64,000 nucleotides of DNA from Acetothermia bacterium 64_32 (GTDB lineage Bacteria > Bipolaricaulota > Bipolaricaulia > Bipolaricaulales > Bipolaricaulaceae), in the NCBI GenBank assembly GCA_001508155.1, contig LGFI01000001.1, positions 1-64,000 on the forward strand. The letters are read 5' to 3'. Under the pieces are notes generated by a model that was given only the letters and a program-made list of their open reading frames with translations, was not told the origin of the DNA and made no database searches. Shown here piece by piece: positions 1 through 64,000 of the stretch; position 1 is the first letter of the stretch; each line of letters begins with the position of its first letter. A program made the position numbers and the translations under genes.

Positions 1-915
1 TGACGGCTGGGGGCAAGCCTTCACCCTTGAGCCTTGAGCGACCGCCCCCGCTACCTCAGCTCGCTTAGCCAACGCTAAACAAGTACGATCACAGGTAACG
101 TCCACCCCACGGGCGCGGGCCTGCAAAACCCTGGAAAGCGCCTCCTCCCCCTTACCCCAATTCCCCTCCCCTCCTGCCTTGAGGTGGGCGATGTGCACCG
201 GCACCCCAGCCTCCTCCCCGATGCGCACCGCTTCCTCGATAGCCTCGAAAAGCCTGCCCCCTTCATTACGTAGGTGGGTGAAGTAGATCCCACCAAGTGG
301 GACCAGCTCCCGGGCGAGGGCGATGAGCTCCTCGGTCCGGGCAAAGGAACCGGGAGGGTAGATAAGGCCGGTGGAAAGGCCGAATGCCCCCTCGGCCAGG
401 GCTTCCCGGAGAAGCCGACACATCCCATCTAGCTCCTCCCCGGTGGGGGGGCGGGGCTCATAGCCCAAGACCGAGCCCCGCACCGTCCCATGCCCCGCCA
501 CCGGGGCCAGGTTCACCGCAGGCCTGGCCTCCCTGAGCCTCTCCAGATACTCCCCCATGCCCCGCCAGCTGAGCTCAAGCCCGTACTCGGAGAGCTTCCT
601 CTCGATCTCCTTCACAGCCGGTCCGGCAACCGGGGCAAGGGAGAAACCACATTGTCCTATGACCTCAGTGGTCACCCCCTGCCGCACCTTGCTCTCCCCC
701 AAGGGGTTCACGAGATAGGCGATGTCCGAGTGTGAATGGATGTCGATGAACCCGGGGGCAAGGACCAACCCCCGAGCCCTCACCACCCGCCGTGCTTTCC
801 CATCCAGCCTTCCGACCCCGGCGATCCGACCCCTAGCCACCCCAAGATCCCCCCAGAAGAAGGGAGCCCCGGTCCCGTCCACAACACGCGCCCCCTTGAT
901 CAACAGGTCATACAC
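1..915 (-). CDS. N-acyl-D-amino-acid deacylase (D-aminoacylase), 3' end outside window
   Basis: An amidohydrolase-superfamily enzyme that would remove the acyl group from N-acyl-D-amino acids. About 305 codons are visible. They include the metal-site HSHSD near residues 60-64, the GQCGFS segment whose Cys (about residue 89) matches the metal-bridging Cys of D-aminoacylases, and later THLR and AHLK His motifs. The start is GTG at 915, chosen because AGGGGG lies about 6 bases upstream; an overlapping ATG is out of frame. It is divergent from the C26 peptidase gene. Oddity: the family match runs to about residue 277 (DVTCD), where relatives continue with an aromatic-Pro-aromatic motif. From there to base 1 the frame stays open but the sequence no longer resembles the family. 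Identity is confident; the state of the C-terminus is unknown. Confidence 0.85.
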   Translation of the reverse strand, partial: MYDLLIKGARVVDGTGAPFFWGDLGVARGRIAGVGRLDGKARRVVRARGLVLAPGFIDIHSHSDIAYLVNPLGESKVRQGVTTEVIGQCGFSLAPVAGPAVKEIERKLSEYGLELSWRGMGEYLERLREARPAVNLAPVAGHGTVRGSVLGYEPRPPTGEELDGMCRLLREALAEGAFGLSTGLIYPPGSFARTEELIALARELVPLGGIYFTHLRNEGGRLFEAIEEAVRIGEEAGVPVHIAHLKAGGEGNWGKGEEALSRVLQARARGVDVTCDRTCLALAKRAEVAGAVAQGSRVKACPQPS

Positions 916-941
916 CGCTTCCCCCCTCGGCTTCCCTAGTC

Positions 942-969
942 TTGTCTTTGCATGGCTTTAGATTAAACT
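942..969 (+). promoter_or_regulatory. Candidate promoter, very short leader
   Basis: TTGTCT at 942-947, a 16-base spacer, then TAAACT at 964-969. The expected transcript start falls about 4 bases before the ATG at 980, and there is no Shine-Dalgarno sequence. The same TAAACT hexamer sits just before the HEPN gene. Confidence 0.5.
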
Positions 970-979
970 TCATTTTAAG

Positions 980-1672
980 ATGGCGTCAATCAAAGATCAA
1001 AATCCGGTGATCGGGATCACGGTGGGGACGGATGAGAAAAGGAGATATGTCATTAGCCGCAATTATCCGGAGGTCGTAGGAGCAGCTGGGGGAAAGCCGA
1101 TCCTCCTTCCGCGAGAGGCGCGTGATCTTGAGGGAATTGATGGCCTGCTCCTATCCGGGGGTGGAGACGTCGCCCCGGACTTCTATGGGGAGGAGCCACG
1201 GGCAGGGCTCAAGGGGGTGGACAGGGAGCGGGATGAGCATGAACTTCGTTTAACCAGGGAAGCGCTGCGCTCCGGGATCCCCGTCCTGGCGATCTGCCGG
1301 GGTATCCAGGTGCTGGCCGTGGCCGCCGGGGGGCGGCTTGCCCAAGACCTGAGCCTTCTGGGGGGGATAAGCCACTGGCAGAGTGCCCCTTCGGCACAAC
1401 CCCATCACTGGGTGGAGGTCCTCGCCGGCACCCGTCTCCGAGACATCCTTGGGGTGGATAGGCTGCTTGTGAACAGCTTCCACCACCAGGCGGTGTCCCA
1501 GGTGCCCCAAGGCCTTCGGATCGCGGCTCGCTCCTCCGATGGGGTGATAGAAGCGATCGAGTCCCAGGGCGAAGGGTTTGTGCTGGGGGTACAGTGGCAT
1601 CCGGAGTGCATGTGGCGGGACGATCCGCTGGCATTTCGGGTTTTCCAGGCGTTCGTCGAGGCCTGCCGATGA
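980..1672 (+). CDS. Class I glutamine amidotransferase-like gamma-glutamyl hydrolase (peptidase C26)
   Basis: A 230-residue protein of the PuuD/peptidase C26 family, which hydrolyses gamma-glutamyl amide bonds such as gamma-glutamyl-GABA. The GATase triad can be read: the Cys of the CRG elbow (about residue 105), the His of WHPE near residue 207 and the following Glu. The SGGGDVAP segment near residue 58 is typical of the family. Its TGA overlaps the ATG of lysA (ATGA), so the two genes are probably translated together. The substrate cannot be read from sequence; the neighbouring lysA and D-aminoacylase suggest amino-acid or peptide salvage (inference). Confidence 0.85.
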   Translation: MASIKDQNPVIGITVGTDEKRRYVISRNYPEVVGAAGGKPILLPREARDLEGIDGLLLSGGGDVAPDFYGEEPRAGLKGVDRERDEHELRLTREALRSGIPVLAICRGIQVLAVAAGGRLAQDLSLLGGISHWQSAPSAQPHHWVEVLAGTRLRDILGVDRLLVNSFHHQAVSQVPQGLRIAARSSDGVIEAIESQGEGFVLGVQWHPECMWRDDPLAFRVFQAFVEACR

Positions 1673-2949
1673 GCCGGTGGCTTGAGTACAAGGAGGGCAT
1701 ACTGTGCGCAGAGGGGGTTCCCTTTCCTGAACTAGCCGAAAAATTCGGCACCCCTTGTTACGTTTACTCTGCCTTCCAAATCCGGGAGAACGTAAAAGCC
1801 TTCCGGCAGGCGTTTTCCAGGCTTCCTCTCAAGCTGTGTTATGCGGTGAAGGCGAACCCCAACGGGGCCATCCTCAAGCTCCTGGCGCGGGAAGGCCTGG
1901 GGGCGGAGGTGGTCTCCGGCGGGGAACTTTTGCGTGCCCTGCAGGCCGGCTTCCCCGCAAGGAAAGTGGTCTTCACCGGGGTAGGAAAGTCCCAAGAGGA
2001 GCTTGCTACAGCCCTCAAGCAGCACATCGGGGCCATCGTGGTGGAATCGGAGGAGGAACTTGGGGCCCTCCTGGAGGTAGCAAGGGGTTTGGGCGAGGTC
2101 GCCCGGGTCGCCTTCCGGTACAACCCGGACTTGGAGCCAGCCACCCACGCGCACCTGGCCACCGGGAAGGCGGGGAGCAAGTTCGGGCTGGACGGGAGGG
2201 GGATGGAGAGGGCCCTGGTACAGACGGCCAATTCCCCCTGGATCGACCTGGTTGGGTTTCACGTACACCTGGGCTCCCAGCTCCGGGCCCCGGGCCTTTA
2301 CCTTGAGGCGGCCGCCCGGCTCGTCCACTGGATGGAAAGGGGCAAAGCCCTAGGCCACAACCCCCGCTTCATCGACCTCGGCGGCGGGTTTGCTATCCCC
2401 TATGAGGACGAGGAGCCACCCTTCCCGCTTGCCGCCCTGGGGGAAAGGCTGGCGGAAGGCTGGCCGGAGGAGACGGAGCTGTTATTGGAACCCGGAAGGG
2501 CCCTGGTAGGCCCGGCCGGGGTGCTACTGACCCGCGTGCTATACCGCAAAACGGTTCATGGCCACCTTTTCGTGGTGGTGGACGCTGGGATGACGGAGCT
2601 CTTACGCCCCGCCCTTTACGGGGCCGTCCATCGGATCGTCCCCGTCCTCGCCCGGCCAGGGCCCAAGGTCAAGGTCAGTGTGGTGGGACCCATCTGCGAG
2701 AACGCCGACTACCTGGGCCGTGAGGTCCACCTGCCTCAGGTTCAGCGGGGCGATCTACTGGCGGTCCTGGACGTGGGCGCCTATGGAGCCTCCATGGCCT
2801 CGCAGTACAACTCGCGTCCCCGAGCGCCCGAGGTCCTCCTGCTGGATGGGGTGGCTTGGCTTGTGCGCCGGAGGGAGCCCCTGGGGGCGCTCTGGGAAGA
2901 GGAGGTGGTGCCAGCGCCCCTCGGCCGATGTGGGCCCCAAACACCGTAG
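1669..2949 (+). CDS. lysA: Diaminopimelate decarboxylase
   Basis: A PLP enzyme that decarboxylates meso-diaminopimelate to L-lysine, the last step of the DAP pathway. It has 426 residues, normal for the family. The PLP lysine is in AVKAN (about residue 58), with SGGE, the HVHLGSQ strand and CENADYLG near the C-terminus, all typical of fold-III decarboxylases. I chose the ATG at 1669, which overlaps the stop of the C26 gene, over an upstream ATG at 1594 that lies inside that gene and adds 25 residues with no family match. Confidence 0.93.
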   Translation: MSRWLEYKEGILCAEGVPFPELAEKFGTPCYVYSAFQIRENVKAFRQAFSRLPLKLCYAVKANPNGAILKLLAREGLGAEVVSGGELLRALQAGFPARKVVFTGVGKSQEELATALKQHIGAIVVESEEELGALLEVARGLGEVARVAFRYNPDLEPATHAHLATGKAGSKFGLDGRGMERALVQTANSPWIDLVGFHVHLGSQLRAPGLYLEAAARLVHWMERGKALGHNPRFIDLGGGFAIPYEDEEPPFPLAALGERLAEGWPEETELLLEPGRALVGPAGVLLTRVLYRKTVHGHLFVVVDAGMTELLRPALYGAVHRIVPVLARPGPKVKVSVVGPICENADYLGREVHLPQVQRGDLLAVLDVGAYGASMASQYNSRPRAPEVLLLDGVAWLVRRREPLGALWEEEVVPAPLGRCGPQTP

Positions 2950-3052
2950 CTGACCTGAGCCGGTGAGGATCCTGTTCTCGGGGCGGGACTTCCACGGTCG
3001 GGTTCGACTGCACCGGGCCTATCCAGTGCCGCCGGAAAGGGTTTTCTTGTGC

Positions 3053-3058
3053 TAAACT
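3053..3058 (+). promoter_or_regulatory. Candidate -10 element before the HEPN gene
   Basis: TAAACT, 5 bases before a GTG (3064) and 8 bases before the ATG (3067). No Shine-Dalgarno sequence is present, so a leaderless message is possible. I see no clear -35. Confidence 0.35.
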
Positions 3059-3066
3059 GTGCGGTG

Positions 3067-3471
3067 ATGGGTAACAGGTCAAGGGACTGGCTAAGGCAGG
3101 CAGAGCGGGATCTTGAGCAGGCCGAGGATTCCCGCCGGTCAGGAAGGCATGAGTGGGCTTGTTTTGCGGCTCAGCAGGCCGCCGAGAAGGCCGTGAAGGC
3201 CCTCCACCTCTGGCTGGGCCAGGAGGCATGGGGGCACGTGGTAGCAAGGCTCCTGGAAGAACTCCCTCCCGGGAACTCCCCGCCAAGGAAACTGGTGGAA
3301 AAGGCCCGTGTTCTCGATAATTTCTACATCCCATCCCGGTATCCCAACAGCCACCCGGAGGGGGCGCCTTTTGAGCATTACGGGCCCCTTCAAAGCGAGG
3401 AGGCCATCCGGTATGCCCGTGAGATCATTGAATTCGTCCGTGCTGAGATGGCCGGACAAAGGGAGGGTTGA
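3067..3471 (+). CDS. HEPN domain protein (COG2250 type)
   Basis: About 134 residues. The N-terminal helix pair with the CFAAQQAAEKAVKAL segment and the C-terminal YIPSRYP...PEGAPFEHY segment are the hallmarks of the COG2250 HEPN family. These proteins are usually encoded next to a minimal nucleotidyltransferase, as here: the next gene starts inside the last 11 codons. The R-x4-H RNase motif of HepT toxins is not evident, so RNase activity should not be assumed. The start could be ATG 3067 or GTG 3064/3049. HEPN/MNT pairs act as toxin-antitoxin or defence modules in several bacteria and archaea; the role here is unproven. Confidence 0.8.
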   Translation: MGNRSRDWLRQAERDLEQAEDSRRSGRHEWACFAAQQAAEKAVKALHLWLGQEAWGHVVARLLEELPPGNSPPRKLVEKARVLDNFYIPSRYPNSHPEGAPFEHYGPLQSEEAIRYAREIIEFVRAEMAGQREG

Positions 3472-3799
3472 CCGCGCCATCCGCCACTGGAGTCGGGAGC
3501 AAGCACACAAACACCCTCACCTGTTGCGGATCGGATACTTCGGGTCGTATGCCCGGGGGGACTGGGGTGTGGGGAGCGACCTGGATCTGCTTGTGGTGGT
3601 AGAAAGCTCGGAACTGCCCTTTGAGCGCCGCGGCCTGGGGTTTGACACCACCAAGCTCCCCGTGCCGGTTGACCTCCTTGTGTACACGGTGGAAGAATGG
3701 GGGCGGCTCAAAAAGAGCCCCTTCGGCCGCAGGCTGGCACGGGAAACGGTTTGGGTATGGGAGCGAGGGCCCTCGCCTGGCAGGCGGGCATGTGCCTAA
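3440..3799 (+). CDS. Minimal nucleotidyltransferase (MNT), partner of HEPN
   Basis: A Pol-beta-superfamily minimal nucleotidyltransferase of about 119 residues. The motif GSYARGDWGVGSDLDLLV shows the GS and the DxD metal pair, and a third acidic residue lies in VPVDLLVY. An ATG at 3308 opens the frame but lies deep in the HEPN gene. GTG 3440 gives a compact protein and a 32-base overlap with HEPN, so I chose it. MNT proteins can AMPylate their HEPN partner, which neutralises it in known systems (family knowledge). Confidence 0.8.
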   Translation: MLRWPDKGRVDRAIRHWSREQAHKHPHLLRIGYFGSYARGDWGVGSDLDLLVVVESSELPFERRGLGFDTTKLPVPVDLLVYTVEEWGRLKKSPFGRRLARETVWVWERGPSPGRRACA

Positions 3800-3802
3800 C
3801 CC

Positions 3803-4942
3803 TCAGCCTAGGTGGGCGCTCTTGAGGCCGGTCCCGGTGAGGGGGATCACCACCGACTCCCCGGCTCGGATCACGCCCCGCCCCACCAGGGCCGAAACCC
3901 CGGCCACCGCCACCGCCGAGGTGGGCTCTATGTAGAGCCCCTCTTCCTTGGGGAGCCTTTCCCAGGCGGCCAGGATCTCCTCCTCGGCGACGGCCACCGC
4001 AGTGCCACCTGTCTTCCTCAGGGCGGCCAGGATCTCCCTCCCCCGGGGAGGGGAGGCGATCGAGACGCCCTCCGCCACCGTTTCTCCGGGGGCCACGGGC
4101 TTGGGAGTCGCAAGGCCCTGCTCGAAGGCCCGCACGATTGGGGCACAGGCGGCTGCCTGGGCCGCGTGTACGTGCGGGAGCCTGTGGATTAACCCAAGCC
4201 CAAGGAGGTCTAAAAAGCCCTGGACGATCCCCAAAAAGAGCGCCCCGCCCCCCACCGGGACCACCAGGTGGTCCGGGGGCTCCCAGGAGAGCTCCTCGGC
4301 GATCTCGTAGGCGATCGTCCTCTGGCCGGCCTCAAAATAGGGCGATTCGTTGTGGGAGGCGTAGACGAGCTGGGGATCCTTGCGGCAGGCCGCCTTAACC
4401 GCCTCGGTGGCGTTGGGCCGGGGCCCGGGCACCTCGACCAGCTCCGCCCCGTAGGCCCGGATCTGGGAGAGCTTCTTCTCCGAGGCATGGGCGGGGACGA
4501 AAAGCACTGCCGAAAGCCCAGCCCGGGCGGCATAGGCGGCCAGGGCGGAGGCCGCGTTCCCGGAGGAGTCGTCCGCCACCTTCCTGGCCCCCAGGGCCAG
4601 CAACACCGAGACGAGCACGCTCGCCCCCCGGTCTTTAAAAGAACCGGTAGGGTTTATCCCCTCCAGCTTGAACTTGAGCCCTATCCCCAGCTCCTCCCCC
4701 AGCCTGAGGGAGGGGACGAGGGGCGTCCCCCCTTCCCCCAGGGAAACGGGCTCCACTTCCGGCATGAACGGTCGCCAGCGCCATACCCCCCGGCCCTCCA
4801 ACTCCAGGGGGGTGGGCCCGATGAGCCTGCGCTCATACCGAAGCGGCACCCCGCAGCTGGGGCAAAAAACGGGCTGCGGCCCGGGCTCCCTCTCATAGTC
4901 ACAAAAAGGACAGGTCAACCTCCCCCGCATCCCTGCCCCCAT
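3803..4942 (-). CDS. thrC: Threonine synthase
   Basis: A PLP-dependent enzyme that converts O-phosphohomoserine to threonine. It has 379 residues. The N-terminus carries a CPFCDY...CPSCG zinc-ribbon-like segment seen in many threonine synthases. SFKDRG contains the PLP lysine (about residue 104), followed by DDSSGNAASALAAYAA and a GGGALF phosphate loop. The start may be ATG 4942 or ATG 4930; either overlaps the 3' end of the DUF72 gene by 16-28 bases, so the pair is probably one operon. The stop lies 3 bases beyond the convergent MNT gene. Confidence 0.9.
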   Translation of the reverse strand: MGAGMRGRLTCPFCDYEREPGPQPVFCPSCGVPLRYERRLIGPTPLELEGRGVWRWRPFMPEVEPVSLGEGGTPLVPSLRLGEELGIGLKFKLEGINPTGSFKDRGASVLVSVLLALGARKVADDSSGNAASALAAYAARAGLSAVLFVPAHASEKKLSQIRAYGAELVEVPGPRPNATEAVKAACRKDPQLVYASHNESPYFEAGQRTIAYEIAEELSWEPPDHLVVPVGGGALFLGIVQGFLDLLGLGLIHRLPHVHAAQAAACAPIVRAFEQGLATPKPVAPGETVAEGVSIASPPRGREILAALRKTGGTAVAVAEEEILAAWERLPKEEGLYIEPTSAVAVAGVSALVGRGVIRAGESVVIPLTGTGLKSAHLG

Positions 4943-5664
4943 ATCCGCATGAACCTCAGGGCATCGCCGGCCATGTAGACGTTGTTGAACATCACATACG
5001 CCCTATCAGCCTCAAGGGCCTCCAAGGCCCTTTTAAGCCAAAGAAGATCGCCCTCTGTGTAAGCATAATAATACATCCTTTCCCCGGGTGGGGCCCCGTG
5101 TAGCCTGAGGTAGACCACCTCCCCCCCGGTGACGGGCAACCCCTTGAACGGGTCGGTGCAGTGGATCAAGGAGAACTCCTGACACAGCTCCCGCACCCGG
5201 GCCGAGGCCTCCTCCCACCTGCCCCGCGGCTCCCACACAAGCTGGAAGTCCTCCCGACCCACAGCGGAGAGGAACCCCCGCAGGGCGGCCTCGTTCTCCT
5301 CCGTGGGGCCGAAGGAGGGGGGGCACTGCAAAAGCAGGAGCCTCGCCCGCAGCAGCCGGGCCACCTCCAAAGTCCCCTGAAACGCCTGGATCGCCGCCTC
5401 CCCACGAAACCGGGCCTTGTGGGTCACCACTTGGCTCACCTTCACCGTGAACTCGAAGCCCTCGTTTACCCGGTCTGCCAGCTCTCGCCACCTCCTTGCG
5501 GTGGCCGGCTTGGGAAGGCGGTAGAACGTGGAGTTCACCTCCACCACCGGGAAGTGGGCGGCGTAAAGCTGGAGCTTGTGGGAAAACCCCTTCTTCCAGC
5601 CGGCCTCCCCCACATCTTCCCCCCGCAGGGATGACCAACCACAGCAACCAACCCTTAGCTCCAC
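4915..5664 (-). CDS. DUF72 domain protein (YecE family)
   Basis: A TIM-barrel DUF72 protein of 249 residues, of unknown biochemical role. Typical features are GCCGWSS at the N-terminus, YAAHFPVVEVNSTFYRLP, the FTVKVSQ strand, and the C-terminal YVMFNN segment. The start is GTG 5664. A CATAAT hexamer ends 5 bases before it and no Shine-Dalgarno is seen, which suggests a leaderless message. It is upstream of thrC and overlaps it. Confidence 0.85.
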   Translation of the reverse strand: MELRVGCCGWSSLRGEDVGEAGWKKGFSHKLQLYAAHFPVVEVNSTFYRLPKPATARRWRELADRVNEGFEFTVKVSQVVTHKARFRGEAAIQAFQGTLEVARLLRARLLLLQCPPSFGPTEENEAALRGFLSAVGREDFQLVWEPRGRWEEASARVRELCQEFSLIHCTDPFKGLPVTGGEVVYLRLHGAPPGERMYYYAYTEGDLLWLKRALEALEADRAYVMFNNVYMAGDALRFMRIWGQGCGGG

Positions 5665-5669
5665 GCCGG

Positions 5670-5675
5670 ATTATG
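5670..5675 (-). promoter_or_regulatory. -10 element of the DUF72-thrC operon
   Basis: CATAAT read on the minus strand, separated from the GTG start at 5664 by only 5 bases. The transcript would begin at or next to the start codon. The -35 is not obvious. Confidence 0.45.
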
Positions 5676-5732
5676 GTAATCCCAGAGGCTGCTATAGGCC
5701 AACCGACGTCCCCCATAAGAATGGGGGGTGAT

Positions 5733-5761
5733 TTGACTGGGTGAGGATCTCCCTGTAGAGT
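5733..5761 (+). promoter_or_regulatory. Sigma-70 promoter of the ABC exporter operon, leaderless
   Basis: TTGACT at 5733-5738, a 17-base spacer, TAGAGT at 5756-5761. The predicted transcript start coincides with the in-frame GTG at 5769, so this promoter decides the start codon. Confidence 0.6.
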
Positions 5762-5768
5762 GCCGGAA

Positions 5769-6689
5769 GTGAGGAGCTTGGTTATCGAGGTCGAGGGGTT
5801 GGTCAAGCGTTATGGGGAGACCCTGGCGGTGGCCGGGATCTCCTTCACCGTGGAGCGGGGGGAGGTGTTCGGGCTCCTTGGGCCCAACGGGGCGGGGAAG
5901 ACCACCACCGTGGAGTGCCTGGAGGGCCTCAGGGTCCCCGATTCCGGCGAGATCAGGGTGCTGGGGGAGCCCCCTTCCCCCACCAACTACGCCCTCAAGG
6001 CGAGGCTCGGGATCCAGCTCCAGGACTCGGCCTTCTTCCCCCGCCTCACCGTGGCCGAGACCTTAAGCACCTTCGCCCGGTTTTACCCGCAGGCCCGTCC
6101 GGTGGGGGAACTGCTTGAGCTCGTGGCCCTTTCAGAGAAGCGCCGCAGCCTGGTTAAAGACCTTTCCGGAGGACAAAGGCAGCGGCTGGCAGTAGCCCTG
6201 GCCCTGGTGAACGATCCGGAGCTCCTCATCCTCGACGAGCCCACCGCGGGGCTCGACCCCCAAGCCCGCCATGGCCTGTGGGACGTGATCCGCGCCATGC
6301 AGGCCGAAGGGAAGACGGTCCTCCTTACTACCCACTACATGGAGGAGGCTGAGGCCCTGTGCGGGCGGGTGGCCATCATGGACCGGGGGGAGATCATCGC
6401 CCTGGGGGCCCCGACCGAGCTCATCGCACGGCTGTTCAAGGAGACGGCGGTGGAGCTGGAACTCACAGGGAAAGCTGACTTGGACGATCTCTCGGCCCTG
6501 CCTGGGGTAAGCCGGCTCGTCCCCGAGGACGATCGAATAGTGCTCTACACCTCGGACGTGCCACAGACCTTGGCTGCCCTGACCACCCGAGCCGCCCAAG
6601 GTAGCCTCCCCCTGCGGGACCTCATCTGGAGGCGGGCCTCCCTGGAGGACGTTTACCTCGCCCTAACCGGAAGGAGGATCCGCGAGTGA
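5769..6689 (+). CDS. ABC transporter ATP-binding protein (ABC-2 exporter type)
   Basis: The ATPase subunit of a two-gene exporter at the inner membrane. Walker A GPNGAGKT lies about residue 40, the Q-loop near GIQLQDS, the signature LSGGQRQRLAVALAL near 135, Walker B LLILDEPTAGLD near 155, and the switch TTHYMEEAE near 190. The C-terminal about 90 residues match the usual DrrA/CcmA-like extension. The start is set at GTG 5769 because the promoter places the transcript start there; GTG 5760 in the same frame overlaps the -10. The stop overlaps the GTG start of the permease gene. The substrate is unknown; drugs, lipids or polysaccharides are typical. Confidence 0.9.
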   Translation: MRSLVIEVEGLVKRYGETLAVAGISFTVERGEVFGLLGPNGAGKTTTVECLEGLRVPDSGEIRVLGEPPSPTNYALKARLGIQLQDSAFFPRLTVAETLSTFARFYPQARPVGELLELVALSEKRRSLVKDLSGGQRQRLAVALALVNDPELLILDEPTAGLDPQARHGLWDVIRAMQAEGKTVLLTTHYMEEAEALCGRVAIMDRGEIIALGAPTELIARLFKETAVELELTGKADLDDLSALPGVSRLVPEDDRIVLYTSDVPQTLAALTTRAAQGSLPLRDLIWRRASLEDVYLALTGRRIRE

Positions 6690-7765
6690 AGGCGTTCTGG
6701 GGGCTGATCGCGGCGGAGACCAGGGAGCTTTTGCGGGACCGGGCCGGGCTTTTTTGGATGCTGGGCTTCCCGGTGATCTTCATCCTGCTCTTTGGGTTCG
6801 TGTTCTCGGGGAGCGAGGAGGTGCACTTCGAGCTGGGGGTGGTGGGCGGTTCGGACCCCGCCTCCCAGGGGCTCCTTGAGGCCCTAAAAAGGGTCCCGGT
6901 GCTCACGGTCCACCAGGGGCGCGAGGAGGAGGAGCTGGCCGAGCTCCGAGCCGGTAGGCGCGACGGGGTGCTGGTGATCCCGGCTGGGCTGAGCGATCCG
7001 CCAGGCGGAGGAAGAACGGAGTTCGTCCTGTACGTGGACGCGACCCAGCTCACCGGCCGGGAGGTGCTCTCGTCGGTCCTGGACCAGGTGCTGGCCGAGT
7101 TCGAAGCCCAGGCCGGCGGGCCCCAGCGCCGCCTCGTGCTCACCGAAAAGCCCATTCAGGCTCGCAATTTCAGGCCGATCGACTTTACGGTCCCCGGGGT
7201 GTTGGCCATGACCGTCATGCAGCTTGGGCTTTTCGGGGTGGCCGCCCATCTCCTCTCCCTGAGGGAAAGGAAGGTGCTTCGCAGGCTGTGGGCCGCCCCC
7301 GTGCCCCGGACGGTGTTCGTCTCCGCCCTGATAACGCAGCGGGTGCTCCTTGCCCTCCTTCAGGGGGCGATCATCCTGACCTTGGGCCACGTGGTGTTCT
7401 CGGTGCCCATCCTCGGAAGCCGCCTGGTGCTCCTTGGGGTCTTGGTCCTGGGGGCGCTCGCCTTCGTGGCGTTGGGGTATTTCCTTGCCGCCCTGGCCCG
7501 TACCCAGGAGTCCGGGATCGCCTTCCTCCAGGCGGTGAACTTCCCCATGATGTTCCTTTCAGGGATATTCTGGCCGGTGGAGTGGATGCCGGGGTTCCTC
7601 AGGCCGGTGGTGTGGGCCCTTCCCCTGACCTACCTGGGGGATGCACTCAGGCAGACCATGGTGCAGGCCACGCCCCTCGTGCCCCTGTGGCTGGACCTGG
7701 TGGTGCTGGGCGGTTGGCTTGCGGTGCTGGCCATCCTCGCGGTGCGCTTCTTCCGCTGGGAATGA
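6686..7765 (+). CDS. ABC-2 type transporter permease
   Basis: A membrane permease of 359 residues that pairs with the ATPase just upstream (GTGA overlap). An N-terminal membrane segment (FPVIFILLFGFVF) is followed by a soluble region of about 140 residues, then five hydrophobic segments from about residue 170 to the end, with the ABC-2 signature region around FPMMFLSGIFWPVEWMP. This topology is standard for ABC-2 exporters. The ATG of the Nudix gene overlaps its stop. Confidence 0.88.
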   Translation: MKAFWGLIAAETRELLRDRAGLFWMLGFPVIFILLFGFVFSGSEEVHFELGVVGGSDPASQGLLEALKRVPVLTVHQGREEEELAELRAGRRDGVLVIPAGLSDPPGGGRTEFVLYVDATQLTGREVLSSVLDQVLAEFEAQAGGPQRRLVLTEKPIQARNFRPIDFTVPGVLAMTVMQLGLFGVAAHLLSLRERKVLRRLWAAPVPRTVFVSALITQRVLLALLQGAIILTLGHVVFSVPILGSRLVLLGVLVLGALAFVALGYFLAALARTQESGIAFLQAVNFPMMFLSGIFWPVEWMPGFLRPVVWALPLTYLGDALRQTMVQATPLVPLWLDLVVLGGWLAVLAILAVRFFRWE

Positions 7766-8175
7766 GGACGGTGGTGGCAGCTTTCCTTGTCCAAGGGGGG
7801 CGGGTGCTCCTCTCCCGCCGGCGGCCGGGAGACGTCCGGGGTGGGCTGTGGGAGTTCCCCGGGGGGAAGGTGGAGCCCGGGGAGCCCCCAGAGGAAGCCC
7901 TGGCAAGGGAGCTCTCCGAGGAGCTGGGGATCCGGGTGGAGGTGGGGGAGGAGCTCTCCATCGCAACCCATGCCTATCCGGATTGCAAGATCAGACTGCA
8001 CCTTTTTCGCTGCCGTATCCTTTCCGGCGAGCCTCAGCCCCTGGGCTGCGCCGAGGTGCGCTGGGCAGACCTTGCGGAACTTAAAGGACTACCCCTTGCC
8101 CCGGCCGACGAAAAGCTCCTCGGCAGGCTCAGGGAGGCCGGTAAACTTCCAGGCGGTGATACTCGATGGACATAG
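7762..8175 (+). CDS. Nudix hydrolase (MutT-like)
   Basis: 137 residues with a complete Nudix box, GGKVEPGEPPEEALARELSEEL, where the REL..EE core is intact. The N-terminus VVAAFLVQGGRVLLSRRRPG resembles MutT-type 8-oxo-dGTP hydrolases, which sanitise the nucleotide pool. I set the start at ATG 7762, which overlaps the permease stop; the longer open frame upstream lies entirely inside the permease gene. The substrate is inferred only from resemblance. Confidence 0.87.
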   Translation: MRTVVAAFLVQGGRVLLSRRRPGDVRGGLWEFPGGKVEPGEPPEEALARELSEELGIRVEVGEELSIATHAYPDCKIRLHLFRCRILSGEPQPLGCAEVRWADLAELKGLPLAPADEKLLGRLREAGKLPGGDTRWT

Positions 8176-8441
8176 CCACGGTGGCAGCCGCTTTCGGGCT
8201 CATCTTCCTCGCGGAGCTGGGGGACAAGACCCAGCTTGCGATCCTGGCCATGGCCGCGGACAGGAGCCCCATCTCCGTGTTCCTGGGGGCTAGCCTGGCG
8301 CTTTTAGCGAGCACCACGATCGCGGTGGCCTTGGGGGCGCTTGCCAAGGGCTTCCTCCCGGAGGGCGCGCTGAGATGGTTGCGTTACGGGGCCGGGGCCC
8401 TTTTCATCGGCTTTGGCCTGTGGACCATCCTCAGGGGTTGA
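8166..8441 (+). CDS. GDT1/TMEM165-family (UPF0016) membrane protein, single repeat
   Basis: 91 residues with the family signature ELGDKTQLAILAMA at about 17-30 and three hydrophobic segments. GDT1 proteins transport Mn2+ or Ca2+ out of the cytosol. The full-size proteins have two such repeats, so a single-repeat form probably works as a dimer. The start overlaps the end of the Nudix gene by 10 bases and the stop overlaps surE on the other strand by 11. Confidence 0.85.
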   Translation: MDIATVAAAFGLIFLAELGDKTQLAILAMAADRSPISVFLGASLALLASTTIAVALGALAKGFLPEGALRWLRYGAGALFIGFGLWTILRG

Positions 8442-9219
8442 GCCCCTCCATCCCCTTGAGCGCCTCCAGGACCGAATAGGCGGTGAGATCGAGCTGCAGC
8501 GGGGTGATGGACACGTACCCTGAAAGCAGGGCCCACACGTCGGTGTCCTCCAGTCCGGTCAGGGGCTCGGAGAGCATCTCGCCGACGATCCAGTAGTATT
8601 CCCGCCCTCGGGGGTCCTTCCCCCGGACGAGCTCGTCCCGGTAGATCTTGCTCCCCAGCCGGGTGACCTTGATCCCCTTGGGCTTCCCCTTGGGGACGTT
8701 CACGTTGAGCAGGGTCCCGGGGGAAAGGGGGCGTTCGGAGAGCAGGAACGCCGCCACCCGGGCCGCCACCCGGGCGGCATGGGTGTAGTCCGGGGTGGCC
8801 TCCGCCCCCTCCTCCTCCCCCACGTCCAGGGAGATGGCCACCGCCTGCACCCCCTGATGGGCGGCCTCCATGGCCGCGGCCACCGTCCCGGACATGGTCA
8901 CATCCCGGCCCAGGTTGGCCCCGGCGTTGATCCCCGCCATCACCAGGTCCGGTCGCCTTGGGGCCAGGCCAAGCAGGGCCAGGGACACACAATCCGACGG
9001 GGAACCGTTGGTTATGCGCACCTCCTCACCCCCGGAGAGCCTGGCCGTGGACACCCGCAGGGGTTTATGAAAGATCCGGGTTCTGGAGGCGGCGGACCAG
9101 TTTCGGTCCGGCGCCAGGACCCACACCTCCCCTAAGCCCAGGACCGCGTTGCGCAGCGCCAGAAGCCCAGCCGAAAGGTAACCGTCATCGTTGGTGAGGA
9201 AGATGAAGGGTTTAGCCAT
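8431..9219 (-). CDS. surE: 5'/3'-nucleotidase SurE
   Basis: A metal-dependent phosphatase acting on nucleoside monophosphates. It has 262 residues. The metal-site TNDDGY is at residues 8-13, followed by the NGSPSDCV loop, SGINAGANLG-like segment (MAGINAGANLG) and SGTVAAAMEA. The start at ATG 9219 follows GGGGGGCGCTA and gives the canonical N-terminus; an ATG 14 codons upstream adds nothing that matches the family. Confidence 0.93.
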   Translation of the reverse strand: MAKPFIFLTNDDGYLSAGLLALRNAVLGLGEVWVLAPDRNWSAASRTRIFHKPLRVSTARLSGGEEVRITNGSPSDCVSLALLGLAPRRPDLVMAGINAGANLGRDVTMSGTVAAAMEAAHQGVQAVAISLDVGEEEGAEATPDYTHAARVAARVAAFLLSERPLSPGTLLNVNVPKGKPKGIKVTRLGSKIYRDELVRGKDPRGREYYWIVGEMLSEPLTGLEDTDVWALLSGYVSITPLQLDLTAYSVLEALKGMEGLNP

Positions 9220-9257
9220 TAGCGCCCCCCTTTTGCCCCCGATTTTAACCGGCCAGC

Positions 9258-9851
9258 TCATCTTCGGACAAAGGGCCTTTCGAGGGGGGGATTGGCCCCT
9301 TCCAGGTAGCGGTAGAAGGCCAGGCGGGTCTCGCCGTAGTCGCGCACCGACTCGAGCCGGAGCCCGCCGTAGCTCCCCGGGGGCTCCGTCTTGTGGAAGG
9401 CCTCCACCACCACCAAGGCCCCGGGCCAGAGGGGTGGGAAGGCCCCGAGGGCAGCGGCCGCCCGCAAGGCAAGGTCACTGGCATAGGGGGCTCCGAGGAA
9501 GGCGAGGTGAAACCGGCGCCCCCGGCGGGCCAGCCAGCGGATGGCCTCCAGGGCATCGGCCTGGATGACCTCCGCCCGGGCCTGGTAGCCTAACCGCCTT
9601 ATGTTCTCCCGGATGATGCGTACCGCCTTCCCGGAGCTGTCCACGAAGGTGGCCCTTCGGGCACCCCGGGAAAGGGCCTCCAGGCCCACCGCCCCGGTCC
9701 CGGCGAACAGATCCAAGAACTCCGCCCCCACCACCCCCTCGCCCAGGATGTCAAACAGGGCGGTGCGCACCCGGTCCCTCAGGGGACGGATCCCAGCCCC
9801 GTGCCACTCGGCCAGTCGGTGCCCCCGCTTCTCCCCCCCGATTATCCTCAC
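9258..9851 (-). CDS. rsmD: 16S rRNA (guanine966-N2)-methyltransferase RsmD-like
   Basis: 197 residues. The N-terminus MRIIGGEKRGHRL and RPLRDRVRTALFDIL are characteristic of RsmD, which methylates G966 of 16S rRNA using SAM (DLFAGTGAVGLEALSRGA is the SAM-binding motif near residue 48). Oddity: the catalytic motif IV, normally D/N-P-P-Y, reads GAPY here (about residue 122). Because the adjacent FLGAPYASD context is otherwise aligned, this looks like a true substitution. The start GTG 9851 has only a weak upstream purine stretch. Confidence 0.85.
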   Translation of the reverse strand: MRIIGGEKRGHRLAEWHGAGIRPLRDRVRTALFDILGEGVVGAEFLDLFAGTGAVGLEALSRGARRATFVDSSGKAVRIIRENIRRLGYQARAEVIQADALEAIRWLARRGRRFHLAFLGAPYASDLALRAAAALGAFPPLWPGALVVVEAFHKTEPPGSYGGLRLESVRDYGETRLAFYRYLEGANPPLERPFVRR

Positions 9852-9955
9852 CTTGCACTCACCCCACTTGAGGTTACGATCAGTTTCAGTCCCAACGCAG
9901 GATATCCCAAACCGGAAGGCGGAACAGCCCGAGCTACACCGGGGCAGGAGGATGG

Positions 9956-11290
9956 ATGCGATACGATGTGGCGATTGTGGGGGCGGGGCCGGCCGGGTTG
10001 TTCGCCGCCCTGGAGCTCTCCGAAGGGGGGCACAGGGTGGTGGTGCTGGAGAAGGGCCTGGCCCCCAAGGAACGCACCAGCATCACCTGTGGGGTAGGCG
10101 GGGCGGGGACCTTCTCCGACGGAAAGCTCAACCTCACCCCTAGGATCGGTGGGGATACCGCGGCCATCGGCTGCTCGGTAGGGGAACTGGCTTCCCTCAT
10201 CGCCCGGGTGGACCAGGTGTTCACCCAGTACGGCGCCCCGGAGAAGTACTCCGGGGAGGACCAACGGGCCCTGGCCAGGCTGAAGAAACGGGCCGCCGAG
10301 GCCGGGATCGAGTTCATCGCCGGCCGACAGCGCCACATCGGCACCCGACGCATCCGGGAGGTGATCGACGCACTGTACCAGGACCTTTTGGCCCGCGGGG
10401 TGGAGTTCCGCCTCGGCACCCAGGTCAAGTCCATCTCCCGGACCGACCAGGGGTTCGAGCTGGAGCTGGACGGGGGTACATTGGCCGCCCGCTACGTGAT
10501 CGCCGCCCCGGGCCGCGTGGGCGCCTACTGGCTCAGGGAGGTGGCCCGGAAACTAGGGGTGGGCCCGGAGTTCGGCCCCCTGGACGTGGGCGTACGGGTG
10601 GAGTTCCCCGCCGAGCTCTACGAGCCCATCGAACGGGTGATGTACGACGCCAAGCTCCGCGTGCGTACCCCCACCTACGACGACATGGTACGCACCTTCT
10701 GTACCAACCCAAGGGGGTTCGTGGTCCGGGAGGACTACGATGAGTTCGTTCTCGTAAACGGCCACGCCGAGAACAAAAGGAAAACGGAGAACACCAATTT
10801 TGCCCTCCTCGTCCACATAGAGCTCACCAATCCGGTGGAGGACACCACCGAGTACGGCCGAGCGATCGCCAAACTCGCCACCACCATCGGCGGCGGGCAG
10901 CCCATCCTCCAACGCCTCAAGGACCTCCAGCAGGGGCGCCGCTCCACCTTGGAGCGGATCCGCCGGGTGCCCATCCAGCCTACGCTCTCCGAGTTCACCC
11001 CCGGGGACATATCCATGGCCCTGCCCCATCGGGTGGTGCTGGACATCCTGGAGGCGATAGACCGCCTGAACCTGGTGATCCCGGGGCTGGCCTCCGACGG
11101 CACCCTGATCTACGCCCCGGAGATCAAGTTCTACGACACCCGCTACAACGTGCGGGCAGGGATGGAGACGGAACTCCCGGGCTTCTACGTGGCCGGGGAT
11201 GCCTCCGGACACTCCCGGGGCATCGTGTTCGCCGCCGTCACCGGGATCCTGGCTGCCCGCCACATAAAGTCCGTAACGCGTGACGGGTGA
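9956..11290 (+). CDS. FAD-dependent oxidoreductase (COG2509 type)
   Basis: 444 residues with an N-terminal Rossmann FAD site GAGPAGLFAALELSEGG and the CGVGGAGTFSDGKLNL segment typical of uncharacterised COG2509 flavoproteins; the C-terminus has the second FAD contact (GFYVAGDASGHSRGIVFAA). The reaction is unknown. The gene faces away from rsmD across a 104-base spacer. Its last codons fall within a short degenerate repeat (11272-11294). Confidence 0.85.
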   Translation: MRYDVAIVGAGPAGLFAALELSEGGHRVVVLEKGLAPKERTSITCGVGGAGTFSDGKLNLTPRIGGDTAAIGCSVGELASLIARVDQVFTQYGAPEKYSGEDQRALARLKKRAAEAGIEFIAGRQRHIGTRRIREVIDALYQDLLARGVEFRLGTQVKSISRTDQGFELELDGGTLAARYVIAAPGRVGAYWLREVARKLGVGPEFGPLDVGVRVEFPAELYEPIERVMYDAKLRVRTPTYDDMVRTFCTNPRGFVVREDYDEFVLVNGHAENKRKTENTNFALLVHIELTNPVEDTTEYGRAIAKLATTIGGGQPILQRLKDLQQGRRSTLERIRRVPIQPTLSEFTPGDISMALPHRVVLDILEAIDRLNLVIPGLASDGTLIYAPEIKFYDTRYNVRAGMETELPGFYVAGDASGHSRGIVFAAVTGILAARHIKSVTRDG

Positions 11291-11294
11291 CGGG
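11272..11294. repeat. Degenerate GTGACG repeat, left copy of an inverted pair
   Basis: A run built from GCGTGACG and GGTGACGGG units, overlapping the end of the FAD gene. An inverted counterpart lies at 12727-12749, so the GNAT and TtuA-like genes are bracketed. The units resemble the repeats in the tRNA spacers near 59 kb. Confidence 0.5.
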
Positions 11295-11306
11295 AAAGGG
11301 ATCGGG

Positions 11307-11849
11307 ATGATCTACGGGGAGGGCCTGAGGCTGAGGGCGATCGAACGGGAGGACATCCCTCGCTTTGTGCGCTGGTTCAACGATCCCCAGGTGAGAGGCT
11401 TCCTCCTGATGTACGAACCCCTGTCCCGGGCCAAGGAGGAACGCTGGTTTGAAGAGCACCTTACCCGAAAGGACGAGTTCCTCTTCGCCATCGAAGTCAA
11501 AGAGGGCGAAGATTGGGTTCACATCGGAAACCTTGGCCTCCACAGGATCGACTGGAAGAACCGGGTAGCGACTTTGGGGATCGTGATCGGCGAGAAGGCC
11601 TACTGGAACCGGGGCTACGGCACCAGGGCCGTTTTAGTTGCCTTGGAGTACGCCTTTTTCGAGCTCGGGCTCAACCGGGTGGAGCTTGAGGCCTTCTCGT
11701 TCAACCAGCGGGCCATCCGCTGTTACCAGAAAGCCGGCTTCCGCCATGAGGGCGTGCGCCGCCAGGCCCTGTTCCGCGACGGCCGCTACCACGACGTCCT
11801 GATCATGGGCATCCTACGGGAGGAGTTCTCCAGGGGGGGTAGCGGATGA
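11307..11849 (+). CDS. GNAT family N-acetyltransferase (RimJ/RimL-like)
   Basis: 180 residues. The N-terminal LRLRAIEREDIPRFVRW and the acetyl-CoA motif (IVIGEKAYWNRGYGTRA) followed by GLNRVELEAFSFNQRAIRCYQKAGF are typical of RimJ/RimL-type acetyltransferases acting on protein N-termini, amino sugars or small molecules. ATG 11307 was chosen because AAAGGGAT lies 7 bases upstream; an ATG at 11280 is inside the repeat. The stop overlaps the next start (ATGA). Confidence 0.85.
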   Translation: MIYGEGLRLRAIEREDIPRFVRWFNDPQVRGFLLMYEPLSRAKEERWFEEHLTRKDEFLFAIEVKEGEDWVHIGNLGLHRIDWKNRVATLGIVIGEKAYWNRGYGTRAVLVALEYAFFELGLNRVELEAFSFNQRAIRCYQKAGFRHEGVRRQALFRDGRYHDVLIMGILREEFSRGGSG

Positions 11850-12766
11850 GATGTTCTGTTTGCGGCCAGGAGGCGGTGATCCGGCTCCGCCACGCCGGCC
11901 TGCGACTGTGCCCCCAGCACCTGGTGGCCCGGGTGGAAAAGGAGGTAGAGGGCGCCATCCGCCGCTTCCGCATGTTTTCCCCTGAAACGCGGGTTTTGGT
12001 GGCCGTATCCGGGGGGAAGGATTCCCTGGCCCTGTGGCACATCCTGGCGAAATCCGGCTACCGGGCCGACGGCCTTTTCATCGATCTCGGCATCGAGGGG
12101 TACTCTGGGCGTTCCCAGGATGTGGCCCAGGCCTTTGCCGAGGAACGGGGCCTTACGCTGCACGTGGTGTCCCTAGCGGAGGAGCTCGGGGCCACCCTGG
12201 ATGAGCTCACGCGCATTGCCAGGGGCAAACCCTGTTCCCTTTGCGGTACGGTCAAACGTTATCTTATGAACCGCCTGGCCTGGGAGGGGGGATATAGCGC
12301 CCTGGCCACCGGCCACAACCTGGACGACGAGGCGGCCACCCTCCTCGGGAACGTCCTGCGCTGGGAGGAGGACTACCTCTCCCGCCAGTACCCAGTCCTC
12401 CCCGGGGAGGGGAAGCTGGTTCGAAAGGCAAAACCACTGGTGTTCCTCTCAGAAAGGGAGATGGCCGCCTATTGCCTGATAACCGGGATAAGGTATCTTA
12501 AGGAAGACTGCCCACATGCCCAAGGGGCGCGTTCCATCGTCCTCAAAGGCATCTTGAACCAACTGGAGGACCGGTACCCTGCCACGAAGATCTCATTCTT
12601 GCGTCAGTTCTTGCGGGTCCGCGACCGGTTTCGGCCGCCAGAGCCGGCTCGCCTCGGTGAGTGCCAAAGCTGCGGGATGCCCACCGCCGCCGAAGGCACC
12701 TGTCGGTTTTGCCGGCTAAAGGAAGCGGTCACGCGTCACACGTCACGCCATGGCACGCCCGCTTGA
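11846..12766 (+). CDS. TtuA/Ncs6-like tRNA 2-thiolation enzyme
   Basis: 306 residues. It has a PP-loop SGGKDS near residue 54, two CxxC zinc sites at the N-terminus (CSVCG and CPQH), a central CSLCG pair, and a C-terminal zinc ribbon (CQSCGMP...CRFC). This domain order is that of TtuA/TIGR00269 proteins, which place sulfur on tRNA (s2T54 in thermophiles). The gene is followed directly by the trmI-like gene, whose product modifies A58 in the same T-arm; both modifications stabilise tRNA at high temperature (established for Thermus). Confidence 0.87.
   Translation: MRCSVCGQEAVIRLRHAGLRLCPQHLVARVEKEVEGAIRRFRMFSPETRVLVAVSGGKDSLALWHILAKSGYRADGLFIDLGIEGYSGRSQDVAQAFAEERGLTLHVVSLAEELGATLDELTRIARGKPCSLCGTVKRYLMNRLAWEGGYSALATGHNLDDEAATLLGNVLRWEEDYLSRQYPVLPGEGKLVRKAKPLVFLSEREMAAYCLITGIRYLKEDCPHAQGARSIVLKGILNQLEDRYPATKISFLRQFLRVRDRFRPPEPARLGECQSCGMPTAAEGTCRFCRLKEAVTRHTSRHGTPA
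12727..12749. repeat. Degenerate CGTCAC repeat, right copy of an inverted pair
   Basis: The inverted counterpart of 11272-11294, made of GTCACGCGTCAC and ACGTCACG units. It forms the last codons of the TtuA-like gene and ends right before the trmI ATG. Confidence 0.5.
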
Positions 12767-13526
12767 GTACGGGGAGCCTGTGCTCCTTTGGGAGGAAGGC
12801 AAAGCCCGCACCTTCCTCATCAGGCTGGAGCCGGGCGGGGAGTTCCACTCCCATCGGGGGGTGATCCTCCATGATCGGATCGTCGGCCGGCCCGAGGGGA
12901 CAAGGGTCCTCTCCGGCACCGGGCACCCCTTCTTCGCCCTCCGCCCTCGGGTGGGGGAGAGGATGATGAAGGTACGCCGGAGGACCCAGATCGTCTACCC
13001 CAAGGACGCCGGGTGGCTTGTCCTGGCGCTTGACCTATTCCCCGGGGCGAGGGTGATCGAGATGGGCACCGGCTCCGGCGCCTTCACCATCTTGCTTTGC
13101 CAGCTGGTGGGGCGGGAGGGGCGGGTTTACACCTACGACCGCCGGGAGGACTTCTTGGAAAACGCCCTTTGTAACCTGGAAAGATACGGGCTTGCGGATA
13201 GGGTCGAGGCTGGGGTGCTTGAAGCAGGCCAGCCCTTCCCGGAAAAGGACGTCGATGCCGTGTTCCTGGACCTCCCGGAGCCCTGGCTTGCGGTCCCGCC
13301 GGCCCATTCCGCCCTGGCCCCGGGGCGGCCCATCGCCCTCATCGTCCCCACCGCTGAACAGCTCAAGGCCACCTTCCAAGCCCTGGAGGGGGCGGGCTTT
13401 GTCGCCCTGGAGGCGGTGGAGCTCCTGGAGAGGAGGGTGCTGGTGAGGGAAAGGGAGGGGGTGCGCCCCTACGAGCGCATGGTGGGCTTTACCGGCTACC
13501 TCATCTCCGCCCGGAAGGCCGCCTAG
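12750..13526 (+). CDS. trmI: tRNA (adenine58-N1)-methyltransferase
   Basis: 258 residues. The N-terminal beta domain is followed by RRRTQIVYPKDAG, a TrmI/Gcd14 signature, and the SAM motif VIEMGTGSGAFT near residue 100. TrmI makes m1A58 in the tRNA T-loop, which is important for growth of thermophiles at high temperature. The start overlaps the end of the TtuA-like gene by 17 bases, so the two form an operon. The gene converges with hppA, separated by a terminator. Confidence 0.9.
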   Translation: MARPLEYGEPVLLWEEGKARTFLIRLEPGGEFHSHRGVILHDRIVGRPEGTRVLSGTGHPFFALRPRVGERMMKVRRRTQIVYPKDAGWLVLALDLFPGARVIEMGTGSGAFTILLCQLVGREGRVYTYDRREDFLENALCNLERYGLADRVEAGVLEAGQPFPEKDVDAVFLDLPEPWLAVPPAHSALAPGRPIALIVPTAEQLKATFQALEGAGFVALEAVELLERRVLVREREGVRPYERMVGFTGYLISARKAA

Positions 13527-13530
13527 ACAA

Positions 13531-13561
13531 AAACAAAAAGGGCGTCCCCGGGGGGACGCCC
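13531..13561 (-). terminator. Intrinsic terminator of hppA
   Basis: A 10-base perfect stem, GGGCGTCCCC (13540-13549) with GGGGACGCCC (13552-13561). On the minus strand it is followed by a T-rich run (CTTTTTGTTTTTG), so it ends the hppA transcript. Confidence 0.8.
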
Positions 13562-13580
13562 TACCCTTCAGATCCCAAGC

Positions 13581-15782
13581 CTACATGAAAACCGGGGCCA
13601 CCGGGAACAGGGAGGCGAAAAGAAGCGAGATCACGCTCATCAGCTTGATCAGGATGTCCAGGGACGGCCCCACGGTGTCCTTCAAGGGGTCCCCCACGGT
13701 GTCCCCCACCACGCTGGCCGCGTGGGCCTCAGAGCCGCTCCCCCCGAAGTGACCGATCTCGATGTACTTTTTGGCGTTGTCCATAGCGCCGCCAGAGTTG
13801 GCACAGAAGATGGCAAGCTGGATGGCGGAGAGCAGCCCCCCGAACAGCACCCCGGCCAGGGCGTACCGCCCGAACACAAGCCCCACCAAAAGCGGCGTCC
13901 CCACCGCGATGATGGCCGGCACGGTCATGTTCCTCAGGGCCCCGCTTGCCGTAAGGGAAATGCAACGCTTGTAGTCCGCGGTCTCCTTTCCCTCAAGGAT
14001 CTTGGGGTTCTCCCGGAACTGCCGGCGGATCTCCAAGACCAGCACGTCGGCCGTCCTGGTCACCCCCCGGATGAGGATGGCGGAGAAGACATAGGGGAGC
14101 ATGGCCCCCACCACCAACCCCACCAGCACCCACGGCCCCACATCCAGCCACGATGCGGTGGGGGACAGGCTGGGGGCGATCTGCCCCACCAAGGGCACTT
14201 GGGGCGGGAGCACCTGCTCGGCCGAGCCGATGGCCGACCAGAGATATGAGGCGATCAGTCCCAGGGCGGCGAAGGCCGCCGAACCGATGGCAAAGCCCTT
14301 GCCGATGGCCGCGGTGGTGTTGCCCACCGCATCAAGCTCGTCAGTCCTCTCTCGCACGTCCGGCGGGAGCTCGGCCATGGTGGCGATGCCACCGGCGTTA
14401 TCCGCCACCGGGCCGTAGGAGTCGATGGACACGTTCATCCCCACGAAGGAAAGCATCCCGGCGGCCGCAAACGCCACCCCCAATAGGCCCCCGATGTAAT
14501 AGGCCAAGGCCGTCGCCGCCGCGATCACCAGAACCGGCCAGAACGTGGAAAGCATCCCCACGGCAAGTCCGCCTGCCACCCCCACCCCCGGTCCGGCCTG
14601 GTTCATCTCCGAAAGCTCCCGGGTGGGCTTGTACTTATAGGAGGTGTAGTACTCGGAAAGCCGGCCGATGGCCACCCCGGCTGCCAGGCCCAAAAGCACG
14701 CAGAAAAACGGGTTGAAGTTGGCCGGGGAAAGCCAACAGATGATCAGGGTGAAAACCCCGGTGAGCACGGCAGCCAGGATGAGCCCGTTCATGAGCGTCT
14801 TCTGGGGCTCCTCCCCTTTGGAGTAGCGCACGTAGAGAACAGAGATCAAGGAGGAGAATGTCCCGGCGGCCACGATGAGGAGGGGCAAAAGCAAAAGCCA
14901 CCAATACTGCCCGGGCTCGATCCCCGCCGGGAGGCCGAGCTTGGCCACAAGATCGCTTATCCCCGGGTTGTGCTGGCCGACGAAGATGTACATAAACATC
15001 ACCATCACTGAAATGATGGCTCCGATAAACGATTCCAGAAGGTCGGCCCCCAGTCCCCCCACGTCGCCCACGTTGTCGCCCACGTTATCGGCGATGGTCG
15101 CCGGATTTCTGGGGTCATCCTCCGGGATGTGGGCCTCCACCTTGCCCACGATGTCCGCGGCCATGTCGGCGGCCTTGGTGTAGATGCCCCCTCCCACCCG
15201 GTCGAACAGGGCCACAAGCGACGCCCCGGCCGAGTAGGCGGATACCAAAAGCGCCCCTTTGATGAAGTTGACCCCCGCCCCCTTGATCCCGAACAGGTAC
15301 TTGGTTTGGATCTGGATGGTGGCCGGGTCGAACTCCCGGCGGAACAGGACGATCACCAGCACCAGGCCCCCGATGGCCAGCCCCGCCACCCCCATTCCCA
15401 TCACGCTGCCCCCGGTAAAGGAGACCTTGAGCGCCTCCCGCACCGACCGACGCGCGGCCTGGGTGGTGGGGGCATTGGCCAGGGTGGCCGCGTTCATCCC
15501 GATGAAGCCAGCGGCCATGGAGAAGATGGAGCCAATCCAAAACGACACCGCCACTTCCCAGTAAAACAGGATCCAAAGCACGATCCCAATGGCCAGGATG
15601 GCGATGGCCATGTGCTTGGCCTCCTCCACCATGAAGGTGATGGCCCCACCCCGGATGTAGTCCTGGACCTCCTGCATCCTCTTTGTGCCCCGGTCGCTCC
15701 GCGCCACGGACCAGTTGGCGTAAGCCGCCCAGACCAGGGCGACCACTGAGACCAGCGCTGCAATCCCGATCGCTAGAGCCAT
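13581..15782 (-). CDS. hppA: Membrane-bound pyrophosphatase (K+-dependent type)
   Basis: An integral membrane enzyme that couples pyrophosphate hydrolysis to H+ or Na+ pumping. It has 733 residues with about 16 membrane segments. The substrate-site DVGGLGADLLES (after DNVGDNVGD), the DSYGPVADNAGG loop, and the C-terminal DTVGDPLKDTVGPS are all intact. GNTTAAIGKG carries Ala and Gly at the two positions where K+-independent enzymes carry Lys and Thr, so K+ dependence is predicted. H+ versus Na+ specificity I cannot decide. The gene stands alone between a terminator and gltX. Confidence 0.95.
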   Translation of the reverse strand: MALAIGIAALVSVVALVWAAYANWSVARSDRGTKRMQEVQDYIRGGAITFMVEEAKHMAIAILAIGIVLWILFYWEVAVSFWIGSIFSMAAGFIGMNAATLANAPTTQAARRSVREALKVSFTGGSVMGMGVAGLAIGGLVLVIVLFRREFDPATIQIQTKYLFGIKGAGVNFIKGALLVSAYSAGASLVALFDRVGGGIYTKAADMAADIVGKVEAHIPEDDPRNPATIADNVGDNVGDVGGLGADLLESFIGAIISVMVMFMYIFVGQHNPGISDLVAKLGLPAGIEPGQYWWLLLLPLLIVAAGTFSSLISVLYVRYSKGEEPQKTLMNGLILAAVLTGVFTLIICWLSPANFNPFFCVLLGLAAGVAIGRLSEYYTSYKYKPTRELSEMNQAGPGVGVAGGLAVGMLSTFWPVLVIAAATALAYYIGGLLGVAFAAAGMLSFVGMNVSIDSYGPVADNAGGIATMAELPPDVRERTDELDAVGNTTAAIGKGFAIGSAAFAALGLIASYLWSAIGSAEQVLPPQVPLVGQIAPSLSPTASWLDVGPWVLVGLVVGAMLPYVFSAILIRGVTRTADVLVLEIRRQFRENPKILEGKETADYKRCISLTASGALRNMTVPAIIAVGTPLLVGLVFGRYALAGVLFGGLLSAIQLAIFCANSGGAMDNAKKYIEIGHFGGSGSEAHAASVVGDTVGDPLKDTVGPSLDILIKLMSVISLLFASLFPVAPVFM

Positions 15783-15853
15783 AAGGTTCCTCCTTCCTCT
15801 GCCAGGTTGACCTGGGGATGCTCTGGCCCGAAAAAGCCAAAACCGCGGGAACT

Positions 15854-17275
15854 TTACCCCCCGGTGGGGGGCTCCTCAACCGCCTTCAGGGCACTCCGGA
15901 TCCGGGCCCTGGTTTCCTCCCAGCCTAGCACGGCCACCACCCCAGCTAGCTCAGGCCCCTGTGGCCGGCCGGTGAGCGCCAGCCGCAGGGGGTGGAAGAC
16001 CTCCCGCCGCGACAGCCCCAGCTCGCCGGCCACCTCGCCCACCAGGGCCCGCAGGTCAGCCGGCCAGCCAACCTCCAGCCTGGAAAGCACCGCCCGCAGG
16101 GCCTCCTGCGCCCTAGGCCCCCTCAACCCCTCCACCACCTCATCCCCCAGCCTCGGCCGCCTTAGCAGGGCCGAGAGGTCCGGGTGATCGGCCAGCTCGG
16201 CCAACGTGGAGACCGCCGGCCGCACCAGGGCCAGGGCCCGGGCCACCCTCCCTTCGGGCAACCCCGCCACCCCCTTCAGGAAAGGCCGGGCCCTCTCCAG
16301 GAGCTCCTGGGGGGAAAGCCGAGCCAGATGCTGGCGATTGAGCCACCTCAGCTTGGCCAGGTCGAACACCTGGGGCGCCAGGTTCACCCGGTCCAGGGAA
16401 AACCGCTCCACCAGCTCCGCCGGGGTGAACACCTCCCCCTCCCCCTTCGGCGACCAGCCAAGGAGCGCCAGATGGTTCACCACCGCCTCGGGGAGGAACC
16501 CCTGCTCCCGCAGGGCCTCCACCGAGGTCGCCCCGTGCCGCTTGGACAGCTTCCTCCTGTCCGGCCCCAGGATCACCGAAAGGTGGCCGAACTGGGGGGG
16601 GTCCCACCCCAAGGCCCGGTAAAGCCAGATCTGCTTAGGGGTGTTGGAGATGTGATCCTCGCCCCTGAGCACATGGGTGATCCCCATCTCGTGGTCGTCC
16701 ACCACGCAGGCCAGGTTATAGGTGGGGGTCCCATCGGCCTTCTGGATCACGAAGTCCCCGGTGGTGAGGCGGCGGAAGCGCACCTCCCCCCGCAGGAAGT
16801 CCCGGAAGGACGTTTCCTTGGCCTCCTCGGGCACCCTGAACCTGACGGCCGGCCTCCTGCCCTGGGCAAGATAGCGCTCCTGCTCCGCCCGGCCGAGGGC
16901 CCGACAATGGCCGTCGTACTCCGGGGCCTCACCCCGGGACAGGGCCCGCCTGCGCCGGGCAGCCAGCTCCTCCGGGGTGCAGTAGCAGGGGTAGGCCTTG
17001 CCCTCCGCAAGCAGCCTTTCCACGTACTTGCGGTAGACAGGCAGCCGCTCTGACTGGAAGTAAAGCTCATCCCAATCGAGCCCCAGCCACCTGAGGGCCT
17101 CCAGGATCCCCCGCACGAACCGCTGCTCCGACCGGGCGAGGTCGGTGTCCTCCACCCGGAGAACAAGATCGCCCCCCTCCTTCCTCGCCCAAAGCCAGTT
17201 GAACAGCGCCGTCCTTGCGCCACCCACGTGCAGCTCCCCGGTGGGGCTGGGCGCAAACCTAACCCGCAATGTCAT
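15854..17275 (-). CDS. gltX: Glutamyl-tRNA synthetase
   Basis: A class I aminoacyl-tRNA synthetase of 473 residues. The HIGH-type motif is in APSPTGELHVGGARTALFNW and the KMSKS-type motif is KLSKRHG near residue 242. Start ATG 17275 was preferred to one 18 codons upstream because the extra residues do not match the family and because TATAAT ends only 6 bases before 17275, which predicts that transcription starts on this ATG. No Shine-Dalgarno is needed in that case. Confidence 0.95.
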   Translation of the reverse strand: MTLRVRFAPSPTGELHVGGARTALFNWLWARKEGGDLVLRVEDTDLARSEQRFVRGILEALRWLGLDWDELYFQSERLPVYRKYVERLLAEGKAYPCYCTPEELAARRRRALSRGEAPEYDGHCRALGRAEQERYLAQGRRPAVRFRVPEEAKETSFRDFLRGEVRFRRLTTGDFVIQKADGTPTYNLACVVDDHEMGITHVLRGEDHISNTPKQIWLYRALGWDPPQFGHLSVILGPDRRKLSKRHGATSVEALREQGFLPEAVVNHLALLGWSPKGEGEVFTPAELVERFSLDRVNLAPQVFDLAKLRWLNRQHLARLSPQELLERARPFLKGVAGLPEGRVARALALVRPAVSTLAELADHPDLSALLRRPRLGDEVVEGLRGPRAQEALRAVLSRLEVGWPADLRALVGEVAGELGLSRREVFHPLRLALTGRPQGPELAGVVAVLGWEETRARIRSALKAVEEPPTGG

Positions 17276-17281
17276 CCTGGG

Positions 17282-17287
17282 ATTATA
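17282..17287 (-). promoter_or_regulatory. -10 element of gltX, leaderless start
   Basis: A perfect TATAAT on the minus strand, 6 bases upstream of the gltX ATG. The -35 region is poor. Confidence 0.6.
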
Positions 17288-17416
17288 CGGGAAAAAGACA
17301 CCTGTCCGCCCCCAGGGCGACAAAACCACCCTCTCCGGCGCCCAGGCGGCATGGAGCCGAAGGTGATCTCGATTACTCTGAAATCATCCGTAAAAGAAAC
17401 AAGGAGGGGTGCGGAG

Positions 17417-18004
17417 ATGGGGAAGTATGCAGTGCTTTTCGGGTTGCTCCTGGTGGGGAGCTTGGGGCTGGCACAAACGCCCCAGGAGGAGATCGCCACC
17501 ATGCAGGCCGCCTTCGGCCAGGTGACCGACTTCTTCGCCTCGTTCATCCAGGAGTCCAAGGAGCATTTCCTGACCTTGGAGAGCTCCTTTGCCGGGCTTT
17601 CGACCCGGGTGGACGGCTTGGCCCAGGATGTGGAGCTCCTGAAGTCCTCCCTGGAGGACCACGAATCCCGGATCACAAAGCTCGAACAGATAGACCTCGG
17701 GGCCGTTCAGCGCCGGCTCCTCGCCCTGGAGGAGGCCCGCCAGGCCCTGGAGATAAAGATCGACAACAACCGCGCCAAGGTGGAATCCGTGGAGGCCGGC
17801 CTGGGCGGCTACCAGTCGGACATAGCGACGCTACAGTCCTCCATCATCGAGCTTGAGACGGGCCTGGCAAGCCAGGGGGAGGAGCTCGCCGCCCTGAGGG
17901 AGGAGCTCCAATCCCTGAAGCGGGCGCAGGACTCCCAGTGGGCGGCCATCGTCCTGGTCCCGGTGCTTATGGGGACGTTGGTCTACTTTCTTCTGCAGGA
18001 CTAA
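17417..18004 (+). CDS. Secreted coiled-coil protein with C-terminal anchor, paralogue 1
   Basis: 195 residues of unknown function. The start ATG 17417 follows AAGGAGGGG by 7 bases. A signal peptide (residues 1-19, ending LGLA-Q) is followed by about 145 residues of coiled coil, with heptads such as LTLESSFAGLSTRVDGLAQDV, and then a C-terminal membrane segment (AAIVLVPVLMGTLVYFLL). It shares the block DLG-x2-QRR-x-LALE with KI-x-NNRAK and LGG with the gene at 18189-18962, so the two arose by duplication. It probably stands on the outer face of the inner membrane or spans the periplasm. No known family is recognised. Confidence 0.8.
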   Translation: MGKYAVLFGLLLVGSLGLAQTPQEEIATMQAAFGQVTDFFASFIQESKEHFLTLESSFAGLSTRVDGLAQDVELLKSSLEDHESRITKLEQIDLGAVQRRLLALEEARQALEIKIDNNRAKVESVEAGLGGYQSDIATLQSSIIELETGLASQGEELAALREELQSLKRAQDSQWAAIVLVPVLMGTLVYFLLQD

Positions 18005-18033
18005 GGTGAGGGGCCAGCCGAGGGGGCTCCACC

Positions 18034-18192
18034 ATGGCCAAGCCGGACAAGACAACTGACCGGAAGTGGTACGACAAACCTACCCCGGCTTCCACCCAGC
18101 GGCCCGTGCCCCCCATCCCCGTTTCGGATAGGGTGGACCAGGGATGGCAAGGCCCTAAAAGCACCGGAGAGGAAAGGGGGTGGAAGGGATGA
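18034..18192 (+). CDS. Small Pro-rich protein between the coiled-coil paralogues
   Basis: A 52-codon frame, MAKPDKTTDR... to ...ERGWKG, with 8 prolines and several charged residues and no membrane segment. GAGGGGG lies 8 bases upstream of the ATG. Its TGA overlaps the ATG of the second paralogue (ATGA), an arrangement that is unlikely by chance and suggests translational coupling. I do not recognise it. Confidence 0.5.
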   Translation: MAKPDKTTDRKWYDKPTPASTQRPVPPIPVSDRVDQGWQGPKSTGEERGWKG

Positions 18193-18962
18193 AGAGAATG
18201 CTTTCGGCCTTGATGGTGGGGTTCCTACTAGCTTCGCTGGGGGTTGCCCAAGAAGCGAGCCTCCCGCCGGTGGAGGAGGAGATCGCGGCACTGGAGCAGG
18301 TTTACGATCAGGTGACAGGCTACTTCGGCAGCCTCATCGCCGAGCTAAAGGGGGCCATCCGTTCCCTGAACGCCAGCGACCAGGATCTTGCCGGCCGCTA
18401 TCAGGCCCTGGAAGCAAAGCTTCAAGAGCTGGAAGGGGAGCTCGGCCGGCTCCAGGAGGTATGTGCCCAGGTGCCGGAGCTGGCCGATCGCCTTACGTCC
18501 CTGGAGGCCAGGCTGGCGGCCGAGGTTTCCGGGCTGAGGGCCGATATGGATAAAAAGATGGGCCTTTTGGCCGATGAGCTGAACTCCCAGCTCTCGGAGC
18601 ACGAGGCCCGGATCGCCGCCCTTGAGGAGCAGGACCTGGGTTCGCTTCAGCGCCGCATCCTGGCCCTGGAACAGGCCACCCAGGCCTTACAGGTCAAGAT
18701 CGAGAACAACCGCGCCAAGCTGGAGGGGTTCGAGGCGCTCCTGGGGGGGTTCACCGCCGACATCCAGGCCAACAAGGACGCCATCGCCCAGCTCAGGGGC
18801 CGGGTGACCGAGCTGGATGCCCGCGCGGCCACCCTGGAGGCCCAGGTGGAGGGACTGGACGTGAAGGCCATGCAGGACGCCCTGGGGGCGGCCCAGGGCA
18901 TGGCCCTCCTGGCGCTCCTCGCCGGGATCGGGGCCATCGCCCTGCACTTCATGGGCGGCTAG
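18189..18962 (+). CDS. Secreted coiled-coil protein with C-terminal anchor, paralogue 2
   Basis: 257 residues, starting at ATG 18189 behind GGAAGGG. Signal peptide (MKRMLSALMVGFLLASLGVAQ), then about 210 residues of heptad-rich coiled coil, and a C-terminal hydrophobic stretch (MALLALLAGIGAIALHFMGG). The central block (DLGSLQRRILALEQATQAL, KIENNRAK, LGGFTADI) matches the upstream paralogue, and the protein is longer by roughly 60 residues of extra coil. It is followed by a terminator, so the three genes form one transcription unit. Envelope-spacer proteins are a possible analogue; this is inference. Confidence 0.8.
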   Translation: MKRMLSALMVGFLLASLGVAQEASLPPVEEEIAALEQVYDQVTGYFGSLIAELKGAIRSLNASDQDLAGRYQALEAKLQELEGELGRLQEVCAQVPELADRLTSLEARLAAEVSGLRADMDKKMGLLADELNSQLSEHEARIAALEEQDLGSLQRRILALEQATQALQVKIENNRAKLEGFEALLGGFTADIQANKDAIAQLRGRVTELDARAATLEAQVEGLDVKAMQDALGAAQGMALLALLAGIGAIALHFMGG

Positions 18963-18971
18963 AGAGCCGGG

Positions 18972-18996
18972 GGGGCGCACCGCGCCCCTCCTTTTT
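18972..18996 (+). terminator. Terminator of the coiled-coil operon
   Basis: GGGGCGC (18972-18978), a 3-base loop, GCGCCCC (18982-18988), then TCCTTTTT. Confidence 0.8.
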
Positions 18997-19007
18997 GGCC
19001 AAGCACG

Positions 19008-19019
19008 TAACAAATGTTA
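19008..19019. promoter_or_regulatory. Candidate operator of the XRE regulator
   Basis: The inverted repeat TAACA-AA-TGTTA, about 27 bases before the XRE start, next to a TATATT hexamer (about 19017). The size and symmetry suit autoregulation by the small HTH protein. Confidence 0.4.
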
Positions 19020-19045
19020 TATTCGTAACCCTGGGGAGGTTGGGG

Positions 19046-19285
19046 ATGGATTTGGGAAGCAGGCTAAGGCAGTTCCGCTTGGAAAACGGCCTGAGCAAGC
19101 GGTCGGTGGCCGGGCTCCTTGGGGTCTCCGTCCCCACCGTGATGCGCTGGGAAGAGGGGAGGAGCGTCCCCAACGACTACAACCGGCACAAGATCGAGCG
19201 GCTGCTCTCAAGGGGCCAGGAGATGCCCCTGTTCGAAAGCCGTCCCCGGATGGTGCTCCTGAGCCTGTTCGACCAGCCGACATGA
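19046..19285 (+). CDS. Small XRE-type helix-turn-helix regulator
   Basis: 79 residues. The HTH is in LRQFRLENGLSKRSVAGLLGVSVPTVMRWEEGRSVP (about residues 6-40), with a short C-terminal tail. ATG 19046 follows GGGAGG. Its TGA overlaps the smc start, so this protein is co-transcribed with smc-scpAB, an unusual partner for the condensin operon. A role in chromosome segregation or in control of that operon is possible but unproven. Confidence 0.75.
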   Translation: MDLGSRLRQFRLENGLSKRSVAGLLGVSVPTVMRWEEGRSVPNDYNRHKIERLLSRGQEMPLFESRPRMVLLSLFDQPT

Positions 19286-21759
19286 GCACCGCCATCAAAC
19301 GGCTTGAGATCCAAGGTTTCAAGTCGTTCCGCAAGCGGGTGGTGCTCCCCTTTTACCCCGGGTTCACGGCCATCGTGGGGGAAAACGGCACGGGGAAATC
19401 CAACATCTTCGATGCGCTGGCGTTCGTCATGGGCAGGAGGTCGCGGTCCCTTAGGGCAGAGCGGGTGGAACAGCTCCTCCACGCCCCTCCGGGGGGGGAG
19501 CCCGTGCAGGAGGCGGTGGTCTCCCTGACCCTGGACAACAGCTCCGGGTTGTTCGACGAGCTCCTGCCGGCCCCCGCCAAGGAGGTGGTGCTGTCCCGCA
19601 GGATAACCCCGGACTCCTCCACCTATCGGCTCCAGGGGAGGCCTGTCCCGGCCAAGGCGGTGGAGGGCCTGCTCTCCCTGGCCAAGATCGACCCCAGTGG
19701 TTACCACATCGTGGAGCAGGGCATGGTGATCGACGTCTTGGAGCGTTCCCCCAAGCGCCGCCGGGAGATCCTGGATGAGGTGGCGGGGATCGCCGCCTAC
19801 GAGGAGCGTAAGGCCAAGGCCATCTCCGAGCTCGCCCAGGTGAAGGAGCGGCTCAACACCAGCCGGATCCTATTGGCCGAGCGCCGCCATCGCCTGGCGG
19901 AGCTCCACCGGGAGAGGGAAGCGGCCTTGGAGCACAGGGCGCTGACCGAGGAGCGGGACCGCCTGGCCGCCAGCCTTGCCTTCCACCGCTGGCAGTCCTT
20001 GAGCCGGTCCCTGGAGCGGGCCCAGGCCCGCGCCGAGCAGACCCGGGGGGAGGTGGAGGAGCTGGCCAGGGAGGTGGACCGCCTGGACCGCGAGATCGAG
20101 CTCCAGGAGAGGGAGCTCGGGGAAAGGGCCCCCGCCCAGGACGAGGAGATGGCCGAGCTCATCCGGGCGGTGGAGGGACTACGGGGGAAGCTCTCGGCAA
20201 AGGAGGCCGAGGCCCGTGCCCTGGAGCGGGAGCTTAACTCGCTGCGGGATAGCATCGAGGAGCTGAAGCGATTTGTGGGGTTGAAGGATCGGGTGCCCGA
20301 GCCGGTGGCCGCCATCCTTGGGCTTGGTTGGGAGGGGATCCACGGCACGGTGGGGCAGTTGGTGCGCCCTGAGGAGGGGTTGGAGCTCGCCTTCGAGACC
20401 GCCCTGGGGGGGCATCGACACGACCTGGTAGTGGAGAGCCGGGCCCTCGCCCTGGAATGCGTCCGTTACCTCAAACAGGAGGGGCTGGGCCGGGCCAGGC
20501 TCCTCCCCTTAGATCGCCTGGCGGTGCCCCGCATCTCCCCCAAGGCCCGCGAGGCCCTACGGCTCCCCGGGGTGATGGGGCTGGCCATCGAGCTGTGCCA
20601 ATTCCCGCCCCGGGTGAGGGATGCGGTGGCCTATGTGCTCGCCGATACCCTGGTGGCCGAGACGCTTGAGGCGGTACGGGAGCTCTTCGGGGTGCGGGTG
20701 GTCACCCTGGATGGGGACCTTCTGGAGCGGGGCGGGGCCATCGTGGGGGGGGCACCCAGGAAGGGGGGCGGCCCGGACCTCTCGGGGAAGCTGGCCCACC
20801 TGGCGAGGGTGGAGGGGGAGCTCAGGGCCGCCCGACAGGAGATCGAAAGGCTCTCTGCCGAGCTCAGCGCCGCCGAGGTCCGCCTCAGCGAACACTCCCG
20901 GAAGATGGCCCAAAGGAAGGCGGCCCGCTCCGCCGCCGAGCAGGGGCTGCTCGAGCTGCGGCAACGGCGGAAGGAACTCTACCTTGCACTGGAAAGGAAA
21001 AGGACCTCCCTCTCCCGCTACGAGCGGGAGGCGGCCGAACTTAGGGGGGAACTAGCCGCCCTGGGGGAGGTGCCCCAACCCCCCGGGGGAACGGTCCCCG
21101 GAACCCCGGACGTGCTCCAAGCCCGCCTTAGACAGGTGGAAAGACGCCTGGCGGAGCTCGGCCCGGTCAACCTGCGCGCCATTGAGGAATACGAGGCGTT
21201 CCTCGTGGAGTTCCAGGCGTTCAAGGAGAGGGTACGCACCCTGGAACGGGAAAAACACGAGATAGAGCACTTCATCGGGGAGCTGGAGAAGAAAAAGAGG
21301 GAGAAGTTCTTAGTCACCCTGGAGACGGTCTCGGCTGAGCTGGACAGGATTTTCAAGCGGCTGTTCGGTGGGGGGGAAGCCGGGCTCAAGCTGGCCGAGG
21401 AAGGCAACATAGACTCGGGGCTTTTGGTATACGCCCGCCCCCCGGGCAAGGAGCCGCGGCTTTTGGATGCCCTATCCGGTGGGGAGAAGACCCTGGTGGC
21501 GATCGCGTTCGTGCTCGCCCTGGCGGCCGGCCGACCCGCCCCCTTCTATCTCCTTGACGAGGTGGACGCGGCCCTGGACCGGGCCAACTCCGAACGCCTG
21601 GCCGCCCTCCTCAGGGATTTTGCTAAAAAATCTCAGGTGATTGTCATCTCTCATAACGAGGAGCTGGTGAGGTTTGCCGACCGGGTTTACGGGGTGACCA
21701 TGAGGGACGGTACCTCCTCGGTGGTGGCCCTGGAGCTTGTGAGCCATGGGGCGAGTTGA
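19282..21759 (+). CDS. smc: Chromosome condensin SMC, short-armed
   Basis: An SMC ATPase of 825 residues, far below the 1150-1200 usual in bacteria. Walker A GENGTGKS is at 33-40; the first coil runs about 174-332; the hinge about 340-495 (with GGAIVGG near 484-490); the second coil about 505-690, interrupted by a Pro/Gly stretch at 596-610; the signature LSGGEKTL is at 731-738, Walker B YLLDEVDAALD at about 756-766, then the D-loop. Both heads and the hinge look complete, so the shortening is in the arms, each about half normal. It is followed by scpA (overlap 14 bases) and scpB. Confidence 0.92.
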   Translation: MSTAIKRLEIQGFKSFRKRVVLPFYPGFTAIVGENGTGKSNIFDALAFVMGRRSRSLRAERVEQLLHAPPGGEPVQEAVVSLTLDNSSGLFDELLPAPAKEVVLSRRITPDSSTYRLQGRPVPAKAVEGLLSLAKIDPSGYHIVEQGMVIDVLERSPKRRREILDEVAGIAAYEERKAKAISELAQVKERLNTSRILLAERRHRLAELHREREAALEHRALTEERDRLAASLAFHRWQSLSRSLERAQARAEQTRGEVEELAREVDRLDREIELQERELGERAPAQDEEMAELIRAVEGLRGKLSAKEAEARALERELNSLRDSIEELKRFVGLKDRVPEPVAAILGLGWEGIHGTVGQLVRPEEGLELAFETALGGHRHDLVVESRALALECVRYLKQEGLGRARLLPLDRLAVPRISPKAREALRLPGVMGLAIELCQFPPRVRDAVAYVLADTLVAETLEAVRELFGVRVVTLDGDLLERGGAIVGGAPRKGGGPDLSGKLAHLARVEGELRAARQEIERLSAELSAAEVRLSEHSRKMAQRKAARSAAEQGLLELRQRRKELYLALERKRTSLSRYEREAAELRGELAALGEVPQPPGGTVPGTPDVLQARLRQVERRLAELGPVNLRAIEEYEAFLVEFQAFKERVRTLEREKHEIEHFIGELEKKKREKFLVTLETVSAELDRIFKRLFGGGEAGLKLAEEGNIDSGLLVYARPPGKEPRLLDALSGGEKTLVAIAFVLALAAGRPAPFYLLDEVDAALDRANSERLAALLRDFAKKSQVIVISHNEELVRFADRVYGVTMRDGTSSVVALELVSHGAS

Positions 21760-22447
21760 GCTTTTGGAGCTCGAGGCGCTGGCCCGGGCCGACTGGGACC
21801 TGCTCTTCTCCCGGCTCGCCCGGGACATGGACCCGTGGGCGGTGGACCTGGTGGAGCTGGTAAGCCGATTCCGGGGGTATCTGGCCCTCCTTCAGGGCCT
21901 GGAGCTCGAGGTCCCCGGCCGGATGCTACATGCCGGCGCAGTGCTCCTGCGTATGAAGTCGGAGTGGATCCGGGATCAGGACCGCCGACCGGTGGCCCTG
22001 GAGCAGGTGGTCAGGGAGGTGGAGGAAGCCCCGGTGGCGGAGGAGGTTTACATCGCTCCGGAGCTCAGGCTCCCGCTTCTGCGCCGGCCCAAGGCCAGGG
22101 CTAGTCTAGCCGAGCTCCGCCGGGCCCTGAAGTGCGCCCTGCTGCACGGGGAAAGAAGGGAACAAGGGCAAAAGAAGCCATCTCCAAACGAGCTTGGGCT
22201 GAGGATTTCAAAGGAGCCCTTCAGCCGCCGCACCAAGCGCCTGCTCAGAAAGCTCCTCTCCCTGATAAACGGGAGCCGCATCATCCCCTTTTCGGCCCTC
22301 CTCAGCAAAAGGGATCCCCGGGAAAAGGTGGCCACCTTCATGGAGCTTTTGCACCTGGACACGGAAGGCAAGGTGCGGCTTGTGCAAGAAGAGTTCTTAG
22401 GGGAGCTCCTGATCGAGGTGGGGGATGGAGCCGAAGGCGTTGATTGA
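21746..22447 (+). CDS. scpA: Segregation and condensation protein A (kleisin)
   Basis: 233 residues. The N-terminal region (FSRLARDMDPWAVDLVELVSRF) and the middle (LHAGAVLLRMKSEWI) match the kleisin ScpA, which bridges the two SMC heads. The C-terminal winged helix carries ILSKRDPREKVATFMELLHLDTEGKVRLVQ-like sequence. The start lies inside the end of smc and the stop overlaps scpB, so all three subunits of the Smc-ScpAB complex are made together. Confidence 0.9.
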   Translation: MGRVELLELEALARADWDLLFSRLARDMDPWAVDLVELVSRFRGYLALLQGLELEVPGRMLHAGAVLLRMKSEWIRDQDRRPVALEQVVREVEEAPVAEEVYIAPELRLPLLRRPKARASLAELRRALKCALLHGERREQGQKKPSPNELGLRISKEPFSRRTKRLLRKLLSLINGSRIIPFSALLSKRDPREKVATFMELLHLDTEGKVRLVQEEFLGELLIEVGDGAEGVD

Positions 22448-22913
22448 GGCGGCCCTGTTTGTGGCCGATCGTCCCCTGTCCCCGGCTAGGCTGGCCCAGG
22501 TCCTGGGGCTCTCGGAGGAGGCGGTGGGGCGGCTGATCCAGGCCTTGGCCGACGAGTACTCCTCCCCGGATCGGGGGCTGGAGGTGGTGCAGGAGGGCGG
22601 GGGCTACGTCCTGCAGGTGAAGGCGGAGCTGGCCGACGCGGTGAGGCCCCTGGCCCCGGGGCAGGACATCCCGGAGCCGGTCCTCCGTACCCTGGCCCTG
22701 ATCGCCTACCGGGGGCCGATCCTTCAGTCGGAGCTGGTGCGGCTGCGGGGCCAGCGGGCCTACTCCCACGTCCGGGAGCTCGTGGAGCGGGGGTTGGTAC
22801 GCGCCGAGGAGGATGGGGTCACCAAGCGCCTTTCGGTCACCAAGGCGCTGCTCTCCTATTTTGGGGTTGAAACAGAGGAACAGCTGCGCTCCCTGCTTGA
22901 GCCCGAAGGCTAG
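22425..22913 (+). CDS. scpB: Segregation and condensation protein B
   Basis: 162 residues, a little shorter than usual (about 190). It is a tandem winged-helix protein: EAALFVADRPLSPARLAQVLGL, DRGLEVVQEGGGYVLQ, PVLRTLALIAYRGPILQSELVRLRG and the C-terminal GVTKRLSVTKALLSYFGV are classic ScpB blocks. It dimerises and binds the kleisin ScpA. The 3' end overlaps the helicase gene on the other strand by 4 bases. Confidence 0.92.
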   Translation: MEPKALIEAALFVADRPLSPARLAQVLGLSEEAVGRLIQALADEYSSPDRGLEVVQEGGGYVLQVKAELADAVRPLAPGQDIPEPVLRTLALIAYRGPILQSELVRLRGQRAYSHVRELVERGLVRAEEDGVTKRLSVTKALLSYFGVETEEQLRSLLEPEG

Positions 22914-25060
22914 GGTCGGACGAGGCTGCGGGCCTGCTCGGGGAGGGAGCGGGCCAGGCCGGGGCCGATGTGGGGGACGGCCTCCAGGGCGGCGGGGGAC
23001 GCTCTTGCTATGGTGGCAAGGTCCCGGAAGCCGCGGTCGTAAAGTGCCCGGGCGCGCACCCTCCCCACGCCCCGTAGCCTGACCAATCCCAGGAGCTCTC
23101 CCCGCACCCCATAGCGCACCCGCTCCCTGAGCAAGGGGAGGGGACCAAGGGGCAAGCGGAACAGCCCGGCGATCCTTTCAGCGGCGTAGAGCAACCACTC
23201 CGCCTGTTCCCTGAGCCGGTAGGTGTCCCCGGGGCCCAGGCCGAACCGCCTGTGGAGCTCCGCCTCGGAGGCCTCGGAGATCCAAGCGGAAAGCGCCAGG
23301 GCCGTCTTCACCTCCGTCAGGAAGTCGGCGTACTCCTGGGTTCCGGGGGCGGGGACCGGCACCAGGAAGCCCTCCTCCTCCACCAAGGCGGGCAGGGCTG
23401 CCAGGTCCGCCTGGCGGAGCCATAGGCGCTCCATATCCGGGGTGTGGGCCACCAGGTGCAAGATGGAAAGCTCGGAGGGCTCGCCCGACTGGGCCCCGGC
23501 CAGCCCATCCCGCAGGATCACCCCGGACAGGGGATGGATGTAGAGCTTGGCCACAAGCTCCCCGAACGGGGTGGGGGAAAGGCCCCGCTCGGACTCCCTC
23601 ACCATGCCCTCGGCCACAAGAAAGCCGAGTGCCTCCTCCAGCCTCAGGGTGAGCCCGGCCAGCCCGGACTGCCGGGCAAGCAGGGTCAAGGAGAAGAACC
23701 TCAAAAGCCCCTGACGGGAGCGGGCGTAGCCGGCAGCGATGGCCCCTAGCACGTGGGCGGCGATGGCCCCGGAGGCGAGCTGGGAGGTTATCCGTTCCGG
23801 CGGGGCGAGTACATACCTTAAAAGAAGCTCCTCCCGGTCCGCCTCGTCCTTGGCCACCAGGACGGCCTCCCCGTATGGGTCCAGGCCCGGCCGCCCTGCC
23901 CTCCCCGCCATCTGGTGGAACTCTAAGGTGGGGATGTATGAGGAACCGTATGGGGGCCGGTAGCGGCGTACGTCCCGGATGATCACCCGCCTTGCGGGCA
24001 GGTTCACCCCGGCCGCCAGGGTGGTGGTGGTGCAAAGCACCTTGAGGAGCCGGTTGCGGAAGGCCTCTTCCACGGCCTTCCTCTGGGTGTAGTGGAGCCC
24101 GGCGTGGTGGAAGGCCACCCCGGCCGGAAGGAAGCGGGCGAGCTCCCGGCAGATGGGGGTGGGTTCGTCAAGCGCCCCCAATACCATCTGGGCCAGCCGG
24201 GAAAGCCCCTCAGCCTCCGATTCGGTCAGGGTCTGGGAGACGGGCCGGGCGAGCCTCCGGGCCAGGGCCTGGGTGGCCCGCCTGGTGCCCACGAACACCA
24301 GCGCCTGCCCCCCTTCCCGCACCACCTCCAGCACCAGATCGAACACCGGCCCCAGCCCGCCCTCCACCTTCCTCCGGCTGCCGTCGGAGAGGAAAAGCTC
24401 CCCGGCCAGGTAGACCCCAGCCCGGAGGGGGACGGGGCGGAAATCGCTTATCACCGCCTGGGCACCCAGCCAATCGGCGATCTCCTCGGCATTGTGTACC
24501 GTAGCGGAAAGGGCCAAGAGCTGGAGGTCCGGCCGGGCATGCCGCAGGGCGGCCACCAACACCTCCAGGGTCGGCCCCCGCCCTGGGTCGGCCAGCATAT
24601 GCACCTCGTCCAGGACCACCAGGGATAGCCCGTCCAGGAGCCAGCTCGCCCGGTGGCGGAGCAGGGAGTCTGCCTTCTCGTTGGTGAGCACCACCACGTG
24701 ACTGTTCGCCAGGTGGGGATCGGTACGGTCGAAGTCCCCGGTGGCCAAGCCCACCTCGATCTCAAGCGGTGCGTATCTTGCCCTTAGCTGCTCGTATTTT
24801 TCGCTTGCGAGCGCCCGCAGGGGGACCAGGTAAAGCACCCTTCCCCCCCGGACAAGGACCGTTTTGAGCATGACGAGCTCCGCCACCAGGGTCTTGCCCG
24901 AGGCGGTGGGGGCGGCCAGGAGCAGCGACGCCCCCTCCAGGGCCCCGGCGGAGAGCGCCGCCTCTTGAGGGGGGTAAAGCTCCTCGATTCCGGCCCGGCG
25001 TATGGCCTCGGCTGCCCCTTCGGGCAAGGAATAGAGCCGACACAGCTCTTCCACCCTCAC
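22910..25060 (-). CDS. Hel308/Ski2-like superfamily 2 DNA helicase
   Basis: 716 residues. The N-terminal YPPQEAAL Q-motif region is followed by Walker A APTASGKT (about 50-57), DEVH box (about 150), motif III LSAT, and motif VI HQMAGRAGRPG. A winged-helix and ratchet domain follow, and the C-terminus has helix-hairpin-helix repeats (LVRLRGVGRVRARALYDRGF, AVPHIGPGLARSL). This order is that of Hel308, an archaeal replication-fork repair helicase found in only some bacteria. An archaeal origin is likely but not proven. The start is GTG 25060. Confidence 0.85.
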   Translation of the reverse strand: MRVEELCRLYSLPEGAAEAIRRAGIEELYPPQEAALSAGALEGASLLLAAPTASGKTLVAELVMLKTVLVRGGRVLYLVPLRALASEKYEQLRARYAPLEIEVGLATGDFDRTDPHLANSHVVVLTNEKADSLLRHRASWLLDGLSLVVLDEVHMLADPGRGPTLEVLVAALRHARPDLQLLALSATVHNAEEIADWLGAQAVISDFRPVPLRAGVYLAGELFLSDGSRRKVEGGLGPVFDLVLEVVREGGQALVFVGTRRATQALARRLARPVSQTLTESEAEGLSRLAQMVLGALDEPTPICRELARFLPAGVAFHHAGLHYTQRKAVEEAFRNRLLKVLCTTTTLAAGVNLPARRVIIRDVRRYRPPYGSSYIPTLEFHQMAGRAGRPGLDPYGEAVLVAKDEADREELLLRYVLAPPERITSQLASGAIAAHVLGAIAAGYARSRQGLLRFFSLTLLARQSGLAGLTLRLEEALGFLVAEGMVRESERGLSPTPFGELVAKLYIHPLSGVILRDGLAGAQSGEPSELSILHLVAHTPDMERLWLRQADLAALPALVEEEGFLVPVPAPGTQEYADFLTEVKTALALSAWISEASEAELHRRFGLGPGDTYRLREQAEWLLYAAERIAGLFRLPLGPLPLLRERVRYGVRGELLGLVRLRGVGRVRARALYDRGFRDLATIARASPAALEAVPHIGPGLARSLPEQARSLVRP

Positions 25061-25383
25061 ACCTCAAGGGTAAGAAAAATAGAAAGCCCCGCCCAGGGGA
25101 CCCGCCCGGCCAGAAACCCCACCTCGACAGCGGTGCTGCCTCGCACGGTGGAACAACGCCTCCCCACAGAGGCCGCCTAGACCACAACGGTTTCAGATCT
25201 GGGTTCTTTCCTTGGGACGAATCGAGCCTGGGTCCGGACATTTCTCCCTTTTTAAATAGGCTCCAAGCAACCCCTTCGCCCCTTTCCCCATCCCCGGGAC
25301 GTCCAAGACGCCCGCGATCCCCGATGGCCTGTGGGGGGCGGGATTGGCCACATTGGGGCGGCCGCTACCCCAAGTGAGCTGGG
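25061..25383. other. Intergenic stretch without a recognisable gene
   Basis: About 320 bases of GC-rich sequence with several short GC stems between the helicase start and the MFS stop. I looked for signal recognition particle RNA (GGAAGCAGC-like core), 6S RNA and RNase P signatures and did not find them. The open frames across it (25193-26497 and 24762-25241) are shadows. Confidence 0.5.
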
Positions 25384-26586
25384 TCAGGCCTCCACGTCGC
25401 GCACCGGGGGGCTGGCCAGGGCGGCGATCCCAAGGAGCACCATCCCCGCCCCGGCGATGGCGTACATGGGGCGTATCCCGACGAGGTCGGCCACCGGCCC
25501 GGCCACCGCCAGGGACAGCGGCGAGATGGCCGTCACCATGCTGGAAAGAAGCGAAAACACCCGCCCCTGGACCTCTGGGGACACCCGGGCCTGGAGGATG
25601 GCCATCAGGGGGCCGTTGGCGATGGGGTTCATGAGGCCCGCCAGGAGGAACAGGCCCAGCGCCGCATACAGCCACCCAGGCGGGAGGAACCCCACCCCCA
25701 GGATGGCCGCCCCCATGCCCAACACCCCGGTCAAGGCGGTGAAGATACGGCGGCGGAAGCCGCCCCAAACGCTTAGGAGAAGCCCCCCGGCCACCATTCC
25801 GACCCCCCAGGCGGACTCCAGCCACCCAAGCTCCATGGCCCCGCCCCCCAGATGGTCCTTGACGAACAGGGGGAGGAGGGAGAAGGCGGGGTTGGCCACG
25901 AAGTTGATCAGGGTGGCAAACATCATCAGGTACAAAAGCCCCTTCCAGGCCCACACGTAGCGGAACCCGGCCTTCAGGTCCGCCAGGTACGAGGTCTTTT
26001 CCCCCTCGGCCCGGGCAGGCTGCGGCACCGGGATGAAAAGCAGGGGGGCCACCGCCAGCAACGCGGTCAACACATCTGTTCCCACCACACCGTACATGGG
26101 GAAAAGGGAGAGGAACAGGGCCCCCAGGGGAGGGGACACGACGTTCAGGGCGCCGTTCATGGCCTGGTTGAGCCCGGCCACCCGGGTGAGGTGTTTTTCC
26201 GGCACCATGAGCGGGGTGGTGGCGGCCATGGCCGGCCAGTGGAACCCCCCGCCCACCGATCGCAAGGCCATGGCGAGATAGATGTGCCACACCCGGATGC
26301 CCCCGGACCAGAAGAGGTAGACCAAGGCCAACGACACGAGGGCGATGGCCGAGTCGGCCACCACCATCACCCACCGGCGGGGAAGGCGATCCACCAGCGC
26401 CCCGGAGAACGGCCCCACGAAGATCTGGGGGAGCATGGCCACCAACGTGGCCGTGGCCAGCACCGTGGCCGAGCCCGTCTTTTGGGTGAGCCACCACACC
26501 AGGGCGAACTGGACGATGTGGCTCCCAAAAAGCGAGCCTTGCTGTCCCGCCCAGATCGTGAAGAACCGCGCCTTCCAGCCCTTCAT
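25384..26586 (-). CDS. MFS efflux transporter (DHA3/MFS_3 type)
   Basis: A 12-segment inner-membrane transporter of 400 residues. FTIWAGQQGSLFGSHIVQFALVWW at the N-terminus and the loop VDRLPRRWVMVVAD (motif A-like) are typical of macrolide-efflux-type MFS_3 proteins. The repeat halves meet at the Ala-Arg-rich loop near residue 195. Its ATG overlaps the TGA of vapC, so it is the third gene of the vapB-vapC operon and would be subject to the same operator. The substrate is unknown. Confidence 0.88.
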   Translation of the reverse strand: MKGWKARFFTIWAGQQGSLFGSHIVQFALVWWLTQKTGSATVLATATLVAMLPQIFVGPFSGALVDRLPRRWVMVVADSAIALVSLALVYLFWSGGIRVWHIYLAMALRSVGGGFHWPAMAATTPLMVPEKHLTRVAGLNQAMNGALNVVSPPLGALFLSLFPMYGVVGTDVLTALLAVAPLLFIPVPQPARAEGEKTSYLADLKAGFRYVWAWKGLLYLMMFATLINFVANPAFSLLPLFVKDHLGGGAMELGWLESAWGVGMVAGGLLLSVWGGFRRRIFTALTGVLGMGAAILGVGFLPPGWLYAALGLFLLAGLMNPIANGPLMAILQARVSPEVQGRVFSLLSSMVTAISPLSLAVAGPVADLVGIRPMYAIAGAGMVLLGIAALASPPVRDVEA

Positions 26587-27008
26587 TTCACTGATTCGAT
26601 CCAGACGACCTTGTCACACCTGCCCTTGATGGCGTTGTAGAAACGCTTATCGGCGGTCACAAGCGGGATAGCTTCCCGAAGCGCCAGTGCCAAATAGGCC
26701 GCGTCGTAGGCCGTGCGGCCATATCCATGGGCGATCTCCAGGATCTTGGCAGCCGGGATCATCCCCGTCGGTATCCGCAATCCTTCGATCTGCTTCATCG
26801 CCTCCATGGCGGTTGAGATCTGTGTCCTGCCAAGCCTCACCGCCTTCCAGAGGGCATTCGCCACCTCGAAGTTCAGCAGTGGAACCGTGACCAGCTCTAA
26901 TTCCCCCCTTGCGAACCGCTCGAACAGGTAAGTGGAAACCTCGTGATACGGCTCGTCCGGAAGGACCAGGGAAGCGGCCACCGAGGCATGCACCACGTAC
27001 CTATCCAT
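26583..27008 (-). CDS. vapC: PIN domain protein (VapC-like) with altered active site
   Basis: 141 residues. PIN RNases use three or four acidic residues: here Glu in NFEVANALW (about 48), Asp in YDAAYLALA (about 100) and Asp in VTADKRFYNA (about 118) are present. The first, normally Asp in VVDAS, is His in YVVHASVA (residue 7). One G-to-C change (GAT to CAT) would account for this. The protein may therefore be inactive or altered. It overlaps the antitoxin gene by 8 bases and the MFS gene by 4. Confidence 0.85.
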   Translation of the reverse strand: MDRYVVHASVAASLVLPDEPYHEVSTYLFERFARGELELVTVPLLNFEVANALWKAVRLGRTQISTAMEAMKQIEGLRIPTGMIPAAKILEIAHGYGRTAYDAAYLALALREAIPLVTADKRFYNAIKGRCDKVVWIESVK

Positions 27009-27234
27009 GCCTTTCCTCCAGTTCCTCCCGGGAGGGATAGTAGATGTCCTCCAAGGTCAAACCACGGAAGTTCTCCTTGAGCTCCTTAAGGCGGCGCAAG
27101 GCCTCCAACCGGAGTTCCCGAAGCACGGCCTGCTCGATAAACTCGCTGCGCTTGCGGGGCCCCACCAGGGCATCGATCTCCCTCACCAGCCGCTCGGGAA
27201 GGTTCACCTGGATCCTGAGCTTCACCCCCATCAC
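27001..27234 (-). CDS. vapB: Ribbon-helix-helix antitoxin (VapB-like)
   Basis: 77 residues. The N-terminus (KLRIQVNLPERLVREIDALVG...RSEFIEQAVLREL) is a ribbon-helix-helix DNA-binding domain; the acidic C-terminal tail (DIYYPSREELEERHG) would wrap the toxin. The start is ATG 27234 (a second ATG follows directly). It lies only 10 bases downstream of the palindromic operator that overlaps its promoter, so autorepression is expected. Confidence 0.8.
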   Translation of the reverse strand: MMGVKLRIQVNLPERLVREIDALVGPRKRSEFIEQAVLRELRLEALRRLKELKENFRGLTLEDIYYPSREELEERHG

Positions 27235-27243
27235 CCCGGCCAG

Positions 27244-27269
27244 ATTATACAGCTATATAAGCTGTATAA
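27244..27269 (-). promoter_or_regulatory. Palindromic operator and -10 of the vapBC-MFS operon
   Basis: A perfect inverted repeat, TTATACAGCT (27245-27254), 5 bases, AGCTGTATAA (27260-27269). One arm contains the minus-strand TATAAT (27249-27244), so a bound ribbon-helix-helix dimer would block RNA polymerase. The transcript would start within 3 bases of the vapB ATG. Confidence 0.75.
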
Positions 27270-27416
27270 ATTTGCTGTTAAAGGTTGCGGTACGTGCCTT
27301 CCGTGGCGTAGAGCCTTTCAAAGCCCAGCCGCTTGCGGGTAGATCCAATCCCCAGATGACACGTACCGCCTCCTTCTGGATCCGTTTGCGCATCCAGGCC
27401 TTCAGGCTGTCCTGGG

Positions 27417-27533
27417 TCACGATTCCGGCTTGTCCAGTCCCCGTGCCGTGGATCCAAACAGCGAAAGGGACTTGACACCGAATTTCTTTAGCTCCCTGCC
27501 TTTCAAGACCCGGGTGATTTCCTCGGTGGTCAT
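27417..27533 (-). pseudogene. Truncated MNT nucleotidyltransferase remnant
   Basis: From ATG 27533, with GGCGGGGA just upstream, 38 codons read like the start of an MNT protein (TTEEITRVLKG, KKFGVKSLSLFGSTARG). The frame stops right after KPES, where the DxD catalytic pair should follow. The next bases show no continuation of the domain in any frame, so this looks like a deletion relic. Confidence 0.65.
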
Positions 27534-27631
27534 TTCCCCGCCTCGCAACGGTGTGGATCAGGGGGACATTTTTCAGTTCTCATCATATTATTTCCTTTCG
27601 CCTCGATTGCCGGAACTGGTCAGTTTGTAGA
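27534..27631. other. Short AT-richer spacer
   Basis: No gene seen. The stretch is clearly richer in A and T than its surroundings and separates the MNT relic from the membrane-protein operon. Confidence 0.4.
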
Positions 27632-28099
27632 TCACCGCTCCTCAAAGAATTTTCTGATCTCGTCCTTGATGCGCCTTCCCAGCTGGGGGAGGTCGGCCGC
27701 CGCCCGGCGGCGGGGCTCCACGGCAAACCCCAGCCAGGCGGTGAAGATCGCGGCCAAGAACAGGAGGCCCGCCGCCTGGAGATAGGAAACCGGCCGAAGC
27801 AGCCCGAAGTGGCCAACGATTAGGGAATTGAAAAGTAGCTGGAAGATCCAGGCCGCCAGGAAGAACGAGGCCGCCTCGATGGGGACAAGAGATCTCCCCA
27901 ACCCCAGGCCCCAGCCGCCCCAGGCCAAAAGGATCATGAACAGGAACAGCAGCGTGGCCGCCTGCCAATAGGTGAGCGGAGCCAAAAGCCCGAAGTGGCC
28001 CACCACGATGGAGTTGAACAGCACCTGCACCACCCAGGAAAGCAGGAAGAACATCCCCGCCCCCAGGGGTGAGAACGGCCCTCTGACCAAAAGCCTCAT
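27632..28099 (-). CDS. Membrane protein with two internal repeats
   Basis: 155 residues, starting at ATG 28099 behind AAGGAGGCGAC. There are four hydrophobic segments arranged as two copies of a roughly 70-residue unit. Each copy has LFNS-x2-VGHFGLL-x-P-x2-Y-x-QAA-x-LLFL followed by Ala-Trp. The C-terminal about 40 residues are basic (RRRAAADLPQLGRRIKDEIRKFFEER). The unit resembles short two-helix membrane proteins found beside envelope-stress genes; I do not recognise a named function. Confidence 0.75.
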   Translation of the reverse strand: MRLLVRGPFSPLGAGMFFLLSWVVQVLFNSIVVGHFGLLAPLTYWQAATLLFLFMILLAWGGWGLGLGRSLVPIEAASFFLAAWIFQLLFNSLIVGHFGLLRPVSYLQAAGLLFLAAIFTAWLGFAVEPRRRAAADLPQLGRRIKDEIRKFFEER

Positions 28100-28130
28100 G
28101 TCGCCTCCTTGTGTCCGCTTTCCGAGACGT

Positions 28131-28436
28131 TCACTCGTCCTCCCAGTGCTCCCAGTCCAGGTAGCGGGGCTGCGGCCTGGGCCCAAACGGCCAACCTGCT
28201 AGCCCAAGGAGCAGGGCCACCAACATCATGGCCGGGACCAGAATCAAAAGCGCTAGCAGCACCACTGGCACCGTGACTGCCAGTGCGATGGCGCCGCCGA
28301 TGATCCCGCCGACGAGCCCCTTTGTCCCGTCTACCCCCCAGGCCACCGAGCTCCGCACTGTGCGGGCGATCAGGGCTGGAAGCCAGATCAAGAGCCAAAA
28401 GGGGAGGTAAAGAGGCCCCGTTGCCTTAGCTTCCAC
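28131..28436 (-). CDS. Small hydrophobic membrane protein
   Basis: 101 residues with an N-terminal hydrophobic stretch (LYLPFWLLIWLPALI), a Gly-rich middle (GLVGGIIGGAIALAV), and a second hydrophobic stretch of about 30 residues, then a C-terminus rich in Trp, Asp and Glu. No family recognised. It lies between the duplicated membrane protein and the bactofilin-like gene in one same-strand run. Confidence 0.6.
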   Translation of the reverse strand: MEAKATGPLYLPFWLLIWLPALIARTVRSSVAWGVDGTKGLVGGIIGGAIALAVTVPVVLLALLILVPAMMLVALLLGLAGWPFGPRPQPRYLDWEHWEDE

Positions 28437-28446
28437 AAGGATCCTT

Positions 28447-28719
28447 TCATCCCTTCACCTCCTCCCTCACCTCGGCCTGGGGGGACACCTCCAGGGACTC
28501 GCTGTACTCCACCCGGCCGATCTTGCAGCCCGGGCCCAGCTTCACCACCCGGCCCCGCACCACCTCGGCCACGGTCCACTCCAAGTCAAGTTCATCCCCC
28601 TCCACCGCCTCTACGTCCAAGATGCCCCTCCCGTGGGTGCCGATGAGCCGCCTCAGGGTTGAAAGGAGCCCGCCCCCGCAATGGAAACGCTCCTCTTTTC
28701 CACTCAACCCACCTCCCAA
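28447..28719 (-). CDS. Short bactofilin-like protein
   Basis: 90 residues. The C-terminal half (VVRGRVVKLGPGCKIGRVEYSESLEVSP) looks like the turns of a polymer-forming cytoskeletal (bactofilin) repeat; the protein is shorter than a typical bactofilin. Its start overlaps the end of the YhbD-like regulator gene by 16 bases. In Bacillus, yhbD is followed by bactofilin genes yhbE and yhbF, so the gene order supports the call. Confidence 0.55.
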   Translation of the reverse strand: MGGGLSGKEERFHCGGGLLSTLRRLIGTHGRGILDVEAVEGDELDLEWTVAEVVRGRVVKLGPGCKIGRVEYSESLEVSPQAEVREEVKG

Positions 28720-29342
28720 AGTGAAAGCTTCAGCCTTTCAAGCAACTTTTCCAAGTCCAGCTTCATCCGCACCTTGCAGCCCGGATCAAACCGCAGCGGC
28801 TCGCGCCCCAACACGGCGAACGCCACCCGCAGCGACAGGCCCTCCCCGGCCACCTCCTTCTCCGCCAGGATACACGCCACCCCGGAAGGCGCGGGGAGGA
28901 CCTCGATGGCCCCTTTTACCACCTCCACGACCTGCCGGGCCTCCCCGGGGCGGGCACCGTTCCTCAAGGCCTCCGCCCCGCAGGCGAGCGCCAGAAGCTC
29001 CACGAACGTATACCCCCCGTCCTTCCACAGGAGGGACCCGCCCTCCTTCCCGATCGGGGGAAGGCGGGTGGGATCGTCCCAGACCACCGCTTGGGGGCGG
29101 GCCTCCGGGGAGAGCAGGGCCACGAGCTCGTCCAGGGAGTGCTCGTCCTTGAGCTTTTGGATGCGCCGGATCCGCTCCAGGATCTTCTCTTTCGGGAAGA
29201 ACGTTTCTTGCCCTGTGGGGGTGGCCTTGCGGATGAACCACGCCTCCGGGATCAGGCCCTTCCTCTTCCAGCGATAAAGCTGGCCATAGGAGATCCCGGT
29301 AAGCCTGAGGACCTCCTTTTTGGAGACCAGTTCCTCGGCCAT
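28704..29342 (-). CDS. YhbD-like (DUF4004) MerR-type regulator
   Basis: 212 residues. The N-terminal winged helix (VSKKEVLRLTGISYGQLYRWKRKGLIPEAWF) followed by GQETFFPKEKILERI is nearly the consensus of DUF4004/YhbD proteins. The rest, about residues 75-212, is less conserved. It heads a same-strand run with a short bactofilin-like gene and two membrane proteins, so it probably acts on its own operon or on a bactofilin-related process. Confidence 0.75.
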   Translation of the reverse strand: MAEELVSKKEVLRLTGISYGQLYRWKRKGLIPEAWFIRKATPTGQETFFPKEKILERIRRIQKLKDEHSLDELVALLSPEARPQAVVWDDPTRLPPIGKEGGSLLWKDGGYTFVELLALACGAEALRNGARPGEARQVVEVVKGAIEVLPAPSGVACILAEKEVAGEGLSLRVAFAVLGREPLRFDPGCKVRMKLDLEKLLERLKLSLWEVG

Positions 29343-29433
29343 CAGCTTGCGGCCCTGAGGCTGCGATCGGAGAACCCACAGAAGCTCGTGATCCTGCTAA
29401 GGAGGCCGAAGAAGTTTTGCCCCCGGTTCTAAC

Positions 29434-29510
<77 letters not shown>

Positions 29511-29546
29511 AACGCCCACTTAATATAGCCGGAGCCAGGGGACGGC

Positions 29547-30632
29547 TCAACCCGAAGCTGCCTCCAACGCCCGGGAGAGCTCCTCCTCCAGAAGCGGCTC
29601 GATCACAAGATCCAGGTTCCCGTCCAACACCTCCTCCAACTGGTAGATGGTAAGCCCTATCCTGTGGTCGGTCACCCGGGATTGAGGGAAATTGTAGGTG
29701 CGGATCTTCTCCGAACGATCCCCAGTGCCGATCTGCCGCCGCCGCGCCTCCCGCAGCTCGGTCTCCCGCCGGCGTTCCTCCAGCTCCCACAGCTTCGCCC
29801 GGAGGAGCCTGAGGGCCTGCTCCCGGTTTCGGTGCTGGGAGCGCTCGTCCTGACAGGCCACCACGATCCCGGTGGGGACGTGGGTTATCCTCACGGCGGT
29901 CTCGTTCTTCTGCATGTGCTGCCCCCCAGGCCCCCCCGCCCGGAAGGTCTCCACCCGGAGGTCCTCCGGGTTGATCTCCACCTCCAGCTCCTCGGCCTCG
30001 GGGAGCACGGCCACGGTGGCGGTGGAGGTGTGGATGCGCCCCCCGGACTCGGTAACCGGGATCCGTTGCACCCTGTGTACCCCGGACTCGTACCGCAGCC
30101 GCCCGTAAGCGCCCTGCCCCTCCACCGCGAACACGATCTGCTTGAACCCCCCAAGAGGGGTGGGATGGGAGTCCATGACCTTCACCCTCCAGCCCTGGCG
30201 CTCGGCATAGCGCGAGTACATGCGAAAGAGGTCCGCCGCAAACAGGGCCGATTCCTCCCCCCCGGCCCCGGCCCGGATCTCCAGGATGGCGTTTCGCCGG
30301 TCCTCAGGCCGCTCGGGAACAAGCAGCCTCCGGATCTCCCCGGCCAGGGAAGCAAGCCTCTCCTTGTCCTTCTCGATGGCCCGCCGGAGCTCCTCCCTGA
30401 GGAGCTCATCCTCCTCGGTGGAGAGAAGTTCCTCCTCCTCCCGGATCTCGGAAAGCAGGTTCAAAAGCCGGTCACCCAGCTCGGCCAGCTCGCGCAGGCG
30501 CGTGTACCTCCGGGAAAGCTCGGCGAAGTCCGGCCGGGCATGGGCGGCCGGGGCCCCAAGCTCCTCCTCCAGCCTGGCAAGCTCCTTCCTGGCTTGGTCC
30601 AACCGTTTCAGGATGAGGTCCACGGCTCTCAC
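29547..30632 (-). CDS. prfA: Peptide chain release factor 1
   Basis: 361 residues. The catalytic GGQ is in [20 protein letters not shown] (about residue 240), and the following SQHRNREQA is of the RF1 type. [17 protein letters not shown] is the conserved domain-2 block. It reads UAA and UAG stop codons and hydrolyses peptidyl-tRNA on the ribosome. It is a single gene, with hsp20 upstream separated by a terminator. Confidence 0.94.
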
Positions 30633-30677
30633 CGGCCCTAAAGCTAGCCCTCAAAAGGCGGCCGCGCAAGCCGGCCC

Positions 30678-30707
30678 AAAAAAAAGGCGGGGCCGGGCCC
30701 CGGCCCC
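30678..30707 (-). terminator. Intrinsic terminator of hsp20
   Basis: Stem GGGGCCGGG (30689-30697) with CCCGGCCCC (30699-30707), followed on the minus strand by GCC and eight T (30685-30678). Confidence 0.8.
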
Positions 30708-30722
30708 ACCCCAAGCGGTGGA

Positions 30723-31163
30723 TCACTCCACCTTGACCTCGAACGCCCCCTCGGCCTCCGGGGCCCGCTTAAGGGGGATCTCCACCCGGAGGACCCCGTT
30801 TTCGAACTTGGCCTTGATCTTCCTCTTGTCCTCCACCTCCTCCGGCAGCGGGAAGGCGCGACGGAAGGCGCCGTAGGTGCGGCCCATGCGGATGTAGCTA
30901 TCCTCCCGCACCTCCTCGGACCGCCGCACCTCCCCGGAGATGACCAGCCGGTCGTCCTCCACCCGGACCTGAACGTCCTCCTTGCGGGCCCCGGGGAGCT
31001 CGGTCTCTATAACCAGGGTCTTGTCCTTGATGTAGACGTCGGACCGGCCGAAGGAGGGCCACACCTCGAGCTCCCCCAGGTCCTGGAAGAGCTCGTCGAA
31101 AAGCCGGCTCATGCGGGCCGCAAGCCGGAAGGGCTCGCGCCAAACGGCAGGCAACATGGCCAT
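30723..31163 (-). CDS. Small heat-shock protein (Hsp20/alpha-crystallin)
   Basis: 146 residues. The alpha-crystallin domain (about 40-135) ends with the IKAKFENGVLRVEIPLKR strand containing the G-V-L motif and a C-terminal tail. Such proteins hold unfolded clients for refolding by ATP-dependent chaperones. ATG 31163 is chosen because AGGAGGT precedes it by about 5 bases; an ATG 35 codons upstream would start inside the promoter. It is transcribed divergently from the clpC-type gene, and both carry CIRCE-like operators. Confidence 0.92.
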   Translation of the reverse strand: MAMLPAVWREPFRLAARMSRLFDELFQDLGELEVWPSFGRSDVYIKDKTLVIETELPGARKEDVQVRVEDDRLVISGEVRRSEEVREDSYIRMGRTYGAFRRAFPLPEEVEDKRKIKAKFENGVLRVEIPLKRAPEAEGAFEVKVE

Positions 31164-31186
31164 AACCACCACCTCCTTCCCAAGGT

Positions 31187-31213
31187 TTAGCAGTCTCATG
31201 GTGAGACTGCTAA
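31187..31213 (-). promoter_or_regulatory. CIRCE-like operator of hsp20
   Basis: Inverted repeat TTAGCAGTC, 9 bases, GACTGCTAA. Arm length, spacing and sequence equal the HrcA operator CIRCE (TTAGCACTC-N9-GAGTGCTAA) except for one symmetric C-to-G change. It lies directly downstream of the -10, over the transcript start and leader. Confidence 0.8.
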
Positions 31214-31217
31214 AACT

Positions 31218-31246
31218 ATTATAGGGCGGGGCGGGTGGGGTGTCAA
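31218..31246 (-). promoter_or_regulatory. Sigma-70 promoter of hsp20
   Basis: Consensus TTGACA (31246-31241), a 17-base spacer, and consensus TATAAT (31223-31218), on the minus strand. Confidence 0.9.
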
Positions 31247-31251
31247 GCCCC

Positions 31252-31281
31252 TTGACTTCCCACCCCACCCCCCTCTATAAT
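31252..31281 (+). promoter_or_regulatory. Sigma-70 promoter of the clpC-SDH operon
   Basis: TTGACT (31252-31257), an 18-base spacer, TATAAT (31276-31281). The CIRCE-like site begins 2 bases later. Confidence 0.9.
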
Positions 31282-31282
31282 T

Positions 31283-31309
31283 TTAGCAGTCAAACAAAAA
31301 GATTGCTAA
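31283..31309 (+). promoter_or_regulatory. CIRCE-like operator of the clpC-SDH operon
   Basis: TTAGCAGTC, 9 bases, GATTGCTAA; one mismatch between the arms. It matches the hsp20 operator in the left arm and spacing. Confidence 0.75.
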
Positions 31310-31327
31310 AAATGGGGGTGAGGGGTG

Positions 31328-34008
<2,681 letters not shown>

Positions 34009-34012
<4 letters not shown>

Positions 34013-34848
34013 CCATCTTCGATCTCTTTTGGATCTTTCTCATGCTTTCGGCCCTCCAGCCGGTCCTGAGGCAGCGGATGCTTGAGGGCGCCCGCCGAAG
34101 GCTGATCGCCAAGCTCGAACAAGCGCGGGGCTCGCGGGTGATCCTCTTAGTGCACCGGCAGGAGACCATGAGCTTTTTGGGCTTTCCGGTGTTCCGCTAC
34201 ATAGACATCCATGACTCGGAGGAGGTCATCCGGGCCATCCACATGACCGATCCGGACGTGCCCATCGACATCGTCCTCCACACCCCGGGAGGGCTGGTCC
34301 TCGCGGCCCTGCAGATTGCCCGGGCGATCCGGCGCCATCCGGCCAAGGTCACGGCCTTCGTGCCGCACTACGCCATGTCGGGGGGGACCTTGATCGCCCT
34401 CGCGGCCGATGAGATCGTGATGTGCGAGCATGCGGTCCTGGGGCCGGTAGACCCCCAGCTCGGGGAGTACCCGGCCGCCTCAGTGCTGAAGATCGTGAGG
34501 GAAAAGCCGGTGGAGAGGATCGATGACCGCACGTTGATCCTGGCCGACACGGCGGAGAAGGCCGTCCGCCAGGTGCAAAGCGCGGTGAAGGAGATCCTGG
34601 CCGGGCGGTACCCGGAGGAGAAGGCCGAGGAGCTGGCGAAGGTGTTGACCGAGGGGCGTTGGACCCACGATTACCCCCTCACCTACGAGGAGGCAAGGAA
34701 GCTGGGGCTGCACGTATCGGCCGATATGCCAAAGGAGGTGCTTCAGCTGATGCAGCTTTATCCCCAGCCGGTGCGCCACGCCCAAACCGTGGAGTACCTG
34801 CCCATCCCCCGCCACCGCCAGCCGACATCGCCTTGGGGCCAAAGGTGA
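34009..34848 (+). CDS. Membrane-anchored serine dehydrogenase-type protease (SDH_sah, ClpP fold)
   Basis: 279 residues. An N-terminal anchor (IFDLFWIFLMLSALQ) precedes a ClpP/crotonase-fold domain of the SDH proteinase family (PF01972 type). VLHTPGGLVLAALQIARAI and HYAMSGGTLIALAADEIVM contain the oxyanion Gly and the nucleophilic Ser (Met-Ser-Gly-Gly, about residue 125), and the following GPVDPQLG is conserved. Translation appears coupled to the ClpC-like gene. A working unfoldase-protease partnership is inference. Confidence 0.85.
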
Positions 34849-34849
34849 G

Positions 34850-37321
34850 CTAGCCGGCCTTTTCTTTCAGTTGGAAGAGCAGCTCCAGGGCCTCCAAGGG
34901 GGTGAGCTTTTCGGGGTTGATCCCGCGGAGGGCGGCCACCACCGGGTGGTCTTCCGGCCCGAACAGGGGGAGCTGTTGGCCGTGTCCTTGGGCGATGGGC
35001 ACTGATTTTTCAAGTTCTTCCAGCATCCGCCGGGCCTCGGCCAGCACCTTGGGGGGGAGTTGGGCCAAGCGGGCCACCTCCACCCCGTAGGACTGCTCGG
35101 CCACCCCCGGCTGGACCCGGTGTAGGAAGATCACCTCCCCCTTCCACTCCCGCACCGCCATGTGCAGGTTGATCACCCCCCGCACCCGTTCCGCCAGGCG
35201 CGCCAACTCCCGATAGTGTGTGGCGAACAGGGTCTTACAGCGGATGTTTTCCGCCAGGTGCCGGGCGATGGCCCAGGCCAGGGCAAGGCCGTCGTGGGTG
35301 CTGGTGCCCCGGCCGAGCTCATCTAGGATCACCAATGACCGGTCCGTGGCCCCGGAGAGGATCTGGGCTGCCTCTTTCATCTCCGCCATGAAGGTGGACA
35401 GGCCCCCGGCCAGGGCATCGGAGGCCCCTACTCGGGCGTAGATCCGGTCTAGGACAGGGAGCTCGGCTTCCTTGGCCGGAACGAACGAGCCAACTTGGGC
35501 AAGCAGCGCGATCAGCGCCACCTGCCTTAAGAACACGGACTTCCCGGCCATGTTGGGGCCTGTCACCACCGCCAAGTTGACCCCCTCGTCCATAAAGAGG
35601 TCGTTGGGCACGAACTCCACCGTCCGTTCCACCACCGGGTGGCGGCCGTCCCGGATGCGGATGCAAGGCCTGTCGGTGAAGCGCGGCCGGCTGTAGCCGT
35701 TCCTGTGCGCCACCTCGGCGAGCGACCTTAGCACATCCACAGTTGCCAGGGCCTCCCCCACCCGGGCCAGGGCGGGGAGGGCCTCCCCCACCCGGGAGCA
35801 GAGCTCCTGAAAGATCCTTTCCTCAAGGGCGCAGATCTCCCCCTCCACCTGGAGCAAGTCCTCCGCCAGGGAGGAAAGCTCGGGGGTGGTGTAGCGCTCC
35901 CCCCCGGCCAACGACTGCCGCCGGCGCCAATGGGGTGGGACCTTGTGGACGTGGGCCTTGGTGAGCTCCAGGTAATAGCCCAGTACCCGGTTGTAGCCCA
36001 CCTTCAGCGTGGGGATGCCGGTCTTGGCCCGCTCCTTCTCCTCCAATGCGGCGATGTCCTCCTTCAGCCTGGCCGCCTCCCCCCGCAGGCGGTCGAGCTC
36101 CGGGCTGTATCCGGGGCGGATGAGCCCGCCTTCCCCGGGTTCGGGTGGGGGATCGTCCACCAGCGCCCGGTCGATCTCCTGGGCCAGCCCCTGTGGTCCT
36201 ACCTCCAGGGCCTGGAGGACGGAGGAAAGCAGGGCTGAGTCCTCGGGGAGCTCCTTTTGGATCTCGGGCAGGGTCTGGAGGGTGCGACGCAGGGCCACCA
36301 GGTTCATGGGGCGCAGCCTTCCCGTGCCCACCCGGCCCAGGAGCCGGGGCAGGTCGCACACCCGGGACAACAGCCTCCCTAAGGGCTCCCATCTGGCCCC
36401 CTGGATCAGGGCCTCGACGGCATCCAGCCGGGCCTCGATTTGGGCTCGGTCCCGCAGCGGGGAGAGGAGCCACCTGCGCAAAAGCCTCCTTCCCATAGGG
36501 GTCTTCGTCCGGTCGAGCACGGAAAGGAGGGTGAGCTTTCCCTCCGGGCGCAGGGGGGCGATCAGCTCCAGGGACCTTTGGGTGAAGGGGTCGAGCACCA
36601 TGGCCCCCGTTGCGTCCCGCCACACCGGGGGGCGTAGATGGTGAAGGTCCCCCACGGTCTCCTCCAGGTAGGCCACGATGGCGCCGGCGGCGCGGGCGGC
36701 AAGCTCGGCCTGGGGAAGGGAGCCCGGGAAACGGCCCCTCAGCCGGGTCGCCGAGAACTCCGAAAGGGGACGGGTGGTCTTGGGGCCGGGGAGCTCCAGA
36801 GGGGCAGGGGCCTCGGCGGGGAGCAGCCACTCCTGTACCGAGATGCCGGCCAAAAGGTGGGGGAGCTCGGGGAGGTCCACCTGGGCGGCATAGAACTCCC
36901 CGGAGGCCGCCTCGGCCCAGGCCACCCCCACCTTCCCCCCCTCGGAAACCAGGGCGGCAAGGTACACGTCTTGGCTTGGGTCGAGGGCCTCCTCCTCCAA
37001 CACCGTCCCCGGGGTGAGCACCCGCACCACCCTCCGCTCAAGGAGCCCCTTCCCTTTTCCCGGACGCTCCACCTGCTGACAGAGGGCCACCTTGTACCCC
37101 CGCCTGAGCAGGCGCTGGAGATAAACATCCGCCCGCCTTACCGGCACCCCGGCCATGGGATGCCCGTCCCTCTGGGTGAGGACGATGTCGAGCTCCCTGG
37201 CCACAAGCTCCGCATCTTCAAAGAACGTTTCATAAAAATCACCCAACTGAAAGAACAGGATGGCGTCGGGGTAGCGGGCCTTGGCCTGGTGGTACTGTTG
37301 CATCATCGGGGTGAGTTCCAT
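34850..37321 (-). CDS. mutS: DNA mismatch repair protein MutS
   Basis: 823 residues, MutS1 length. The mismatch-reading GDFYETF motif is at about residues 26-32. The connector and lever domains follow; the ATPase has GPNMAGKS (about 615), DELGRGTST near 690 and the THY motif in FATHYREL. It recognises mismatches and recruits MutL; no mutL gene is present in this window. Convergent with the SDH gene with a 1-base gap. Confidence 0.95.
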   Translation of the reverse strand: MELTPMMQQYHQAKARYPDAILFFQLGDFYETFFEDAELVARELDIVLTQRDGHPMAGVPVRRADVYLQRLLRRGYKVALCQQVERPGKGKGLLERRVVRVLTPGTVLEEEALDPSQDVYLAALVSEGGKVGVAWAEAASGEFYAAQVDLPELPHLLAGISVQEWLLPAEAPAPLELPGPKTTRPLSEFSATRLRGRFPGSLPQAELAARAAGAIVAYLEETVGDLHHLRPPVWRDATGAMVLDPFTQRSLELIAPLRPEGKLTLLSVLDRTKTPMGRRLLRRWLLSPLRDRAQIEARLDAVEALIQGARWEPLGRLLSRVCDLPRLLGRVGTGRLRPMNLVALRRTLQTLPEIQKELPEDSALLSSVLQALEVGPQGLAQEIDRALVDDPPPEPGEGGLIRPGYSPELDRLRGEAARLKEDIAALEEKERAKTGIPTLKVGYNRVLGYYLELTKAHVHKVPPHWRRRQSLAGGERYTTPELSSLAEDLLQVEGEICALEERIFQELCSRVGEALPALARVGEALATVDVLRSLAEVAHRNGYSRPRFTDRPCIRIRDGRHPVVERTVEFVPNDLFMDEGVNLAVVTGPNMAGKSVFLRQVALIALLAQVGSFVPAKEAELPVLDRIYARVGASDALAGGLSTFMAEMKEAAQILSGATDRSLVILDELGRGTSTHDGLALAWAIARHLAENIRCKTLFATHYRELARLAERVRGVINLHMAVREWKGEVIFLHRVQPGVAEQSYGVEVARLAQLPPKVLAEARRMLEELEKSVPIAQGHGQQLPLFGPEDHPVVAALRGINPEKLTPLEALELLFQLKEKAG

Positions 37322-37389
37322 CCCGGGGGAAGTATACCCAGGCGGGCTTGAAAGGAGGGCCGCAGGCGGCGAAAATAGCTGTACAAGCA

Positions 37390-37462
37390 GGGGGCGTAGC
37401 TCAGCTGGGAGAGCGCTGGCATGGCATGCCAGAGGTCACGGGTTCAAGTCCCGTCGCCTCCA
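37390..37462 (+). tRNA. tRNA-Ala (GGC)
   Basis: 73 bases without an encoded CCA. Acceptor GGGGGCG pairs with CGCCTCC; the anticodon loop ATGGCAT carries GGC; the T-arm is regular. Confidence 0.93.
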
Positions 37463-37473
37463 TTACCCACCCC

Positions 37474-37502
37474 TTGACAACCTCTCCCAGCCCCCTTATA
37501 CT
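37474..37502 (+). promoter_or_regulatory. Sigma-70 promoter of the TetR-Lol-like operon
   Basis: TTGACA (37474-37479), a 17-base spacer, TATACT (37497-37502), directly after tRNA-Ala. Confidence 0.8.
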
Positions 37503-37506
37503 GTCA

Positions 37507-37535
37507 CTGTGACCTTAAGGTATATTTGGTCACAG
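37507..37535 (+). promoter_or_regulatory. Palindromic operator for the TetR regulator
   Basis: Perfect inverted repeat CTGTGACC (37507-37514), 13 bases, GGTCACAG (37528-37535), placed over the transcript start and 6 bases before the regulator's ATG. Confidence 0.7.
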
Positions 37536-37541
37536 GGTCAA

Positions 37542-38159
37542 ATGCCTAGGGCGTTTAGGGAAGAGGAGAGGGTAGTGATCAGGGAGCGGCTCCTTTCCGC
37601 GGGGAGGGAGCTTTTCTCCCGTTATGGCCTGCGCAAGACCACGGTGGAGGACATCACCCGCGCCGCCGGCATCGCCAAGGGAACCTTCTACCTCTTCTTC
37701 CCCTCCAAAGAAGCCCTCTACGGTGAGGTCCTCCTCTCTGTAATCCCCGAGATGGTCGAAAGGCTCCTTTCGCGCTCCTTCGGGAGGACAATGGATGTGC
37801 GGGAAGCCCTGATACTCTACCAAAAAGAGCTCGTGCGGCTAATAGAGGAGGACGAGCTTGTGCGGGCGATCACGGCCGATCGGGGCTCCTGGAAGGACCT
37901 CTTCGCCGCGGACTGGAACGAATACCGCCGGCGCGGCATGGAGGCGCTCCGGCCCCTTGTGGACTCGATAAGGGCGGCCCAGGCCCGGGGTGAGATGGTG
38001 GAAGGGGACCCCGGGGAACTGGTTCAGCTCCTCGGACTCATCAAGATCCTCCCCCTATATAAAGACCAGATCTCGCCCGAGCTCTATCCACGGCTGGTGG
38101 ACCGGGTGGCCCAGGTGATCGCCGACGGGCTCACCTGCCCGGCACGGAGGAAGGGATGA
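37542..38159 (+). CDS. TetR family repressor
   Basis: 205 residues. The HTH is in FSRYGLRKTTVEDITRAAGIAKGTFYLFFPSKEALY (about 26-60). The C-terminal ligand domain is not assignable. ATG 37542 is the first start after the promoter and operator. Its stop overlaps the start of the first permease gene, so it is the first gene of the operon that it probably represses. Confidence 0.87.
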   Translation: MPRAFREEERVVIRERLLSAGRELFSRYGLRKTTVEDITRAAGIAKGTFYLFFPSKEALYGEVLLSVIPEMVERLLSRSFGRTMDVREALILYQKELVRLIEEDELVRAITADRGSWKDLFAADWNEYRRRGMEALRPLVDSIRAAQARGEMVEGDPGELVQLLGLIKILPLYKDQISPELYPRLVDRVAQVIADGLTCPARRKG

Positions 38160-39370
38160 ACGCCATCGTGCGGCTCGCTTGGCGGAACTTATGGCGGCAC
38201 CCCCAAAGGACCGCCCTCATGATCGCCATCGTCGCCTTCGGGACCTTCTGTGTCATCGTCGTCTGGGGCATCACCGACGGCTGGATCAAGACCATGACCT
38301 CAGCTCAATCCTCCCTGGACCAGGGCGACCTGAAGGTCTTCGCCGCCGGGTACCGGGCCGACCCCGCCCCGGAAAACGGCCTTTCCCCAAAGGCCCTGGA
38401 CCGCGCCCTCTCGGAGATCGCAAGGGTCCCCGGGGCGAAGGCCGCCCCCAGGTTCACGCTCTTTGGGCTCCTCAAAAGCGCCTATGGGACAGCCGGGGTG
38501 TCGATCCGGGGGATCGACCCCGAAAGGGAACCGGAGGTCACTGAGCTACACGAGCGCATCGTGGAGGGGGAGTGGCTCTCAAGCCCCGGGGGGATCTTGC
38601 TCGGGGAAAGCCTGGCAAAGGAGCTCGACATAAGGCTCGGGGAGCGGGTGGTGCTCGTCGCCCAGGGAAAAGGAGGGCCGGCCTCGCGGGCCTTCCGGGC
38701 AGTGGGGTTCTTCTCCTCCGGGCTTCCCGGACTTGATAAATCCACCGTCCTTATCCCCATAGACGAGGCCCGGGCGATGACCGGCCTCACCGGGGCCACC
38801 GAGGTGGCGGTGCGGCTTTCCTCAGGAGATCCGGGCGCGGCGGCAAAGAGGCTTCGGGCCGCGCTCGGGGAGGGTTACGAGATCCTGGACTTCTTCTCCC
38901 TCAACCCGATGGTTCGGGATTTCGCGCGCATCGCATGGATCGAGCTCACCCCCATGATCGCCATCCTCGCCCTCCTTTCGGGGTTCGGGGTGGCGAACAC
39001 CGTTCTTTTTTCGGTGCTCCAGCGCACCCGGGAGCTCGGGGTGATGGCGGCGGTGGGGATGGCCCCGAGGATGCTTTCCCGGATGGTCCTTGCCGAGTCG
39101 CTCCTTGCCTCGGCCTTGGGGTACGGGGCCGGAGCGGTGGCCGGGTACGTCGTGAACCTTTTCCTCGCCACCCGGGGGGTGAGCTTCGGGGAGGCGTTCT
39201 CGGAGATGGTGGGGAAGGCGGGGATGCCGGCGGTGCTTTATTCTTCCGTCTCCGGCTGGTACTGGCTTGGGAGCCTCTCGGTGGTCCTCGCCACCGGGCT
39301 CATCGCCGCCTGGTACCCGGCCCGGCGGGCGGCCCGCCTCCAGCCGGTGGAGGCGATCAGGGAGGGGTGA
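38156..39370 (+). CDS. FtsX/LolC-type ABC permease 1
   Basis: 404 residues with one N-terminal membrane helix, a large external domain (about 45-265) and three helices at the C-terminus ending in WYPARRAARLQPVEAIREG, the signature of MacB/LolC/FtsX permeases. Together with the LolA-like protein, a second permease and a LolD-type ATPase it would form a LolCDE-like system that extracts lipoproteins or other lipophilic cargo from the inner membrane. Confidence 0.87.
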   Translation: MNAIVRLAWRNLWRHPQRTALMIAIVAFGTFCVIVVWGITDGWIKTMTSAQSSLDQGDLKVFAAGYRADPAPENGLSPKALDRALSEIARVPGAKAAPRFTLFGLLKSAYGTAGVSIRGIDPEREPEVTELHERIVEGEWLSSPGGILLGESLAKELDIRLGERVVLVAQGKGGPASRAFRAVGFFSSGLPGLDKSTVLIPIDEARAMTGLTGATEVAVRLSSGDPGAAAKRLRAALGEGYEILDFFSLNPMVRDFARIAWIELTPMIAILALLSGFGVANTVLFSVLQRTRELGVMAAVGMAPRMLSRMVLAESLLASALGYGAGAVAGYVVNLFLATRGVSFGEAFSEMVGKAGMPAVLYSSVSGWYWLGSLSVVLATGLIAAWYPARRAARLQPVEAIREG

Positions 39371-39375
39371 GGAAG

Positions 39376-40092
39376 ATGCGTCGCTTCTTTTTCACGCTGT
39401 TTGCGCTTTTCCTTGTGGGCTCGGCCCTCGCCCAGGGCTTGGCCCCCGAGGAGATCCTGGAAAGGGTGAAGGAAGCCTGGCAGCCTGAGAGCTTCCACGC
39501 CCGGGTCGCCCTCGAGGTCCAGGAGGGCGAGGATGTCCGGCGTTGGGAGTTCGAGGTCTGGAGCGAGGGGAAGAAGGCCCTGATCCGGGTGCTTTTCCCC
39601 GAGGAAGAGGCCGGTTCCGGGTATCTGGTCCTCGAGGACGAGGTCTGGTACTACTCCCCGGATGTGGGCGTTTCCATCCGGCTTCCTGAGCTCGCCCTCG
39701 CGGAAGGGGCGTTCGGCGGGGCGGCGGCCCTGGAGGACATCTTCCGAGGAACCCTGACCGAGGAGTGCGAGGTTTCCTCGAGGCCCCGGGACGGGGGGTG
39801 GCTCCTTGTGCTCACCCCGAAGCCCGAGGCCCCGGTGGTTTGGGGGAGGCTCGAGCTCATCGTCCGGGAGGACTTCGCCCTCCTCGAGATGCGGTTCTTC
39901 GACCAGCGCGGGGAGCTCCTCCGCACCGTTCGGGCAAAGGAGTTCATCGAGGTAGACGGAAAACCCTTCCCCACGGTGGTGGAGATCGCCGAGGCCGATG
40001 GGGATAGGACCGTGGAGCGGATCATCGCCCCGGAGATCGGGGTCGCGATCCCGGATGGGGTCTTCACCCTGGAGTTCCTGGAGGGGCGATGA
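39376..40092 (+). CDS. LolA-like outer-membrane lipoprotein-sorting protein
   Basis: 238 residues, ATG 39376 just after GAGGAAG. A signal peptide (FFFTLFALFLVGSALAQ) is followed by the YhfS/LolA-type beta domain (SFHARVALEVQEG, GSGYLVLEDEVWYYSPD, FGGAAALEDIFRG). Proteins of this type carry lipoproteins or lipids through the periplasm. The gene sits between two permease genes and shares an ATGA overlap with the second, indicating they act together. Confidence 0.83.
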   Translation: MRRFFFTLFALFLVGSALAQGLAPEEILERVKEAWQPESFHARVALEVQEGEDVRRWEFEVWSEGKKALIRVLFPEEEAGSGYLVLEDEVWYYSPDVGVSIRLPELALAEGAFGGAAALEDIFRGTLTEECEVSSRPRDGGWLLVLTPKPEAPVVWGRLELIVREDFALLEMRFFDQRGELLRTVRAKEFIEVDGKPFPTVVEIAEADGDRTVERIIAPEIGVAIPDGVFTLEFLEGR

Positions 40093-41318
40093 GGTACGCC
40101 TTGAGGAGCCTCAGGCGGGCGAGGCGCCGGTCCCTTTACACCTTCCTTGCCGCCTTCTATCCGGCGCTGATCCTGGTGGTCATGTTCGGGTTTGTGGCCG
40201 GAGAGCTCCGGGGGATGTTCGAGTCGGCAACGAAACTCGAGACAGGCCATCTTCAGATCAGGGGCGGGGAAGAGCTCCCCGGCGGGGCCTTACCCATTTT
40301 TTCGCTTCCCGAAGGGGTTCTTGAGGAGCTCGGCCGGCGGGGGGATCTGAAGCTTTTGACCCTGAGGCTCGATCTTCCCGCCCTGGCTTCCGCCGGGAGC
40401 CGCTCCTTGGGCGTCGTGGTCCAGGGGGTGGAGCCGAAGAGGGTCTCCGAGATCTCCCCCATCCCCGGGCTCATCTCGGAGGGTCGGTACCTGGCCGGGC
40501 CCGGTGAGGCGGTGGTGGGGGAGGAGCTCGCCGAGCTTCTGGACCTTCGGGTGGGCGACACCCTGGTCCTCCTCTCCGCTCATCCGGAAGCCGGGATGGG
40601 GGCGGGGGCCGTGCGGGTGGTGGGGATCTTCCGGGCTCCCCAAGCGGAGATGGGCCGCACCGTGGTCCAGGTCCCCTTGGAGACAGCCCGCCGGCTCGTG
40701 CGGCGCGAAAACGCGATAACGAGCGTGGTGGCCTTCGTCCGCGGTGTCGAGGGGCCCTGGGACGCCTGGAGGATCTCCCGGACCGCCAAGGAGCTAAAAG
40801 AATTCCTCCCCGAGGGCTTGGCGGTAAAGGGCTTCCAGGAGCTTGCGCCCGAGGTTGCGGTCTACATGCGGATCGCCCGGCCGGTGCTCGCTGCCTTCTC
40901 CGGGATCTTCTTCGTGCTCGGTGGCCTTGTGGTCCTGAACTCCTTCTACCTATCTTTCCTCGAGCGGACGAGGGAACTGGGGGTCATCAGGGCGCTCGGG
41001 GCGTCGCGACGTTGGCTGATGGGGGCGGTTATGGGGGAAGCACTTTTCCTTGCGGGAAGCGGGGCGGCCCTGGGGGCACTTCTTGGGGCAGGGGTTGTGG
41101 CCCTGGTGGAGCACCTCGGGGGCCTCAGGATGCCCGGGGCGTATTCGGAGTTCCTTCGCGCTTTTGGGCTAGAGCCGATCCTGCATCTCAGGGTGACCCC
41201 GTGGGAGGTCCTGGGCTCGGCCCTGGCGATGATCGCGGTAGCGGCGCTATCCGCCTGGTACCCGGCCCGGAGGGCGGCCCGGCTCGATCCCGTGGAGGCG
41301 ATGCGGCATGTCACCTGA
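40089..41318 (+). CDS. FtsX/LolC-type ABC permease 2
   Basis: 409 residues, the same plan as the first permease: one N-terminal helix, a large external domain, and three C-terminal helices (AFSGIFFVLGGLVVLNSFYLSFLERTRELGVIRALGAS; final WYPARRAARLDPVEAM). The two permeases would make a heterodimer like LolC/LolE. The stop region overlaps the ATPase start by 11 bases. Confidence 0.87.
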   Translation: MRYALRSLRRARRRSLYTFLAAFYPALILVVMFGFVAGELRGMFESATKLETGHLQIRGGEELPGGALPIFSLPEGVLEELGRRGDLKLLTLRLDLPALASAGSRSLGVVVQGVEPKRVSEISPIPGLISEGRYLAGPGEAVVGEELAELLDLRVGDTLVLLSAHPEAGMGAGAVRVVGIFRAPQAEMGRTVVQVPLETARRLVRRENAITSVVAFVRGVEGPWDAWRISRTAKELKEFLPEGLAVKGFQELAPEVAVYMRIARPVLAAFSGIFFVLGGLVVLNSFYLSFLERTRELGVIRALGASRRWLMGAVMGEALFLAGSGAALGALLGAGVVALVEHLGGLRMPGAYSEFLRAFGLEPILHLRVTPWEVLGSALAMIAVAALSAWYPARRAARLDPVEAMRHVT

Positions 41319-42039
41319 AACCGTTCTTCGCGCGGAAAAGCTCGTGAAGGTCTACCGCAGCGATTCGGTGGAGACCCCGGCCCTGCGGGGGGTGGACCTT
41401 GAGATCTCCCGGGGGGAGTTTACCGCCGTGGCCGGCCCATCCGGCTCGGGGAAGTCCACCCTCCTGCACCTCCTCGGCGGCCTCGATCGTCCCACCTCCG
41501 GTGAGGTCTTCCTCGAGGGAAGGGCGCTATCCAGCTTGTCTTCGGAGGAGCTGGCGCGGCTGAGGCTCGAGCGAATCGGGTTCGTCTTCCAGTCCTACAA
41601 CCTCATCCCCGTGCTCACCGTTTTGGAGAACGTGGCGTTCGTCTTAGAGCTTCGGGGCGTTCCCAAAAAGGAAAGGGAAAGAAGGGCCCGGGAGATCCTC
41701 TCCGAGCTTGGGATCGAGAAATACGCGGACCAGTTTCCCCACCGGCTCTCCGGGGGAGAGCAGCAGCGGGTGGCCGTCGCCCGGGCGGTGGTGGGGGCCC
41801 CGGCGATCGTCTTGGCGGATGAGCCCACGGCCAACCTCGACGGGGAGAACTCCCGTGCCCTGATCGACCTCATGCGGCGGCTCAACGACTCCCGGGAGAC
41901 GACGTTCCTCTTCGCCACCCATGACTCCCGGCTCCTTGACCGGGCAAAGAGGCTCCTTATCCTCGAGGACGGCCGCATCACTGCGGACAGGGCCGGTGAG
42001 GGGCCCTGGGATTCAGTCCAGGTAACCCAGGGTGCGTAG
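41308..42039 (+). CDS. LolD/MacB-type ABC ATPase
   Basis: 243 residues. Walker A GPSGSGKST (about 44), FVFQSYNLIPVLTVLENV Q-loop, signature LSGGEQQRVAVARA and Walker B IVLADEPTANLD, all typical of the MacB/LolD group. It energises the two permeases encoded upstream. Its 3' end overlaps the small RHH gene on the other strand by 27 bases. Confidence 0.9.
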   Translation: MSPETVLRAEKLVKVYRSDSVETPALRGVDLEISRGEFTAVAGPSGSGKSTLLHLLGGLDRPTSGEVFLEGRALSSLSSEELARLRLERIGFVFQSYNLIPVLTVLENVAFVLELRGVPKKERERRAREILSELGIEKYADQFPHRLSGGEQQRVAVARAVVGAPAIVLADEPTANLDGENSRALIDLMRRLNDSRETTFLFATHDSRLLDRAKRLLILEDGRITADRAGEGPWDSVQVTQGA

Positions 42040-42237
42040 GCGTCGGCGGATGGCCTCGATCTCCTCCGGGGTGAGCGCCTTGGGCGTGGCCCCCCGCTCG
42101 GCCACCAGGTCCCGCAATACATGCACCACGAACTCGTTCACCGAGCGGAACCCGGTGCCCTGGATCACCTGGCGCAGCCGCAGGTAAAGGGGCCGCGGGA
42201 TCTTCAAGGTTACCCTGTCCGAAGGACTGGCGGTCAT
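42013..42237 (-). CDS. Small ribbon-helix-helix protein
   Basis: 74 residues, with DRVTLKIPRPLYLRLRQVIQGTGF...VNEFVVHVLRDLV as a ribbon-helix-helix domain, and a C-terminal tail EAIRRRLRTLGYLD. No toxin gene lies beside it; it is 3 bases after metK on the same strand and could be co-transcribed. Function unknown. Confidence 0.6.
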   Translation of the reverse strand: MTASPSDRVTLKIPRPLYLRLRQVIQGTGFRSVNEFVVHVLRDLVAERGATPKALTPEEIEAIRRRLRTLGYLD

Positions 42238-42240
42238 CCC

Positions 42241-43440
42241 TCACACCAGCTTGCGGCTGCGCTCGGCCGCCTTGCGGCGGAGCTCCTCCACCCGGTCGGT
42301 GGCCTCCCAGGGGGGCGAAAGCTCCAGCCGACCGAAATGCCCATAGCAGGAAAACGGTTCGTAGATGGGTCTCCTTAGCTGGAGGTGGTCGATGATGGCC
42401 GCCGGCCGGAAGTCGAAAACCTCAAGGACGATCTCCCTGAGATCATCGTCGGAAATGATCCCGGTTCCGAAGGTTTCCACGTTGAGGGCCAAGGGACGGG
42501 CACGACCAATCGCATAGGCCACTTGGATCTCACATTCCTTGGCGAGTCCAGCCGCCACCACGTTCTTGGCTACATACCGGGCCATGTAGGAGCCGGACCG
42601 GTCCACCTTGGTGGGGTCCTTCCCGGAGAAGGCCCCGCCGCCGTGAGAGCCGTAGCCACCGTAGGTGTCCACGATGATCTTGCGCCCGGTCATGCCGGTA
42701 TCCGAGGCCGGCCCCCCCACCACGAACCTGCCGGAGGTATTGACCAGTACCTTGGTCTCCTCGTCCAGCCAGCCGTCCAGGACCGGCTCCACCACCAGCC
42801 GGCGGATGTCCGCGGCAAGGTCCCCCAGCTCCACCTCCGGGGCGTGTTGGGCCGCGATCAAGACCGTGTGCACGCGGACCGGGCGTTTTCCCTCATAGGT
42901 TACGGTAACTTGGGTCTTCCCGTCGGGGCGCAGGTAGGGGAGGGAGCCGTCCTTGCGCACCTCAGCAAGGCGCCGGGCCAGCTTGTGGGCCATGACTATG
43001 GGAAGAGGCATGTATTCCGGCGTCTCGCAGGTGGCGTAGCCGAACATGATCCCCTGGTCCCCGGCCCCGATGTGATCATAATGATCGGAGGATCCGGCCC
43101 GAGATTCCGCCGCCTGGAGCACGGCCTGAGCGATATCAGGGGATTGCTGCCGGAGGGCGCTCACCACGGCGCAGGCCTCGTGGGATAGCCCGAAATCCGG
43201 ATCGGTATAGCCCACCTCCTCGATCACCCTACGGGCGATCCTCTCCGGCTGGATCGTGGCCTCGGTGGCGATCTCACCCCCCACGAGGACCAGGCCCTGC
43301 ATCACAAACGTCTCACAGGCCACCCGCCCCTGTGGGTCCTGGGCCAGTACGGCGTCAAGCACCGCATCCGAGATGCGGTCAGCGACCTTGTCCGGATGCC
43401 CCTCGGTAACCGACTCCGACGTTATGAGTTTGGAGCGCAC
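42241..43440 (-). CDS. metK: S-adenosylmethionine synthetase
   Basis: 399 residues. It makes SAM from methionine and [15 protein letters not shown] (about 120) and the [19 protein letters not shown] loop (about 268) are signature blocks, and the N-terminal [11 protein letters not shown] is complete. GTG 43440 has a strong TTAAGGAGG upstream. I found no SAM riboswitch core in the 85-base leader. Confidence 0.96.
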
Positions 43441-43513
43441 TTAACCTCCTTAACCTTTTTGGGCTTCGATCTTGTGATGGTAGGCCCCTTCCCCCCAGCC
43501 CGCAAGCCTGCGG

Positions 43514-43519
43514 TAAAAT
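43514..43519 (+). promoter_or_regulatory. -10 element of the LarA-family gene, leaderless start
   Basis: TAAAAT, 6 bases before the ATG at 43526, with AGGG in the gap. The transcript would begin on the start codon. Confidence 0.5.
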
Positions 43520-43525
43520 AGGGTC

Positions 43526-44773
43526 ATGGCGAGCTTCGAGCTTGGTTACGGGAGGGGAAAGCTTTCCTTCCACGTCCCCGATGAGAACCTCCTTTTCGTT
43601 CTCGAACCCAAGCCCGCCCCCACCTCGTCCCTGGAGCGGGCGTTCGCCGCCGGCTGGGAAGGGGCCATTGGGACCGAGCCCCCGGAGGGCATCTTTCATC
43701 GTGGCGAAAAGGTGGCGGTGGTGGTTCCAGATCACACCCGGGCGGTCCCCACCCGGGAGCTCCTTTCCCTTCTCTGGCAGCGCCTGAAGGGAAAGGTGCG
43801 GGCCGAGGACGTGACGGTGGTGGTGGCCACCGGCACCCACCGCCCCTCCCGGGAGGAGGAGCTCTCCCACATGCTGGGTGAGTTCCGGAGCCTGTTCAAG
43901 GTGGAGATCCACGACCAGGAGCGATGCGAGGAGCTCGGCCGGGGACGGAGGGGCATCCCGGTGGCCGTGAACCGCACCGTCCTCTCCGCCGACCGGGTGA
44001 TCACCATCGGCCACATAGGAATGCATTATTTCGCTGGTTATTCCGGGGGGCCGAAGATGATCCTGCCCGGGGTGTGCGGGGGGGAGACCATCCGGCTGAA
44101 CCACGAGCAGATCGTCGATCCCAGGGCCTACGCTTGTGTTTACGAGGACAACCCCATCCACACCGAGATGCGCGAGGTGGCGAGGATGGTGGGGGTGGAC
44201 CTGATGGTGGACGTCATCCAGGGCCCGCAAGGGGTGCACAAGGTGGTGGTGGGCGACGTGCTCGAGGCCCACCGGGCTGGGGCCCGGTTCTGGGATCAGT
44301 GCTTCCAGGTGGAGGTCCCGGAGGCGGCCGACCTCGTTATCACCTCGCCCGGCGGACACCCCCGGGACATCAACCTCTACCAAGCCCACAAGGCCATCTT
44401 CAACGCGGCCCGGGCCGTGCGGGACGGGGGGATGATCCTCCTGGTGGCCGCCTGCCCGGACGGCTCAGGCCACCCCGTGTTCGAGGATTGGGCCCGCAGA
44501 AGCAGCTCCTTGGCCGAGGTCCTGGAACTCATGGAGGAGGAGGGATTCAAGATCGGCGGCCACAAGGTTTACTTCCTGGGCAAAGACAGGGCCCGGGGGA
44601 TCCGCCACCTCCTCATCTCCCAGATGCCCGAGGAGGAGGCGCGGGCGCTGTGGATGACCCCGCTGAGCTCGGTGGAGGAGGCGCTGGATTTGGCCCGGGA
44701 GGAGTTCGGGCCGGCCTTCACGGTCACGGTGCTGCCGCATGGGGCTGACACCTTCCCGGTCCTCCCTAGGTAA
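43526..44773 (+). CDS. LarA-family (DUF2088) nickel-pincer racemase-like protein
   Basis: 415 residues. VVVPDHTRAVPT and VVVATGTHRPS are conserved LarA blocks; GHIGMHYFAGYSGGPKMILPGVCG holds the Lys (in GGPK) that binds the pincer cofactor in lactate racemase and the neighbouring His. Substrates in this family vary (lactate, malate, glucose and others). No larB, larC or larE genes are in the window, so cofactor supply must come from elsewhere. Confidence 0.85.
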   Translation: MASFELGYGRGKLSFHVPDENLLFVLEPKPAPTSSLERAFAAGWEGAIGTEPPEGIFHRGEKVAVVVPDHTRAVPTRELLSLLWQRLKGKVRAEDVTVVVATGTHRPSREEELSHMLGEFRSLFKVEIHDQERCEELGRGRRGIPVAVNRTVLSADRVITIGHIGMHYFAGYSGGPKMILPGVCGGETIRLNHEQIVDPRAYACVYEDNPIHTEMREVARMVGVDLMVDVIQGPQGVHKVVVGDVLEAHRAGARFWDQCFQVEVPEAADLVITSPGGHPRDINLYQAHKAIFNAARAVRDGGMILLVAACPDGSGHPVFEDWARRSSSLAEVLELMEEEGFKIGGHKVYFLGKDRARGIRHLLISQMPEEEARALWMTPLSSVEEALDLAREEFGPAFTVTVLPHGADTFPVLPR

Positions 44774-44782
44774 CCAGCCCTT

Positions 44783-45060
44783 TTAGGGAACGAAAAACCG
44801 GGCGCCCAACGAACACCGCCCTGGCCTCCTCTCCATGCCCCCGGTTAACCCCCGTTCCGCTATCGGTTGCCGGATCACCCTCTTCAGTGCTTCGGGTGTC
44901 ACCTTCGCGTATGAGGCCTCGATGGCATCCTCGTATTCCCGGGCGGCGTTGGGATCGCCACGCCCGTCGATCGTGAGGAAGTCCATCGGCGGCACATCGG
45001 CCACCGAGACCTCCCTGGCAGGGTGGAAGTATAGCTTTTGAGCTCCTTCTTGAGATCGAT
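44783..45060 (-). pseudogene. GyrI-like domain gene, frameshifted and internally deleted
   Basis: The start region reads IDLKKELKS in one frame and continues as YFHPAREVSVADVPPMDFLTIDGRGDP in another; one missing base at about 45032 (AAAGC for AAAGAGC) explains this. After EAIEASYA the sequence jumps straight to VTPEALKRVIRQPI, which is the extreme C-terminus of GyrI-like proteins, so about 120 middle residues are gone. The stop is at 44783. Confidence 0.7.
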
Positions 45061-45215
45061 GCTCCTAGACGGAAAGGGGCCGAGGGCGCAAATCGCCACC
45101 GGCCGCTTTATGAGGGCTTCACGGTGCCGCGACAGGAAGCGGCGCGCGTCCTTGTATAAAAGGGCGCGCCCAGCACCACCGCACTGTACCCTGCAAGAAT
45201 ACGTACCTTCCGCAT
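45061..45215 (-). pseudogene. Flavodoxin-type gene remnant
   Basis: Two frames give AGYSAVVLGAPFYT and then KDARRFLSRHREALIKRPVAICALGPF, the middle part of flavodoxin-domain proteins, split by a frameshift and lacking both the FMN-binding N-terminus and the C-terminal part. It runs without a break into the GyrI-like relic. Confidence 0.65.
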
Positions 45216-45226
45216 GAGCTGAAGTT

Positions 45227-46084
45227 CTACCTCAAGCCCGCCTTCACGCAGGCGTGTTCTGCTGGTTTTTCATTTAAAAACTTTATAACATCTTGGCCGA
45301 ACTGCTTGCCCGAGGCGGGGTGGCCCATCCCCTTGTAGACGATCAGCTTGGCGTTGGGAATCCCCTCGGCCGTCTTGTGGAACAACGCCTCTGTGTAAAA
45401 CGGGTCTTTGTCGCCCCCTACTACCAGTGTAGGTGCTTTTATCTGAGCCAGCCGCTCCTTGAAGTCGTGCTTGTCTTCGGCCTCTATCGTGATCACCAAA
45501 TCCGCTGGGTCCTCCGGCACCCCGAAAAACACCCCCCCAAAGAGCGATCCCAGCCAGAGGAAGGGCCTGATCAGGTACTTCCAGATCCCCTTCCTGGGAA
45601 ACGACAGGTCCATCAATGCAGCGTAGGCTGCCCTCCAACGGCGCTCGCGCGCCAGCTGCCCGACCCGCATCTGGGCCCGCTTGGCCTCCTCCCTTAAGGT
45701 AAAGGCGCTCGAATGAAGCACCAACCTCCGGACAAGCTGGGGATGGTCGGCCGCGAAGTGTTGGGCTATCGAACCCCCTGTAGACACCCCGATAACGTCG
45801 ACCGGCCCCCCGAACTCCTCTTTGATCATCTCCGCGTAATCGTTAGCCATATCCTGCATTGAGTAACCCTCCGGCAAGCCCGGCTTGCGGGTCACGATGT
45901 ATGTCCTGTAGCCTGCTTCCAGGAACCTGTACATCCGGGTCATGACATAGGCCGAGAACCCGGTGAGCGGCCTGTTCTCGAACAAAAGCCCCTGGAACAC
46001 GATCGCCACACGCGGCCCCTGCCCGAACCGGTTATACGGAAGGCCGTTGCGGAAGCGTCCTGTGCTGACTTTCGACCCGAACAT
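45227..46084 (-). CDS. Alpha/beta hydrolase
   Basis: 285 residues. The nucleophile elbow GVSTGGS (about residue 100), an oxyanion region RVAIVFQGLLFENRPL and a C-terminal KGMGHPAS His fit the fold. TLVVGGDKDPFY (about 225) is the usual acid-loop region. The substrate is unknown. It starts 2 bases after the upstream membrane protein gene and ends next to the decayed genes; the operon seems to have lost its 3' members. Confidence 0.82.
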   Translation of the reverse strand: MFGSKVSTGRFRNGLPYNRFGQGPRVAIVFQGLLFENRPLTGFSAYVMTRMYRFLEAGYRTYIVTRKPGLPEGYSMQDMANDYAEMIKEEFGGPVDVIGVSTGGSIAQHFAADHPQLVRRLVLHSSAFTLREEAKRAQMRVGQLARERRWRAAYAALMDLSFPRKGIWKYLIRPFLWLGSLFGGVFFGVPEDPADLVITIEAEDKHDFKERLAQIKAPTLVVGGDKDPFYTEALFHKTAEGIPNAKLIVYKGMGHPASGKQFGQDVIKFLNEKPAEHACVKAGLR

Positions 46085-46086
46085 AA

Positions 46087-46539
46087 CTACGCCTCCCGCC
46101 TTATCTGGACATCATGCGCGACCCCGGTCAGGATCGTTTTGGTCCCGAGCCCCGCCACGCCGGCGAGAATGCCCATGATTGGAGGACCAAACCCTCCCCC
46201 CACAAGGAGCATGGCGGTTGAAAGAAGAATCAGGATCAGGCCGCCACGCTTCCTCTGCACAAACGCCACCGACCATACGATGACGGCCAGAGAAACGATG
46301 ATGGTCAATACTCCAGTGACCAGGAGGTTGGGAACGATGGTCATCCCAGGCTCCCCACCCATGTTGGTCGCTATTGGCCCTTGAGTCCAGGAATTGATGA
46401 CGATGCCTTCTGGAGCTACGTTCCCCTGAAGTGCTTCACCGATACCATGGGTTAACCCACCCAGTCCAGCCAGAACGCCAAATATCGAGGCCACAATTCT
46501 TGCCGCGCTGATAGTGGTTAGTGCATTCTTGCCTTTCAT
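46087..46539 (-). CDS. Four-helix membrane protein, unknown function
   Basis: 150 residues, ATG 46539 after GAGGAGACTCC. Four hydrophobic segments (about 12-32, 68-92, 98-112, 114-130), with a conserved-looking loop SWTQGPIATNMGGEPGM. Not recognised as a named family. It lies between a flavodoxin gene and the alpha/beta hydrolase on the same strand. Confidence 0.65.
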   Translation of the reverse strand: MKGKNALTTISAARIVASIFGVLAGLGGLTHGIGEALQGNVAPEGIVINSWTQGPIATNMGGEPGMTIVPNLLVTGVLTIIVSLAVIVWSVAFVQRKRGGLILILLSTAMLLVGGGFGPPIMGILAGVAGLGTKTILTGVAHDVQIRREA

Positions 46540-46570
46540 GTGGAGTCTCCTCTCATACCTTTAGGATCGC

Positions 46571-47092
46571 TCACTCCATCGCCCTGGCGAGTTCAGCTCC
46601 CCACTGCCGCGCCCGCTCGATCTCGCCGTCGCGAAGCGTTCCGTCAGCGGTGGGTTTCAAACGATGACCGCCCACAAAGAAACCGCGCGGCTTGGCAATG
46701 GGCTTGTATCCCGCGCGTTTCAACCCCTTGAGGATCTTCGACGCCGCGCCCCGGCCATACCAGGCCTTCACGCGCGTGTCGAACGCGGCCGAGCGACCGT
46801 GGCCCCTCCGCAGCCCATCGAGCCATGTGCGCATCTCCGGGTGCGAGAGATCGGGCGGCGCTCCCCCAGGCCCGAGGTTACCGGCCCGCGCCCACTCCCG
46901 AGTCCTGTCGGTAGGGAGGCTCAGGCTGTGGACCGGCGCACCGGCCACGATAAGGTCGGCGTCCGCCATCGCCTCGCTTGTAGCCTCGGCGGTAGAGAGC
47001 GCTCGCGCCTCCGGCCCCAAACCCTCCGCGATGGCACGGGCGATGGCGGCGGTATTCCCCCACAATGATTCGTATACAACAACAGCTTTCAT
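46571..47092 (-). CDS. Flavodoxin-domain protein
   Basis: 173 residues. The FMN phosphate loop is ESLWGNTAAIA at residues 6-16, and DADLIVAGAPVHSLSLP is the second FMN contact. Long C-terminal extension with GRGAASKILKGLKRAG. ATG 47092 follows AGGAGGATACG; the longer frame from 47113 adds seven residues before that SD. An electron carrier or FMN reductase role is likely. The nearby relic at 45061-45215 is of the same class. Confidence 0.83.
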   Translation of the reverse strand: MKAVVVYESLWGNTAAIARAIAEGLGPEARALSTAEATSEAMADADLIVAGAPVHSLSLPTDRTREWARAGNLGPGGAPPDLSHPEMRTWLDGLRRGHGRSAAFDTRVKAWYGRGAASKILKGLKRAGYKPIAKPRGFFVGGHRLKPTADGTLRDGEIERARQWGAELARAME

Positions 47093-47200
47093 CGTATCCT
47101 CCTTCTTAAACACCTTTTATCGCTCGCTTAAAGAACACGCTCAGCAATACTCCCAATAAGCTCTTTAGCTTTTCCGACACCGGCATTCGCCGCTTCCGAG

Positions 47201-47417
47201 TCATCGATGATGGAGTTGAGAGCCGGCTCGCCTTTTTTCTAACAGATCGTCGGGCTTACAGCCCGCCCTTTCTAGTTCGTTTTCAAGCCTGGCAGGATTC
47301 CTTGAGCACCCTGTATCGATAAGGAACTGGATAGCAGTTCACAGCACCCAATCCATACGGCAGGGGCAGCGGAATGGCGATGATCCTTCCCCGAGGATCC
47401 CTTCTTACCACGGCCAT
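47201..47417 (-). pseudogene. Metallo-beta-lactamase-fold hydrolase remnant
   Basis: The first 28 codons (RIIAIPLPLPYGLGAVNCY) match the N-terminus of MBL-fold hydrolases; the match continues in another frame as FLIDTGCSRNPARLENELERAGCKPDDL, then stops before the HxHxDH metal motif. The region 47093-47200 contains only the tail of another frame (ending ELIGSIAERVL at 47128) and no gene. Confidence 0.6.
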
Positions 47418-47485
47418 CCTTCACCTGCCAAGGCCCTTTTTAGCGATGCGATGGCTCTATCCGCCAAATCAATTGCTTGGTACAT
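47405..47485 (-). CDS. Possible 26-residue peptide
   Basis: MYQAIDLADRAIASLKRALAG with a Trp-rich end; GAGGTGAAAAG lies before the ATG. It overlaps the 3' end of the radical SAM gene and the start of the MBL relic. It may be a stray fragment; I cannot assign a function. Confidence 0.25.
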   Translation of the reverse strand: MYQAIDLADRAIASLKRALAGEGWPW

Positions 47486-48480
47486 CTTTTCACCTCGCTT
47501 CTCCTTACGTCCACACGTTCTCCGGTTCGATCGCCCCTGAGGGAAATCAAAAGAGAGAACGGACAAGGTTCCACCCGGCCCTCCGGGCTCAGGTGCACGA
47601 AGCCCCGGCCGGCTGCAAGACACCCGCCGAATTCCTCCTCCCCTCCGGGGAAGGCGACGAACAAACCAGGGAAGTTCGCCCTGAGGGAGAGGATCGCCTC
47701 GGCTTCCTGAGCCCGTTGGGCCTCGGTGAGGACCAAATCGTCGGTCCCCTCCTCCACCGGCACGTAGTCGATGAAGAAGAAAAGGCGACAGCCTCTGGCG
47801 AACAATCCGCCGATGAATCTCTCATCGGTGACTAGATCGAAGTTCCTTTGGGTGACCGTGATAGATGTCCCGAAGAAGATCCTTTCACCATGAAGATCGG
47901 CGATGACCCCCTGGAGCCGCCTGTAGACGCCCTTGCCCCTCCGGGCATCGGTCTCCGTTTCCTCGCCTTCCATGCTTATCACCGGGATCACGTTCCGCTG
48001 GCCTTTGAGTTTCACAATCGCTGCGCTATCGAGTAACAGGCCGTTCGTGAATAAGGGAAAGATGATCCGAGGAAAATCCCGGGTGATATTGAGGATCTCC
48101 GGCCGGGCAAGCGGCTCACCGCCGGCAAGGAGTACGATGGAGATCCCAAGCTCACTCGCTTCTGCAACAACGCTTCGAAGCTCGGCATTGTTCATCTCCT
48201 CTTCCACCGGGCGGTGATGGGCGCGGGCATAGCATCCGCTGCATTGAAGATTGCAGCGATGGGTGATGCTGGCGATCATGAACGCGGGGACGTGTAAACC
48301 CTTCTCTTCCCAGGCCGCTCTGACCCGTGCCGCCTGCGCCTGCCACTTGATTGTCCGCCTAAGAAAAAGGGCCATGCCCGGATCGTTCAGGCTGATCCGA
48401 AGCGCATCCTTGAACAGACCGCGGATCGATTCGTCAAACAGTTCAATGTAACTGCTGTCCCTCTTGACCACAACAATCAC
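47440..48480 (-). CDS. Radical SAM/SPASM-type protein, C-terminus probably truncated
   Basis: 346 residues. The [4Fe-4S] motif CNLQCSGCY (CxxxCxxC) is near residue 76, followed by GISIVLLAGGEPLARPE. A C-terminal GGCLAAGRGFVHLSPEGRVEPCPF is the auxiliary-cluster (SPASM-like) region; after PCPF the relatives continue with a conserved tail but here the sequence turns to unrelated residues, suggesting a frameshift or deletion. The substrate is unknown. The start is GTG 48480 (GAGGT adjacent) or a later codon. Confidence 0.75.
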   Translation of the reverse strand: MIVVVKRDSSYIELFDESIRGLFKDALRISLNDPGMALFLRRTIKWQAQAARVRAAWEEKGLHVPAFMIASITHRCNLQCSGCYARAHHRPVEEEMNNAELRSVVAEASELGISIVLLAGGEPLARPEILNITRDFPRIIFPLFTNGLLLDSAAIVKLKGQRNVIPVISMEGEETETDARRGKGVYRRLQGVIADLHGERIFFGTSITVTQRNFDLVTDERFIGGLFARGCRLFFFIDYVPVEEGTDDLVLTEAQRAQEAEAILSLRANFPGLFVAFPGGEEEFGGCLAAGRGFVHLSPEGRVEPCPFSLLISLRGDRTGERVDVRRSEVKRCTKQLIWRIEPSHR

Positions 48481-48514
48481 CTCTAGTATTCACTTCCGTC
48501 CTACATCCCGGCCT

Positions 48515-49831
48515 TCACTCCCCCAGGCGGAATGGGGGATAGCGGTCGGTCATCAGCGCGGCGTAGGCGGCGACGCGATATGTCCAGCGGTTCATCCCGA
48601 ACACAAAGTTGAAGATGCCCTTGGGATACCTCCCGGTGAAAAGGAGCGCCACCCCGGCAAACAAGGCCAGGACGTAAACCAGCCCGCCCCCGGAGCGCCC
48701 TCCGCCCCCGCCTTGGAAGAAGGCGATCACCATGTAGTGCGGTATGGCCAAAAGCCACCATTTCACGAGCGCCAAGCCCCGGGAGAGCCGTTCGGGATAG
48801 GGCACATCGAGATCCGCCGGGTAGTCGGCATGGCTAAGGGTGAAAGGGGGATACTCATCTGTTCCCAGGGCCTGGTAGCCGTAGAACCCGACGCGCCACG
48901 TCCAGCGCAGCACCCCCAGGTTGTAATCGAAAAGACCCCGGGGGTATCGCCCCGTGAACAGGATGGCGAAAAGGGAGATCACCCAGGAGACGATGAAGCC
49001 CGCCCACAGGAAGGCGAGGAGGATGAAGTGGGGAATGAGCAAGAACCACTTCACCAGCCACAGCCATGGTGAGAAGGGCTCGGTGAGTTCGCCCTTGAAC
49101 ACGAAGGGATACCCGGCAGGCTCCGGCTTCGAAGATTGGGGAATAGGTGGAGCCCCGAGGACGATCAGGACGAGGCCGATCACCAAAACCGCTATCCCAC
49201 CGAGGAGGAGTCCAATGCCCACTCCAGGCAGCCAGGGGACCCGGGCGCCGATCGTGCCTTGCAGGTCGATCCCGCGCGACCCGTCCTCGTTCATCAGGAC
49301 GAGGAGATAGCTTCCCTCCTCCAAGTCCCACTTCAGGGTCTGGGTCCCGGGGCCGTAGGCCGAGGCGATCCAGAAGGTTCCGGAGGTGGGAGCCGCCGGT
49401 GGGGAACCGCCGGGGTGGTGCCTGTATTCCACCTTCCTCTTCCAGATATCGAGCTCCGTTATCTCATCGTGCTCCACCCCCGCAAGGTAGGCCGAGGCCG
49501 CCCCTTCCTCCGCTATCCCGATGAACAACTCTTTTGAAGGCTGATTGTTCGTTGCCTCCACCTTAACGGTGACCGATCTGCTCCAATCCGGAATCCATGC
49601 CGGTCCCAGGTCTATCTGGGTGGGCTCGTTGACGATCGCGTACGAATCGCGTGTCAGCGAAACGGCCCTCGTGGTGTAGAAGCCCTCGCTATCTTTGAGG
49701 GCGCTTTCAATCCACATCAAGGCGCCCCCGCCGATGAGAAGTCCCACCGCAACTAGCGCAAGGAGCGCCCCAAAAACAATGAGCAAAACCTTCCCCGCGC
49801 CCATCCGCGCTGTATCGTCAGATCTTGACAT
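48515..49831 (-). CDS. DUF4389 membrane protein, two domain copies
   Basis: 438 residues. One N-terminal helix, an extracytoplasmic beta domain (about 40-190), a helix (GVGIGLLLGGIAVLVIGLVLIVLG), then two DUF4389 units. Each has LVKW followed by LLxIPH and a two-helix segment ending in TGRYP-[KR]-G and, further on, a W-[RT]-x-R-V motif and a YPPF segment. Function unknown. Confidence 0.8.
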   Translation of the reverse strand: MSRSDDTARMGAGKVLLIVFGALLALVAVGLLIGGGALMWIESALKDSEGFYTTRAVSLTRDSYAIVNEPTQIDLGPAWIPDWSRSVTVKVEATNNQPSKELFIGIAEEGAASAYLAGVEHDEITELDIWKRKVEYRHHPGGSPPAAPTSGTFWIASAYGPGTQTLKWDLEEGSYLLVLMNEDGSRGIDLQGTIGARVPWLPGVGIGLLLGGIAVLVIGLVLIVLGAPPIPQSSKPEPAGYPFVFKGELTEPFSPWLWLVKWFLLIPHFILLAFLWAGFIVSWVISLFAILFTGRYPRGLFDYNLGVLRWTWRVGFYGYQALGTDEYPPFTLSHADYPADLDVPYPERLSRGLALVKWWLLAIPHYMVIAFFQGGGGGRSGGGLVYVLALFAGVALLFTGRYPKGIFNFVFGMNRWTYRVAAYAALMTDRYPPFRLGE

Positions 49832-49914
49832 GATCGACCCCTTTGCCCGTTTGGGCGCATTATGGGAGCTCCTCAGCCGGGGGTGACACCTAAACCGGGC
49901 TGACGAAAGGGTAA

Positions 49915-49944
49915 GAGCGGGGCCGAGGGCCGTCGGCCCCGCTC
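49915..49944 (-). terminator. Terminator of the DUF2953-gerW operon
   Basis: A 12-base perfect stem, GAGCGGGGCCGA (49915-49926) and TCGGCCCCGCTC (49933-49944), with a 6-base loop. The following T-run on the minus strand is weak (TTACCCTTTC). Confidence 0.55.
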
Positions 49945-49951
49945 CCTCCCC

Positions 49952-50329
49952 TTACTCCTCGGTTTCCTTCTCCTTCTTGCCCTTCGCCTTGACGACCTTT
50001 TCGATGGTCTGGGGAAGCATCTCAAGAAGCGTCTCCAGCTTGCCGCGTTTGGCCTGGATCCCGACGACTGAGATCTCGCCCTCCCGGGCGATGATCAGTG
50101 CCGCCGGTTCGAGCCTCACGCCCCCGCCGGCACCCGCACCGGCTCCCTTGCCACCCTTCTTCTCGGTCCCCTCACCCTCCCCGCCGCCGCCTCCGTAGCC
50201 GATCGACATCTTGCACACGGGGATGACCGTGTTCCCCTGGATCTCGGTTGGCTTTCCAAAGATCGTCTCGGTCCTGGCGAACTGCTTCAGGTCCTCGGCG
50301 AGCTGCTTTAGCACATCCTGTGCGATCAT
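49952..50329 (-). CDS. GerW/YtfJ family protein
   Basis: 125 residues from ATG 50329, which has AGGAGGT at the right distance and overlaps the stop of the DUF2953 gene. The TIFGKPTEIQGNTVIPVCKMSIGYGGGGG block, the Gly-rich loop and the C-terminal ISVVGIQAKRG are diagnostic of GerW. In Bacillus the pair ytfI (DUF2953)-ytfJ is needed for spore germination, but the families are widespread in non-spore-formers, so sporulation should not be assumed. Confidence 0.87.
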   Translation of the reverse strand: MIAQDVLKQLAEDLKQFARTETIFGKPTEIQGNTVIPVCKMSIGYGGGGGEGEGTEKKGGKGAGAGAGGGVRLEPAALIIAREGEISVVGIQAKRGKLETLLEMLPQTIEKVVKAKGKKEKETEE

Positions 50330-50940
50330 GCTGTCACTACCTCCTTTTTTTGGTTCGATTTCAGCCCCGGCTTCGGCGAGGCCTTCCTCGCGCGTCTTTG
50401 CTCCCTTAGGAGCCGCCAAAGCTTCCGTTTCGGAAGGTGCCATAGGACGACTGCCGCCGCGGCCAGGATTGTCCCCAGCCGCACCGCCCCCTCCACGTGG
50501 ATCTCAATGGAAGTCCCTCCCCCGTCGAAATCCGGCCTAACTGCCAGCTCCATCTTGTGCCCCCATGGCCAGAGCGCCCCATGGGCGCCCCGAATCGCCC
50601 CCCAGAGGATGCCGGTCACGACCGGATCGTCCCCCCCCACCTTCCCATCGACTCGCAAGCGGCCAAGCTCACAGTGCCGGAGCGAGAACTCAAAGCCCTT
50701 CCAGCCCGCCCGGAGGAGCTCTGGAGCCAGTTTGAGCCAGTGACCGCCGGTTTCCCTCCGTCGACGCCCCTTCTTCGGCCTTCCCCGCTCCTTGTGCTTC
50801 GGCACCTGGAAACGGAGGAACGAATACCGTACCTTGACCGACCGCCCCTTTGGCCCCCAAAGGAGCGCGATCCGTACGCGCTGGCCCAGGGCCAGGAGGC
50901 AGAGGACAAGCAGGGCTCCCAAGACGATCCCAACCGTCAT
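50326..50940 (-). CDS. DUF2953 membrane-associated protein
   Basis: 204 residues. An N-terminal helix (VGIVLGALLVLCLLALGQ), a basic stretch (KHKERGRPKKGRRRR), a beta-rich middle with the GILWGAIRGAHGALWPW motif and a second membrane segment (VRLGTILAAAAVVLWHL). DUF2953 proteins are partners of GerW in many genomes; the stop overlaps the gerW ATG. Confidence 0.85.
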   Translation of the reverse strand: MTVGIVLGALLVLCLLALGQRVRIALLWGPKGRSVKVRYSFLRFQVPKHKERGRPKKGRRRRETGGHWLKLAPELLRAGWKGFEFSLRHCELGRLRVDGKVGGDDPVVTGILWGAIRGAHGALWPWGHKMELAVRPDFDGGGTSIEIHVEGAVRLGTILAAAAVVLWHLPKRKLWRLLREQRRARKASPKPGLKSNQKKEVVTA

Positions 50941-51072
50941 CCCTGACCATCCCTCCCTTTCGGTACGTTTTCATCGTATCACCGGCTAACCCCCGGAACC
51001 TCGGATCAATGTTGGACTAGGGCTAGGACAAAAGGACCAGCTCCCCAAGCCGGGGGGGCGGTTGAAGACCGA

Positions 51073-51432
51073 TTAAACAAGCCTTTCGACAGCCCGGACG
51101 AGCTTTTGGGGGGAGATCCCTTTGAAGTGAACCCGGTCGGCGCCGGCCGCCTTTGCTTCCCGCCACTGGGCAGCGTCCTCCGCCAGGACCAAAAGCCTCG
51201 CCCTCGGCCACCACCCGCGTAGGCGTCCGATGGTGATAGACAAATCCACGCCGAAGGGGTTCCCTGTCAGCACCACCACCGTGGCCCTTGGGGGGCGCCT
51301 TCCGGCCATGAGTTCTGGTCCACACACCTCCACCGCTACCTTAAGCTCCGATGTCGCCGCGAGGAGTGCCTTGAGGGCATCGCGAAGTGGTCCAGGCCTG
51401 GCCACTATGATTACCTTCACCGTTTGCTCCAT
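51073..51432 (-). CDS. Receiver-like protein lacking the phospho-acceptor
   Basis: 119 residues, ATG 51432 behind AAGGAGG. VKVIIVARPGPLRDALKALL has the beginning of a response-regulator fold, and ARLLVLAEDA...AAGADRVHFKGIS the end, including a Lys. The central strand, where the phospho-Asp should be, reads VVVLTGN with no Asp, and the acidic pair after the first strand is missing. It is probably an atypical, phosphorylation-independent receiver. It lies near a NarX/NarL-type pair on the same strand. Confidence 0.65.
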   Translation of the reverse strand: MEQTVKVIIVARPGPLRDALKALLAATSELKVAVEVCGPELMAGRRPPRATVVVLTGNPFGVDLSITIGRLRGWWPRARLLVLAEDAAQWREAKAAGADRVHFKGISPQKLVRAVERLV

Positions 51433-51459
51433 GTGCTGCCTCCTTGAGCTTCCTTGAAT

Positions 51460-51471
51460 CAGGTTAACCTG
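51460..51471. promoter_or_regulatory. Perfect 12-base palindrome upstream of the receiver gene
   Basis: CAGGTTAACCTG, 28 bases before the ATG at 51432. A plausible operator; the binding protein is unknown. Confidence 0.35.
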
Positions 51472-51587
51472 TGAACTCAGCGGGGCATCGGAACAAAGGC
51501 GCTGATATAGCACGACAAAAGGACCACAAACAGAGAACCCTCCTTAGACAAAAGCTGTAGCGAGGAAAGCCCTCGAGGGCAAAGTAA

Positions 51588-52241
51588 TTAATCTTTCTCC
51601 TCTAGCTGGGCCAAGCCCTCCTTGAGGGCATAGAGGGCGGCCTGGGTGCGGCTCTTGAGGTGGAGCTTCCTCAGGATGTTGCTCACGTGGGTCCGGACCG
51701 TGGGCTCGCTGATGGAAAGCTCCCGGGCCACCTCCCGGTTCGAGAGGCCCTGGGCGATGAGCTCGAGCACCCTGGTCTCACGCTCGGTAAGCCCTTCCCG
51801 AACGGACTCCTCCCGGGGGCCCTGGAGCTGCCTGATAAGCCGCTGGGCCACCTTGGGATGGAGGGCGGACCCACCCCGCGCCACCTCCCGGATGGCCCGC
51901 ACCAGGTCTTGGGGTGAGGAGTCCTTGAGTAGATACCCCAAAGCCCCGGCCTCGATCGCCGCGCGGATCCTCCTGTCCTCGGCGAAGCTCGTGAGGACCA
52001 GGACCTTGGCCGTGGGGAGCCTTTCCCTCACCTCATGCGTAGCCTTGACCCCGTCCAGCTTGGGCATCACCAGGTCCATGAGGATCACATCGGGCCGCAG
52101 GGCAAGCGCCTTGTGCAGGGCGTCCTCCCCGTCCTCCGCCTCGCCCACCACCCTTATCCCGGGCTCGGTCTCGAGCAGGGCCCGGATCCCCTTGCGCACC
52201 ACGGTGTGGTCATCTGCGATCAGGACCTTTATCCCCTCCAT
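51588..52241 (-). CDS. NarL/FixJ-family response regulator
   Basis: 217 residues. The receiver has the acidic pair (ADDH near residue 9), phospho-Asp in VILMDLVMP (about 56) and Lys in YLLKDSSP. The C-terminal LuxR HTH is LTERETRVLELIAQGLSNREVARELSISEPTVRTHVSN. It follows the kinase gene by 3 bases and would be phosphorylated by it. Confidence 0.92.
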   Translation of the reverse strand: MEGIKVLIADDHTVVRKGIRALLETEPGIRVVGEAEDGEDALHKALALRPDVILMDLVMPKLDGVKATHEVRERLPTAKVLVLTSFAEDRRIRAAIEAGALGYLLKDSSPQDLVRAIREVARGGSALHPKVAQRLIRQLQGPREESVREGLTERETRVLELIAQGLSNREVARELSISEPTVRTHVSNILRKLHLKSRTQAALYALKEGLAQLEEKD

Positions 52242-52244
52242 AGC

Positions 52245-53831
52245 TCACCCCAAGGGCACCACCGCCCGCACCTTGGTCCCCTGGCCCGGGGCCGAGGAAA
52301 CCGAAAGCGCCCCTCCCAAGCCCTGGGCCCGCTCCCGCATGTTGGTAAGGCCGAGGCCACCCACCCTTTCCGCGGGATCGAACCCCCGGCCATCGTCGGC
52401 GATCTCAAGCTCTACACGCCTTCCCCTGAGGACAATCTGTACCGCGACGGAATCGGCGTGGGCGTGTTTTAAGGCGTTATTCAGGGCTTCCTGGGCGATG
52501 CGGTACAGGACATCCTCCACCTCATGAGGGAGTTTCCGCTCCATCTTGGCCGAAAAGCTCGCCTCCACCCCGGCGCGCCGTTCCACGGTGTCCAGGCGTT
52601 GTCTGAGCGCCTCCACTAGCCCCTCCCGTTCAAGGGCCGCCGGGCGAAGTTCATATACCAAAAGCCTCATGTCCTTAAGGGCTTGGCGGGTGGCCTCCCC
52701 GAGTTCCGTGAGGTGCCCCACTGCCTTTCCGGCATCTCCGGCGGCGGCGAGCCTGCGGGCGGCCTCGGCAAACAAGGTCACGCTGTATAGGGACTGGATT
52801 ACCGAATCGTGAAGTTCCCGGGCCAGGCGGGCCCGTTCCTCCTCCGCGGCCGCCTCCTGTACCTGCCCGTAGAGGCGGGCGTTCTCGATGGCCAGTGCTA
52901 GGGTGTCAGCGATGTCCTGGGCGAGCTTTACCTGCTCCTCGGTGAAGGCAGGGAGGACGGAGGTGGCGATCATGGCCACGGCCACCACCCGGCCCCCGAC
53001 CACGAACGGGACCCCCAAGATCGATTCGAGCCCTAGCAGGCCCACCGCCTCCTTGTCGGTCCGAGGGCCAATCCCAGCGTTGTGAAAGGCCAGCGGGCGC
53101 CGTTCCTCAAAGATCTGTTGGAGGAAGGGATGGTGGGCGGGGTCCAAGGGGCGTCCTCGAAATCCGGCAGGGTCCCCCAGGCCCAAACCACCTGGGGCGG
53201 TTCCCCCCATGGGGATGAGGAGCTCCCGGTCCTCGTCCACCAGATAGATGGCGCAGTGCCCCACCCCCAGGGCCCCGGCAAGGCCGTGGGCTACCTGCTT
53301 CAACACCTCCCGAAGCTCCAGAGAGCGGCTAGCTGCCCGGACCACCTCCAGCAGGGTGGTTAGCTCCCGTGTGCGGGTCTGGACCTGTCGCTCCAAGAAC
53401 TCCCCGACCTTGACCCCCTCGGTGATCTCCCGCACCACCACAAGCAGGTGAGACCAGCCTCGGTAGTCGAGGACGAAGCCTTGGATCTCCACATGGATGG
53501 GGGTGCCATCCCTCCGGAGGCCTACCGATTGCGCCCGGAACTGGCCCCCGGATCGTCGGACGTGATCGTCGAAGTGCTCGTGGTAGTCGGGATGGACGAT
53601 TTGCTTCCCCGAAAGGCCGATCAGCTTGCCATAAGGGTAGCCGTGGATCCTGCAAGCAGCGGGGTTGGCCTCCACGATGATACCTTTGTGGTCGAAGATG
53701 AGCACGGCGTCGGAAGTGGACTCGAATACGCTACGATACCTGGCTTCGCTTTCCCGGAGCCCCTTCCCCATCCCCAACCTCGCCCAGGCTACCTTCAAAA
53801 TGCCCACCACCCCATCATCTCCCCCGCGCAA
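52245..53831 (-). CDS. NarX-type histidine kinase with PAS and GAF domains
   Basis: 528 residues, no membrane segment, so cytoplasmic. A PAS domain (about 25-140), a GAF domain (about 165-320), the HisKA_3 dimerisation motif ARELHDSVIQSLYSVTL (about 340) and a HATPase with NALKHAHA, DDGRGFD and GLGLTNMRERA. It autophosphorylates on the His in RELHD and passes the phosphate to the NarL-type regulator just downstream. The signal is not evident. Confidence 0.92.
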   Translation of the reverse strand: MRGGDDGVVGILKVAWARLGMGKGLRESEARYRSVFESTSDAVLIFDHKGIIVEANPAACRIHGYPYGKLIGLSGKQIVHPDYHEHFDDHVRRSGGQFRAQSVGLRRDGTPIHVEIQGFVLDYRGWSHLLVVVREITEGVKVGEFLERQVQTRTRELTTLLEVVRAASRSLELREVLKQVAHGLAGALGVGHCAIYLVDEDRELLIPMGGTAPGGLGLGDPAGFRGRPLDPAHHPFLQQIFEERRPLAFHNAGIGPRTDKEAVGLLGLESILGVPFVVGGRVVAVAMIATSVLPAFTEEQVKLAQDIADTLALAIENARLYGQVQEAAAEEERARLARELHDSVIQSLYSVTLFAEAARRLAAAGDAGKAVGHLTELGEATRQALKDMRLLVYELRPAALEREGLVEALRQRLDTVERRAGVEASFSAKMERKLPHEVEDVLYRIAQEALNNALKHAHADSVAVQIVLRGRRVELEIADDGRGFDPAERVGGLGLTNMRERAQGLGGALSVSSAPGQGTKVRAVVPLG

Positions 53832-53998
53832 GGACTACGCCCCAGGAGCCCACGATCCTCCCGTGTCATGCGAGGTCGCTCCTCTGGAGCTTCCGCACAA
53901 GAAGGCCCTGGGAAGCAAGCGAGCTCAAGGCGTTAGCAAGTTTTCAAAATCCCCGACGGGCCTGTGTAGTGAAGACGGCCTCCCTTGTGCCCCCCTGC

Positions 53999-54074
53999 TG
54001 GTGGAGATGAGCGGATTCGAACCGCCGACCTCCGCGTTGCGAACGCGGCGCTCTCCCAACTGAGCTACATCCCC
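53999..54074 (-). tRNA. tRNA-Ala (CGC)
   Basis: 76 bases with encoded CCA. Acceptor GGGGATG pairs with CATCTCC; loop TTCGCAA, anticodon CGC (reads GCG). First gene of the array at the 3' side of the Ala-rich gene. Confidence 0.9.
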
Positions 54075-54080
54075 ACGAAG

Positions 54081-54150
54081 GCGGAGAAGTTACAAGTCGC
54101 AAGTCCCAGGTTTTGCGCTTGGAACTTGAAAACTTGCGACTTGGGACTTC
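54081..54150. repeat. Degenerate AAGTCGCAAGTCCC-type repeat between tRNA genes
   Basis: Runs of AAGTCGCAAGTCCC on one side and AACTTGCGACTTGGG on the other; the two halves are imperfect inverted copies and could fold into a stem. A related unit occurs at 59308-59398. Confidence 0.5.
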
Positions 54151-54154
54151 CCTG

Positions 54155-54228
54155 TGGCGGAGCAGGGAGTCGAACCCTGAACCTCGCGGTTATGGGCCGC
54201 GCGCTCTCACCGGTTGAGCTACTCCGCC
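54155..54228 (-). tRNA. tRNA-Met (CAT), elongator type, with C33
   Basis: 74 bases, no encoded CCA. Acceptor GGCGGAG pairs with CTCCGCC; stem CGCGG/CCGCG around the loop CCCATAA with anticodon CAT. Position 33, almost always T, is C here. The acceptor end is fully paired, so it is not the initiator. tRNA-Ile (lysidine type) is an alternative. Confidence 0.8.
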
Positions 54229-54235
54229 TCATCCG

Positions 54236-54263
54236 CCCCACGAAACCTTGAGGTTCCGTGGGG
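54236..54263. repeat. Hairpin in tRNA spacer
   Basis: CCCCACGAAACC, loop TTGA, GGTTCCGTGGGG (one mismatch). It lies between the Met and fMet genes and resembles the hairpin at 54359. Confidence 0.6.
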
Positions 54264-54276
54264 ACCCCTACCCAAC

Positions 54277-54353
54277 TGGTTGCGGGGGCTGGACTCGAAC
54301 CAGCAACCTCCGGGTTATGAGCCCGGCGAGCTTCCTAATTGCTCCACCCCGCT
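54277..54353 (-). tRNA. Initiator tRNA-fMet (CAT)
   Basis: 77 bases with encoded CCA. The body (CGGGGTGGAGCA, anticodon stem CCGGG/CCCGG with three G-C pairs, loop CTCATAA) equals bacterial initiators. Position 1 is A opposite A72, unpaired as expected; E. coli has C1. Confidence 0.92.
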
Positions 54354-54358
54354 ACTCA

Positions 54359-54386
54359 CCCCACGAAATCTAACGATTTCGCGGGG
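54359..54386. repeat. Hairpin in tRNA spacer
   Basis: CCCCACGAAATC, loop TAAC, GATTTCGCGGGG, followed by GACCCC exactly as the hairpin at 54236 is. Confidence 0.6.
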
Positions 54387-54399
54387 ACCCCTCAAGTTC

Positions 54400-54486
54400 T
54401 GCCGGGGGCGGGGGTCGAACCCGCACGAGCCTGCAGGGCTCAGAGGATTTTAAGTCCCCTGCGTCTACCAATTCCGCCACCCCGGC
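54400..54486 (-). tRNA. tRNA-Leu (TAA)
   Basis: 87 bases, type II with a long variable arm, CCA not encoded. Acceptor GCCGGGG pairs with CCCCGGC; loop CTTAAAA, anticodon TAA. Confidence 0.9.
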
Positions 54487-54495
54487 ACCCCAACG

Positions 54496-54568
54496 AGCGG
54501 GAAACGGGATTCGAACCCGCGACCTCCACCTCGGCAAGGTGGCGCTCTACCAGCTGAGCTATTCCCGC
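54496..54568 (-). tRNA. tRNA-Gly (GCC)
   Basis: 73 bases. Acceptor GCGGGAA pairs with TTCCCGC; loop TTGCCGA, anticodon GCC; discriminator T as usual for Gly; CCA not encoded. Confidence 0.92.
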
Positions 54569-54610
54569 TTGCCGGCCTAGATTATAGGGGCCCAGCCCCG
54601 GGCTTCAAGC

Positions 54611-54695
54611 TGGTGCGAAGGGCGGGATTCGAACCCGCACGCCTTACGGCACTGGCTCCTAAGGCCAGCGCGTCTGCCAATTCCGCCACCTTCGC
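54611..54695 (-). tRNA. tRNA-Leu (TAG)
   Basis: 85 bases, type II, encoded CCA. Acceptor GCGAAGG pairs with CCTTCGC; loop CTTAGGA, anticodon TAG. Confidence 0.92.
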
Positions 54696-54710
54696 ACCTC
54701 ACCCATATTT

Positions 54711-54745
54711 TAGCAAAGAGAAAGGGGGCGGCTAGGGCCGCCCCC
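54711..54745 (-). terminator. Terminator of the Ala-rich protein gene
   Basis: GGGGGCGGC (54724-54732), loop TAGG, GCCGCCCCC (54737-54745), followed on the minus strand by TTTCTCTTTG. Confidence 0.85.
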
Positions 54746-54765
54746 GGTCCACCCTCATCCCAGGC

Positions 54766-57700
54766 TCAACCGACGATGTCCTGGTATCTTGCCACCACCC
54801 GCGTGTTGGCCCTAAGGGTGAGCCTCAGCGAGTACGTGTTCGTCCTCCGATCGAAGGTGCCTGGGTACTCCACCGGCTCGTCGGCGTCGCCTATCCAGAC
54901 CTGGAATCCCTGGAAGGCCACACCATAGGGGCCGGCAACGTTGCTCCGTGCCGGCACGGTTATGACTATCTCCGTCCCGGACGCCCTCTGGACGGTGAAC
55001 GGAGTGTAGCGCTGTCTGGCCTCGTCGGAGAGCTTTACCGGGATCTCGATATCCTCATACCCCGGCGTCACCATGATTATGTGATGGGCACGTACCTCCA
55101 AGTTGACCTGAATCGGGTAAACCCTTATCGGTGGGATGATGCCGATGGTGATGCAGGGTTCCAGTTCGACCTGTTGTTGGGCCGTCTTCCTCTGCCCCCG
55201 GGCGTCTTGGACCTGTACGAAGGCAGTGATAGTACCACCCGTCCTCAGGTCCACTTGGAAGGTCATGGATCCGGAGTTGGGGAAGTGGTCGATGCGCGAC
55301 TCTACATGGCCGTCCGGATAGCGTATCCCGACGGGCCCCACCACCAGAGGGGAGGTGCCGCCTGAGGCCTGCCAGTAAACGGTCACCGCGTGGGAGTACT
55401 CGTCCCCGCACACCTTGTCCACCGCGGTGCGGATGGTCACCGAGAGGGGCTTCACTTGAGCCTCCTCCCCGCCCACCCTTATCCGGACCAAGAGGCGGAT
55501 GACCTCGCACCCCCCTTTGTCGTAGAGGGAGAACACCACCTCATAGGTGGCGGGCTGCGGTGGCATGTAGCCCTGCAGGAGGCCGGTGCCGTTTGCCAGG
55601 TTAAGCCCGAACTCCACCCCGCTGGGAAGGCCACTTGAGGAGATCTTCGCCTCCTGGGCCCCAGCGGACCGGATCCGGGAGATCAGGGAAGAGGGCATCT
55701 GCCTCTGGGTAAGGAAGTGCAGGGTACCCCCCTTCACCTCCCCGAAGTCCCACTCAAGGCTCTGCGGCTCCGGGCATTCGGGCTCGGTGGGCCCGGTCGG
55801 CTGCCCCACCTGGATCAGCACGTAGAGCTGCCCCACCGGGCACTGTCGCCCATCAAACAAGGTGAAAAGGAGCTCGTACGTGGCGTACTCGGAAGGCACC
55901 ATGCCCGCGAGGCGCCCCTGGCCGTAGTCCAAAAGGAGCTCAAAGGAGAGCCCCGCCGGGAGGTTGGAGGAGACGAGGGTCGAGGACACAACGCCCAGCT
56001 CCTCGATGGCGGCCCTCAGCCCCTGGGGCATGGGTCGGGTGATGCTGACCCGCATCCCCGGGGAAACCTGCCCGAAGTCCCACTTGAAGCTGCGGGGTTC
56101 AGGGCATTCCGGGGTGGGCACCACCGTCTCCGGCACGTACTCCTCGCAGGTGGGCACAAGACACTCGGGATCGATGAACGCCTGCACGGAGGTCTGGATG
56201 TCGGGCACCACCTCCACCGAGGTGGAGGCGGTGGCTGCCGATTGCGCCGCCGCGTTGGCCATGGCCTGGGCCTGGGCAAGCGCAGATGCGCACGCCTCGG
56301 CCAGGGCGGTGGCGCGGGCCTCCGCCTCCGCGGACGCCATGGCCTGGGCATGGGCATGGGCCGCGGCCACCGCGCACGCCCGGGCCGAGGCATAAGCAGA
56401 GGCGTAGGCCTGGGCGAGCGCCTGAGCCGCGGCGAATGCCCGGGCCTGGGCGTGGGCTTCGGCCCCGGCCGCGGCATACGCCGCAGCGGCGGCATCGGCG
56501 AAGGCCCCGGCCGCCGCCTCCACCGCCACGGCCACCTGGGCCTCGGCTTGCGCCCGGGCCAGAGCCGCCGCCTGGGCGGCTGCCAGGGCCTCGGCCTGGG
56601 CCTCGGCCAGGGCGCCGGCCTGGGCCTCGGCGCTCGCCCCGGCTGCCACCGCGGCCTCGGCGCAAGCGCGGGCGGCTGCCTCGGCCTGGGCGCTCGCCTC
56701 CGCGATCGCTTGGGCCCCGACCGCTACCTGGGCCTCAGCCCGGGCCCGGGCGGCCGCACACGCCCGCGCCGCAGCTTCGGCCCGGGCGGCCGCTTCGGCC
56801 ACCGCCTCCAGGCCCGAGGCGGCCTCAGCCTGAGCGGCTGCAAGGGCCTGGGCCGCCGCCTGGGCCTCCGCTTGGGCCTGGGCCGCCGCCTGGGCCGCCG
56901 CCTGGGCGTGGGCGATGGCCTGAGCCGCCCCCATGGCCTCGGCGGCGGCATAAGCTCGGGCATAGGCTTCCCCGGTGCCGGCAGCCGAGGCCTGCGCCTG
57001 GGCTTGGGCCTCCACCTGGGCCGCAGCGGCGGCACACGCCTGGGCCTCCGCTTGGGCCTGGGCCGCCGCCTCGGCCGCCACCTGGGCGTGGGCCTCCACC
57101 TCGGCTACCGCCCGGGCTACCGCACCCGCCAGGGAACCGGCCGCGCTCTGGGCCTGGGCATAGGCTTCGGCCGCCGCCTGGGCGCTGGCCTCTGCCTGGG
57201 CCGCCGCCTCGGCCAGGGCAGTGGCCATGGCTTGAGCCTCGGCCTGTGCCCTGGCACATGCCTGGGCCGCCGCTTGGGCCTGAGCGCTGGCCCGGGCTTG
57301 AGCCTGAGCTATGGCCTGGGAGTAAGCCTTGGCATCGGCACTGGCCCTGGCACACGCCTGGGCGATGGCAGTGGCCTGAGCCTGGGCGTGGGCCTGGGCA
57401 CTGCCGATCGCCTGGGCCGCCGCCTCGGCCGCCGCCTTCGCCTCCGCATACGCCTGGGCACACGCCCCAGCCGCCGCCTGGGCGCTGGCCCGGGCCTGGG
57501 CTATGGCCTGGGCCGCCGCTTGAGCCTCGGCGATCGCCTCGGCGTGGGCCTGGGCGATCGCCTGGGCGGCCGCGTGGGCCTGGGCATAGGCCGCTGCCGC
57601 CGCTTGGGCCGCCGCCTCCGCCCGCGCCTGCGCGGATGCTGCCGCCTCCGCCCGGGCACTGGCGCTAGCCTCGGCCAGGGCGGTTGCCTGAGCGGCAGCC

Positions 57701-58635
57701 TCTGCCGCTGCGCTGGCCTTGGCCACCGCGGTGGCGATGGCCTCCACCACCCCGCCCACCTGCGTCACCACCGTGCCACAGGGGACGGCCGTCTGCACCG
57801 TCTGCTTCACCAGCTCCGCCTCGTCCTGGGCACGGGAGAAAGCCTGAGCCGAGGAGCTTGCCTGAGCCTCCGCGTACGCCCGGGCACTCGCGACCGCCTG
57901 AGCGTAGCTTGAGGCCTGGGCCGCTGCCTCCGCGGCCGCTTGGGCGGCCGCCTTGGCCGTGGCCACTGCCCCGGCCGCGGCACTGGCCTGGGCCTCGGCC
58001 TCGGCCTGGGCCTGGGCAATGGCTTCGGCAACCGCCTGGGCATAGGCCTCCACCTCAGCCTGGGCAGCGGCGCACGCCTGGGCCGCCGCCTGGGCCTCGG
58101 CCTGGGCCTGGGCGATGGCGCTCAGTACCTCCTCTACCTTGGCCTGGGCATCGGCTTGGGCGGAAGCACAGGCGTTGGCCTGGGCCTGGGCGTCGGCCTG
58201 GGCCGAGGCACAGGCCTCGGCAAACGCCTGGGCCGCTGCCTCCGCCCGGGCAGCCGCCTGAGAACAGGCTTGGGCGTATGCCCGGGCATCCGCCACCGCC
58301 TCAGCACAGGCCCGTGCCAGGGCCTCGGCCCGGGCTTGGGCGGTCGCCTGCGCCTCGGCTATCGCCTGGGCATAGGCCTGGGCGTCCGCGTTCGCCTCCT
58401 CGGCCCGGGACAGGAGCCCACTTACATCTAGCCCGGCGAGCAGCTCCTGGGCCTGTTGAAGGGCGGCCTGGGCCTGAGCCTGGGCCCAGGCGGCCGCCTG
58501 GGCGGCCGCCTGGGCCATGGCCACGATGTCCGGCAGGAACGGCTCGTGCTCTTGCTGGGATAACGCCGGCACGAAAAGCCCCACCGCCAGCACTACCCCC
58601 AACAGCGCTGCCTTCAATCTCCTCGCCACACGCAC
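54766..58635 (-). CDS. Giant secreted Ala-X repeat protein with beta-domain C-terminus
   Basis: 1289 residues, unrecognised. The start is GTG 58635 with AAAGGAGGAGG just upstream. Signal peptide about 1-27 ([12 protein letters not shown]). Residues about 38-805 are an almost unbroken alternation of Ala with another residue, mostly Gln, Glu, Ser, Arg, Tyr, Val; Pro is almost absent and about a dozen Cys fall at the non-Ala positions. A break near 265-300 ([15 protein letters not shown]) splits it. A Cys-rich linker is followed by two tandem copies (from about 842 and 952) of a roughly 110-residue beta unit with ECPEP, WDFG and LPxG[LV] motifs, then two more beta-type domains. It lies between two same-strand tRNA arrays. 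Surface fibre or sheath is a guess. Confidence 0.8.
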
Positions 58636-58671
58636 CTCCTCCTTTGGTCACCCCCGTAGGGGAATTGCACC

Positions 58672-58702
58672 ACTATAGCATGCCAGGGGGCCGCTCCGAC
58701 AA
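58672..58702 (-). promoter_or_regulatory. Candidate promoter of the Ala-rich protein gene
   Basis: TATAGT (58677-58672) with a weaker TTGTCG 19 bases upstream (58702-58697) on the minus strand. The predicted start gives a 30-base leader with a strong Shine-Dalgarno. Confidence 0.45.
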
Positions 58703-58784
58703 ACCGCGGGGATCAAAAAAACCGCCGGCAAGCCTTGCGTGGCACGTCTACTATACACTCAAGGAGGAAAAAGGTTTCAGGTGG

Positions 58785-58862
58785 TGGCGCGCCCGGGAGG
58801 ACTCGAACCCCCAACCCTCGGCTCCGAAGGCCGATGCTCTGTTCCGATTGAGCTACGGGCGC
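58785..58862 (-). tRNA. tRNA-Arg (TCG)
   Basis: 78 bases, encoded CCA. Acceptor GCGCCCG pairs with CGGGCGC; loop CTTCGGA, anticodon TCG; discriminator G. Confidence 0.92.
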
Positions 58863-58865
58863 TAG

Positions 58866-58942
58866 CTCGTGATCCGTTATCCGTGAACCGTGACCAGTGA
58901 TTTCACAAACAACGGATTACCCATCACGGGTAACGGTTCACG
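58866..58942. repeat. Degenerate CCGTGATCCGTAA-type repeat between tRNA genes
   Basis: Units such as CCGTTATCCGTGA and, in inverse orientation, TCACGGGTAACGG; the two ends can pair into a long imperfect stem. Related to 59153-59226 and to the GTGACG repeats at 11272 and 12727. Confidence 0.55.
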
Positions 58943-58946
58943 GAGT

Positions 58947-59022
58947 TGGGAGGAGCGACGGGACTCGAACCCGCAACCCCTGCGGCCACAGCGCAGTGCT
59001 CTGCCTTTGAGCTACGCTCCCC
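58947..59022 (-). tRNA. tRNA-His (GTG)
   Basis: 76 bases. The extra G at -1 faces C73, as in bacterial tRNA-His; G1 faces T72 as a wobble pair; loop CTGTGGC, anticodon GTG; CCA encoded. Confidence 0.9.
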
Positions 59023-59028
59023 ACGCAT

Positions 59029-59054
59029 CCCGCAAGACCCTGCGATCTTGCGGG
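59029..59054. repeat. Hairpin in tRNA spacer
   Basis: Perfect stem CCCGCAAGA (59029-59037) and TCTTGCGGG (59046-59054) with an 8-base loop, between the His and Arg genes. Confidence 0.6.
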
Positions 59055-59067
59055 AACCCTTGCAAGC

Positions 59068-59145
59068 TGGCGCGCCCGGGAGGACTCGAACCCCCGACCT
59101 GCGGCTTAGAAGGCCGCTGCTCTGGTCCCACTGAGCTACGGGCGC
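59068..59145 (-). tRNA. tRNA-Arg (TCT)
   Basis: 78 bases, encoded CCA. Acceptor GCGCCCG pairs with CGGGCGC; loop CTTCTAA, anticodon TCT. Acceptor and T-arm equal those of the tRNA-Arg(TCG) 280 bases away, suggesting duplication. Confidence 0.92.
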
Positions 59146-59152
59146 CAAGTCC

Positions 59153-59226
59153 GTAATCCGTGACCGGTGATCCGTAACCTGAAACCGCTGATCCCGATCA
59201 CGGCTTACGGATCACGGTTCACGGAC
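59153..59226. repeat. Degenerate CCGTGATCCGTAA-type repeat between tRNA genes
   Basis: GTCCGTAATCCGTGACC at one end and GGATCACGGTTCACGGAC at the other form an imperfect inverted pair around a variable centre. Confidence 0.55.
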
Positions 59227-59228
59227 AC

Positions 59229-59302
59229 TGGAGCGGGTAGCGGGAATCGAACCCGCGTCACTGGCTTGGAAGGCCAGCGCTCTACCATTGAGCTATACCC
59301 GC
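59229..59302 (-). tRNA. tRNA-Gly (TCC)
   Basis: 74 bases, encoded CCA. Acceptor GCGGGTA pairs with TACCCGC; loop CTTCCAA, anticodon TCC; discriminator T. Confidence 0.92.
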
Positions 59303-59307
59303 CAAAC

Positions 59308-59398
59308 ATCTAGTCACAAGTCCCAAAGTTGAAAGTCTCAAGAGTCGCAAAGTCGAAAGTCTCAGGTTCGACCCGCGACTTTGGACTTTCGACTTGCC
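59308..59398. repeat. Degenerate AAGTCGAAAGTCTC-type repeat between tRNA genes
   Basis: Several units of AAGTC plus CGAAAG or CCAAAG and their inverse near 59380-59395. Same style as 54081-54150. Confidence 0.5.
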
Positions 59399-59408
59399 AA
59401 CTGCCTTC

Positions 59409-59486
59409 TGGTCGGAGAGGGCGGATTCGAACCGCCGACCTCAGCGTCCCGAACGCTGCGCGCTGACCAGGCTGCGCTACTCTCCG
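59409..59486 (-). tRNA. tRNA-Pro (CGG)
   Basis: 78 bases, encoded CCA. Acceptor CGGAGAG pairs with CTCTCCG; loop TTCGGGA, anticodon CGG. Confidence 0.92.
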
Positions 59487-59507
59487 ACCTAGGGCTATTT
59501 TACCCCA

Positions 59508-60917
59508 CTACCTCAGGAGGAGAAAGCGAGTCCTCCCCTCCCTGAGCACCGTCAGGAGCACGTCCTCGTCCTCGGAGAGCTGGGAGACGACCTGGTTCCA
59601 GTCCTGGATCGAGTTTATCGGCTGGCGGTTTACCTCGAGGATCACGTCCCCTTCCTCAACTCCACCCCAGTAGGCCTTGGAGCCGGGCTCAACGTCCGTC
59701 ACCACCACCCCCCGGACGGTGTCAAGGCCGTAGCGCTGGGCCAGCTCCGGGGTGATGGCCTTAACGGTGATCCCAAATTTCTCCACCCCCTCCTCGCTGG
59801 GGGCCATGCCGGAAAGCTCCTCCTCCCCGGGGCGCTCCCCTAAGGTCACCGGGAGGGTGAGGCTCTGGCCATCGCGCACGATGCCGATCTCCACCTCTTC
59901 CCCCACCCGGCGGTACATGATCTCGGTCTGGAGCTCGTCGGTGCTCCCCACCGGGACGCCGTCCACCGAGACGATCACATCCCCGGCCCGGAGCCCAGCC
60001 TCATCCGCCGGGGAGCCTTCCACCACATCGGCCACCAAGACCCCTTCCCCTGGGGCCACCCCGAACTCCTCCTCCATGCCGGGGGTGAGGTCCTGGATAT
60101 ACACCCCGAGCCAGGCCCGGGTCACCTTCCCCTCAGCGACGATCTGCTCAAGGGCGTACTTGATCTCGTTTATGGGCACGGCGAAGTTGATCCCCTCCAC
60201 CGCCACCCCCTCGCTCGTCTGCCGGGCGATGATGGTGTTCATCCCCACCACTTCCCCGTAGGCGTTCACCAAGGGGCCACCGGAGTTGCCCGGGTTGATG
60301 GCGGCATCGGTCTGGATCATCCGCCGGAAGTAACCGGACCCGTCCGGCCGGGGGACGCTGCGGTTGAGGGCCGATACGATCCCCAGGGTCACGGTGTAGT
60401 CAAACCCCAGGGGGTTTCCGATGGCGATCACCCAGTCCCCCACCTCCAGGGCGGCGGAGTCCCCCAGGGAGGCGACGGGAAGGTCATCGGCGTCCTTCAG
60501 GGCCAGGACCGCCAGGTCCAGCCAGGAATCGGTGCCCAATAGCTCCGCCTCCAGCACCCGGCCGTCCTGGGCGGTGATCCTGATGGCCTTGGCCCCCTCC
60601 ACCACATGGTTGTTGGTCAGGACATACCTCTCCCCCTGGTGCTCCACGATGAACCCCGAGCCCAGGGAGGTGACCTCCTGTCCCCCAAACGGGGGCTCCC
60701 CGAAGAACCGGCGCAGGAAGGGGTCGTTCAAGAGCTCCTCCCACCAGCCGCCCACCTCCTTGGTGGCCTCCACCTTCACCACCGCCGGGGCCACCGCGGA
60801 GATGGCCGCCTTGATCGCGGCCTGCCCGGACTGGGCGATCCCATCCCCCGCCCCTTGGGCCAAGAGGGCAGGGGCGAAGGCCAGAAGCGCTACAAAAAGC
60901 AAGGCCATCCTCCTCAC
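59508..60917 (-). CDS. HtrA/DegP-type serine protease
   Basis: 469 residues. A signal peptide (LLFVALLAFAPALLAQ), then a trypsin-like domain with His in TNNHVVEG, Asp in SWLDLAVL and Ser in NPGNSGGPL; two PDZ domains follow (about 265-360 and 375-469), the first starting AWLGVYIQDLTPG. It degrades or refolds damaged envelope proteins. The start is GTG 60917 with GGAGGTGG upstream. It is divergent from the PP-loop gene; a palindrome lies over its probable transcript start. Confidence 0.93.
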   Translation of the reverse strand: MRRMALLFVALLAFAPALLAQGAGDGIAQSGQAAIKAAISAVAPAVVKVEATKEVGGWWEELLNDPFLRRFFGEPPFGGQEVTSLGSGFIVEHQGERYVLTNNHVVEGAKAIRITAQDGRVLEAELLGTDSWLDLAVLALKDADDLPVASLGDSAALEVGDWVIAIGNPLGFDYTVTLGIVSALNRSVPRPDGSGYFRRMIQTDAAINPGNSGGPLVNAYGEVVGMNTIIARQTSEGVAVEGINFAVPINEIKYALEQIVAEGKVTRAWLGVYIQDLTPGMEEEFGVAPGEGVLVADVVEGSPADEAGLRAGDVIVSVDGVPVGSTDELQTEIMYRRVGEEVEIGIVRDGQSLTLPVTLGERPGEEELSGMAPSEEGVEKFGITVKAITPELAQRYGLDTVRGVVVTDVEPGSKAYWGGVEEGDVILEVNRQPINSIQDWNQVVSQLSEDEDVLLTVLREGRTRFLLLR

Positions 60918-60931
60918 TGCAGACCACCTCC

Positions 60932-60943
60932 TTTGATATCAAA
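60932..60943. promoter_or_regulatory. Palindrome at the htrA promoter
   Basis: Perfect TTTGATATCAAA. A minus-strand GATAAT (60951-60946) just upstream puts the htrA transcript start inside it, so a repressor could act here. Confidence 0.4.
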
Positions 60944-61035
60944 CCATTATCCCCAAGCCATGTGCAGGTGTGCTGGAGCTTTTGTGAAGATGCTGTGGAG
61001 GAAACCCCAGCCACCTGTGATATGATACCCAGGCC

Positions 61036-62049
61036 ATGTCCGGGGAAAAGGCAAAGGCGATCGCCCTGCTTTCCGGGGGGCTGGATTCGGCACTGGCCGC
61101 CGCCTTGACCAAGCGGCTGGGGTTCGGGGTGGTGGGGGTCAACTTCTCCACCGGCTTCTGCACCGGACAGGGGCGCTGCGACACGGTGTTGGCCGCCGGA
61201 AAGGGGCTGGGGATCCCGGTGAGGCTCCTGGACGTCTCCGACGAGTACCTGGAGGTGGTGAAGCACCCGAGGTTCGGCTACGGGTCGGGGATGAACCCTT
61301 GTCTTGACTGCCGCATCTTCATGCTGCGGAGGGCCAAGGCCCTGATGGAAAAGGAGGGGGCGGAGTTCGTGGTCACCGGGGAGGTGCTCGGCCAGCGCCC
61401 CATGTCCCAACACTACCGCGCCCTTAAGCTGGTGGCCGAGGAATCCGGGCTGGGGGACCGGCTGGTGCGGCCGCTCTCCGGGAGGCTCCTCCCCCCCACC
61501 TACCCGGAGAAAAGGGGCTGGGTGAGGCGGGAGGACTGGCTTGACATCCAGGGTAGGTCAAGGCGCAGGCAGCTCTCCCTGGCCCGCCAGTGGGGGGTGG
61601 ACTGGTTCAGCCAGCCCGCCGGGGGCTGCTGCATCCTGCTCGAGAAGGCCTACGCCGCCAGGCTTCGCGATGCCTTCGCCCACCTTGGGCCCGACCGGAT
61701 GAAGAAGGAGGACTTCGCCCTGCTTCGGCTGGGACGTCATTTCCGTCTCTCCCCCAAGGTGAAGCTGGTAGTGGGGCGGGATGAGACGGAAAACGCGATG
61801 CTCTCGGGGTTCGCCCCCGGACGGATTAGGCTCGACTTCCCGGACGTGCCCGGCCCCACCGCCCTATTGGAGGGGGAGGTCTCCCAAGACGAGCTGCTGC
61901 TTGCCGCCCGGATCGCCGCCCGCTATGCCGACTCCCCCCCGGGGGAGGAGACGCGCCTCATCGCCCTGATGGGGGGAAAGCCCACGGAGCTTAGGGTGAA
62001 GCCCCTTTCCCCGGACGATCCCCGGCTCAGGGAGCTGCGGGTCGGCTGA
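61036..62049 (+). CDS. PP-loop ATPase, tRNA thiolation (MnmA/ThiI-like)
   Basis: 337 residues. The ATP-binding SGGLDSALAAAL is at residues 13-24. Cys pairs occur in GMNPCLDC (about 92) and in AGGCC (about 196), typical of thiotransferases that pass sulfur to tRNA. The C-terminal about 110 residues resemble the NFACT-like extension of a thermophile family annotated as tRNA 2-thiouridylase. The exact target nucleoside is uncertain. A TATGAT hexamer lies 9 bases before the ATG. The stop overlaps folE by 23 bases. Confidence 0.72.
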   Translation: MSGEKAKAIALLSGGLDSALAAALTKRLGFGVVGVNFSTGFCTGQGRCDTVLAAGKGLGIPVRLLDVSDEYLEVVKHPRFGYGSGMNPCLDCRIFMLRRAKALMEKEGAEFVVTGEVLGQRPMSQHYRALKLVAEESGLGDRLVRPLSGRLLPPTYPEKRGWVRREDWLDIQGRSRRRQLSLARQWGVDWFSQPAGGCCILLEKAYAARLRDAFAHLGPDRMKKEDFALLRLGRHFRLSPKVKLVVGRDETENAMLSGFAPGRIRLDFPDVPGPTALLEGEVSQDELLLAARIAARYADSPPGEETRLIALMGGKPTELRVKPLSPDDPRLRELRVG

Positions 62050-62599
62050 TGAGGGCCAGGGCCTCGGCCCGGGCCGCGGGGTCAGTGCGGAACAGCCCGC
62101 GAATGGCCGAGGTCACGAGGGTGGAGCCGGGCTTCTTAACGCCCCGAATGGTCATGCACAGGTGCTCAGCCTGGACCTGGACAAGGACCCCATGGGGTCG
62201 GAGCTTCTCCATGAGCGCATCGGCCACCTGCGAGGTGAGCCGTTCCTGCAATTGCGGCCGGGCGGCGGCCACCTCAAGTACCCGCGCCAGCTTGCTCACC
62301 CCCACCACCCTCCCCCCCTTTGGGAGGTAAACCAGGCTGGCCCGGCCGATGAAGGGAAGCAGGTGGTGCTCACACAGGGAGTGAAAGGGCACATCCCTTA
62401 GCACCACCATCTCATCGTAGGGCTCAAGGAAGGTGACCTCGAGTTCGTCCTCGGGGTTTTTCTCAAGCCCAAAGCAGAGCTCCGCCAAGGCTTCAGCCAC
62501 CCGGCGGGGGGTGTTGGCCCATATCTCCTGGGAGAGCTTCCCCTGGCCGAGCCCCTCCAGGATGAGCCGCACCCCGGCCTCGATCTTCCCAAGATCCAT
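62027..62599 (-). CDS. folE: GTP cyclohydrolase I
   Basis: 190 residues. It converts GTP to dihydroneopterin triphosphate, the first step of folate and 7-deazaguanine synthesis. Zinc ligands are in HSLCEHHLLPF (Cys and His) and in EHLCMTIRGVKKPGS (Cys); LPKGGRVVGVSKLARVLE is conserved. It overlaps the convergent PP-loop gene at the 3' end. Confidence 0.95.
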   Translation of the reverse strand: MDLGKIEAGVRLILEGLGQGKLSQEIWANTPRRVAEALAELCFGLEKNPEDELEVTFLEPYDEMVVLRDVPFHSLCEHHLLPFIGRASLVYLPKGGRVVGVSKLARVLEVAAARPQLQERLTSQVADALMEKLRPHGVLVQVQAEHLCMTIRGVKKPGSTLVTSAIRGLFRTDPAARAEALALISRPAAP

Positions 62600-62679
62600 C
62601 CTGCCGACATCCTAGCCGGGCGGGAGGGTGAGGGCAAGGGTTGGCAAGGGGCCCGCCGGGGGGTAACATCAGGCTGGCT

Positions 62680-62756
62680 CGGAGCGTAGCGCAGCCTGGC
62701 AGCGCGCTGGCATGGGGGGCCAGAGGTCACCGGTTCAAATCCGGTCGCTCCGACCA
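62680..62756 (+). tRNA. tRNA-Pro (GGG)
   Basis: 77 bases, encoded CCA. Acceptor CGGAGCG pairs with CGCTCCG; loop ATGGGGG, anticodon GGG. Confidence 0.93.
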
Positions 62757-62759
62757 GCC

Positions 62760-63875
62760 TCAGGGGAGCCGGAAGGCGTCCAGGACCTCCGGGCAAGGGA
62801 TAACTTTATCCCCGGCTACCTTGGCCACCCCCACCACCTTCACTTCTATCCCCTCCCGGCTGGCGAGCACGGCCACGTAAAAAAGGCGGTCGTCGTAGGC
62901 GACCTGGGACCCCTCCACCCGGGCCGGTGAAAGCCGGGAGGGGTTGGCCCCGCCCCCGCCTATCACGAGATAGGTCACCCCATCGCGCTGGATCCGCTCG
63001 TAGTTGTGAGCGTGGCCACTCAGCACCACATCCACCCCCAACTCGACGAACACCGGGTGCCACAAAAGCTCGAGCCCGGGGCTTCCAGGCCCGTAGAGGG
63101 CGTCGGAGGAGAACACCGGGTGATGGAAGACGACGAACCGGTGGGGCTCTGGGCCGGAGAGGTTCTCCCGCAGCCAGGAGATCTGGGCATGGTAGTCCTG
63201 GGGCCTTGTGACGTTGGTGTCAAGCCCCACCACAGCCACATCCCCGAAGTGCAGGGCCCACCAGCGTTCGCCGAGTTTCCCCTCCCCTGGGGGGAGATCG
63301 AAGTGCTTGAAGTAGGTTATGCTCCCCCGCTCGTGGTTACCCAAGACCGGCAAAAGGGGTGCCCTGAGGAGGGCCGGGGTTAGGCTTCGGAAGAAGAAAC
63401 CCCAGTTCTCCTGAGTGGGGGATTCCACCAGGTCCCCGGCGTGGAGGAGGAAGTGGAAGGGCCAGGGATCGGAGGCAATGGCCCGGGCTACTAGCTCCAC
63501 CCGGTTGGGTCCCTCCCATTGCCTTTGGGTATCGGAGAGGGCCGCAAAACACACCGGTTGGCCGGGGTCGGGCGCGGTGAAGAACCACCCCACCGGGGAG
63601 GCCTCCCCGCTGGGGAAGGTGAACCGGTATTCATACCAGGTCCCCCCAGCAAGCCCCTCCAGGCGTACCTCCGCGATCCCAGTCCCCTCATACCAAAGCG
63701 TCCTTTCCCGATCGGTGGACAAGGGGCGGTAGCTGAGCTCAACCGGGGAGAGGGCGGCCCAGCTCACCGTCACCCCGTCCGGGGCAGGGGCCCCGGTCCA
63801 GGGGCCATAAAGGAGCGGCCCGGCCAGCCCCTCCAAGGCCAAAAACAGAATTACGGCCGACCAGGCCTTCCTCAA
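62760..63875 (-). CDS. Secreted metallophosphoesterase (purple acid phosphatase-like)
   Basis: 371 residues. A signal peptide (WSAVILFLALEGLAG) is followed by an N-terminal fibronectin-III-like domain (about 20-100) and a calcineurin-type domain. Metal motifs: HAGDLVES, GNHERG, FVVFHHP and the final SGHAHNYER. The start is TTG 63875, chosen because GGGAGGAT precedes it; this falls 1 base after the stop of the upstream gene. The substrate, a phosphate ester, is unknown. Confidence 0.85.
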   Translation of the reverse strand: MRKAWSAVILFLALEGLAGPLLYGPWTGAPAPDGVTVSWAALSPVELSYRPLSTDRERTLWYEGTGIAEVRLEGLAGGTWYEYRFTFPSGEASPVGWFFTAPDPGQPVCFAALSDTQRQWEGPNRVELVARAIASDPWPFHFLLHAGDLVESPTQENWGFFFRSLTPALLRAPLLPVLGNHERGSITYFKHFDLPPGEGKLGERWWALHFGDVAVVGLDTNVTRPQDYHAQISWLRENLSGPEPHRFVVFHHPVFSSDALYGPGSPGLELLWHPVFVELGVDVVLSGHAHNYERIQRDGVTYLVIGGGGANPSRLSPARVEGSQVAYDDRLFYVAVLASREGIEVKVVGVAKVAGDKVIPCPEVLDAFRLP

Positions 63876-63876
63876 G

Positions 63877-64000
63877 TCAATCCTCCCAACCGAGCTGCTC
63901 GGGGAGCAACACCTCTATGAACGGCCCCTCTTGCAGGCGCTCCCAGCGGAGCTCCCCGGAAGCGTAAACGGTCCGGCCCACCAGCCATTCCCCCTCAAGC
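63877..64000 (-). CDS. Unknown protein, C-terminal end only
   Basis: The last 41 codons of a gene that starts beyond the window, ending LLPEQLGWED. It lies in the same operon as the metallophosphoesterase (1-base gap). Too short to identify. Confidence 0.6.
   Translation of the reverse strand, partial: LEGEWLVGRTVYASGELRWERLQEGPFIEVLLPEQLGWED

Follow-up and report, generated by a model that had tools for sequence, protein, structure and literature searches.

The arms of prokaryotic SMC proteins come in preferred lengths: the accessible part of PMC5344682 gives modes of 238, 341 and 515 residues, with possible minor modes at 163 and 423. In the Bacillus arm-length screen described there, function returned at 267–253 residues—253 being the shortest functional length—with a period of 91 residues. 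Models of loop extrusion disagree on the role of the long SMC arms. In one simulation of an inchworm mode, the captured DNA segment is about as long as the SMC complex, and at low tension each cycle makes a mean step of 47 nm (PMC9122525, in its accessible part).

The DNA analysed here, hereafter the window, is a stretch of 64,000 nucleotides from Acetothermia bacterium 64_32 (phylum Bipolaricaulota; contig LGFI01000001.1, positions 1 to 64,000). It contains an operon in which smc, scpA and scpB overlap, scpB starting inside scpA. The features of interest are as follows.

18995–19029, + strand: putative operon promoter (−35 TTGGCC at 18995–19000, 17 nt spacer, −10 TATATT at 19018–19023)
19007–19029: palindromic element GTAACAAATGTTATATTCGTAAC, overlapping the promoter; likely operator of the HTH protein
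19046–19285, + strand: small XRE-type HTH protein of 79 aa, with QEMPLF and LLSLF in its tail; stop overlaps the smc start codon
19282–21759, + strand: smc, 825 aa, translated without internal stop
SMC parts, by residue: N head 1–176; N arm 177–337; hinge 338–494; C arm 495–667; C head 668–823
Joint within the SMC C arm: about residues 595–632
21746–22447, + strand: scpA (kleisin), 233 aa; PF02616 at 39.8 bits, best stretch C-terminal; start inside smc
22425–22913, + strand: scpB (kite subunit), 162 aa; PF04079 at 133.2 bits; TIGR00281 at 94.7 against a cut-off of 89.2

The window SMC combines the split ABC head and the hinge of a chromosomal SMC, both above the curated Pfam cut-offs (SMC_N, 216.5 bits against 40, spanning residues 5–812; SMC_hinge, 94.6 bits against 22.5, at 351–467). 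The ORF translation and these matches confirm a sequence-only reading that had described complete heads and a hinge within 825 residues. The best NCBIfam models are two chromosomal SMC equivalogs, TIGR02169 and TIGR02168; the scores lie below their equivalog cut-offs (628.4 of 729.4 and 562.2 of 567.35 bits, respectively), and so the protein is not assigned to either. Such shortfalls are expected if many arm columns stay empty, the two models covering 1165 and 1181 positions with long arms included.

Arm length was taken as the head-to-hinge linker, delimited with N head, hinge and C head profiles; the idea of this definition follows the available part of PMC5344682. The window SMC has an N-strand arm of 161 residues and a C-strand arm of 173, a mean of 167, while 1185-residue Firmicutes SMCs gave 332 and 356–357 by the same measurement (mean 344–344.5). 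The Firmicutes result equals the Bacillus value of 344 in the accessible part of PMC5344682, which indicates that the two length scales agree. Mean arm lengths were 344.7 residues in 48 full-length SMCs (a set from which the uneven-armed long records L056, L071, L096, L104, L106 and L111 were excluded), 252.7 in 18 mid-length SMCs and 172.0 in 68 Bipolaricaulota SMCs; arm length is missing for L039, L040, L058, L090 and L105, in each of which one domain profile had no match. The sequence-only estimate of 160–185 residues, against about 330 in Bacillus, is thus right, given the measured 161 and 173 against a full-length mean of 344.7. With its mean of 167, the window SMC belongs to the class of about 163 residues, which families f2, f8 and f9 fit less closely; 344 minus two 91-residue periods is 162. 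The protein fits a known but thin arm class, below the range that works in Bacillus.

A search of 100 Bipolaricaulota genomes, the window's included, returned SMC matches at default thresholds in 94 and strong ones (best E ≤ 3.1e-21) in 75, the remainder being weak and mostly ABC-type ATPase segments. The 68 measured SMCs come from 65 of the 75 strong-match genomes and from three named Bipolaricaulota records; in the other 10 strong-match genomes, the gene is split or cut by contig ends. L032–L034 look like copies of three other members, so the 68 amount to about 65 independent sequences. L141 is cut at its start yet measured, and L018, with masked letters near its start, was measured and kept out of alignments. 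All 68 are short, with arms of 159–188 residues in four families (family means of 167.4 in f1, 174.5 in f2, 177.0 in f8 and 177.7 in f9). The N strand spans 159–167 residues in f1, to which the window belongs, and 168–172 in f9; the C strand spans 171–176 and 184–188, respectively. Aligning the window SMC with other short SMCs of the phylum, a check that the sequence-only reading had proposed, brought in 45 relatives at 40–78% identity.

These relatives bear directly on what the short arms represent. The sequence-only reading had itself raised two doubts: an internal deletion by sequencing error, and relatives of normal length. The one point found in favour of an assembly or sequencing error, or of a gene in decay that has lost an internal segment, is that the window's genome is a draft assembly in 33 contigs. 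Against it, all 68 relatives, from four families, are equally short, the N and C strands are shortened in step, and the invariant columns of 46 sequences include residues that we take to be those of Walker A, the signature and Walker B. We count this explanation as already refuted by the relatives, and allow it practically no weight. Relaxed selection supposes instead that the arms shortened by genome reduction, that no special length is needed, and that they fall near the 163-residue mode by chance. Genomes of about 1–3 Mb agree with it, as do the apparent loss of SMC-ScpAB altogether in five sister families (f3–f7) and the presence of two length groups (167 and 178) instead of one; yet lengths are tight within families, where drift should scatter them, and we consider this explanation unlikely. 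The short-armed condensin is real, and is normal for most of the Bipolaricaulota.

A different kind of doubt concerns the identity of the protein. Its short arms, and its scores below the NCBIfam equivalog cut-offs, are features that it could share with an SMC-superfamily ATPase active in repair or defence. Such an ATPase sits poorly with the SMC hinge domain, with the overlapping ScpA and ScpB genes, which accompany smc in all 67 relative loci, with chromosomal SMC equivalogs as the top NCBIfam models, and with a genome in which no other SMC was found; we hold it to be very improbable. The sequence-only reading had also suggested looking for a second full-length SMC or MukB, and neither was found in the window's genome (G000; 1.81 Mb, 92% complete). 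That genome has one SMC match, besides a weak ABC-type match, and one SMC hinge. No other SMC_N match above the cut-off occurs among the matches listed; MukB (PF04310) has no match above the cut-off, only a 33-residue match below it elsewhere in the genome, and is not among the nine Pfam families that match the window SMC. As a candidate for the long-arm job in G000, no second SMC, MukB or Rad50 was found among the matches listed, in a genome of which about 8% is possibly missing. ScpB was found in 74 of the 100 Bipolaricaulota genomes. Judged from its sequence features, the window protein is very probably the chromosomal condensin, Smc-ScpAB, with arms that are naturally about half the Bacillus length, and it would work as an ordinary ring and loop-forming motor.

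In families f3–f7 of the same class (G046–G064), hinge, ScpB and ScpA are absent from 19 of 19 genomes at the thresholds used, and MukB lies above the cut-off in none of the 12 genomes searched. SMC-ScpAB seems to have been lost in the whole f3–f7 clade. Among the matches listed, these genomes carry RecF-sized or Rad50-sized SMC_N matches. The SMCs of three Patescibacteria records (L039, L040 and L058; 860, 880 and 818 aa) have both halves of the head; these genomes give no PF06470 match, and no hinge-like stretch was found between the arms. The hinge was matched in only 10 of 286 Patescibacteria genomes.

The location of the missing arm portion can be narrowed from the anatomy of the protein. 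Measured from the C head, the C-strand joint keeps a constant offset in all 68 short SMCs and in all 48 full-length ones. An AF2 model of the window SMC (pLDDT 83.4, pTM 0.50) contains both head halves, the hinge and the joint, with arm helices at residues 170–276, 289–332, 501–542, 554–594 and 633–695; its top Foldseek matches are SMC proteins, including a Pyrococcus head with coil and joint. From this constant offset and the anatomy of the model, we infer that the loss most likely lies between the joint and the hinge, the N strand being unanchored. An exact deletion site was sought and rejected: profiles of full-length arm ends reach about 103–112 residues (medians) from each end, and overlap. 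Coiled coils align promiscuously, which accounts for the overlap and leaves the C-strand joint as the sole anchor. Profiles of the N-strand joint and of hinge-proximal regions, built from short SMCs, gave no useful match to long SMCs. AF2 models of the window SMC and of one f9 SMC break both strands about 40 residues from the hinge, with low local confidence; no conserved helix breaker was found in the alignment at this candidate elbow, and the sequences behind the two models are largely the same.

In a tree of joined head segments, 28 Bipolaricaulota representatives form one clade (support 1.0). Arms of about 253 residues arise separately inside the long-armed Firmicutes, and arms of 257–263 residues in the Magasanikbacteria. 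In this tree, which is midpoint-rooted and narrowly sampled, the separate positions of shorter arms suggest that shortening seems to have occurred more than once.

The short-armed genomes also differ in ParB. A search with TIGR00180 found ParB in 0 of 8 and 1 of 22 short-arm genomes (1 of 30; the sole match is at G020:C11:519693-520241), with no match in G000. ParB exceeded the cut-off in 12 of 12 mid-arm genomes and in 13 of 14 long- or near-long-arm genomes, among which L111, with its uneven long arms, is counted and G407 gives a weak match only; it also did so in all three hinge-less Patescibacteria. With at most one mismatch allowed, consensus parS turned up in none of 26 short-arm genomes (G000 included), against 9 of 12 comparison genomes. 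By neither ParB nor parS does the window genome fall into the ParB-parS-loaded class, with the caveat that a ParB homologue could be too diverged for TIGR00180; the Thermotoga maritima control, in which the SMC hinge is present, also lacks a match. The SMC of Thermotoga maritima is long, and hence loss of ParB alone does not shorten arms. All short-arm genomes form one clade, which means that the link between short arms and ParB loss rests on a single event. The short-armed Smc would presumably be loaded without ParB, and a ParB-less lineage may separate arm-length rules from ParB loading.

Immediately upstream of smc lies the small HTH gene, whose start (ATG at 19046) was chosen from the alignment; its HTH domain scores above the cut-off on the longer ORF 18995–19285 (PF13560, 42 bits against 27). 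An HTH gene of 62–106 residues directly 5' of smc occurs in 39 of 65 loci and 20 of 25 genera, being absent in 25 loci and cut in one, and its stop overlaps the smc start with an identical 4-base offset in 30 of the 39. The promoter scan returned two overlapping sites, against 0.0 in shuffles. The palindromic element GTAACNNNNGTTA overlies the −10 box of the operon promoter, and occurs once in the window, where 0 are expected. Of the 39 loci that have the HTH gene, 36 carry the core of this element upstream of smc (all 39 under a looser pattern), against 8 of the 25 that lack the gene; the coding sequence of smc contains two copies of the core in 156,800 bases, counting both strands. Seven of the eight loci that have the core and lack the gene belong to genus g3, in which the HTH gene seems to have been lost recently. 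The simplest reading of the palindrome is autorepression: in many lineages, the HTH protein may repress the operon by binding over the −10 box.

The tail of the HTH protein is itself conserved in part. An LxLF motif occurs in 28 of 39 tails (16 of 20 with one tail per genus), against shuffle means of 0.5 and 0.3, respectively, with kinship retained. QxxLF is present in 17 of 22 f9 tails—among them QLSLF, QLDLF and QLPLF—and in 0 of 17 f1 tails; in f1, the window included, 11 of 17 carry LxLF. The sliding-clamp-binding consensus is QL[S/D]LF, with QxxLF as the general form (accessible part of PMC12309361). Immediately ahead of smc, QLPLF remains encoded in L031 and L140, and QFPLF in L139, although the HTH itself is gone. 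The window also encodes a MutS (34850–37321, − strand) with QLPLF, a possible clamp-binding motif, near its C-terminus; in other bacteria, MutS is a clamp binder.

SMC-ScpAB is kept although the HTH gene is missing in f2, f8, g8, g12, g34, 8 of the 11 g3 loci and a single g6 locus. Its absence from 25 of 65 loci, together with 11 of 39 tails without LxLF, shows that the HTH protein cannot be an obligatory loader. We read it as an autoregulator of the operon and a possible link between smc and the replication clamp. Across the many lineages that have it, the tail might bind the clamp, with smc expression or placement then following replication: clamps could pull the HTH repressor away, or keep it close to the fork, so coupling smc to replication. 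This regulatory and loading story is a lead, and makes the HTH gene a concrete candidate for condensin-replication coupling. A more ambitious proposal does without ParB altogether: a small HTH protein, encoded alongside smc and binding the clamp through its tail, would link the condensin with its half-length arms to replication. Bacterial SMC would then have a second loading or timing route, to which the arm-length limits found for ParB-loaded Bacillus Smc would not apply. We regard this as unlikely.

Several other genes of the window may be recorded. Upstream of the smc operon, 17228–18004 and 18180–18962 (both + strand) encode similar proteins with a signal-like N-terminus, a coiled coil and a hydrophobic C-terminal end; for the second, relatives occur upstream of smc at 56 of 67 loci, although coiled coils inflate such matches. 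Converging on scpB, 22910–25060 (− strand) encodes a Hel308-like helicase that carries, here in a bacterium, the archaeal helicase domain PF21280 (PRK02362, 770 of 887 bits). A 1289-aa ORF at 54766–58635 (− strand), Ala/Gln-rich near its start, has no NCBIfam or Pfam match.

What arms of this length might mean for loop extrusion can be outlined. Scaled from the 47–49 nm of Bacillus, arms of 167 residues should measure about 24 nm, and would capture a shorter DNA segment per ATP cycle. That arm length affects SMC function, as the sequence-only reading had held, finds support in the accessible part of PMC5344682; together with the simulated equivalence of captured segment and complex length (PMC9122525, accessible part), this makes the different step size it had suggested a fair prediction, namely a loop-extrusion step that would be roughly halved. 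A natural half-arm Smc-ScpAB, below the shortest functional engineered Bacillus arm, offers a direct test of step size against arm length. The reported arm class of about 163 residues, the missing ParB, the upstream HTH gene and the promoter element all go beyond that earlier reading.

Relative to prior literature, what is new is that a short-arm class is fixed throughout most of one phylum, groups as a separate clade in the head tree, and occurs where ParB is almost always absent and no consensus parS was found; our search, which left most subscription journals outside its range, found no literature on Bipolaricaulota with SMC or chromosome segregation. The sliding-clamp-binding proteins described in the accessible part of PMC12309361 resemble the f9 HTH proteins in their QLSLF-type motifs; the proteins here differ in being small HTH proteins encoded with smc, in the f1 tails having no Q, and in that their clamp binding is predicted. 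With the ParB-loaded Smc-ScpAB of Bacillus subtilis, the window system shares heads, hinge, joint, ScpA and ScpB; it differs in arm length (167 against 344 residues), in the near absence of ParB from its group and in that consensus parS was not found. The possible minor mode near 163 residues (PMC5344682, as far as its accessible part goes) has the same arm length by the same definition, with family means here of 167–178, whereas the present class is linked to a single phylum, with its operon and its lack of ParB. Finally, the engineered B. subtilis Mini-Smc of the same source, again in its accessible part, likewise joins the hinge to the head-proximal arm with the middle missing; its shortest functional arm is 253 residues, while the natural arm in the window is 167.

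What the first reader, a model, noticed from the sequence alone, without database searches (positions are those of the whole stretch)
54766..58635. A 1289-residue secreted protein with about 770 residues of Ala-X alternation
From about residue 38 to 805, nearly every second residue is Ala, and the residue between is a changing set (Q, E, S, R, Y, V, I, C). Pro is almost absent, and about a dozen Cys always sit at the non-Ala position. This is neither a heptad coil nor a classical silk; an alternating A-X strand could stack as a beta sheet with one all-Ala face, and the Ala richness would equally suit a long helix. A tandem pair of beta domains follows. The coding DNA therefore has a 6-base period, GCN-NNN. 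I know of no described family like this.
Basis: partly seen in the sequence, partly recalled or inferred. Interest (0 to 1): 0.85.

Follow-up and report, generated by a model that had tools for sequence, protein, structure and literature searches.

The report
Alternating-alanine helical rod of Bipolaricaulota
A bacterial phylum with almost no cultured members makes an exported rod-like protein in which nearly every second residue over 770 positions is alanine; sequence evidence says it is a bundle of very long helices rather than a silk-like sheet, and no described family or solved structure matches it.

Summary
The minus-strand ORF 54766-58635 has about 87% Ala at every second residue over 767 residues, in one register. 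It is not a frameshift or DNA-repeat artefact: 24 long homologues from the same phylum (Bipolaricaulota) keep it. Ala sites stay 85-91% identical at all distances while the intervening sites fall to 36% and synonymous sites are near-saturated.

The beta-sheet reading is rejected. Hydrophobic and Cys residues recur with period 32/9 = 3.556 residues, an amphipathic alpha-helix; AlphaFold2 independently gives six ~75-135-residue helices. Anchor-to-anchor lengths of the three predicted hairpins are essentially fixed (about 252/272/248) and in one clade are each exactly +32 (284/304/280), as expected if three hairpins pack side by side.

I read it as an exported six-helix rod (~15-20 nm) carrying two Ig-like and two further beta domains, a structural envelope spacer or stalk. 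Shown: alternation, selection, helical period, 32-residue quantum. Inferred: bundle packing, location, function. Unexplained: Ala sites exclude bulky residues on every face of the helix, the predicted solvent face included (bulky polar ~58% of X sites versus ~3% of Ala sites). No ordinary coiled coil known to me obeys such a period-2 rule.

The parts
54766..58635 (-). whole gene, 1289 aa from the first GTG (1287 from the better-placed GTG at 58629)
   Evidence: full-length homologues
58637..58644 (-). Shine-Dalgarno AAAGGAGG, 7 nt before the GTG at 58629
58558..58635 (-). N-terminal signal-peptide-like segment (residues 1-26), no lipobox
   Evidence: judged from sequence, no dedicated predictor run
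56176..58536 (-). Ala-X alternating helical region (residues 34-820)
58192..58422 (-). predicted helix 1 (residues 72-148); a shorter helix, residues 34-68, precedes it
   Evidence: AF2
57799..58146 (-). predicted helix 2 (residues 164-279)
   Evidence: AF2
57757..57798 (-). conserved turn t2, [14 protein letters not shown] (residues 280-293), predicted beta-hairpin turn
57409..57756 (-). predicted helix 3 (residues 294-409)
   Evidence: AF2
56980..57378 (-). predicted helix 4 (residues 420-552)
   Evidence: AF2
56971..56979 (-). conserved turn t4, in AAGTGEAY (residues 553-555)
56563..56970 (-). predicted helix 5 (residues 556-691)
   Evidence: AF2
56176..56538 (-). predicted helix 6 (residues 700-820)
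   Evidence: AF2
55807..56094 (-). Ig-like beta domain 1 (residues 848-943)
   Evidence: AF2; 45% identical to domain 2
55471..55764 (-). Ig-like beta domain 2 (residues 958-1055), He_PIG match 26 bits against cut-off 24
55162..55443 (-). beta domain 3 (residues 1065-1158)
   Evidence: AF2
54778..55110 (-). C-terminal beta domain 4 (residues 1176-1286)
   Evidence: AF2
54724..54745 (-). intrinsic-terminator-like stem-loop just after the stop codon
   Evidence: 1 found, 1.4 expected by chance, so weak by itself

Best explanation
It is an exported structural rod of Bipolaricaulota. The ~770-residue Ala-X region folds into six long amphipathic alpha-helices that run up and down as three hairpins, forming a rigid bundle with one base (N-terminus, conserved turns t2 and t4, C-terminal exit) and one tip; four beta domains follow at the base and probably bind or anchor. 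The helix repeat is 32 residues = 9 turns, so length changes in 32-residue steps keep both the helix face and the Ala parity. SHOWN: alternation, protein-level selection on it, helical period, 32-residue quantum, coordinated length of the three segments. INFERRED: the antiparallel bundle, a length of about 15-20 nm, location on or under the outer membrane, and a spacer/stalk role. The strict Ala at every second residue makes the i,i+4 ridges of each helix alternate all-Ala and all-X, which I suggest lets helices and neighbouring rods interlock closely on all sides (inference).
For: Period 32/9 is the top spectral peak of hydrophobic X residues (power 5.8, median 0.8). Odd-lag correlation with exceptions at Ala sites separates 9/32 (r +0.85) from its alias 7/32 (-0.85). 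On a helical wheel with leave-one-out phasing Cys is 22.6% of X sites on one stripe and 0% at 90-180 degrees, Q/E/K/R are 1-4% on the stripe, and exceptions at Ala sites follow it too (Val on the stripe, Ser/Asp opposite). AF2 gives six long helices with pLDDT over 90 around the base and falling to 34-39 at t1, t3, t5. Segment lengths 252/272/248, in the long class 284/304/280, exactly +32 each; the long class is one clade (100/99). A distant member has three shorter, near-equal segments, about 223/220/207, and flips Ala parity only at the turns between hairpins. Ala sites 0.85-0.91 identical while X falls 0.65 to 0.36 and third bases of Ala/Ala pairs differ 0.48-0.71. Omp85 in the genome implies an outer membrane.
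Against: Ala-rich sequence is easily predicted as helix. The three +32 events lie on one branch, so they are one coordinated episode, not many. The best insertion point is at or near the predicted tip for segments 2 and 3 against the sister sequence, but near the base of the first arm for segment 1. The bundle model does not itself explain why Ala is kept on the predicted solvent face. No anchor was identified (no lipobox, no SLH domain in the genome), and codon usage gives no sign of high expression.
Confidence: 0.6

Rival explanations
1. A silk-like or solenoid beta structure: every second residue (Ala) faces inward and sheets stack on the Ala face.
For: Strict period 2 over 770 residues is natural for beta strands and not required by an alpha-helix; Ala sites are constrained on every face.
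Against: X residues have a 3.556 period confirmed by odd lags, amphipathic wheel, Gln/Glu/Ala-rich composition, AF2 all-helical, and insertions of 32 = 9 helical turns.
Confidence: 0.06
2. A single very long helix or a parallel homo-oligomeric coiled coil (fibre or trimeric stalk) about 100 nm long, not folded back into hairpins.
For: Continuous amphipathic helix signal; turns t1, t3, t5 have no conserved turn sequence and low AF2 confidence.
Against: Conserved non-helical t2 and t4 motifs; coordinated +32 in all three segments is unexpected for a linear fibre, where any one insertion would do; near-equal three segments also in the distant G057 protein.
Confidence: 0.2
3. The rods are subunits of a higher-order lattice (sheath, S-layer-like coat or stalk fibre, possibly of the polar prosthecae known in the phylum); the all-face Ala rule exists because every face is a contact. 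(This can hold together with the best explanation.)
For: Ala sites exclude bulky residues even on the solvent-predicted face (about 3% against about 58% bulky polar at X sites, summed); a member of the phylum has long prosthecae and no recognised pili, flagella or adhesins (PMC6092417).
Against: No direct evidence of assembly; codon usage does not suggest an abundant protein; only 40 of 100 genomes in the phylum have a detectable copy, perhaps partly because of incomplete assemblies.
Confidence: 0.25
4. A DNA-level hexamer repeat (GCNNNN) that expanded and is translated incidentally, as is debated for the (QA)n tract of TCERG1.
For: Many overlapping imperfect 6-, 12-, 18-, 24- and 30-bp tandem repeats in the coding DNA.
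Against: Ala/Ala pairs differ at the third base as often as four-fold sites elsewhere in the gene while the amino acid is kept; exceptions at Ala sites follow the helix face; length nearly fixed across the phylum.
Confidence: 0.02

Closest known systems
Honeybee silk heterotetrameric coiled coil (PMC12284834)
   Same: About 210-residue Ala-rich amphipathic helices, tight packing allowed by Ala.
   Different: There Ala is concentrated at core heptad positions a, d, e, g; here Ala occupies every second residue whatever its angle, the repeat is 32/9 instead of 7/2, and the helices are predicted to fold back within one chain. Sequence relation was not tested directly.
Streptomyces UmbC umbrella-particle stalk (PDB 8w20; PMC11062931)
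   Same: Exported lollipop-like protein with a long coiled-coil stalk (about 300 A).
   Different: Foldseek match is weak (E 0.03, TM 0.12); the umbrella ring of ALF repeats has no counterpart seen here; no A-X parity is reported in the passages read.
Thermotoga Omp-alpha type periplasmic rods with SLH anchors (own knowledge; Thermotoga envelope likeness proposed in PMC6092417)
   Same: Long helical spacer in a diderm with a sheath-like outer membrane.
   Different: No SLH domain in this genome, no C-terminal membrane anchor noticed, different repeat.
TCERG1 (QA)38 tract (PMC9445028)
   Same: Alternating Gln-Ala coded by a hexamer repeat; turned up in the PDB sequence search.
   Different: 38 units, length-polymorphic, in a nuclear protein; here about 384 units, near-fixed length, varied X residues.
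He_PIG Ig-like domains (Pfam PF05345)
   Same: C-terminal domain 2 passes the cut-off (26 against 24 bits).
   Different: Only an accessory part of the protein; says nothing about the Ala-X region.

Membership tests
Silk-fibroin-like alternating beta-sheet protein | Alternating small residue in a beta conformation | tested here: not met
   Alternation present but helical periodicity and AF2 helices
Ala-rich heptad coiled coil (honeybee-silk / Alacoil type) | Amphipathic long alpha-helix | tested here: met
Ala-rich heptad coiled coil (honeybee-silk / Alacoil type) | Ala concentrated at core heptad positions | tested here: not met
   Ala at the Ala parity is 0.77-0.88 in all eight angular bins
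SLH-anchored periplasmic rod (Thermotoga Omp-alpha type) | SLH domain | tested here: not met
   No SLH match in the own genome (92% complete); control Thermotoga maritima rings
Streptococcal antigen I/II (A-repeat plus P-repeat) | Proline-rich repeats entwined with the Ala-rich helix and an LPXTG sorting signal | tested here: not met
   No Pro-rich repeat region and no LPXTG in the translation
NCBIfam NF033849 (serine-rich protein) | Score above the curated cut-off | tested here: not met
   17.3 bits against 650
He_PIG Ig-like domain (C-terminal domain only) | Score above the Pfam gathering cut-off | tested here: met
   26 against 24 bits for the isolated C-terminal part; 22.5 for the whole protein, below the cut-off
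UmbC-type stalk | Fold match to the coiled-coil stalk | tested here: inconclusive
   Foldseek E 0.03, probability 0.44, TM 0.12 with a low-pTM model
Lipoprotein | Lipobox after the signal peptide | tested here: not met
   Simple motif search: none in 23 of 24; one VVAC in L038 only

The most novel reading that the evidence does not exclude
A new principle of helix packing: a parity code in which alternating Ala and variable residues give every alpha-helix alternating all-Ala grooves and all-X ridges along i,i+4, so helices and whole rods interlock on all faces into a lattice whose height is set in 32-residue (9-turn) steps; possibly the wall material of the sheath or prosthecae of this phylum.
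Probability: 0.2. Interest if true: 0.9.

Novelty: new variant of a known kind. Interest (0 to 1): 0.72.

Why it matters
Long alpha-helical rods normally follow 7- or 11-residue rules. Here evolution keeps a period-2 rule and a 3.556-residue helical period at once over 770 residues, with near-fixed length and one 32-residue quantum, across a deep phylum with almost no cultured members. It is a natural test case for what packing constraints small residues encode, a possible template for very dense designed helical materials, and a candidate for the unknown structural proteins of the Bipolaricaulota envelope.

Tried and rejected
Frameshift of another gene: rejected, the frame is shared by full-length homologues. 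DNA repeat artefact: rejected by the synonymous-site test. Viral, phage or plasmid relatives: none found. High-expression test by codon usage: negative, rank 30 of 47. Conserved gene neighbourhood: most clusters found were spurious antisense ORFs in GC-rich DNA; the real constants are a downstream tRNA cluster and, in one family, a small secreted Cys-rich protein upstream. PDB fold search of the helical model: only weak matches. PDB fold search of the C-terminal model: generic Ig-like surface proteins with TM at most about 0.23, no specific assignment. The genome-contig scan with single-sequence peptides found only two close Bipolaricaulota, so absence outside the phylum is not established. 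Inspecting the AF2 coordinates was not possible. Cys pairing at equal heights in the hairpin model was considered by hand only and is not claimed.

Full report
OBSERVATION. The ORF is on the minus strand (54766-58635). The Ala-X alternation is in one register through residues about 38-804: 334 of the Ala fall on one parity and 59 on the other, with two short interruptions near residues 60-80 and 270-297. All 14 Cys are on the X parity and there is one Pro. A Shine-Dalgarno suggests that translation starts at 58629. A terminator-like stem follows the stop codon (not more than chance expects by itself).

RELATIVES. The window is contig 1 of a 1.8 Mb genome. The phylum is Bipolaricaulota, from the titles of the two close named hits. 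The 484-residue C-terminal part matches in 40 of 100 genomes of the phylum, and the N-terminal profile, at a stricter threshold, also in 40, mostly single copy. The 24 long homologues share the register; the alternating region has length 767-779 in 19 of them and 863 in the other five, with the extra residues aligned as three insertions of 32. No relative was found in plasmids, phages or IMG/VR contigs. Pfam, NCBIfam and PDB have no matching family for the alternating region. Because the broad genome scan used a single sequence, I do not claim absence outside the phylum.

SELECTION. Against relatives of increasing distance, Ala-parity identity stays at 0.85-0.91 while X-parity identity falls from 0.65 to 0.36. 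Third bases of shared Ala codons differ in 48-71%, like four-fold sites in the C-terminal part (53-62%). At Ala sites the accepted replacements are mostly Val, Ser, Gly and Thr. The rule is enforced on the protein, not on the DNA.

HELIX, NOT SHEET. Autocorrelation of X residues is positive at lags 14, 18, 32, 46, 60, 64 and negative at 12, 16, 30, 34, 44, 52 in one or more sequences or in the family profile, as expected of cos(2*pi*9/32*lag). The spectral maximum is at 9/32 or its alias 7/32. Only odd lags can separate these, and hydrophobic exceptions at Ala sites give r +0.85 for 9/32 and -0.85 for 7/32. On the resulting wheel Cys and aliphatic residues form one stripe, aromatics flank it, and Q/E/K/R avoid it. 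AF2 on the 24-sequence alignment gives helices 9-43, 47-123, 139-254, 269-384, 395-527, 531-666 and 675-795 (alignment numbering = residue minus 25), mean pLDDT 77 but pTM 0.39.

THREE HAIRPINS, ONE QUANTUM. Between four conserved anchors the segment lengths are 252/272/248 (with 274 in segment 2 of some members, 4-8 more in segment 1 of others, and 253 in segment 3 of one), and 284/304/280 in the long class: +32 in every segment. The long class is a single clade (100/99), so this is one coordinated episode. A member of another family has about 223/220/207, and its Ala parity flips only at the two inter-hairpin turns. Thirty-two residues are nine turns and an even number, so helix face and parity both survive the insertion. 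Three hairpins packed side by side would need equal lengthening. A caveat: the best-scoring insertion point is at or near the predicted tip in segments 2 and 3 (against the sister sequence) but near the base of the first arm in segment 1.

THE UNEXPLAINED RULE. Ala at the Ala parity is 0.77-0.88 in every angular bin, including opposite the hydrophobic stripe, where X sites are about 58% bulky polar and Ala sites about 3% (summed). An ordinary amphipathic bundle does not need this. In a helix with strict parity the i,i+4 ridges are alternately all Ala and all X, so grooves and ridges could interlock with neighbours on every side. That is my inference; no assembly was observed.

C-TERMINAL PART. 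AF2 (mean pLDDT 87.7; pTM 0.32, so the arrangement of domains is not fixed) gives four beta domains. The first two are a tandem duplication, 45% identical, the second matching He_PIG. Their number varies among relatives, from one to at least four by motif. Fold matches are generic Ig-like surface and S-layer proteins.

PLACE AND FUNCTION. A signal peptide without lipobox, no SLH domain found in the genome and an Omp85 protein suggest export into or beyond the periplasm of a diderm. A member of the phylum studied in digester biomass has long bipolar prosthecae, a Thermotoga-like envelope was proposed for it, and no pili, flagella or adhesins were recognised (PMC6092417). A structural spacer, stalk or coat protein is therefore the likeliest role, at moderate confidence; codon usage does not support very high expression. 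The gene sits between tRNA clusters in the window, and the Leu-Gly-Leu-Met-Met-Ala tRNA run follows it in several relatives, across two families, which fits vertical inheritance.

Noticed in passing
window 53999-54695 and 58785-59486: Two tRNA clusters flank the gene; the downstream Leu-Gly-Leu-Met-Met-Ala run is kept after the gene in L034, L050, L053, L054, L062, L063 (in L035 only its first tRNA lies within the contig).
   Followed up: partly
L053, L055, L058, L062, L063, about 600-700 bases upstream of the homologue, same strand: A small secreted Cys-rich protein (about 210 residues) stands directly upstream in one family; possible partner subunit.
   Followed up: no
L045 (G014:C17, open frame of 624 aa): A homologue that keeps only about the first 125 residues of the Ala-X region before the C-terminal domains: natural deletion or assembly collapse of the repetitive region.
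   Followed up: no
L059 (G002:C225, open frame of 1636 aa): A second copy in the same genome with the same 767-residue Ala-X region but several extra Ig-like domains.
   Followed up: partly
window 55717-57912 + and 56286-57668 +: Long antisense ORFs (Gly-Leu alternation and Pro/Arg-rich) opposite the Ala-X region; a by-product of GCN codons in GC-rich DNA, not genes.
   Followed up: partly
L036, UvrB-like ORF upstream (677-residue family): The UvrB-like ORF seems to carry an intein-like insertion right after GATGTGKS.
   Followed up: no
L069 (G057:C10, about 113-119 kb of the contig): Further ORFs of 1204 aa with matches to the C-terminal domains lie near the Ala-X gene, suggesting tandem paralogues.
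   Followed up: no
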